IMG/VR virus record: IMGVR_UViG_3300021960_000397
Coordinates: 1-27,601 of that record
Length of the DNA: 27,601 bases
Reading direction: 5' to 3' (one strand)
Origin: a virus
A program made the translations under genes and the position numbers. Under the pieces are notes generated by a model. It saw only the letters and a program-made list of their open reading frames with translations. It was not told where the DNA came from and did no database searches. Shown in pieces: positions 1 through 27,601 of the stretch. Numbering within the stretch: position 1 is the first letter of the stretch; every line of letters starts with the position of its first letter.

Positions 1-228
1 GTGGGGGACATGGGGGAATTTTGTGGAATGATTATATTTATGTTCCTCTCTATCCTCGAATCCTGAAATACTCAGATTAATTCCTTAAGATTACATTAAG
101 ACTCCCAGTTAGTAGGGGGAGGGGTGACTGAACCTGGCCTGGCTAGACCGATAGCAGGAGATACGAAGTTGGGGAGGTGGGTGCGAACCCCGCCACTTAT
201 TACTGATGATACATATTCGTATACACAT

Positions 229-379
229 ACCTCGCCACACGTATACATTTAGGTGTTCTCTATTCTAGAATGTGAAACATTACCTCCTTTATCAACCCTC
301 TCATGCCGATATACCCTTTAATCCCACTCAGATAGCCCTAATCGTCCTTAACGGGACAATAGACCCTAACCTCGCCACA
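229..379. repeat. 11-bp direct repeat pair, spacing 140 bp
   Basis: The sequence ACCTCGCCACA occurs at 229-239 and again, identically, at 369-379. The second copy abuts the left arm of the inverted repeat that starts at 379. A shorter CGCCAC also occurs at 191-196. An exact 11-mer twice in 500 bp is unlikely by chance, though not impossible. It could be a binding site for a phage or host regulator; no function is shown. Confidence 0.55.
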
Positions 380-425
380 TGCTCTTGAATGCCTTTAAAC
401 CCCCTTACGATGCCCTGAAGAGCAT
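379..425. repeat. 8-bp inverted repeat ATGCTCTT...AAGAGCAT
   Basis: Arms at 379-386 and 418-425 are perfect reverse complements separated by 31 bases. The loop is AT-rich with a C-run and there is no downstream T-run, so it does not look like an intrinsic terminator. It sits about 70 bp upstream of the -35 box of the operon promoter and could be an operator or a loop-forming site. Confidence 0.4.
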
Positions 426-494
426 ATACCTTGATTGGTGTCTATACGCTGTACGCAGTACGCGAGGCTAGATAAAATAAATTGCAGGATTTAC

Positions 495-524
495 TTGACA
501 AATGGGGGTAATGCGGTATATACT
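495..524 (+). promoter_or_regulatory. Sigma-70 promoter of the structural operon
   Basis: A perfect -35 hexamer TTGACA (495-500) is followed after 18 bases by TATACT (519-524), one mismatch from the -10 consensus. TATATA (517-522) is a second option with 16 bases of spacing. The first gene starts about 30 bases downstream. This is the best promoter I can find in the window, and it points into the structural gene cluster. It implies transcription by unmodified host RNA polymerase. I see no T7-type phage promoter repeated in the intergenic gaps. Confidence 0.8.
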
Positions 525-556
525 ATATAAGTAAGAACAAACAACAGGAGATGATT

Positions 557-895
557 ATGTTTGATTGGCCACACAGAACCTATTGCGATACGTTAGAAGA
601 ACAGCGTAAGTTGGTCAGAAGTATAAACATTTTCAATTATAAACGAGTCAAAGCTATTCTGTTATCTCTTATTGAAGAGAACCAAACATACGGAAACAGA
701 ATGGAAGCAGGGCTGTCCTACAAAGAAGACCTAGACGGTTTACACAAGAAACGAAAGAAACTGCGTAAAGAGGTCGATCTTCTGAAGGAACAGGTTAAGA
801 TGCTGAAGGATACAGTAGGGATAGCAGAAGAGAAGGAAGAGCGAGAAATACCTGTTTCTCTCAGACGTATGCTAGACGACGAGGATGAGGACTAA
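557..895 (+). CDS. Small charged coiled-coil protein, first gene of the operon
   Basis: The product is 112 residues of unknown function. The N-terminal half is mixed and mostly helical. Residues about 60-95 are rich in Lys, Glu and Leu with heptad-like spacing, which predicts a coiled coil, and the C-terminus ends in an acidic Asp/Glu tail. I chose the ATG at 557 because AGGAG (546-550) directly abuts the ATG at 551, leaving no spacer, while 557 has a normal 6-base spacer. The stop overlaps the next start as TAATG. It sits right behind the sigma-70 promoter and is co-transcribed with the structural genes. It might be a small packaging or regulatory protein, but I do not recognise it. Confidence 0.75.
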   Translation: MFDWPHRTYCDTLEEQRKLVRSINIFNYKRVKAILLSLIEENQTYGNRMEAGLSYKEDLDGLHKKRKKLRKEVDLLKEQVKMLKDTVGIAEEKEEREIPVSLRRMLDDEDED

Positions 896-1182
896 TGCCT
901 ACCTACGAATATAAATGCGAGAAGTGCGAAGCAGAGTTTGATGTAGTTCTTCGTATGTCTGAGCTAGATGAAGTAGTTGTAGAATGTGAGAATTGTGATA
1001 TACCAGCTATCCGGGAATTCCGGACACCTGCTAACATGAGCATCCCCACTCACATGCAAGCGGCACCCAACATGGATAAGAAAGAGAAAGCTAGGGTTCC
1101 CATAAATATAATTGATGAGTTACCTAACGGCGGTTGCAGGGTAACAAGAATCGGAAAGAAAGGGGATATAGACAATGACTGA
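895..1182 (+). CDS. FmdB-type zinc ribbon protein
   Basis: The product has 95 residues. The opening MPTYEYKCEKC is the hallmark of the FmdB/CxxC_CxxC_SSSS putative regulatory protein family. A single zinc ribbon is formed by Cys8, Cys11, Cys31 and Cys34. After residue 40 the chain becomes variable and polar, unlike the Ser-rich tail of many cellular members. Family members are small zinc proteins of unclear role, sometimes annotated as regulators, and are found in many phages near the terminase. The start overlaps the previous stop (TAATG), and the end overlaps the next gene by 8 bases, so translation is probably coupled. The family assignment is firm; the function in the phage is unknown. 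Confidence 0.85.
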   Translation: MPTYEYKCEKCEAEFDVVLRMSELDEVVVECENCDIPAIREFRTPANMSIPTHMQAAPNMDKKEKARVPINIIDELPNGGCRVTRIGKKGDIDND

Positions 1183-1393
1183 AGATCAAAGAGAGATGTA
1201 TCACAAAGAAGTACAGGCTGACAAAGAGCAGGCGATCCCATCGGCACTAAGACTACAGCAGATGGAGGCTCTAGAGATATATTATAAAGCGGCTCTGGAA
1301 GATGATACAGTTAAGCCCTTCTTGATCAACGTAGCTAAGAAGCTGAACAAGATACTACAGAAGTTAGATGTACCACATAAGGAAGAGAAATGA
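1175..1393 (+). CDS. Hypothetical small helical protein
   Basis: This 72-residue product is highly charged and predicted to be nearly all helix, with a Lys-rich C-terminus. No signal peptide, membrane segment or metal-binding motif is visible. It overlaps the FmdB-type gene at its start by 8 bases and the next gene at its end by ATGA, a pattern typical of coupled translation. The position in a run of small genes ahead of terminase is where phages often keep small terminase-like or packaging-accessory proteins. It lacks a recognisable DNA-binding helix-turn-helix, however, so I do not call it a small terminase. Confidence 0.7.
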   Translation: MTEDQREMYHKEVQADKEQAIPSALRLQQMEALEIYYKAALEDDTVKPFLINVAKKLNKILQKLDVPHKEEK

Positions 1394-1716
1394 AGCAACA
1401 TATCATTGAGGTAAGCAGCAGCGGGGAGTCAGCACATAAGTGTGTAGACAGACGCGGTAATGCAGGAGAAGCTTACCTCATTGTTATTGATATGGAAGCA
1501 GGGCAGGGAGCAGTTACTTTTGAGTTCACCCCCAACGAGGACTGCCCAGAAGAAGATCCTACTATATGGATTGAACATGATGTGCTAAACAATATAACAG
1601 AGTCATGTGCCTCTACTATCAGTGTGCCCTTCCAGGCATTTAGAATATGTGTTAAAGAATACAAATCAGGAACAATCAAAGCTAGGGTAGTTCAGGGAGG
1701 TTACCATGACTATTAA
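1390..1716 (+). CDS. Hypothetical beta-rich protein
   Basis: The product is 108 residues, acidic, with alternating hydrophobic strands (about residues 28-50, 57-75 and 80-103) that suggest a small beta sandwich. It has four cysteines (residues 18, 52, 73 and 87) that are not spaced like a zinc finger. It overlaps the upstream gene by ATGA, and the following small gene starts inside its last codons. Because it precedes three beta-rich virion-type proteins, a particle-associated role (head decoration or neck) is plausible, but this is only context. I do not recognise a family. Confidence 0.65.
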   Translation: MKQHIIEVSSSGESAHKCVDRRGNAGEAYLIVIDMEAGQGAVTFEFTPNEDCPEEDPTIWIEHDVLNNITESCASTISVPFQAFRICVKEYKSGTIKARVVQGGYHDY

Positions 1717-1882
1717 GTTCATACCTTCCAACCAAGGTGTTAAACTGCTGGACAGAGAGAAGCAGGATAAGATGATTATAGACTTACTTAAGTGCACTAT
1801 TAACGGACTCAAGAGAGTTGAGCTACAGCTAGAGAAACTAACAGAAGAAGAGATTGATCCAGACGACGGAGACAAACTATGA
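1706..1882 (+). CDS. 58-residue hypothetical protein, coupled to both neighbours
   Basis: This short gene is easily missed. ATG at 1706 follows GGGAGG (about 1695-1700) at a good distance and lies within the last codons of the preceding gene. The TGA at 1880-1882 overlaps the ATG of the next gene (1879) as ATGA. Residues 1-14 are variable and the rest is helical, with a leucine-patterned segment (about residues 26-47) and an acidic end. Perfect fit into the overlap chain, a good ribosome binding site, and lack of competing coding sequence make it very likely real. Small helical proteins of this kind occur among phage neck and head genes; the role is unknown. Confidence 0.75.
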   Translation: MTIKFIPSNQGVKLLDREKQDKMIIDLLKCTINGLKRVELQLEKLTEEEIDPDDGDKL

Positions 1883-2463
1883 GTATGATTATATCAGATG
1901 GTACGGGGTCTGGGAACACCACCAAGGTCAGTGGTAACAGGGTCTTTTCACATGCAATCACAGAAGCAGAGCCTATTCACTCTACAGAAAGGGGAGATGC
2001 TTACAACTTCAATACCGGTAACATCGGATTGACAACTGCTTCAGCCTCTAGTGTCATGTATATACAGAACAACGAAACACAAGACTTAATCGTCGAAGCT
2101 ATCGCGTGTGGTGTAGATTCTGCGGGAACTACCAACAATCTAACGACTGTTACTGTTATCCGCAACCCAACATCGGTTGACTATTCGACAGCAGTAGACA
2201 TGAACGCTAACAGGAACTTCGGTTCATCTAAGACGATATCAGCGGATGTTTATAAAGGGGCTGAGGGTTCTACAACGACTGGTGGTAATAGTATTATCCA
2301 GTTCTATATGGGTGCTGGTACTCGGTTGTTTGCTCCTATTAACTTGTTGTTGCCACGGGGTTCTAGTATGGCTATTGAGATGGACACCAACACAACGTCT
2401 GGAACTACTAATGTATACGCTGCGATGGTAACTTACCTTAAAGACCCTAACCTACAGGACTAA
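1879..2463 (+). CDS. Beta-rich virion-type protein, paralogue 1 of a tandem family
   Basis: The product has 194 residues rich in Thr, Ser, Asn and Gly, with an N-terminal signature of the form MS-II-DG-GTG followed by a basic/hydrophobic pair. There is no signal peptide or membrane segment. It shares several blocks with the next gene: the N-terminal signature, a strand with the pattern hydrophobic-Tyr-Ile/Leu-Gln/Lys-Asn, a block NR-x-(F/L)-GSS, and a C-terminal block (L/M)-x-(R/K)-(P/x)-G-(S/Q)-x-MA. Composition and predicted all-beta fold suit a virion surface protein such as a head fibre or decoration protein. It lies upstream of terminase within the structural operon. The exact role is unknown. 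Confidence 0.7.
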   Translation: MSMIISDGTGSGNTTKVSGNRVFSHAITEAEPIHSTERGDAYNFNTGNIGLTTASASSVMYIQNNETQDLIVEAIACGVDSAGTTNNLTTVTVIRNPTSVDYSTAVDMNANRNFGSSKTISADVYKGAEGSTTTGGNSIIQFYMGAGTRLFAPINLLLPRGSSMAIEMDTNTTSGTTNVYAAMVTYLKDPNLQD

Positions 2464-2468
2464 TCACT

Positions 2469-3029
2469 ATGAGTATAATTAAAGATGGCTCTGGTACAGG
2501 ACGCACTTTAAGAGTCAATGAAGAGAACAGAGCTGATGTAGAGGCTATCTCTAGGCCCATTGAGCAACACATTAATGAACTATATGAGAAGTACTTCTCT
2601 CTTCCATTCGATGCTATTGATCCAGTGGGTGCTGACGACTACTTCTTCTACCTAAAGAACACAGGCACAAAGAATTTACATATAACAGATCTCCGTGCCC
2701 GCTCTACCGTTGCAGGTACAATTGAATGGCACGGCGTTACTGGTACTCCTTCGTTTACTTCTGATACGGACATTACACCCGTAAACAGGACATTGGGTAG
2801 TTCACAAACACTCATAGCTACAGCAAAGACCGATACAAATACTACAGGACTTACAAGTACCGGTGTTCTATTTTACCAACGACTAGATACTGCCAATGAA
2901 GGTGAACATATAAGGACATCCGGACATATCATCATGAAGCCGGGTCAGGCAATGGCATTGTCCTGGGATACAGCAACGGGTGCGCTCAGTGGTGTATTAA
3001 GTGTTTACGAGGATCAAGGGGTTACTTAA
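2469..3029 (+). CDS. Beta-rich virion-type protein, paralogue 2 of a tandem family
   Basis: The product has 186 residues with the same architecture as its upstream neighbour: N-terminal MSIIKDGSGTGRT, an inserted helical stretch (about residues 20-45), then an all-beta Thr/Ser/Gly-rich body and the conserved NRTLGSS and C-terminal PGQAMALSWDT blocks. The insertion near residues 25-45 distinguishes it from paralogue 1. The stop is directly followed by the ATG of the next gene. Paralogy with 1879-2463 is visible by eye; function as a virion surface or fibre component is inferred from composition and location only. Confidence 0.7.
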   Translation: MSIIKDGSGTGRTLRVNEENRADVEAISRPIEQHINELYEKYFSLPFDAIDPVGADDYFFYLKNTGTKNLHITDLRARSTVAGTIEWHGVTGTPSFTSDTDITPVNRTLGSSQTLIATAKTDTNTTGLTSTGVLFYQRLDTANEGEHIRTSGHIIMKPGQAMALSWDTATGALSGVLSVYEDQGVT

Positions 3030-3467
3030 ATGAGTATAGATGCGAGGATTGTAGATTCCAAGACAGGCAAAGCAGCAGCTATAGTTGGTGGTAATGCACT
3101 TGCTGTCAATCCTCCTCATCCTTCTTTGTCCTTCAATGCTACCTTGGGAACAGATGACACAGTAGTTAACGTTGTACCGGCTAAGGCTGACCATGTGTTC
3201 TGTCTAACCAGTTTGCTGCTTACCGGGAATAAGAGTATCAACACCAATGTAGATGCTGTAGTTCAGATATACGTAGCATCAAGTGAGACAACGGCAGCTG
3301 CTGATGCAGACGTACCCTTAATTTCAGTTCCAGTAGCACAAAGCTCTTCAAGAGATATCACAGGTATCTTACTTGAGACCACAATAGGTAAGTGGATTAA
3401 TGCTGTAACCTCTGATGATGATGTATTTGTTACTGTTCTTGGTTACTATATAAAGGTGGAAGGATAA
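3030..3467 (+). CDS. Beta-rich virion-type protein, probable third member of the family
   Basis: The product has 145 residues. It starts MSIDARIVDSKTGKAA, which resembles the first residues of the two upstream paralogues, and continues with a beta-rich body. The segment LTSLLLTGNKS and the later strand pattern loosely match their middle blocks, but the C-terminal MA block is missing. It is therefore a shorter or more diverged relative, or an unrelated protein with a similar fold. It begins immediately after the preceding stop, and its TAA overlaps the next start as TAATG. A role in the virion is inferred from the operon position. Confidence 0.65.
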   Translation: MSIDARIVDSKTGKAAAIVGGNALAVNPPHPSLSFNATLGTDDTVVNVVPAKADHVFCLTSLLLTGNKSINTNVDAVVQIYVASSETTAAADADVPLISVPVAQSSSRDITGILLETTIGKWINAVTSDDDVFVTVLGYYIKVEG

Positions 3468-3622
3468 TGAAGCACTGGCTACATACATTGAGAAAGAGAA
3501 TAGATGAGCGGTGGTTGTATACACGTAAAGTAGCTTACACAACAATGGTGGTATATATAGTATGGCAACTAATGATCCTGTTACAGTCCCATATAACTTT
3601 ACTCCTCGCGGGTATCAGTTAG
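3467..3622 (+). CDS. 51-residue membrane protein overlapping the terminase start
   Basis: An ATG at 3467 overlaps the preceding stop (TAATG). The frame runs to TAG at 3620-3622, crossing 61 bases of the terminase gene in another frame. The N-terminus is strongly basic (residues 2-21 carry eight Lys/Arg), followed by a hydrophobic helix from about residue 22 to the end, the layout of a single-pass inner membrane protein with a cytoplasmic N-terminus. Without this gene there would be a 94-base gap in an otherwise gapless operon. Small basic-plus-TM proteins at this position are, to my recollection, seen in other podophages, but I cannot name a family. Function unknown. Confidence 0.6.
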   Translation: MKHWLHTLRKRIDERWLYTRKVAYTTMVVYIVWQLMILLQSHITLLLAGIS

Positions 3623-4944
3623 AGCTGTTCCAAGCAATGGACGGTATTCAAGGTCAGCCAGGTACGGGGAAGAGCAGAGCTGCCTTAAGATGGCACCGCC
3701 GGGCTGGTAAAGATAAGTGTTGCTTCTGCTACCTAATCAAGCAAGCAGCACAAGTAGCAGGTAACTACTTCTACGTGTTCCCTACTAAGACAATGGCAAG
3801 ACAAGCATTATGGGAGAATGTGGATAGCAGCGGATTCAAGCTGTTAGACCATGTGCCCCCTCAGATAATCAAAAGGAAATCTAATCAAGAGATGTTGATG
3901 GAGCTGGTTAATGGCTCTACCATCCGTGTTTTAGGTTACGATAAAGACCCTGATAGTATTCGGGGTATCGCATGTAAGGGAGTGGTGTTCTCAGAGTTTG
4001 CTTTCTCCGACCCCGAATCTTACAAGACGATGATCCCTGCATTGAGGGAATCCGAGGGTTGGGCTATCTTCAACTCAACGCCGAACGGACGTAACCACTT
4101 TTATGATATGTGGAAGAACATTGTAGACTCACCTCGGTGGTTCTGCTCAATGCTACAGACTTACTGGCCTGATCAACCTGGTTACAGTGGTCTTATTAAG
4201 AAAGAGTTATTTAGTGAGATAATGGAAGAGGAAGGACTCACCGACGAGGATGTGGAACGTGAGTACGGAGTATCCTTTAACTCAGGGATGAAGGGGAGCT
4301 ACTATGCTGATTTTATCCAGGATGCGCTGAACACGGGTAGGATAGCTCCCTACCTATATGATGATCAACTGCCTGTTAATACTTACTGGGATATTGGTAT
4401 CGATGATACTGATGCTTGCTGGTTCGGACAGACGGTTGGTAATGCAATACACTTCATTGATTACTATGAAGAGACAGGGCAGGGCACGAATGACATAGCC
4501 CGTATGCTACTTAACAAAGGGTATGAGTATAGAACACACTACTTACCTCATGATGCTGGTCACCGTAAGAAAGCTAAAGAGGTGGTTACTACAGCAGGTG
4601 AGCTTGAAGATTCTTTAAAGGACTTTAAGGTAGGCGGTAGAGTAGATGTGCTGTCTCGTACAACTAGCGTACAAGCAAGCATAACAGCTGTTCGTAAGAG
4701 GTTCCCAGTATACAAGTTTGATTCAATTACTTGTAAGGAAGGGATCAATCATCTTGAACTGTACCATAAAGCATATGACAAGAGGCGTAAGATATTCCTC
4801 CAACAGCCGATGCATGATGAACACTCACATGCTGCTGATGCTTTCAGGATGGAAACAGAGAGCATGGACAATCGTAACGATAGCTTCTTCAAGATGAACA
4901 ACATATCAGTCAAGAGGGACTATGATGCTTTTGATGATTGGTAA
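3562..4944 (+). CDS. terL: Terminase large subunit (DNA packaging ATPase-nuclease)
   Basis: The 460-residue product powers DNA translocation into the prohead and cuts concatemers. The N-terminal ATPase has FTPRGYQLELF (residues 13-23), the family's P-loop-type segment WHRRAGKD (44-51), Walker B VVFSE (141-145) and the coupling motif STPNG (172-176). The C-terminal RNase H-like nuclease shows its acidic residues in WDIG (Asp277), PHD (Asp331) and HAADAFR (Asp426). Length is normal for this terminase type. Oddly, a second, canonical Walker A match, GQPGTGKS (31-38), lies just before the family P-loop. ATG 3562 is the only workable start, since an in-frame TAA lies at 3526, though its ribosome binding site is weak and it may depend on coupling to the overlapping small gene. 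No small terminase is recognised nearby. Confidence 0.95.
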   Translation: MATNDPVTVPYNFTPRGYQLELFQAMDGIQGQPGTGKSRAALRWHRRAGKDKCCFCYLIKQAAQVAGNYFYVFPTKTMARQALWENVDSSGFKLLDHVPPQIIKRKSNQEMLMELVNGSTIRVLGYDKDPDSIRGIACKGVVFSEFAFSDPESYKTMIPALRESEGWAIFNSTPNGRNHFYDMWKNIVDSPRWFCSMLQTYWPDQPGYSGLIKKELFSEIMEEEGLTDEDVEREYGVSFNSGMKGSYYADFIQDALNTGRIAPYLYDDQLPVNTYWDIGIDDTDACWFGQTVGNAIHFIDYYEETGQGTNDIARMLLNKGYEYRTHYLPHDAGHRKKAKEVVTTAGELEDSLKDFKVGGRVDVLSRTTSVQASITAVRKRFPVYKFDSITCKEGINHLELYHKAYDKRRKIFLQQPMHDEHSHAADAFRMETESMDNRNDSFFKMNNISVKRDYDAFDDW

Positions 4945-5098
4945 TATAGTGATGGCCTTCCTACTGTTCCTAGTGGTCCTGGTAGGAGGGTGTTATGTTT
5001 GTACATATGAGAAAGCCCCTCTAGGGGAAAGATTACAAGTACTCGGAGTGGGGTTAGGTATATGTCTAGGAATCGCTCTTCTGCTTATTACATGGTAA
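4922..5098 (+). CDS. Small two-TM membrane protein overlapping terminase end
   Basis: This 58-codon frame begins in the last codons of terminase (ATGs at 4922, 4925, 4934 and 4952 are all possible). AAGAGGG at 4912-4918 fits the ATG at 4925 best. The frame ends with TAA at 5096-5098, inside the next gene. Two hydrophobic helices are visible, about residues 4-26 and 38-57, separated by a short charged loop with Glu, Lys and Arg. It fills what would be a 117-base gap. It might be a holin-like or membrane accessory protein; its place between terminase and portal is not the usual lysis site. Function unknown. Confidence 0.55.
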   Translation: MMLLMIGNIVMAFLLFLVVLVGGCYVCTYEKAPLGERLQVLGVGLGICLGIALLLITW

Positions 5099-5325
5099 AG
5101 TTCATAGCCGCTGTTCATTTGATGGTGATCTTCGGAAACACAGCAGCCATACCATGCTTGATATACTACCAGCCATTCTATATATGGCTACCAATTATAA
5201 CGTTCTTAGTCAATCCAATGGTAGGCGGTTCCTACTGTTTAATGAATAGACTAGAGAATCACTACAGAGCTAAGGCTAATATGCCTTTCATAACTGATAG
5301 ATTAACAGAACTATTTAGGAGATAA
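5062..5325 (+). CDS. Small membrane protein, two hydrophobic segments
   Basis: The product has 87 residues if it starts at 5062, or 77 if it starts at the ATG at 5092, which overlaps the previous stop as ATGGTAA. Neither has a strong ribosome binding site; GGAGTGGGG lies 8-16 bases before 5062. Hydrophobic segments cover about residues 12-34 and 40-60, followed by a polar, basic tail rich in Arg and Asn. There is no signal-peptidase site. It is followed by GGAGATAACC and the next gene after 2 bases. Conserved-looking Pro and aromatic residues between the segments suggest a folded membrane hairpin. I do not recognise the family, and the role is unknown. Confidence 0.65.
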   Translation: MSRNRSSAYYMVKFIAAVHLMVIFGNTAAIPCLIYYQPFYIWLPIITFLVNPMVGGSYCLMNRLENHYRAKANMPFITDRLTELFRR

Positions 5326-5327
5326 CC

Positions 5328-5639
5328 ATGGGCGCAGCAGTCGTACCGATCATAGCAAGTGTAGCAGGTAGCGTGCTGTCTAGTGCGTTAGCTCCTAGCA
5401 AACCATCTGCACCAGCAGCAATTCAACAAGCTATTCCTCAAGCAGCACCTGAGCCAGAAGCCCCTGAGCCAGTAGTATCTAAGGCAGAAGATTTAGGAGA
5501 AGAGCCAGTAGTTGATACTGAAGCCGCCAGAGTTCGTGCAGCTAAGAGACGTAAGTCAGCAGAAGACAGACGCTTGTTTGCTTTAGGTGAAGATAACGAC
5601 GAGACAGTGATACTGACGAAGAGCTTATTAGGAGAGTAA
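5328..5639 (+). CDS. Ala/Pro-rich protein with C-terminal LLG tail, member 1 of trio
   Basis: The product has 103 residues. Residues 1-22 form a small-residue hydrophobic helix (Gly, Ala, Val, Ser), residues 23-65 are an Ala/Pro/Glu-rich, probably disordered linker, and residues 70-103 are basic then end ...VILTKSLLGE. The basic patch plus short hydrophobic Gly-containing end recurs in the next two genes. Proteins of this general form lie just upstream of portal genes in many podophages and may be minor virion components; the role is unproven. The gene follows a clear GGAG and starts 2 bases after its neighbour. Confidence 0.7.
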   Translation: MGAAVVPIIASVAGSVLSSALAPSKPSAPAAIQQAIPQAAPEPEAPEPVVSKAEDLGEEPVVDTEAARVRAAKRRKSAEDRRLFALGEDNDETVILTKSLLGE

Positions 5640-5640
5640 C

Positions 5641-6198
5641 ATGGGTGCACCAGGACCATTAGTAGGAAACAGTGATTCTGCCGACCTTCCAAGTGTTAGT
5701 CCAGAGGCAGCTAGTGCAGTATCAGAGTTAGAGCAGTTGTTCAATCGAACAGAGACGGTGAACATAGGAACTGCAAGAGAAGAGAATATTGTAACTAGAA
5801 AGATTCAGTTTGGACAACAGAACCTTGGCGGTGGTAAGTTTGCATTACACGGACCAGGTGCTTCACGTATTAATGAGATAGCTGAGAGATTTGGAACTAC
5901 AGGTCTTGAAGCTCTTAGTCAGTTTAGAGCGGACTTAACTCCAGGTACTAATACAACTATTAGATTACGTAACCTTCTTAGCCCAGGTGATCAAGCTAGG
6001 GCAGACAGAGAGAGTCCTCAAGTATCTACTAAGGTTAGTACTGTTGAGGAAGCAAACAGAGCAGCTGGAGTAGGTGGACAAAGAGCAGCAAGTAAAACAA
6101 GTGTAGCACCTACATCACAGCGCAGACGAGGCGCAACTAAACAACGAACTCTTATATCATTAGATGATGAGAGCAAATCAACCATACTAGGAGGTTAG
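5641..6198 (+). CDS. Hypothetical protein with C-terminal SLDD-TILGG tail, member 2 of trio
   Basis: The product has 185 residues. It starts MGAPGP. A central part (about residues 22-112) looks folded, with an alternating polar pattern and a GGG-containing loop. Residues 115-160 are a polar, likely disordered linker. The C-terminus carries RRR, then TLISLDD and finally STILGG, nearly the same ending as the following gene. AGGAG lies just upstream, inside the end of the preceding gene. It is presumably a virion or assembly protein of the portal region; I know no family for it with certainty. Confidence 0.7.
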   Translation: MGAPGPLVGNSDSADLPSVSPEAASAVSELEQLFNRTETVNIGTAREENIVTRKIQFGQQNLGGGKFALHGPGASRINEIAERFGTTGLEALSQFRADLTPGTNTTIRLRNLLSPGDQARADRESPQVSTKVSTVEEANRAAGVGGQRAASKTSVAPTSQRRRGATKQRTLISLDDESKSTILGG

Positions 6199-6199
6199 C

Positions 6200-6502
6200 A
6201 TGTCAGGACCAAATGGATTCTTAAGTAGACCTCTTGACTTGTCTGGTCTTCAAATAGACTTACCTGCTGATGCACCTGCTCCGGCTGAGACAGCTGAAGC
6301 TCCTGTAGATGCTGGACCTGCTAAGTCAACTGCTGCCGCTCCTGGCGGTAACGTAGCTGGCGGTGCTCCTGAAGCACAACAAGCTAGCTCAAGCAGACGT
6401 GAAGCTGAGTCAGTAACGAAGAAGAAAGCAGGAAGGTCAAGACGCAAGAGCTTAGTATCATTAGACGACGCGGGCGGTAAACCAACAATCTTAGGTGGCT
6501 AA
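6200..6502 (+). CDS. Low-complexity protein with C-terminal SLDD-TILGG tail, member 3 of trio
   Basis: The product has 100 residues. After MSGPNGFLSRPLDLSG, residues 20-70 are almost entirely Ala, Pro, Gly and Thr and predicted disordered. Residues 73-86 are strongly basic (KKKAGRSRRK), and the end is SLVSLDD...PTILGG, matching the previous gene. The shared tail between two otherwise different proteins suggests a docking peptide or assembly tag. It starts 1 base after its neighbour with AGGAGG in front, and it ends just before the portal start. Function unknown; a minor head or portal-associated protein is the most economical guess. Confidence 0.7.
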   Translation: MSGPNGFLSRPLDLSGLQIDLPADAPAPAETAEAPVDAGPAKSTAAAPGGNVAGGAPEAQQASSSRREAESVTKKKAGRSRRKSLVSLDDAGGKPTILGG

Positions 6503-6503
6503 T

Positions 6504-8171
6504 ATGAGTGATAAAGTACAGAGAATAGTTCAGCTCGCCGATAGCTTGTTTAATGCATCAGAGCGTACTAACAATGAGAACTTATGGGATGAGCTATCTG
6601 AGTTCATGTTGAACAACCAGTGGAAGTTCAATAGACAACAGTCAGTATCTGCTACAGACATCTCTAGCTTAATGAGCACTAATGCTGGGACTAAGAAGAC
6701 ACGTAGACTATATGACTCTACCGCTCTTCAAGCAGTGCAGGACTTATCAGCTGCCTTCCAAGGTACACTGACTAATCCAGCTACTACATGGTCTAAGATG
6801 CGATTCAATGATGATGCTCTTAACAACGATTCAGACTCAGGTCTCTGGCTAGAGAAAGTCAATGACATGATGCACAATGAGTTCAACGAATCTAACTTCG
6901 ACACAGAGATAGCTAAAGGCTACCAATCATTAGTGTCGATGGCTAACATGCCTATCTTCCACGAAGAGAGAGAAACTAAAGCAGGTGAGCATGATGGTGT
7001 TCGCTTTACCTCCCTTCACTTAAGTCAAGTTGTTTGGATGGAAGATAAAGAAGGAATCGTAGACAGCCTATATCGTAAGTTCACAATGAGAGCTAAGCAG
7101 GCTGTAGAGAAGTGGGGAGATGCAGTGCCTCACGAGATTATGAAGGTGGTTGAACAAGAGCCTAATAAAGAGTTCCAGTTCTTACATGCTATCTTCCCAC
7201 GTAAAGACAGTGAAGTTAAGCTGAATGAATTAGGTTTAGCTCCTGGTAAGAACAGACCTTGGGCATCTATCTACATCTCAATCGAAGGGTTGAAGATGGT
7301 TGAAGAAGGTGGCTACTATGAGATGCCAGTATATGTGGCTCGTTGGTCAATGTTATCAGGTGAGTTATACGGACGTGGTCCTTCTCACTTAGCTTTACCA
7401 GATGTGCGTACACTTAACAGACTGAAACAACGTGGTCTGGAAGCGATGGACTTACAGGTACGACCACCTATCCTAGCCAATGAGCGGGATGTGTTCGGTC
7501 AGCTAGACTTAAGACCTGGTGGGATATCAATTGTTAAAGATGTTAACGGTGTTAAAGAGTTCGTGTCACAAGCACGAGCAGACATCTTAGAGTTTAGCAC
7601 TCAAGACTTGATTCAATCAATCAAGAGTATGTTCTTCCTAGATAAGATTCAGCCTCTGAGCAACTTAGATAAGAAAGAACGTATGTCTCAGTTAGAAGTA
7701 ACTAAGAGACTCGAAGAGATGCAATCAGTGTTAGGTCCGGTACTAAGCCGACTGAACTCTGAACTACTACAACCTCTGGTGATTCGTCAGTTTAAGATTA
7801 TGCTTAGAGCAGGTGTCTTACCTGAAATGCCAGACATGGTTAAAGAACGTGGGCTTGACCTTGAGATAGTATTTGTCAACCAGTTAGCACGTTCACAGCA
7901 AGTACAAGATGTTAGTAGTATACAACAGTGGGTACAGAATTTGGCAGGCTTGGCCCAACTAGACCCAACTGTTATTGATAACATCGATAGTGATGGAATA
8001 GCTCGACACACCGCTAAGATCCTGGGTGTTCCTGAGGTGGCAGTTGCCAACCAAGATGAGATCGAGCAAACGAGAGCTGCTAGGCAACAAGCCCAACAGC
8101 AACAACAAGCACTTGAGTCCGCAAACATGGCTGCCGATGCAGCTGCCAAGGCGGGTAACTTAGGAGAGTAA
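6504..8171 (+). CDS. Portal protein (head-tail connector)
   Basis: The 555-residue product forms the dodecameric ring at the capsid vertex through which DNA is packaged and ejected. It matches podovirus head-tail connector proteins (T7 gp8-like, Head-tail_con): an N-terminal helix bundle with SERTNNENLWDEL, the block TKKTRRLYDSTALQAVQDLSAAFQGTLTNP (about residues 53-84), and the region around WSMLSGELYGRGP (about residues 285-297) with aromatic and Gly residues. The C-terminus is a Gln/Ala-rich helix, as expected for the barrel. I chose ATG 6504 over an upstream GTG because AGGTGG lies 5 bases before it. Length is typical for the family. Confidence 0.93.
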   Translation: MSDKVQRIVQLADSLFNASERTNNENLWDELSEFMLNNQWKFNRQQSVSATDISSLMSTNAGTKKTRRLYDSTALQAVQDLSAAFQGTLTNPATTWSKMRFNDDALNNDSDSGLWLEKVNDMMHNEFNESNFDTEIAKGYQSLVSMANMPIFHEERETKAGEHDGVRFTSLHLSQVVWMEDKEGIVDSLYRKFTMRAKQAVEKWGDAVPHEIMKVVEQEPNKEFQFLHAIFPRKDSEVKLNELGLAPGKNRPWASIYISIEGLKMVEEGGYYEMPVYVARWSMLSGELYGRGPSHLALPDVRTLNRLKQRGLEAMDLQVRPPILANERDVFGQLDLRPGGISIVKDVNGVKEFVSQARADILEFSTQDLIQSIKSMFFLDKIQPLSNLDKKERMSQLEVTKRLEEMQSVLGPVLSRLNSELLQPLVIRQFKIMLRAGVLPEMPDMVKERGLDLEIVFVNQLARSQQVQDVSSIQQWVQNLAGLAQLDPTVIDNIDSDGIARHTAKILGVPEVAVANQDEIEQTRAARQQAQQQQQALESANMAADAAAKAGNLGE

Positions 8172-8172
8172 T

Positions 8173-8391
8173 ATGAACGACCACGGTATGGAAGACATTA
8201 AGAAGTTTAGAACAGCACTACATCGACTCATGGCGAGTGATGACGGAAAGATAGTTGCTGAGGGGCTGAATAGGATGTACGTAGAACAATCAGCACTTGG
8301 AGACAACGAGCTACAAACAGCTTACCGTCTGGGCCAGAAAGAGTTTGTACAAGGCATACTTGCCGACGCTGCTAAAGAACTAACCTTCTAG
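8173..8391 (+). CDS. Small portal-adjacent protein, Bbp19-like
   Basis: The product has 72 residues, is helical and ends AAKELTF. Its pattern (FRTALHRLM, then GLNRMYVEQSALG, then TAYRLGQKEFVQGILADA) resembles the small Bbp19-type phage proteins that sit between portal and scaffold or capsid genes in many podophages; the YRLGQKE block is the most characteristic. TAGGAGAG gives a good ribosome binding site 5 bases upstream, and the gene starts 1 base after the portal stop. It is likely a head-assembly or structural accessory protein of unknown mechanism. The family assignment is from memory of the motif and moderately secure. Confidence 0.75.
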   Translation: MNDHGMEDIKKFRTALHRLMASDDGKIVAEGLNRMYVEQSALGDNELQTAYRLGQKEFVQGILADAAKELTF

Positions 8392-8401
8392 GAGAAACAT
8401 A

Positions 8402-9316
8402 ATGTCTGAGAATATACTAAACAATGAAACACCCGCCGCTGCTGAAGCACCTGTTGCAGAATCTGCAAGCACTGAAAGCCCAGCAGTTACCAATGAGATT
8501 AACCTTTTAGACCATGTGTCGGCTGATCATAAGTCACTGGTTGATAGTAAAGGTTTCAAGAGCGTAGACGATGTTGTTAAGAGCTATGCTAACCTTGAGA
8601 AGATGGTGGGGAATTCAGTACGTATACCTCCTGCCGATGCAAGTGCCGAAGCCAAACAAGAGTTCTATGATAAGATCAAGGACTTAGATGGTGTTGTTGT
8701 TAAAGGCGATAAAGATGAAATGTATAACAAGTTGGGTCGTCCTGAATCAGCTGATGGATATAAGCTACAAGACGTAGTTAATGCTGAGATGTTCGATAAG
8801 GTACCAGGCTTAGGTGAAGAGATCAATGACTTCAAAACTATAGCACATGAGATTGGGCTTAGTGAGGAGCAAGCATCTAAGTTAGTTGAAATGAGAATGG
8901 GTACACTTAGCGGAATGGAAGCACAACAAGACGCTAATCGTGAGATGAGTGAGAAAGTATTACACGAACTGTGGGGTCAGGATTACGATAACCGCCTGAA
9001 CGCAGCTAAACAAACTGCTAAGATCTACAGTGAGAAACACCCTGATGCGATGGCCGACCTGATCAATGGTCCTGCTGGTAACAACCCAGCTCTCTTAAGC
9101 ATGCTAGCTGAACTAGGTGGCACGTTCAAAGAGAAGGGACATGAAGGAATGGTTACTACCAACTTTGGTACGACACCAGATGAAGCAATGAGAAAGATAC
9201 AGGACAAGAGAGCTGATCCTGGCTTCATGAAAGCATACACCGATGATAGAAATGTTGGACATAAGAAAGCCGTTGCTGAGCTAGCACGTCTTTACCAACT
9301 AGCAAATGGTGCATAA
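8402..9316 (+). CDS. Scaffolding protein
   Basis: The product has 304 residues. The position directly before the major capsid gene and the composition (acidic, Ala/Glu/Lys-rich, almost entirely helical) are those of capsid scaffolding proteins of T7-like phages. An N-terminal disordered Ala/Pro/Glu-rich stretch (about residues 8-35) precedes a conserved-looking block FKSVDDVVKSYANLEKMVG (about residues 53-71), LGRPESADGYKL (about residues 110-121) and a helical core with a basic C-terminus that would bind the capsid shell. The GRPE-x-ADGY block is the common signature of podophage scaffolds. AGGAG precedes the ATG. It is followed by the tRNA gene after only 6 bases. Confidence 0.85.
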   Translation: MSENILNNETPAAAEAPVAESASTESPAVTNEINLLDHVSADHKSLVDSKGFKSVDDVVKSYANLEKMVGNSVRIPPADASAEAKQEFYDKIKDLDGVVVKGDKDEMYNKLGRPESADGYKLQDVVNAEMFDKVPGLGEEINDFKTIAHEIGLSEEQASKLVEMRMGTLSGMEAQQDANREMSEKVLHELWGQDYDNRLNAAKQTAKIYSEKHPDAMADLINGPAGNNPALLSMLAELGGTFKEKGHEGMVTTNFGTTPDEAMRKIQDKRADPGFMKAYTDDRNVGHKKAVAELARLYQLANGA

Positions 9317-9322
9317 GAATAT

Positions 9323-9399
9323 GGTCTTGTAGTTCAATTGGTTAGAGCACCCGCCTGTCACGCGGGAAGTTGCGGGTTCGAGTCCCGTCAAGACCGCCA
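9323..9399 (+). tRNA. tRNA-Asp (anticodon GUC)
   Basis: A complete cloverleaf of 77 bases can be written. The acceptor stem GGTCTTG/CAAGACC (9323-9329 with 9389-9395) is perfect. The D-arm includes GGTTA, the anticodon stem is CCCGC/GCGGG (9350-9354 with 9362-9366), and the loop CTGTCAC places GTC at 9357-9359. The T-loop is TTCGAGT, the discriminator base is G, and CCA is encoded at 9397-9399. All invariant bases are present, so it should be charged and functional. It lies in the sense direction between the scaffold and capsid genes, inside the structural operon, and would be cut out by RNase P and 3' processing. Confidence 0.97.
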
Positions 9400-9402
9400 A
9401 AT

Positions 9403-9449
9403 AGCAAGGGATAAGGATATAACGGAACCCCTCTTGCTTACTCTCCGTT
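9403..9449 (+). promoter_or_regulatory. Possible H-type pseudoknot in the capsid leader
   Basis: AGCAAG (9403-9408) can pair with CTTGCT (9433-9438). AACGGA (9421-9426), inside that loop, can pair with TCCGTT (9444-9449) beyond it. The two stems interleave, giving either an H-type pseudoknot or two alternative hairpins. GGG after the first stem can extend it by two pairs across a one-base bulge. A small hairpin CCC-TTC-GGG (9482-9490) follows. The element starts 4 bases after the tRNA CCA end and lies about 100 bases upstream of the capsid start. Six-base pairings arise by chance fairly often, so this is suggestive only. Confidence 0.35.
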
Positions 9450-9545
9450 CGATTAAGCTGCGTTAATGCTAGAACAATGGCCCCTTCGGGACAAGCCGTT
9501 CAACAATGTATTACCTATCTTTTAATAACTATGGAGAGTAAGCAA

Positions 9546-10418
9546 ATGGTTGCTACTGTTGATACTGCGTTTATTAATCAGTTCGCTGATAACTTACACA
9601 GCCTTGTAGAGCAACGTGGTTCTAAACTACGTCCTTCTGTTAAGGTTGAAATGGCTAAGGGTGAGAAGCATTTCTTCGATCGCTTGGGTTCTTTTGAAGC
9701 TAGTGAAATCACAAGCCGCCTGCAAACGACTGATCTTATTGATCCAGCTCATAGCAGACGTATGGCTTCTGTGGCTCGTTATGATGCTTCTACCTACTTA
9801 GATGACATCGATAAGTTGAAAATGTTGATCGATCCTACGAATGACTATGCTATTAAATTGGCACGTGCTCATGGTCGTAAGCTTGATGACATCATCATCG
9901 ACTCTATGTTGGGTTCTGCTGCTACTGGTCAAGGTGGTGCAGGTTCACAAGCATTTGATACTGCTAACCAACAAATCGCTCACGGTTCTGCTGGCTTCAC
10001 GGTTGCTAAGTTCAACCAAGCTTTGCGTATCCTTGAAAGCAATGATGTTGATATCGATGACGTTCGTTTGTACTTGGCAATTGGTGCCCGTGCTGTTGAA
10101 GACTTGTTAGGTGACAGCTCTAACCAAATGACCAGCTTTGACTTCCAAGGCGAGAAAGCTTTAGCCTCTGGTGGATTACCTAGCTTCCGTGGAGTGAACA
10201 TCATCCGCACGCAACGTATCCCTGATGAGACTGCTGACACGACTTACCGTGGTCTTTTGTACACCGAAGACAACGTTAAAGTTGCTATGGCTCAGGACAT
10301 CGAAGTTAAGACGGCTGAACGTGCTGACGTTAACTTCTTACAACAAGTTTCTACGTACATGATGTATGGTGCTGTTCGTATGGAAGAAGAGACTGTTGTT
10401 GACGTTCTTTATCAGTAG
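9546..10418 (+). CDS. Major capsid protein
   Basis: The product has 290 residues and builds the icosahedral shell. It begins MVATVDTAFINQFADNLH, continues with a basic FFDRLGSFEA region and TDLIDPAHSRRM (about residues 61-72), and has an alpha/beta pattern as in HK97-fold capsid proteins of small podophages; the C-terminal domain ends with hydrophobic strands. The ATG at 9546 has GGAGAG 7 bases upstream and is preferred to an in-frame ATG at 9477, which lies in the structured leader. Codon use differs from neighbours: T-ending codons such as GCT, GTT, CGT and GGT, and TTG for Leu, are strongly preferred, as expected for very high expression. There is no N-terminal delta domain, consistent with a separate scaffold gene. 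Confidence 0.92.
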   Translation: MVATVDTAFINQFADNLHSLVEQRGSKLRPSVKVEMAKGEKHFFDRLGSFEASEITSRLQTTDLIDPAHSRRMASVARYDASTYLDDIDKLKMLIDPTNDYAIKLARAHGRKLDDIIIDSMLGSAATGQGGAGSQAFDTANQQIAHGSAGFTVAKFNQALRILESNDVDIDDVRLYLAIGARAVEDLLGDSSNQMTSFDFQGEKALASGGLPSFRGVNIIRTQRIPDETADTTYRGLLYTEDNVKVAMAQDIEVKTAERADVNFLQQVSTYMMYGAVRMEEETVVDVLYQ

Positions 10419-10439
10419 ATCGAGAAACATAACCTTAAC

Positions 10440-10462
10440 GAGGGGTGATAATAAAGCCCCTC
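10440..10462 (+). terminator. Hairpin after the capsid gene
   Basis: GAGGGG (10440-10445) pairs perfectly with CCCCTC (10457-10462) over an 11-base loop. No T-run follows, so it is not a standard intrinsic terminator. It more likely stabilises or marks the 3' end of the capsid message, or attenuates read-through. It ends 18 bases before the next start codon. Confidence 0.45.
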
Positions 10463-10480
10463 ACAATTGGAGATATAAAT

Positions 10481-11026
10481 ATGACTGCTACTACAGTTAA
10501 ATCAGAAAACGTCACGAACGTTGAAGCTAGCCCAATCGTAGCTCTTGACCGTAAGAAAGGTCGGATCAAGACTCAGATTGATCAAGACGCTATTGCTACA
10601 ACTTCTTTAGACGAAGTTAATGACTTAATGTTGTTCTGCCCAATTCCTTCTAATGCTGTTATCTTAGACGTTATGCATTTGAATGATGACTTAGACTCAA
10701 ATGGTACGCCTACGCTTGACATCAACTGTGGTCTTTACTACAGTGGTATTGGTGGTACTCAGAAGCTGAACGGTAATACTTCTGGTACGGTTATCGATGC
10801 TGATTGTTTTGCTTCTGACAGTGCAGCTTTTGTTGCTGCTGTTACTAGCTGGACAAGCTTACGCTTCGAAGCTGACGACATCGTCGACGTTAAGAAAGAG
10901 GCTTGGGAAGTTGCCGGCCTAGCTGCCGATCCAGGCGGTTTGTTATATGTTGGTTTACAAGTTGGAACTAACGCTGCTGCTACAGCCGCTGCTGGTGACA
11001 TCGTATTACGTGTAGACTACATCTAA
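10481..11026 (+). CDS. Putative virion protein downstream of capsid
   Basis: The product has 181 residues. It is beta-rich and acidic, with Ala-rich strands near the C-terminus (about residues 155-173). It contains an ordered-looking block beginning FCPIPSNAVILDV (about residues 52-64), a pattern of small capsid-associated or stabilising proteins. Codon bias resembles the capsid gene, suggesting high expression and a structural role. GGAG 8 bases before ATG 10481 decides the start against a GTG at 10445 that sits inside the hairpin. It lies between two stem-loops. It may be a head decoration or minor capsid protein; no family is recognised. Confidence 0.75.
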   Translation: MTATTVKSENVTNVEASPIVALDRKKGRIKTQIDQDAIATTSLDEVNDLMLFCPIPSNAVILDVMHLNDDLDSNGTPTLDINCGLYYSGIGGTQKLNGNTSGTVIDADCFASDSAAFVAAVTSWTSLRFEADDIVDVKKEAWEVAGLAADPGGLLYVGLQVGTNAAATAAAGDIVLRVDYI

Positions 11027-11038
11027 GCTATAACCCAA

Positions 11039-11059
11039 GGGGGAGGGTTTATATCCCCC
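11039..11059 (+). terminator. Hairpin after the putative virion protein gene
   Basis: GGGGGA (11039-11044) pairs perfectly with TCCCCC (11054-11059) over a 9-base loop. As with the hairpin after the capsid gene, no T-run follows. Transcription presumably continues into the tail genes with partial attenuation, or the stem protects an upstream mRNA end. Confidence 0.45.
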
Positions 11060-11091
11060 ACTAAATTCTAAGACACAGGAGATATTGTAAC

Positions 11092-11664
11092 ATGGCATCA
11101 CAAGTACAGATATGCAACTTAGCCCTAAGCAGATTAGGTGCCAGCACTATTACTTCTCTTGGGGACAACACCACAGAAGCTAAGCTGTGCAATACCTTCT
11201 TTAATGACCTTGCTGATGAGGTAATGTCAGAAGGATCATGGACATCTACAATCACAAGGGCTACTTTGGCTCTTACTACTAACACTCCTGCCTTTGGGTT
11301 TGATAATGAGTTCCAACTACCAGTAGACCCACAAGCACTTAAGATCCTAAACATAGACGAAGACATACCAGGAAGTACGACGTATCGCATCGAGGGCGAC
11401 AAGCTCTTAAGCAATAACGATAACATGAAGATACGATACATAGCACGCCTTACTGATAGTGAGGACTGGGACATCTACTTGCAAAGAGCCTTCATAGCTA
11501 GACTAGCTTCTGAGCTGGCCTATCCTTTGACTGGTGATGACAAGAAAGCAGCTCTTGAGTTCCAGCGTTACGAGGGATTCTTAAGTCGTGGTCTTGCTCA
11601 GAACGGACAACAAGGCAGCAAGCAGATAGTTATATCATCGGATGCAATAGACGTGAGGTTCTAA
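11092..11664 (+). CDS. Tail tubular protein A
   Basis: The product has 190 residues and matches the T7 gp11-like gatekeeper/adaptor family, which joins the portal to the tail nozzle. The opening with ICNLALSRLGASTITSL (residues 6-22) is the family signature (helix with A-L-x-x-L-G, then I-x-S-L). It is followed by a two-helix region with DEVMSEGSWTS and a beta part ending near residue 120. The C-terminal helices contain LASELAYPLTGDD (about residues 138-150), typical of the family. AGGAG lies 10 bases upstream. The next gene, tubular protein B, starts 1 base after the stop, as in T7-like phages. Confidence 0.93.
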   Translation: MASQVQICNLALSRLGASTITSLGDNTTEAKLCNTFFNDLADEVMSEGSWTSTITRATLALTTNTPAFGFDNEFQLPVDPQALKILNIDEDIPGSTTYRIEGDKLLSNNDNMKIRYIARLTDSEDWDIYLQRAFIARLASELAYPLTGDDKKAALEFQRYEGFLSRGLAQNGQQGSKQIVISSDAIDVRF

Positions 11665-11665
11665 C

Positions 11666-14638
11666 ATGGCAAAGCAGCTAATCAATCAGACTTCTTTCAC
11701 CTCAGGTGAGATAAGCCCCAGGTTATACTCAAGGTCTGATACTGCTGAGTATGCCAAGGGTCTTGAGACTGCTACTAACTGCACGATCACTTCACATGGT
11801 ACTGTTAAGAGACGTAATGGTTCACAGTATATAGCTGAGGTTAAAGACAGCAGTGCAGCAGTTAGGCTAGTTAGGTTTCAATTTAGCCAGACCTTAGCCT
11901 TTATCCTTGAGTTTGGTAACACATACATCAGGTTCTTTAAAGATAGCGGACAGGTAACTGAGTCTGACCTAACCATCACAGGAATCACAGCAGCCAACCC
12001 AGGTGTAGTGACATCTACATCTCATGGCTTATCTGATGGTGATCACGTATATATCACTGGTGTAGTAGGAATGACTGAGGTTAACTCCTCGACTGTTCCT
12101 TACAAGGTAGCCAACAAGACAGCCAACACCTTTGAACTTAATGATGTAGATGACAATGCTATTGACACTAGTGCATATACTGCATACAGTTCTGGTGGTG
12201 TTATCAATAAGATTTATGAGGTAGTGTCCCCCTACAGTACAGCTGAGGTTCAGGACATACAGTATTCACAAGCAGGTTCAACTCTGTATATAGCACATCC
12301 TAGTTATGCTCCACGTACATTAACCCGTACTTCGGACACTAACTGGACGCTAGCTTCACTAAACTTACTGCCACCTCCTACATATGAGTCAGGATATCTT
12401 GACACAGGAATGACGGTAACTCCTGCTGCTACTACTGGTGTAGGCGTCAACTTCACTGCTGGTAGTGCTGTATTCCTAGACGGTGATGTAGGTAGGCAGA
12501 TTATAAACTCATCTTCAGGTGAGACAGGAAGAGCCTCTATCGTGTCTATCACTTCTACTACAGTAGCTGTGTGTGACATCGTTGAAGACTTTACAGATAC
12601 CAATGCCATTGCTGATGGTGATTGGAGTATAGACTTAAGTCCAGTTGTAGACTTAGAGACAGACGCTTCACAGGCCGGTGCAATCGCCAACGTTCGGTCT
12701 GAATATCAGAGCGGTACTCTAGGAGACAGATTCACTATAACTGGCATTACTGGTGCTAACCCAGGTGTTGTTACTACCTCTGCTTCTCATGGTTATGTTA
12801 ATGGTGACCGAGTACAGATCAATGATGTAGTAGGTATGACTCAGGTTAACGGTAACGTATATACAGTTAAAGGTAAGACTGCTACTACGTTCCAACTAGC
12901 TGATGATAATAACACTAACGTAGATACAACTAACTATACGACCTACGCTTCTGGCGGTATCGTTCGTAAGAGACTTACAGGCTTAGCAGTTGATGCCTTC
13001 CGGTCTGCTGACGTAGGTAAGTACATCCTTATGAATGGTGGTGTGCTTCAAGTGGTTACTGTTAATGCAGCTGATGATATAGATTGTGAGATCATTAAGT
13101 CACTTAACAACACAGACACGACAGGCAACTGGACGCTAGAAGTAGACACATGGGATAGTACACGAGGATTTCCTAGAGCAGTTGGTCAGTACGAACAGCG
13201 CTTAATATTCGGTGGCACAACAGCCCAGCCACAGAACATATGGATGTCTGAGATTGGTATCTTTGAGGGCTTCGGAGCCGGACCAGATGATGAAGATGCT
13301 TTGGATATTGAGCTGGTGTCAAATGAAGTTAACGAGATTAATTGGATCTCTCCTTCTCGCGATCTTGTTGTTGGCACGTCTGGTGGTGAGCTTACTGTGT
13401 CTGGGGGGACTGCTGCTGCAATTACCCCTAGTAATGTTATACAGCAATCTCGCACGTCTTATGGAAGCGACACGCAACAAGTTTCAAATGTAGGTGATGA
13501 GATTCTGTTCATTCAGAACTCAGCACGTAAGGTTAGAACATTCCGTTATGACTTTAACATTGATGGTTATACAGGTGAAGACCTGACCTACTTAGCTGAG
13601 CATATCACAGAAGGTGGTCTAGGTGAGATCATATACGCACAAGAGCCAGATACAACTATCTATGCTATCACTACTAATGGTGACATGATAACTGGTACTT
13701 ATGACAGATCTAAGAAGATCATTGCTTGGACAACCTTTGCTACTGATGGGAGTTACGAGAATGTACAGACTATTGGTAAGAGTGAAGAGGATCAAATCTG
13801 GACTGTGGCCAAGCGAACGGTTAATAGTGCTACTAAACGATTCATTGAACTCTTTGTGCCCGGTGACGGTCTCGATGATTTACACGCTTTTCAAGATTCT
13901 TTCTTGACTTTATCGCTAAACAAGACTATAACTAATATAACGGCTGCAAGTCCTGCGGTTGTAACAAGTGCTAGTCATGGCTTTAGTGATGGAGATAAGG
14001 TGATAATCAAAGACTTAGTAGACCCAGCAGATGCTGACTTAGATGCAGATGCTACGAACATGTCCAGTTTAAACAACTGTTCATTTACGGTCGCTAATAA
14101 GACAGCCAATACCTTCGAGCTAGGTACCCTAGATACCTCAGCTTACAATGCTTACGGCTCCGGCGGTAATGCTTGGGAGAAGGTAACATCTGTTGGTGGT
14201 CTTGATCACTTAGAAGGAAAGGCAGTTGCTATTAGAGCAGACGGGGCTAAGCTTCCGAATGAGACAGTATCTTCTGGTACCATCACTTTAGATGAATCAG
14301 CTGGGGAGATCGTAATAGGTCTACCATTTACCACTACCATCAAGACATTAGGTCATGAGTTTGATAGTGGAACAGGTTCAATGCAAGGTCAACGAGTTAG
14401 ATGGTCACGCCCTCTGCTCCGTGTATTAAACAGTACACGTCCTCTGATGAACGGGGAGTTCTTACCGAACCGTAACGCAGCTGATAAGATGGATAAGAAG
14501 GTGCCTTTATTCTCAGGCTTCCTTGAATATGGTCCTCTTAACTGGAGCAACACTAGCGCACTGACAATAACATTAACAGACCCACTGCCTTTAGAGGTAT
14601 CTGGAATGACGGGGTCTATAGACAGCGGAGTTAAATAA
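11666..14638 (+). CDS. Tail tubular protein B with repeated inserted beta domains
   Basis: The 990-residue product is the tail nozzle protein (T7 gp12-like). The N-terminus QTSFTSGEISPRLYSRSD (residues 8-25) with the later GTVKRRNGSQYI is the family signature. It is longer than T7 gp12 (about 790 residues) because of insertions: three copies of an E1-FCCH-like beta unit at about 102-183, 356-434 and 754-835, each with ITGI/NITA...P-x-VVT...SHG...GD-V, KTANTFEL-like and a Y..Y-S/G-GG block. Between them are two copies of another beta unit (about 259-328 and 438-500) sharing a DVG-x-x-I core. The conserved body RGFPRAV.QYEQRLIFGGT (about residues 500-518) is intact. It overlaps the next start by TAATG. 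Confidence 0.93.
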   Translation: MAKQLINQTSFTSGEISPRLYSRSDTAEYAKGLETATNCTITSHGTVKRRNGSQYIAEVKDSSAAVRLVRFQFSQTLAFILEFGNTYIRFFKDSGQVTESDLTITGITAANPGVVTSTSHGLSDGDHVYITGVVGMTEVNSSTVPYKVANKTANTFELNDVDDNAIDTSAYTAYSSGGVINKIYEVVSPYSTAEVQDIQYSQAGSTLYIAHPSYAPRTLTRTSDTNWTLASLNLLPPPTYESGYLDTGMTVTPAATTGVGVNFTAGSAVFLDGDVGRQIINSSSGETGRASIVSITSTTVAVCDIVEDFTDTNAIADGDWSIDLSPVVDLETDASQAGAIANVRSEYQSGTLGDRFTITGITGANPGVVTTSASHGYVNGDRVQINDVVGMTQVNGNVYTVKGKTATTFQLADDNNTNVDTTNYTTYASGGIVRKRLTGLAVDAFRSADVGKYILMNGGVLQVVTVNAADDIDCEIIKSLNNTDTTGNWTLEVDTWDSTRGFPRAVGQYEQRLIFGGTTAQPQNIWMSEIGIFEGFGAGPDDEDALDIELVSNEVNEINWISPSRDLVVGTSGGELTVSGGTAAAITPSNVIQQSRTSYGSDTQQVSNVGDEILFIQNSARKVRTFRYDFNIDGYTGEDLTYLAEHITEGGLGEIIYAQEPDTTIYAITTNGDMITGTYDRSKKIIAWTTFATDGSYENVQTIGKSEEDQIWTVAKRTVNSATKRFIELFVPGDGLDDLHAFQDSFLTLSLNKTITNITAASPAVVTSASHGFSDGDKVIIKDLVDPADADLDADATNMSSLNNCSFTVANKTANTFELGTLDTSAYNAYGSGGNAWEKVTSVGGLDHLEGKAVAIRADGAKLPNETVSSGTITLDESAGEIVIGLPFTTTIKTLGHEFDSGTGSMQGQRVRWSRPLLRVLNSTRPLMNGEFLPNRNAADKMDKKVPLFSGFLEYGPLNWSNTSALTITLTDPLPLEVSGMTGSIDSGVK

Positions 14639-15231
14639 TGGCTTTATTAGATGATGTGCTAGGTATCGGGGGTCAGTTCTTAGGAGCTGGCCTTCAATTC
14701 GGAGCAGCCCAAGAGCGTGCTCAGTCTATCATTGATGGTGCTGAGATCTCTGCTGCTGCTTCAGGCATGACTGCGGCAGGGTATAGACAGTCAGCTAGGG
14801 CCGTTGAACAAGCTGCTCAGTTTAACCAAAGCATAGATGCTCTTAATCTATCACGTAGACTAGACTCTATAGCTAGAGCACAAAGACTTACGACTGGTAA
14901 GCAGTTGACAGCTCAGGCTACTTCTGGTTTATCATTAGGCAGCAAGTCCTTCTTAATGGTACAGAGTGAGGCTAGATCAATGTTTGAGACCTCATTGCTT
15001 AACGTTAGAATAGATGCTGAGAACCAACGTAGATCTAACAGGTTCCAAACACAAGTACAACAAGCTACACTTGAGAACAAGGCAAGAGCTGCTGAGTTTC
15101 AGGCTTCTTCATCCAGGGCAATAGCCCAAGCACAGGCCCGTCAGGTTACTGATTCGGCTACTGCTGATTTAGTTGGTACGGGAGTCAGAGCGTTATCTGG
15201 CAGTTTAGGGACTCTATTAGGAGGCAAGTAA
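14638..15231 (+). CDS. Internal virion protein, gp14-like ejection protein
   Basis: The product has 197 residues and is helical, with hydrophobic Gly/Ala/Leu-rich ends (residues 1-25 and about 177-197) and a Gln/Ala/Arg-rich amphipathic centre. This is the composition and position (first after the nozzle gene, before two very large proteins) of T7 gp14-type proteins, which leave the virion to form the outer-membrane part of the DNA ejection channel. Start overlaps the preceding stop; the ribosome binding site is weak and coupling likely. AGGAGG at its end serves the next gene. Assignment rests on synteny and composition rather than a specific motif. Confidence 0.8.
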   Translation: MALLDDVLGIGGQFLGAGLQFGAAQERAQSIIDGAEISAAASGMTAAGYRQSARAVEQAAQFNQSIDALNLSRRLDSIARAQRLTTGKQLTAQATSGLSLGSKSFLMVQSEARSMFETSLLNVRIDAENQRRSNRFQTQVQQATLENKARAAEFQASSSRAIAQAQARQVTDSATADLVGTGVRALSGSLGTLLGGK

Positions 15232-15232
15232 C

Positions 15233-17413
15233 ATGGTTAGAATAGTCAGACCAGAAGGCCAGCCCCAACAAGGTAGAGCCAGCATCAACCAATCACTAGC
15301 TGCTACAGCTGGTTCTGGTTTAGGTGCCTTAGGCAGCGCGGTTGCTGCTGCAGGTAGAGCAGTGCAACAACTAGATCCAGGTGCAGGTTCTCGTAAGATA
15401 GGCAAGATGGCTGAGGTTGAAAGTAAGAAGTACTTTGACGAGACCAAAAGAGCACACCAATCAGCTATGCTGTCTAACTCAATGAATGATGCTACACTTG
15501 AGTTCATGAAAGCACAACAACAACGTGTATCACAAGTACAGGACGACAAAGGTAACCCTACGTTCATGTCCCTTACCGATGATATCGGACAGTTAGGTAA
15601 AGATACTGCAGATCGTATCAGTAAGAATATCTCAGACCCTGAGGTTGCTGCTGCGTTTAAAGCTAAGTTCCAGAACTATACATCTAAGCAACAGGTACTG
15701 TCTCTTAAGACTGCACGTACACAGCAAGTAGGTTTCGCTCGTGCTTCTTTAGATAAGGGACTTGGTGGTTTAGCTATTCAGGGAACCAGTGATGACCTAG
15801 CTAACCTAGAGTCATACATAGGTCAAGGGCATCAACAACTTAATGAAGCCTTACAGTCTGGTGCCATCTCTCCTGAGGAACATCAGAATAGGCTAGAAGA
15901 CTTCGTACTTACTACTAGGTCTGGTGCTTATGAGAATGTAATAGACCAGGACACTACAGCTGCCAGCGCTTTGCTGAGCCAGAATGCAGAGTCACTAGGA
16001 ATTACTGAGAAGGCTAGAGATCAATTAAACAGAACTCTTGATGCTAAAATTAGGGCTGATGAGATTGAAGCCAAGAAAGCAGCCGCTACTTTACAGAGAG
16101 AGCATAAGAACCAACAAGCATTATTGATACAAGATGCTGAACTAAGAATGGAGACTGATAGTCTTCGTGAAGATGACCTGCTTAAGATGGAAGATCAATT
16201 AGATCCTCTAGCCTTCGGTAAGTTAAAGCTTAAGTTTGTTAAACACGCTAGACAGTCTGCTAAGACTAATGCTAAGATGTCACAAGTCAGTGATCTCATA
16301 TCTTCTGGTGGCAGTACGGATGGCGTATCACCTAAGACAGTTGATGAGCATTACAAACGTATGACAGAGTCACAACAATTAGCTACGGGTAAGGCTCCTG
16401 GTCTTCCTCAAAGAGCTCAGATCGCAGCCAGCTATAACGGTAAGGTCAGAGGGTTCGCTAAGGAAGTAAGCCAGTCCTTGTTATCTGGTGACCCTGCATC
16501 TGCTGCTGAAGCTGTAAGTGCATACACATATATCAGAGACCGTGATTCTAAAGCTCTTGATGGTAACATCTTCACCAACAAAGCTGAGGCTGTAGCTGAA
16601 TATGCTGAGCTTCTTAGTGAGCGTGGTGGCATGAAGCTTGAGGATGCAGTTCAGGTAGCTAAGGAAGCTGTACTAACTGCTGATGATCCTATCCAAAAGG
16701 AACGTAACAAACAGTTCCGTAAGATCAAGGACTTCAAGTTAGACAGACTAGAAGAGACTACTGCTGATGACCTAGACGCTGAAAACTTCTTTGGTGTTAA
16801 CAAGGCTGTAAGTACTGATTCTCAAATGACTTATAGAAGATTCGTACAAGAAGCTTACGTAGCTACTGGAGACGAAGACGCTGCACGGAAGATAGCTAAG
16901 AACAAGATGGATAAGACACATGCTGTATCTGCCTTCAACGGTGATGAACAGTATATGTTTGCTCCTCCTTCTAAGTTATTCCCTAACATACCAGAGCAAG
17001 CACTTAGATCTCAGATGGAAGAACAGATGATTCCCTTTATTCCTCAAGGACTTGAAGGTAAAGACATGATGATCTTCTCTGACAGAACTACTCTTGGTAC
17101 TAAAGTAACCTTGCGTAATACTGAAACTGGTGCTATAATACATAAAGAAGTACCAAGCTATGGTATTCAATACATGAAAGAGATAGCACCTGGTGTTATG
17201 GTTGCTACTCCTTTGGTTGACCCTAAGACTGGTAGTCTAGTAAGATGGTACCCAGAAGAAGGTGAAGCGAAGCAAAGGCTTATGAAGGAAAGAGAAGAAG
17301 GACGTGCAGCCAAGGGATCTTCTGCTGTTGAGGCAGATAAGATCAAGAGAGCACAACAGAAGCTTGGTGTAGACGAAGCAGGTCACACGCTGTTTGGCGT
17401 AACAACTAAGTAA
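15233..17413 (+). CDS. Internal virion protein, gp15-like ejection protein
   Basis: The product has 726 residues, soluble and mostly helical, with long Gln/Ala/Lys-rich segments and coiled-coil potential (about residues 60-110 and 270-330). The C-terminal 100 residues are more beta-like, then basic. Length and place match T7 gp15 (747 residues), the periplasmic tunnel protein of the ejectosome. I see no lytic transglycosylase or peptidase motif. The C-terminus (LGVDEAGHTLFGVTTK) is unusual but not diagnostic. ATG 15233 has AGGAGG in front. Function is inferred from synteny with T7-like phages. Confidence 0.8.
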   Translation: MVRIVRPEGQPQQGRASINQSLAATAGSGLGALGSAVAAAGRAVQQLDPGAGSRKIGKMAEVESKKYFDETKRAHQSAMLSNSMNDATLEFMKAQQQRVSQVQDDKGNPTFMSLTDDIGQLGKDTADRISKNISDPEVAAAFKAKFQNYTSKQQVLSLKTARTQQVGFARASLDKGLGGLAIQGTSDDLANLESYIGQGHQQLNEALQSGAISPEEHQNRLEDFVLTTRSGAYENVIDQDTTAASALLSQNAESLGITEKARDQLNRTLDAKIRADEIEAKKAAATLQREHKNQQALLIQDAELRMETDSLREDDLLKMEDQLDPLAFGKLKLKFVKHARQSAKTNAKMSQVSDLISSGGSTDGVSPKTVDEHYKRMTESQQLATGKAPGLPQRAQIAASYNGKVRGFAKEVSQSLLSGDPASAAEAVSAYTYIRDRDSKALDGNIFTNKAEAVAEYAELLSERGGMKLEDAVQVAKEAVLTADDPIQKERNKQFRKIKDFKLDRLEETTADDLDAENFFGVNKAVSTDSQMTYRRFVQEAYVATGDEDAARKIAKNKMDKTHAVSAFNGDEQYMFAPPSKLFPNIPEQALRSQMEEQMIPFIPQGLEGKDMMIFSDRTTLGTKVTLRNTETGAIIHKEVPSYGIQYMKEIAPGVMVATPLVDPKTGSLVRWYPEEGEAKQRLMKEREEGRAAKGSSAVEADKIKRAQQKLGVDEAGHTLFGVTTK

Positions 17414-17425
17414 TGAGGATATACT

Positions 17426-20400
17426 ATGGGCGTAATGACAGAAGAAGATTTCTTAAAGAATGTCGTTGGTGGGGAGACAGAGGCCATACAGGTTGAGTCT
17501 GATGACCAAGCGCCCTCAGTACCAGACACAGAAGGTACTATAGAGAATGAAGACCCAACACTGCTTGAGAAGATGGGTGCTGCATTCGGTAAGAATAACA
17601 CTATAGTAGGTGCTGTTACTGCTGCCGATGAGGGACTAGCTTTAAAGAAGGGACAAAACTTTGACTTCGACCCATATGAAAACGATATGGAGAAGATAGC
17701 TGGATATGAAGATAGACCCGATGCGTTCATAGGTGCTGACAGTGATGAGGAAATGGACCTCATAAAGAAGAAACTAGACAGAGAAGATTCATTTAACGAG
17801 ATACTTAGCAGTGGCTCAACATGGTCTACTGTTACTGCTGAACTAGCTGCTGGTATTGCTGATCCTCTGATCCTACTTCCTGTAGTTAAGGGAATATCTG
17901 TAGCATCTAAAACAGGTATGGCACTTCAAGGAGCAGCACAAGGAGCAGGTATAGGATTAGCTGCAAGTGTTACTCGTGAGTCTACGTTCCAAGGAATGCA
18001 AGAGTCTAGAGGAATGGATGAGTCAGTTCTTAATGTACTGACAGAGAGCGCAATGGGAGGTATCCTTGGGGGTGCTGTAGGTGCTCTGTCTAAGTCAAGT
18101 AATTCTGCTGCCCGTATGGTTCTCACTAAGGCCATGAGAGGCGAAGACTTTATGATGAAGGTTGGAGAGGACGGTGTTCCCTTTGTTGAAAGAAGTGTCG
18201 GTGCATCTGAGGTAACTAATGCTCTTGAAGATGAAGGCCTAGCTCGTATTAATGAGACACTTGCTGGCATTACTGGTGGTGGTTTTGATTTCTTAAAGTC
18301 ACCTAGTCTTCGTGGTGTTACCAGTTCCTTTGGTACCATGAGACAGTTCACCAATAAGATGTTTAATCATAACTTCATTATAGGTAAAGAGACAAAGGGA
18401 GTAAGCAGAGGAGATGTAGCTGAGAACCTTATCCGTCGTGATGATGCACAGCTTACTAAGATTAACAAGACGGTTAATGACCTGTATCTAAATCACACAG
18501 GAACCGGGGCACTGAGAGCATCTGTTAGCACACCTAAGGGTAAGTTATCCTTCACTAAGTTCAATGAGAGAGTATCTAAAGTTCTTAGAGATGATACATA
18601 TGAAGACGCTATCCCAGAGGTTAATGCTGCTGCCAAGCTGTATCGTACTCAAATGGATGCTACATATAAGAAGATGGCAGAGCTTAAGCTTCTTCCAGAT
18701 GACATAGACCCTAAGCTGGCTAAGAACTATCTAACTCGTATATATGATACATCTAAGCTAAACAACCTGGAAGTGCGTAACTCCTTTATCAATAAGGTTG
18801 GTGGCTGGTATAGAACTCATAACCCAGACGGTTCTCTTAGAGCAACCCCAATGGATGAGCTAGACGCAATGGAAGCAGCTCAAGATACTCTGGATAAGAT
18901 AATGAGACAAGGTGATGCTGCCTTGGCTTTCAATGACATGCCAGAGCAAATCATATCTAAAGGTAAGTTCACTAAAGAGCGTATGTTACTTATGCCAGAC
19001 AGTGAGCTTGAAGAGTTCTTAGTAAATGACGCACAGGAGTTGGTGACTAATTATACTCGTCGTGCTAACTCTATGATTCGTGTTCAGAATGCGATGAATG
19101 AAATGGGGTTTGAAAGCCTTCAAGACTTAAGAGTATCAATGAAGTCTGAGAAGGACAGGATGCTTGCTGGTATTACGGACACTAAAAAGAGAGCTAAGCT
19201 AGAAGATCAGTTTGCTAAAGACACAGCTCTTATGACTGACATGTATCGTATGATGACCGGAAGCATATCTAAGCCAGGCGGTGCCGATAGACTAGTAAGA
19301 ACATTGATGCAGTATCAGTTCACTAGGCTTCTTGGTGGTGTGTTAACCTCTTCTTTCCCTGAGCTCGGTATGGCTCCTTTAAAGTATGGGCTGTTAAATA
19401 CACTGAAGGATGGCTACCTTCCTATGGTAAGAGACTGGAAGGCAGCTAAGCTATCTAAGGATCAACTTAAGGATCTGGACATAGGCTTGGAACATGAGAC
19501 AAGTAATATCCTTAGGATACTATCTGACCATGGAGTAGAGACAGGAAGACGTACAACTGAGTATGATCGAATCATGTCAAGCATTACTGACAAGTTCGGT
19601 AAAGCAACTGGTCTTACACACTACACTTCATTTGGACGTAGGCTAGGTGCTTCTGTTGCGATGTCTAATACTGTAAGACTTCTTCGTCAATCACAAGCAA
19701 AGGGACTATCAAAGGCTCAGATAACTAAGCTAGCTAATACTGGTATAAGTGAATCTGACTATGGTAAAGTCCTTAAGATGATTGACAAGCATAGTCAAGA
19801 GAGTGGTGGTTCTTTTATATCTAATCATCATATGTGGTCAGATCAAGAAGCAGCTACTATCTTTCGCAACTCTATACAGAACCAGGTTGAGACTGTTATC
19901 CTTAAACCAGGTAAGGGAGATATACCTGTCTTTGCTCAGAAGCATACCCTTGGTAAGTTGGCCTTTCAGTTTAAGTCCTTCATGAGTGCTGCTACTGGTA
20001 AGATCACTATCAGGGGAATGCAGGATAGGGACGCCAAAACAGCAGCAGGTATTGTATACCTAACTGCTCTTGGTGTTACCAGTCAGATAGTCAAGGATAA
20101 GATAGCTGGAAGAGAAACTACTGATGATCCTACTCAGTTAATCCTAGAGGGAGTCAGCAGGTCAGGTATGATGGGACTCATAGGTACTACCCTACTTGAC
20201 ACAGGTATGACCATGTACGACAGAAAGTCTAGGCGGTATGCTGGTAAGTTTGTACAAGGTAACGTCTTTGGTCCTACGGGTAGTCAGATTGGCGACATAG
20301 TAGACATAATGGGACGTATGGCAGACGGAGACGTAAGCGAGTCAGATCAGAAAGCAGTTCAGAGAATGATACCTTTCTTGAATCTGTTCTACATCCAGGC

Positions 20401-20428
20401 ACTAATGAACGAAGCACTCAACGACTAA
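17426..20428 (+). CDS. Internal virion protein, gp16-like ejection protein
   Basis: The 1000-residue product has an acidic N-terminus and several hydrophobic, glycine-rich helices (about residues 130-185 and 203-222) that could insert in the inner membrane. A long helical body follows, and the C-terminal region carries KLAFQFKSFMSAATGK and VYLTALGVTSQIVKDKIAG-like segments and ends IPFLNLFYIQALMNEA, a pattern of the large ejection proteins of podophages. T7 gp16 (1318 residues) also has an N-terminal lytic transglycosylase. That domain is not visible here, which explains the shorter length. GAGGAT precedes the start by 7 bases. It is probably the inner-membrane part of the DNA ejection channel. 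Confidence 0.82.
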   Translation: MGVMTEEDFLKNVVGGETEAIQVESDDQAPSVPDTEGTIENEDPTLLEKMGAAFGKNNTIVGAVTAADEGLALKKGQNFDFDPYENDMEKIAGYEDRPDAFIGADSDEEMDLIKKKLDREDSFNEILSSGSTWSTVTAELAAGIADPLILLPVVKGISVASKTGMALQGAAQGAGIGLAASVTRESTFQGMQESRGMDESVLNVLTESAMGGILGGAVGALSKSSNSAARMVLTKAMRGEDFMMKVGEDGVPFVERSVGASEVTNALEDEGLARINETLAGITGGGFDFLKSPSLRGVTSSFGTMRQFTNKMFNHNFIIGKETKGVSRGDVAENLIRRDDAQLTKINKTVNDLYLNHTGTGALRASVSTPKGKLSFTKFNERVSKVLRDDTYEDAIPEVNAAAKLYRTQMDATYKKMAELKLLPDDIDPKLAKNYLTRIYDTSKLNNLEVRNSFINKVGGWYRTHNPDGSLRATPMDELDAMEAAQDTLDKIMRQGDAALAFNDMPEQIISKGKFTKERMLLMPDSELEEFLVNDAQELVTNYTRRANSMIRVQNAMNEMGFESLQDLRVSMKSEKDRMLAGITDTKKRAKLEDQFAKDTALMTDMYRMMTGSISKPGGADRLVRTLMQYQFTRLLGGVLTSSFPELGMAPLKYGLLNTLKDGYLPMVRDWKAAKLSKDQLKDLDIGLEHETSNILRILSDHGVETGRRTTEYDRIMSSITDKFGKATGLTHYTSFGRRLGASVAMSNTVRLLRQSQAKGLSKAQITKLANTGISESDYGKVLKMIDKHSQESGGSFISNHHMWSDQEAATIFRNSIQNQVETVILKPGKGDIPVFAQKHTLGKLAFQFKSFMSAATGKITIRGMQDRDAKTAAGIVYLTALGVTSQIVKDKIAGRETTDDPTQLILEGVSRSGMMGLIGTTLLDTGMTMYDRKSRRYAGKFVQGNVFGPTGSQIGDIVDIMGRMADGDVSESDQKAVQRMIPFLNLFYIQALMNEALND

Positions 20429-20440
20429 CAGGAGCTACAC

Positions 20441-22078
20441 ATGACTATATCCGCAGCTTACAGCGCAGATAATTACGCAGGTAACGGCAGCACTACGGTG
20501 TTCGCTGTAACATTTGCGTTCTTAAGTACAGCTACAAACCTTAAGGTGTCTATTAAAGTAGACTCTACTGGGGTGATTACAACTCAGACATTAACCACTC
20601 ACTATACTGTGTCTGGTTCTAATGTTACTATGATTACAGCTCCTGCTTCTGGTGAGACGCTTATCATAGAACTTAACCCTGACTTTAAGCAGACTTCTGA
20701 TTATGCTGAGAACAGTGCCTTCCCAGCTGAAACGTTAGAGACTGACTTAGATGAGCGTACTCTTGAGGGTCAGATCAATAATGATAATGTAGACCGCAGC
20801 TTGAAGATCGATGCTTCTGTTACTGGCGTAGACGGTACGATTGTTGCTAGCTCCACTAATGCTACTAATGCTAGTAAGTTCGTTAGATTCAACTCAGCTG
20901 GTGATGGGTTTGAAGTACAAGCCTTATCTGCTACTGCTGGTCTTGCTGACATAGTAGATGATACTACTCCTCAGTTAGGTGGAGACTTAGATGCTAATGG
21001 TAAGAACATACTGTTTGATGATGCTACAGGTATCCAAGATAGTAATGGTAATGAACAACTAACGTTCCAAGAGACTGCTTCTGCAATCAATCAGCTAGAG
21101 ATTACTAATGCTGCTGCTGGCTCTGAGCCCAGACTAGCTGCTACTGGTGATGATACTAACGTATCTCTTGAGCTAGCTGGACAAGGAACAGGTACAATTA
21201 ATGTCGTTGGTAACGCTACTCAGTCTGGTGCTATTCGTATCTATGAGGACACGGACCAAGGTAGTGCATATGTTGGGCTGACAGTTCCTTCTAATACTGG
21301 CACTCCTTCTGTAACTTACTCATTGCCTGATGGCGATGGGTCTAGTGGTGATGTTCTTAGTACTGATGGTTCTGCGGTAATGTCTTGGATAACTCCTGTT
21401 ACTGCCAGCTCTACTACTACCTTTACTAACAAGACCTTTGATGCTAATGCCACAGGTAACAGCTTATCTAATGTTGATGTTGCTGACTTAGCTAACGGTA
21501 CAGATGGTGAGTTGATTACTTGGGATGCTAGTGCTGCTCCTACTACGGTAGCTGCTGGTACTTCTGGTCAGGTACTAACATCTAACGGGGCAGGTGCTGC
21601 TCCTACATTCCAGGCTGCCGCAGGTGCTGGTAAGGTTGGGCAAGTATTGCAGACAGTATTGTCTAGTACGTTCTCCACTACTAGCACTACTATGACAGAC
21701 TTGACCGGATTGTCTGTAACCATAACTCCTACAGCTACTTCTAGTAAAATACTAGTGATGTATACTGTAATGTCTGGAGCAGGAATCTACAGGTACTGTG
21801 CACAGCTAGTACGGGACAGTACTGCAATAGCAATAGGTGACACAGCCGGCAGTCGTACCAGGAGTTCTACCGCAGGTCTGGGCACTGCTAATGAAGTAAA
21901 CTCTGAGTCGATGACGTTCCTAGACAGCCCCTCTACAACCTCTGCCACTACCTACAAGGTACAGGGACTAGTAGAGTCTGGAGGTACACTGTACATCAAC
22001 AGGTCTTCAGCAGATTCGGACGCAGCTACGCTTCCTAGAGGTGCAAGTACAATCACAGTTATGGAGATATTAGCATGA
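20441..22078 (+). CDS. Tail fibre protein
   Basis: The 545-residue product is the probable receptor-binding fibre. Residues about 1-130 match the T7 gp17-type N-terminal tail attachment domain (GNGSTTVFAVTFAF, then an L-TTHYTVSGSNVT strand). A middle region of short Gly/Asp/Asn-rich repeats includes TPQLGGDLDANGKNI (about 176-190), widespread in marine phage fibres, and a TPVTASSTTTFTNKTFD block. The C-terminal domain from about residue 395 (KVGQVLQTVLSSTF) is a beta head seen in other phage fibres. No endosialidase or lyase domain is evident. The gene is rich in Thr and Ser, and the next gene overlaps its stop by ATGA. Confidence 0.88.
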   Translation: MTISAAYSADNYAGNGSTTVFAVTFAFLSTATNLKVSIKVDSTGVITTQTLTTHYTVSGSNVTMITAPASGETLIIELNPDFKQTSDYAENSAFPAETLETDLDERTLEGQINNDNVDRSLKIDASVTGVDGTIVASSTNATNASKFVRFNSAGDGFEVQALSATAGLADIVDDTTPQLGGDLDANGKNILFDDATGIQDSNGNEQLTFQETASAINQLEITNAAAGSEPRLAATGDDTNVSLELAGQGTGTINVVGNATQSGAIRIYEDTDQGSAYVGLTVPSNTGTPSVTYSLPDGDGSSGDVLSTDGSAVMSWITPVTASSTTTFTNKTFDANATGNSLSNVDVADLANGTDGELITWDASAAPTTVAAGTSGQVLTSNGAGAAPTFQAAAGAGKVGQVLQTVLSSTFSTTSTTMTDLTGLSVTITPTATSSKILVMYTVMSGAGIYRYCAQLVRDSTAIAIGDTAGSRTRSSTAGLGTANEVNSESMTFLDSPSTTSATTYKVQGLVESGGTLYINRSSADSDAATLPRGASTITVMEILA

Positions 22079-22380
22079 TAAACATACAAGATGCATTAGA
22101 GTTCAAGTATAAAGGATGCCAATACTCCTGTGGAGAGACCTATGAGTCTCTAGTCTGGATGGACGAGGGGGTAGCTAAGCCGACAAAGACAAAGCTTGCC
22201 GCAGCATGGAAAGAGCTCTTAGCAGAAAGAGAGAAGTATGCATATGTAGCTAAGAGGATAGCGGAGTACCCTCCCATATCTGAGCAGCTAGACATGCAGT
22301 TTAAAGACAAGCTCAACGGCACAGACACATGGGCATCAGCAATTGCGATAGTGAAAGCTAAGTACCCTAAGCCAGAGTAA
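22075..22380 (+). CDS. Probable tail fibre assembly chaperone (XkdW-like)
   Basis: The product has 101 residues. The C-terminal block RIAEYPPISEQLDMQF, then W near residue 86 and the ending VKAKYPKPE, is characteristic of small phage proteins annotated as XkdW-like or tail fibre assembly proteins, which bind the fibre tip during trimerisation. The N-terminal part has short beta strands with Cys16 and Cys20. It overlaps the fibre stop by ATGA, which fits co-translation with its substrate. The motif is clear; the chaperone role is by analogy. Confidence 0.75.
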   Translation: MINIQDALEFKYKGCQYSCGETYESLVWMDEGVAKPTKTKLAAAWKELLAEREKYAYVAKRIAEYPPISEQLDMQFKDKLNGTDTWASAIAIVKAKYPKPE

Positions 22381-22404
22381 CACTAACTAACAGGAGAGAG
22401 CATC

Positions 22405-22644
22405 ATGGATTCAGTAGTACTGGGAATAATAGGACTTATAGTATCCGTGATGCTTGCCTTGTTTGGTATAGTATTCAGGAGGATGAACGAGATGGATAGT
22501 AGATTAAGAGAAGCACCGAGTAGGGAAGAGGTCCGAGAGCTAGTTCAGGATAAGCTAGCCCCTATTGACGTCCTCCAGAAAGAGATTAAAGAAGACGTCA
22601 AGTCTATCAATCGTAAGTTAGATAAGCTTTTAGACAAAGGTTAA
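22405..22644 (+). CDS. Single-TM protein with coiled coil, possible holin or spanin-like
   Basis: The product has 79 residues: an N-terminal hydrophobic helix (about residues 3-24) followed by a basic RRM and a charged helical tail (residues 27-79) rich in Glu, Lys and Leu with heptad spacing. This is the reverse of XhlA-type proteins, which have the membrane helix at the C-terminus, but the size and position after the tail fibre match class II/III holin-like proteins such as T7 gp17.5. A clear AGGAG lies 12 bases upstream. It is the last gene of the + strand operon. A membrane-anchored accessory lysis role is possible; a second, better holin candidate lies on the other strand. Confidence 0.65.
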   Translation: MDSVVLGIIGLIVSVMLALFGIVFRRMNEMDSRLREAPSREEVRELVQDKLAPIDVLQKEIKEDVKSINRKLDKLLDKG

Positions 22645-22658
22645 AAACGCTCCTGGCC

Positions 22659-23129
22659 TTAAGCTGGATAGTGGTCCCTAGCTAACTGGAAATGGGGGCC
22701 ATCCATGAAAGGTGTCTTACCTTTACTTCGTCTTAGGTCAACGTAGTTATTGGACAATTGCCTTGCGCTGCATTGAGCGTCAGTAAGGTATGTATGCCAA
22801 GCTGCGCCCCACACAATCGTAACACCTAATTGAGTAGCTGCCTGTCTCATGGCCTCTGCTACTTGATAGATTGGTGTCCAGTCCCAACTAATCCTACCAT
22901 CGATATAAGGTACCAAGTCCACTGCGTGGCCTGTGATGTGCCTAGAATCCATTGTCTTAGAAGCCCCTGACCTTACAAGCTTAAGCTGTCTTTCCGTCGT
23001 ACGAAGCCCCTCAATCACAGCAAAGTCTACTGTAGTATACTGTAGTGCTAATCGTACTACTGCTACTAGATCCTCATGAACTCCCTCTAAACTCTTCTCT
23101 GATCTTCTGCCGAATTTATAGTTACTCAT
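22659..23129 (-). CDS. Endolysin, M15-type L-alanyl-D-glutamate peptidase
   Basis: The 156-residue product cleaves peptide stems of peptidoglycan at the end of infection. It has the M15 zinc peptidase motif SRHITGHAVDLV (residues 62-73), giving ligands His64 and Asp71, with the third ligand His146 in GPHFQL. An upstream EGLRTTERQ block (40-48) and VWGAAW (106-111, where relatives have WGGDW) complete the VanY/T5-endolysin pattern. There is no signal peptide or cell-wall-binding domain, so export must depend on a holin. The start overlaps the end of the DUF1289 gene, whose AGGAGG provides the ribosome binding site. It is the last gene of the leftward operon and ends 14 bases from the converging + strand gene. 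Confidence 0.93.
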   Translation of the reverse strand: MSNYKFGRRSEKSLEGVHEDLVAVVRLALQYTTVDFAVIEGLRTTERQLKLVRSGASKTMDSRHITGHAVDLVPYIDGRISWDWTPIYQVAEAMRQAATQLGVTIVWGAAWHTYLTDAQCSARQLSNNYVDLRRSKGKTPFMDGPHFQLARDHYPA

Positions 23130-23277
23130 CTTCTAGCCTCCTCAGTACAGTTAGTTTCTCTTCGTCTGTCATGTCCATCCAGCTCTCTATCTCATCATCA
23201 GTACGACCACACCCCTTGCAAACATCACCATTAAACGTCTGTGTACATTCTCGCTTACAAGGCGATTCTATATACAT
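23122..23277 (-). CDS. DUF1289 family zinc-knuckle protein
   Basis: This 51-residue gene is easily missed. Residues 5-34 follow the DUF1289 (YdhL) pattern: SPC near the start, Cys11, Cys20, then C-x-GCGRTDDEI with Cys23, followed by a Trp and M-x-D-E-E-K-L. Four cysteines (7, 11, 20, 23) probably hold zinc. The ATG at 23277 follows AGGAGG with 6 bases of spacing, the frame fills a 150-base gap, and its stop overlaps the endolysin start. Cellular members are of unknown function. Here it is co-transcribed with lysis genes. A match this good across a short length is convincing. Confidence 0.85.
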   Translation of the reverse strand: MYIESPCKRECTQTFNGDVCKGCGRTDDEIESWMDMTDEEKLTVLRRLEDE

Positions 23278-23279
23278 AC

Positions 23280-23960
23280 CTAACCTCCTAGCTTCTTGAA
23301 CGGGGTAAAGGATGTCTCGAACTGTACTTGTTGTCCTACCTTTAAGCTCTTAGGACTACGCATCTTATAGCCTATCCGCATACGTAAACCATATTTCCCA
23401 CCTGGTGAGTAAGGTATCACAGCATATAGCTCACTGTACTTGCGTCCATTGTATTCTAACGTATTGAAGTACCAGCCCTTGCGATACCCTTCTTTGTCAC
23501 CCACATACCAGAAGGACTCACTATCATCATACTTTATGTCACCCTTCACGTCATATATGAAGGTAAGCTTAGACACAGTAAAGCCCATGACTACGAACTT
23601 AAAGTAATATGCTGGGTTACGTATTGCAATCCAACGATACCTGTGCCATAATAACTTAAAGAACCCAAAGTCAGGATTAAGAGTAAGCTGATGTATGTCA
23701 GGTGCTATCTCTTTTCCTGGTATGAAGTACCCTATCTTTACACGTTCTGAGGTGGGACCAAGTAGGCCATCTATATCTGTATGCTTGTTATCTGGTAGGT
23801 GTGACTCATGGTTATCGAACCACCGAAACATCCTCGGAAGTTGCTCTTGGCCTTTAGGTACGAAGGGAAGTATGAAGGGAAGTAATAACATACCTGCTAT
23901 CTCCACAGGGAAGACACAGAACACGTATCTTAATATGTACTTACATATAATTAGTTTCAT
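23280..23960 (-). CDS. Hypothetical membrane-anchored protein (DUF7338-like)
   Basis: The product has 226 residues. An N-terminal hydrophobic helix (about residues 8-34) is followed by a soluble part with FRWFDNHES (45-53) and a RW-x-AIRNPAYYFKF block (about 109-123). Several beta strands follow (133-200) with Tyr, Lys and Gly. The DN-x-E...RNP layout resembles a phage protein family listed as DUF7338; I recall this from motif shape and hold it tentatively. The start overlaps the preceding gene by ATGA. It probably sits in the inner membrane with a globular domain, but which side is not clear. The function is unknown; its place within the lysis cluster suggests a late role. Confidence 0.65.
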   Translation of the reverse strand: MKLIICKYILRYVFCVFPVEIAGMLLLPFILPFVPKGQEQLPRMFRWFDNHESHLPDNKHTDIDGLLGPTSERVKIGYFIPGKEIAPDIHQLTLNPDFGFFKLLWHRYRWIAIRNPAYYFKFVVMGFTVSKLTFIYDVKGDIKYDDSESFWYVGDKEGYRKGWYFNTLEYNGRKYSELYAVIPYSPGGKYGLRMRIGYKMRSPKSLKVGQQVQFETSFTPFKKLGG

Positions 23961-24181
23961 TTATATATACTCCTATATAATCCAAGTATCTCTAATATAA
24001 TATATACAATGCTGCCCGTAACAAAGCCCCAGTTACCACTATGCACAAACACTAATAAATACCCCGTGCTCCCTAGCATCGTAAGTATCCAGCCTGCCGT
24101 TCTTGTATGTGTAGACCAAGCCAGCAGAAATGTCCCAAACAATCCAAGTGCCGTTGCTATCCATTCGAGCATCATATACAT
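23957..24181 (-). CDS. Small membrane protein, PnuC-like half
   Basis: The product has 74 residues with three hydrophobic helices (about 3-20, 29-47 and 52-69) joined by short loops. The pattern LEWIA..LG..L.A....GW (residues 5-31) resembles part of PnuC-type nicotinamide riboside transporters, but it is far shorter than the usual seven helices, so the resemblance may only reflect hydrophobic composition. Several ATGs (24181, 24175, 24172) are possible. Overlaps the next gene by ATGA. Alternatives are a holin-like or antiholin-like protein. Function unknown. Confidence 0.6.
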   Translation of the reverse strand: MYMMLEWIATALGLFGTFLLAWSTHTRTAGWILTMLGSTGYLLVFVHSGNWGFVTGSIVYIILEILGLYRSIYK

Positions 24182-24184
24182 TGT

Positions 24185-24373
24185 TCATTTTCCCCACCCC
24201 TGTGTGATTACGTGAAAGACCCTGCGTATCACTAGATTCTTTATCAACATCCCTAAGGTAAGGCCTAGTACCACTTCATACGATAGGCCGAACCCTAAGA
24301 ACACCCCCATGCTTGCTCCAGTATTAACTACTGCTTCGATCAGTGACCCTAGTTTACTCTGTGAGTTAGCCAT
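24185..24373 (-). CDS. Small membrane protein, DUF7220-like
   Basis: The product has 62 residues. It starts MANSQSKLGSLIEAVVNTG, has one or two hydrophobic helices (about 20-46) and ends with a basic VIRRVF block. The S-L-x-E-x-x-x-N-x-G start and the RR-x-F end are the pattern of small phage membrane proteins known as DUF7220, as far as I recall. GGAGG lies 4 bases before the ATG. The role is unknown. It is one of four consecutive small hydrophobic or unknown genes between the holin and endolysin. Confidence 0.65.
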   Translation of the reverse strand: MANSQSKLGSLIEAVVNTGASMGVFLGFGLSYEVVLGLTLGMLIKNLVIRRVFHVITQGWGK

Positions 24374-24393
24374 ACTACCTCCAACTTCTGCTG

Positions 24394-24462
24394 TTATGGA
24401 CTAAGTATAGCATAGATTGCTAGTAATACAAGTATACCTGGTATCATTATTAAAGCTGTCAT
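24394..24462 (-). CDS. 22-residue membrane micro-peptide
   Basis: The ATG overlaps the preceding stop (ATGA), AGGAG lies 10 bases upstream, and the frame runs to TAA at 24396-24394. Residues 2-20 are almost entirely hydrophobic (Leu, Ile, Ala, Met, Val) with one Pro and end Ser-Pro. It would make a single transmembrane helix with no soluble domain, similar in scale to pinholin-type or single-gene lysis peptides. It fills an 85-base gap in a tightly packed operon. Translation has to be shown; the position and coupled start favour a real gene. Confidence 0.5.
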   Translation of the reverse strand: MTALIMIPGILVLLAIYAILSP

Positions 24463-24752
24463 AATATATCTGCTCCTGATTCATTCACTGTTTCCCAGAA
24501 TGATTCTCTTACTTCACTTATTAGAGTACCTTCCTCCTCAGTTAGTTCCCTCTTGCCAGATGGGTGCTGGTTATATTTATCCATAGTGCGCAGCTTCTGG
24601 CCAAACTCCTCTAGTGCAGCATGCAACTGATGTGCTTGCATCATCATATTATATGTGTACAGTTGTGATTCATCGCCCATGTCAAATGTCATAGTAACCA
24701 TAGGACCAGGCACCCGTGCTTCTTCTTCATAATCGTAGTGGTGTATGTTCAT
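24459..24752 (-). CDS. Hypothetical acidic phage protein
   Basis: The product has 97 residues. The first 35 are beta-like (VTMTFDMGDESQ), the rest helical, with HAALEEFGQKLRTMDKY (about 44-60) and a C-terminal helix ending near residue 96. The pattern E-F-x-x-x-LR...KY...E-x-x-x-x-VR-x-x-F is a recurring one among small unannotated phage proteins. It overlaps the holin stop at its own start (ATGA), so it is probably translated by coupling. It lies in the lysis cluster, but its soluble nature gives no hint of a lysis role. Function unknown. Confidence 0.65.
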   Translation of the reverse strand: MNIHHYDYEEEARVPGPMVTMTFDMGDESQLYTYNMMMQAHQLHAALEEFGQKLRTMDKYNQHPSGKRELTEEEGTLISEVRESFWETVNESGADIL

Positions 24753-25117
24753 TTGCGTTTCTCCACTGATCTGCCTATACCGTATATGCCAAGGAAGGCA
24801 CCTGAGATCTGAGCTAGGAACTCATTCATTGGAACAAAGCCCATGCCCATAGCAATCAGGAGACAGGTAAGACCTAAACTAACTATCGGTCTCCATGACT
24901 TGCTTAATAGATTACCATGTTGCTGCTCAGCTTTAGCCACTGAAGCGTTAGCCTCAATGACTGTGCTCTGTAGCTCCATCATCTTAATACTAACCTGTGC
25001 TTCTATCTGTGCTAACTGATTACGTAACTGCATTCGTTCCTCATCTGAGGTATGTACGTTATCAATCAGGTCAGCAGCAGGTTTAAAGATATCACCTAAG
25101 AACCCGAATAAACTCAT
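24749..25117 (-). CDS. Holin, Holin_3TMs-type
   Basis: The 122-residue product is the likely pore former that releases the endolysin. Residues 1-70 are soluble and helical: FGFLGDIFKPAADLIDNVHTS is the family's start, followed by a charged coiled-coil-like helix with a KAEQQHGN-L-SKSWRPIVSL junction (about 68-87). Two hydrophobic helices (about 82-97 and 101-116) follow with a short polar link, and a basic EKRK end. The SWRP motif before the first helix is diagnostic of this holin family. It overlaps both neighbours by ATGA. It is the strongest holin candidate in the window. Confidence 0.88.
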   Translation of the reverse strand: MSLFGFLGDIFKPAADLIDNVHTSDEERMQLRNQLAQIEAQVSIKMMELQSTVIEANASVAKAEQQHGNLLSKSWRPIVSLGLTCLLIAMGMGFVPMNEFLAQISGAFLGIYGIGRSVEKRK

Positions 25118-25644
25118 GTGTCCTCCTCGTGGATAAGACCACGTTTAATTCTAGTGTACATCATTAACGCTCTAGTTGCAAGGTGTAACAGTGGATCAAT
25201 CCCTGTTTCCTTATCTTCCCTTACACCAGAACTAGACTCTGCTAAGTGCCTAAACATACTGGCGTGCATATCTTTATGGCTTGACTTAGACCCATTAGGG
25301 GATGCCCAATTGGCATCTCCCCCAGGTTTGTCATGCTTCCTAGCACCGAACTCTACTACAGTTAAGAAGTCGTAGAACTCAGGAGACATGTACTTCATGT
25401 TAACATTAATCTCCTCATCCTCAAAGGGATCATAGAAGTTACCCATATCATCTATTGAGTCTGGCCACTCATCATCGCTGTAGTCTACGTCTAAGTCTTT
25501 CAGCAACAGAGGCTCATCATACAGTCCCATGTCCTGGTTCTTCTCTGCTAGGTAGTCTAGCTTCTTCTCTCTTTCCATCTTCTGCCACAGATAGTCTTCA
25601 TCTACCCTATCCCAGTCTATGTCATCCCACGTTTTATTACTCAT
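25114..25644 (-). CDS. dATP/dGTP diphosphohydrolase-like (DUF5664, MazG-related)
   Basis: The product has 176 residues. The C-terminal half (about 80-172) has the signature of the dATP/dGTP diphosphohydrolase N-terminal family (formerly DUF5664): VVEFGARKHDKPGGDANW, then MFRHLAESSSG, then DKETGIDPLLHLATRALMM. Family members hydrolyse dNTPs to dNMPs, and the related MazZ serves phages that replace adenine by 2-aminoadenine. The N-terminal 75 residues are acidic and Asp/Glu/Tyr-rich, unlike the usual short N-terminus. The ATG at 25644 has AGGAG 7 bases upstream and overlaps the stop of the ATPase gene; a longer start is less likely. No purZ or datZ is visible in this window. Confidence 0.75.
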   Translation of the reverse strand: MSNKTWDDIDWDRVDEDYLWQKMEREKKLDYLAEKNQDMGLYDEPLLLKDLDVDYSDDEWPDSIDDMGNFYDPFEDEEINVNMKYMSPEFYDFLTVVEFGARKHDKPGGDANWASPNGSKSSHKDMHASMFRHLAESSSGVREDKETGIDPLLHLATRALMMYTRIKRGLIHEEDT

Positions 25645-26590
25645 CGTCATCTCCTGGAAACGGACATTCAAACTTCATGTTGTAGATATCATCTTCTAAC
25701 CATTTATCTACAGCTGACTGAAGTCCTCGTGCACCTGTGCCCTTACTGTCTGCCTCATCAACCATCTTCCTAATGTAATAGTTAGATGCTTGCATCTCAT
25801 ATCCTAAGAAATCACACATCTCTTTATATTCAGGTAAGATATGATCTACTAGTATAGACCTTAACTGCTTCCTGTCAAGTCTATCTAACTCCCCTATGCT
25901 GGATATCCTACCTACCAGCTGGGTAATCATACCTCCCTTCTCTAGCTGCTGATGCAGGTCAACTACAGGTGGCTGTATCTCACCACTGAATCCCATAGCT
26001 GGCTTGGCTCTGGCTGCTGCTAAGTGTCTGATCTGAGGAAAGTTACCAGCAAACACAAACATCATACTACTTGTGTCTAGGTGTTGGTCCTTAGCTACTG
26101 GTAGTTTCATTCCCTCTACTATCTTTAACAAACCATACTGAGTCTTACGGTTATGGTCTGTCCCTGACTTGCCCACAGCAGGCATACACATCTTATCTAC
26201 TTCATCTAAGAACACTACTGTAGATGCTAGTGCAAACTTATCACGCCAGTTGGCACGGTAATGCTCTTCTAGTAAGTCTTGTACATCGTCACCCTCCCAA
26301 CCTCTGGCGCTTAATGATGTACAGTCAATCTCTAGCAGGGGTGCCATCTTATACTTTGATATCTCACCTACTGCCTTGATTGCTTCTCTTACTATCAGTG
26401 TCTTACCACTACCACTTGGCCCCATGAGTAGAGAGTTAGACTTTTTAAACTGCTTGCCTCCCATCCCTAAGCTCATGCATCTTGCAAAGTGTAGAAACAT
26501 AGCCGTACTAATAACCCGCCTGGCTTGCTTCTGCCCTACCACAGACTCACCAATATACTCGTTGATCTTCTTCGGACTGATTATATTCAT
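25637..26590 (-). CDS. ClpX-like AAA+ ATPase without zinc domain
   Basis: The 317-residue product is probably a protein unfoldase. Its motifs follow ClpX order: VVGQ (17-20), Walker A GPSGSGKT (57-64), pore loop GWEG (97-100, GYVG in ClpX), Walker B VVFLDE (125-130), QYGLLKIVEG (151-160), sensor 1 near FVFAGN (178-183), MGF (199-201) where ClpX has its IGF ClpP-docking loop, arginine finger in VGRIS (Arg228) and sensor 2 GARGL (286-290). The N-terminal zinc-binding domain is missing, and the loop equivalent to the RKH loop is shortened. It may redirect host ClpP or act alone on phage or host proteins. GGAGAG precedes the ATG; the next gene overlaps. Confidence 0.88.
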   Translation of the reverse strand: MNIISPKKINEYIGESVVGQKQARRVISTAMFLHFARCMSLGMGGKQFKKSNSLLMGPSGSGKTLIVREAIKAVGEISKYKMAPLLEIDCTSLSARGWEGDDVQDLLEEHYRANWRDKFALASTVVFLDEVDKMCMPAVGKSGTDHNRKTQYGLLKIVEGMKLPVAKDQHLDTSSMMFVFAGNFPQIRHLAAARAKPAMGFSGEIQPPVVDLHQQLEKGGMITQLVGRISSIGELDRLDRKQLRSILVDHILPEYKEMCDFLGYEMQASNYYIRKMVDEADSKGTGARGLQSAVDKWLEDDIYNMKFECPFPGDDDE

Positions 26591-26599
26591 AGTCTCTCC

Positions 26600-27310
26600 T
26601 TAGTACACTTTGCCAACCCACTTACCTTTACTGTCTAAGTACATGGGAATTAGTCTAGGTATTCCATTCTCAATCACACCGATACCTAAGATAGGTCGCT
26701 TAGTCTGTAGCTTATTATACTCAAAAGCTAATGCCTTGTGGTCAATCAAGCAACCTACTGTCATGCCCCAGTTCAATGAGCGTGGGCTAGATGTATACGC
26801 TATCTCGAACTTGGAATGGTAATGACCTTGTACACAGGACATCCCCATCTGTTCGGCTGCTTTGAGTACGTTGGCTGCGAACTGGTGCTTGAAGATGATG
26901 TCTTGAACCTTGTGCGCCTTAACAATAATTTCTTCGTGCCACTGCCAGCCGTCGTCAACAAGTAAGACATCGTTATAGTCCTTTAAGAAGTGTCTAGGAA
27001 TCCCACCTGCTTTACCTCGACGGTAGCTAAGTGAGCCGTGGTTACTGTGCACTAGGTCCATCTTAGGAAATATCTTCTTTAATTCCTTGACACCTTTCTG
27101 TGCTGCAATTAACTCATCACCTGGTGAAAGTAAATCAGGATCACTATCATGAAAAGATATACCATGATTATCCACTTCATCACCAATGTTAATGATACGT
27201 GTTGGGTCAAAGCTTTTCTTCACTGCCTTCAAGAAAGCAAATGAATCAGGATGATGGTACGGCATATGAAGGTCGCTTATTACTAGAATACGTTTATCTT
27301 TAGCTCTCAT
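26600..27310 (-). CDS. Calcineurin-like metallophosphoesterase
   Basis: The product has 236 residues with all ligands of a dinuclear metal centre: DLH (Asp13, His15), GDEVD (Asp44), SNHG (Asn90, His91; usually GNHD/E), His142 in KHQF, and GHYH (His163, His165). It would hydrolyse phosphomonoesters, diesters or nucleotides; the substrate cannot be read from sequence. Phage members of this group have been considered DNA- or nucleotide-processing. Its neighbours, the ClpX-like ATPase and a dNTP diphosphohydrolase-like enzyme, suggest a nucleic acid or nucleotide role. Its start overlaps the end of the upstream zinc-ribbon gene, and it is followed by the ATPase after 9 bases. Confidence 0.9.
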   Translation of the reverse strand: MRAKDKRILVISDLHMPYHHPDSFAFLKAVKKSFDPTRIINIGDEVDNHGISFHDSDPDLLSPGDELIAAQKGVKELKKIFPKMDLVHSNHGSLSYRRGKAGGIPRHFLKDYNDVLLVDDGWQWHEEIIVKAHKVQDIIFKHQFAANVLKAAEQMGMSCVQGHYHSKFEIAYTSSPRSLNWGMTVGCLIDHKALAFEYNKLQTKRPILGIGVIENGIPRLIPMYLDSKGKWVGKVY

Positions 27311-27506
27311 TATTCACCCCCTCGATAACACAGGTACATATATAGTCAGCGAAGTCTTCTTCAACACAGACCTTAACATAATCCAGACCACCGTCAATGC
27401 TTATCTTACCACATGCACAGGTAACAAAGTCATGTCGATGCTTAGACTCAATCGCATCTCCACACTGCCTACACACTGCAGAGTTCCTCAGTAGATTCTC
27501 ACTCAT
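27300..27506 (-). CDS. Small zinc-ribbon protein (DUF7695-like)
   Basis: The product has 68 residues. Cys12, Cys15, Cys30 and Cys32 form a CxxC...CxC knuckle, with HRHDFVTCACGKISIDGG (about 23-40) as the most distinctive block; that block is shared by a small phage family known to me as DUF7695. The C-terminal half is acidic with two further cysteines. The start overlaps the preceding stop (TAATG) and AGGAGG lies nearby. Possible roles are protein or nucleic acid binding; nothing more can be said. Confidence 0.75.
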   Translation of the reverse strand: MSENLLRNSAVCRQCGDAIESKHRHDFVTCACGKISIDGGLDYVKVCVEEDFADYICTCVIEGVNNES

Positions 27507-27601
27507 TATACAAACCTCCTAGTAACTTCCATTATATCTATGGTCTCATCTACTACATCAGGTTCCCAGCCCTTCTTCACTTCCTCCTTGGGTTCTTCCT
27601 T
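27506..27601 (-). CDS. Truncated gene, C-terminal 31 codons only
   Basis: The open frame runs off the right edge of the window. The 31 residues seen are highly charged (KEEPKEE), contain GWEPDVVDETIDI, and end EVTRRFV before TAA. The stop overlaps the next gene's ATG (TAATG), and AGGAGG inside its last codons serves that gene. The acidic, Lys/Glu-rich tail resembles a disordered C-terminus. No function can be assigned from this fragment. Confidence 0.7.
   Translation of the reverse strand, partial: KEEPKEEVKKGWEPDVVDETIDIMEVTRRFV

Follow-up and report, generated by a model that had tools for sequence, protein, structure and literature searches.

Which proteins and which peptidase would a virus-encoded ClpX serve

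ClpX is the motor that delivers proteins to the bacterial ClpP protease, and a ClpX-like open reading frame (ORF) in a viral sequence raises the question of which peptidase such a motor would feed and with which proteins. The ORF lies in the window, meaning the whole 27,601 bases of the viral IMG/VR record IMGVR_UViG_3300021960_000397:

25637..26590, minus strand: ClpX-like AAA+ unfoldase (317 aa, ATG start, strong Shine-Dalgarno sequence)

The Shine-Dalgarno sequence, AAGGAG, was located ~5 nt 5' of the ATG. The best NCBIfam model for the predicted protein was ClpX (E = 1.5e-41), with a score of 142.6 bits (rounded to 143) that falls below the equivalog cutoff of 359 bits for that model. ClpX also topped the list in a phmmer search of the PDB (E = 6e-27), with HslU well behind, and identity to Escherichia coli ClpX was ~27%. 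Alignment to E. coli ClpX located the elements of a ClpX-type AAA+ core (Walker A, Walker B, arginine finger, and sensor 2) at the following positions:

26399..26422, minus strand: Walker A GPSGSGKT, residues 57 to 64
26201..26218, minus strand: Walker B VVFLDE, residues 125 to 130
25907..25909, minus strand: arginine finger R228 (ClpX R307)
25727..25732, minus strand: sensor 2 A287-R288 (ClpX GAR, with R370 corresponding to R288)

Within these motifs, K63 aligned with ClpX K125, and D129 and E130 aligned with D184 and E185. By homology, the ORF encodes a ClpX-family AAA+ ATPase with intact ATPase residues, as the original prediction had stated of its motifs; seven residues inserted behind the Walker A helix had not been reported there.

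The better of the AlphaFold2 models was built from an alignment of 27 sequences (mean pLDDT, 81.6) and matched ClpX chains in the PDB at a TM score of ~0.8, with ClpX accounting for all 50 of the best matches, a likeness that was partly built in, as the alignment included ClpX rows. The 50 best PDB matches of an earlier model, whose alignment held a single ClpX row, were likewise ClpX. With the smaller alignment, residues 186 to 220 were modeled at low confidence.

Viral relatives of the unfoldase

Portal, capsid, and gene order place the window phage, at the level of sequence, with the T7-like podoviruses, and a capsid-based scan of viral contigs recovered its own group. The nearest named phage by portal protein was Pelagibacter phage Baldr (35%), and no named phage matched the window by megablast. 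The 27.6-kb window contains no replication region and was therefore taken as an incomplete fragment.

Whole-record searches of the group identified relatives of the unfoldase in the records designated G039 (42% identity) and G037 (38%) and a more distant one in G044 (34%); a further relative, L165 (40%), was added by a conserved-block scan. The proteins of the window, G039, L165, and G037 formed one clade (support, 96/99) outside the set of ClpX, HslU, and G044 sequences. HslU rows formed their own supported branch, which did not include the unfoldase, and short N4-type ATPases formed a separate branch; the tree was midpoint rooted and is not read for the order of its deep splits. Looking for the same gene in related phages, a check proposed with the original prediction, thus yielded three viral relatives (37 to 42% identity) from the same podovirus group. 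Traits common to the four clade members were a GW pore-1 loop, an [MI]GF tripeptide, the absence of a zinc domain, and a PF18909 gene downstream.

No unfoldase match was found in group records G041 (37 kb) and G043 (19 kb), both of which may be fragments. Named phages contained many Clp ATPases, none more than ~30% identical to the unfoldase, and the cellular genomes sampled contained only canonical ClpX, at ≤30% identity. Searching viral contigs with the unfoldase protein as a single sequence recovered no relative, a DNA pattern for GWEGDDV occurred in 11 contigs, 0 of which had a ClpX-like ORF, and relatives found by portal or phosphoesterase were without an unfoldase gene. An exact 30-base probe near the right end of the window retrieved no overlapping contig, and models of defense systems gave general AAA+ matches only. 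By inspection, the G041 contig carries tyrosine-recombinase-like and TetR-like regulator ORFs (L155:11594-12202 and 15336-16052), hinting at a temperate relative.

Gene neighborhood

The unfoldase is part of a minus-strand gene run which, in order of transcription, comprises a phosphoesterase, the unfoldase, a PF18909 gene, a holin, small ORFs, a DUF7338 protein, and an endolysin:

26600..27310, minus strand: metallophosphoesterase, upstream neighbor of the unfoldase
25114..25644, minus strand: dATP/dGTP diphosphohydrolase N-terminal-like gene (PF18909), overlapping the unfoldase stop
24749..25117, minus strand: holin with three transmembrane segments (PF11351), downstream in the run
22659..23129, minus strand: M15 endolysin, end of the run

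The start of the PF18909 gene overlaps the unfoldase stop in ATGAGTAA. The unfoldase had been described as cotranscribed with nucleotide enzymes and lysis genes; the gene order, shared direction, and overlaps agree with this description, and cotranscription itself would follow by inference from them. The PF18909 gene was immediately downstream of the unfoldase in four of four clade members (L151:7564-7869, L152:7217-7558, and L165:1408-1701 in the relatives) and was not found in G041, G043, or G044; the association may be simple linkage. Elsewhere in the window, ARAGORN predicted a tRNA-Asp (GTC) at positions 9323-9399 on the plus strand, between scaffolding-like and major capsid genes.

Loss and alteration of substrate-recognition elements

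In ClpX, degrons are read with the help of the RKH and pore-2 loops, the former indispensable in E. coli for substrates tagged with ssrA, and the polypeptide chain is gripped by the pore-1 tyrosine (PMC7112952). The corresponding positions in the unfoldase were located by alignment:

26291..26302, minus strand: pore-1 loop GWEG, residues 97 to 100 (ClpX GYVG, 152 to 155)
26141..26170, minus strand: altered pore-2 loop KSGTDHNRKT, residues 141 to 150, replacing ClpX SITRDVSGEGV
26078..26107, minus strand: site of the deleted RKH loop, residues 162 to 171, KLPVAKDQHL

The N-terminal zinc-binding domain was absent, in agreement with the original reading: residue 4 of the unfoldase corresponds to ClpX residue 65, only 3 residues precede the P65 position, and nothing aligned to ClpX residues before it. 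The reported change of the pore loop from GYVG to GWEG was also borne out, with W98 aligned to ClpX Y153 and E99 to V154. Among 107 aligned rows, GW at pore-1 was restricted to the four-member clade, in which the aromatic is followed by E, A, A, or Q at a position occupied by V or I in ClpX; such residues beside the pore-1 aromatic could weaken the grip. Two further changes had not been noticed earlier, namely, the replacement of the ClpX pore-2 segment SITRDVSGEGVQ by KSGTDHNRKTQ and the deletion of the RKH loop, which was not present in the unfoldase when aligned to ClpX.

With the RKH loop deleted and pore-2 rewritten, most of the ssrA-recognition surface is, on the alignment, lost. A changed substrate choice of the ClpX-like unfoldase, which had been proposed originally, is well supported by homology and by the concerted way in which the zinc domain, the RKH loop, pore-2, and the pore-1 hydrophobic residue have been lost or changed. 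In the absence of the zinc domain and RKH loop, and with pore-2 rewritten, substrates tagged with ssrA or delivered by SspB would be predicted to go unhandled.

The loss of several ClpX elements would also be expected of a recently acquired or decaying copy of host ClpX that has no function. This explanation is highly improbable, as the catalytic residues are all kept in four proteins that are ~40% identical, the synteny is conserved, the ribosome-binding site is strong, the ORF overlaps the next gene, and even the nearest cellular sequences sampled do not exceed 30% identity.

Retention of the ClpP-docking tripeptide

The original prediction placed MGF at the position of the ClpX IGF loop, and alignment to I268-G269-F270 of E. 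coli ClpX gave the same position:

25988..25996, minus strand: MGF tripeptide, residues 199 to 201

G200 and F201 were invariant in the window, G039, L165, and G037 and were also found in G044 and E. coli ClpX; the first position was M, M, I, and I in the four clade members. The surrounding loop has drifted: over residues 185 to 219, the window protein matched G039 at 11/35 positions, L165 at 11/33, and G037 at 7/35, so that the docking loop was 20 to 33% identical within the clade, versus 38 to 41% over the full protein. Invariance of [MI]GF within so poorly conserved a loop supports the maintenance of a ClpP-docking loop. Across the 107 aligned rows, the tripeptide was IGF in 62, MGF in 26, and LGF in 8, and 23 of the 26 MGF rows were canonical ClpX sequences outside the clade, from sampled cellular and viral loci. 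The GF loop was missing from the N4-type and HslU-like rows of this alignment; as HslU, whose partner is HslV, is without it, its retention in the unfoldase is informative.

In the AlphaFold2 model, residues 199 to 202 were the sole segment with a pLDDT below 50 and formed the coil tip between two helices, which speaks against burial of MGF as far as the model goes. The loop after GF is ~10 residues shorter than in ClpX, a difference not described before. Had relatives been without the tripeptide, the case for docking would have weakened; all four clade members keep [MI]GF. Together with the MGF of 23 canonical ClpX sequences, this supports the original reading of MGF as a putative ClpP-docking tripeptide, one of an ordinary kind for ClpX and apparently maintained by constraint.

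A motor of this kind might instead act without any peptidase, as a stand-alone chaperone remodeling, for example, replication or assembly complexes, with MGF either vestigial or competing with host ClpX for ClpP. Host ClpX remodels Mu transposase complexes, the unfoldase follows an exonuclease-like gene in G037 (phrog_403) and L165 (by similarity), and short N4-type and T5-like phage relatives are without the loop altogether, which makes peptidase-free use in phages plausible. Stand-alone remodeling is nevertheless considered unlikely, in that nothing else in the drifting loop of these four divergent proteins is as well conserved as GF, which is not what a vestige would show.

Candidate peptidase partners

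No match to Clp protease (PF00574) or to an HslV-like family (phrog_1040) was found within the 27.6-kb window. As the window is a fragment without the replication region, a phage-encoded partner may lie beyond its end, and candidate genes were found in two relatives:

L160:11890-12519: ClpP-like serine protease (G037)
L153:6289-6969: ClpP-like serine protease (G044)
L152:4003-4635: HslV-like protein (G037; phrog_1040, E = 9.5e-13), located three genes upstream of that phage's own GF-bearing ClpX-like gene

The two ClpP-like proteins were 30% identical over 129 residues, and the catalytic Ser and His of both aligned with those of E. coli ClpP. Both have an N-terminal hydrophobic segment (by inspection and hydropathy), which in G044 ends in a lipobox-like IAAC (by inspection), and from these sequences both proteins are probably membrane anchored. 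With such N termini, outward anchoring is possible and the proteins may not meet a cytoplasmic motor. The phage ClpP-like genes were the obvious candidates but, for their N-terminal hydrophobic segments, were set aside as proof of a partner. In G044, the ClpP-like gene is overlapped by a peptide deformylase gene (L153:6932-7540; PF01327, E = 4.9e-29).

An unfoldase working with a ClpP- or HslV-like peptidase encoded elsewhere in the phage genome would make up a complete viral protease. Consistent with this, G037 has a ClpP-like gene adjoining the holin gene in addition to the HslV-like gene, the ClpP-like gene of G044 is near that phage's own ClpX-like gene, gp257 (ClpP-like) adjoins gp258 (ClpX-like) in Bacillus phage G, and EarlPhillipIV has an HslV-family gene along with an HslU-like gene. 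Such a viral protease is nonetheless judged unlikely. Beyond the negative result for the window, no ClpP- or HslV-like gene was found in G039 or L165, both of which are fragments, and both phage ClpP-like proteins, with their hydrophobic segment or lipobox, may face the periplasm. The HslV-like assignment in G037 depends on a single PHROG family; BLAST against E. coli HslV yielded no significant match and a PDB search yielded nothing, and an HslV partner would leave retention of the GF loop unexplained.

Host ClpP is the simplest partner, and its capture by the unfoldase is plausible from the sequence. Under the mechanism proposed here, a small podovirus would make a minimal, ATPase-competent ClpX-type unfoldase that assembles as a hexamer; its MGF loops would dock into hydrophobic pockets on a ClpP tetradecamer, most probably the host's own; and, for want of the zinc/adaptor domain and RKH loop and with its pore loops altered, it would unfold and feed to ClpP a different set of substrates than host ClpX does. 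The chances that this mechanism as a whole is correct are put at about even. Observed in its favor are homology, ATPase residues that are intact, the loss of recognition elements, an [MI]GF conserved throughout the clade, and synteny. A more specific version, in which this lineage of small podoviruses uses its own exchangeable minimal ClpX to displace host ClpX on ClpP, selects substrates through the GW pore, and retargets ClpP rather than inhibiting it, is offered tentatively and with some doubt.

A protein consisting of motor and docking loop only would offer a natural way to learn which ClpX parts suffice for coupling to ClpP. It would also be a route to new degrons and to the host proteins that the virus wants removed, and, if the swap onto host ClpP is true, it could serve as a compact tool for redirecting protein degradation in bacterial cells.

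Comparison with known systems

Small adaptor-like proteins are a known means by which phages modulate host Clp proteases, and a nearly complete ClpX is encoded by jumbo phages. The unfoldase resembles E. coli ClpX (b0438) in Walker A and B, the arginine finger, sensor 2, a G-aromatic-x-G pore-1 loop, the GF tripeptide, and the fold (TM score, ~0.8) but differs in having no zinc domain and no RKH loop, another pore-2, W and E for Y and V in pore-1, and a shorter docking loop. The ClpX proteins of jumbo phages (Bacillus phage G gp258, Atu_ph07 gp2, and PA5oct) are likewise virus encoded and have (I/L/M)GF; unlike the unfoldase, they are near full length, with a zinc domain, GYVG, and mostly an RKH-type loop, and their genomes are 280 to 500 kb, whereas the window phage is a small podovirus. 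The ClpX of Salicola phage SCTP-2 has lost the RKH loop, as has the unfoldase.

Jumbo-phage ClpX and ClpP genes have been published, with proposed roles in replication, virion assembly, and host targeting (PMC6102473, PMC7824862). A precedent for phage modulation of a host Clp protease is SPO1 Gp53, which acts on host ClpCP (PMC6873191); like the unfoldase as interpreted here, it is a phage factor changing a host Clp protease, but it is an adaptor-like protein on ClpC and itself no unfoldase. In a literature search of partial coverage, no paper was found that describes a ClpX encoded by a small podovirus. What is new, as read from sequence comparison, is a reduced, clade-specific putative ClpX in small podoviruses that has lost recognition elements and kept the docking tripeptide.

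HslU and the HslU-like ATPases of jumbo phages (Machina, EarlPhillipIV, and Special G) share with the unfoldase an AAA+ core and a compact N terminus without a zinc domain; the RKH loop is also absent from HslU, Machina, and EarlPhillipIV, and the best PHROG match of the unfoldase was PHROG 4339, of the HslU-like group. HslU and its relatives have no GF loop and have a domain inserted between pore-1 and Walker B, the opposite of the unfoldase. Membership in HslU was ruled out by the missing I-domain insertion, the GF loop, and the separate tree branch. The short N4-type and T5-like phage ATPases (LUZ7 ORF36, PEV2 gp31, and Stubb gp123), annotated as Clp ATPase in several records, are also small phage AAA+ proteins (260 to 280 aa) but differ in their separate tree branch, the absence of a GF loop, and pore sequences of GLSG, GVSG, and GYSG.
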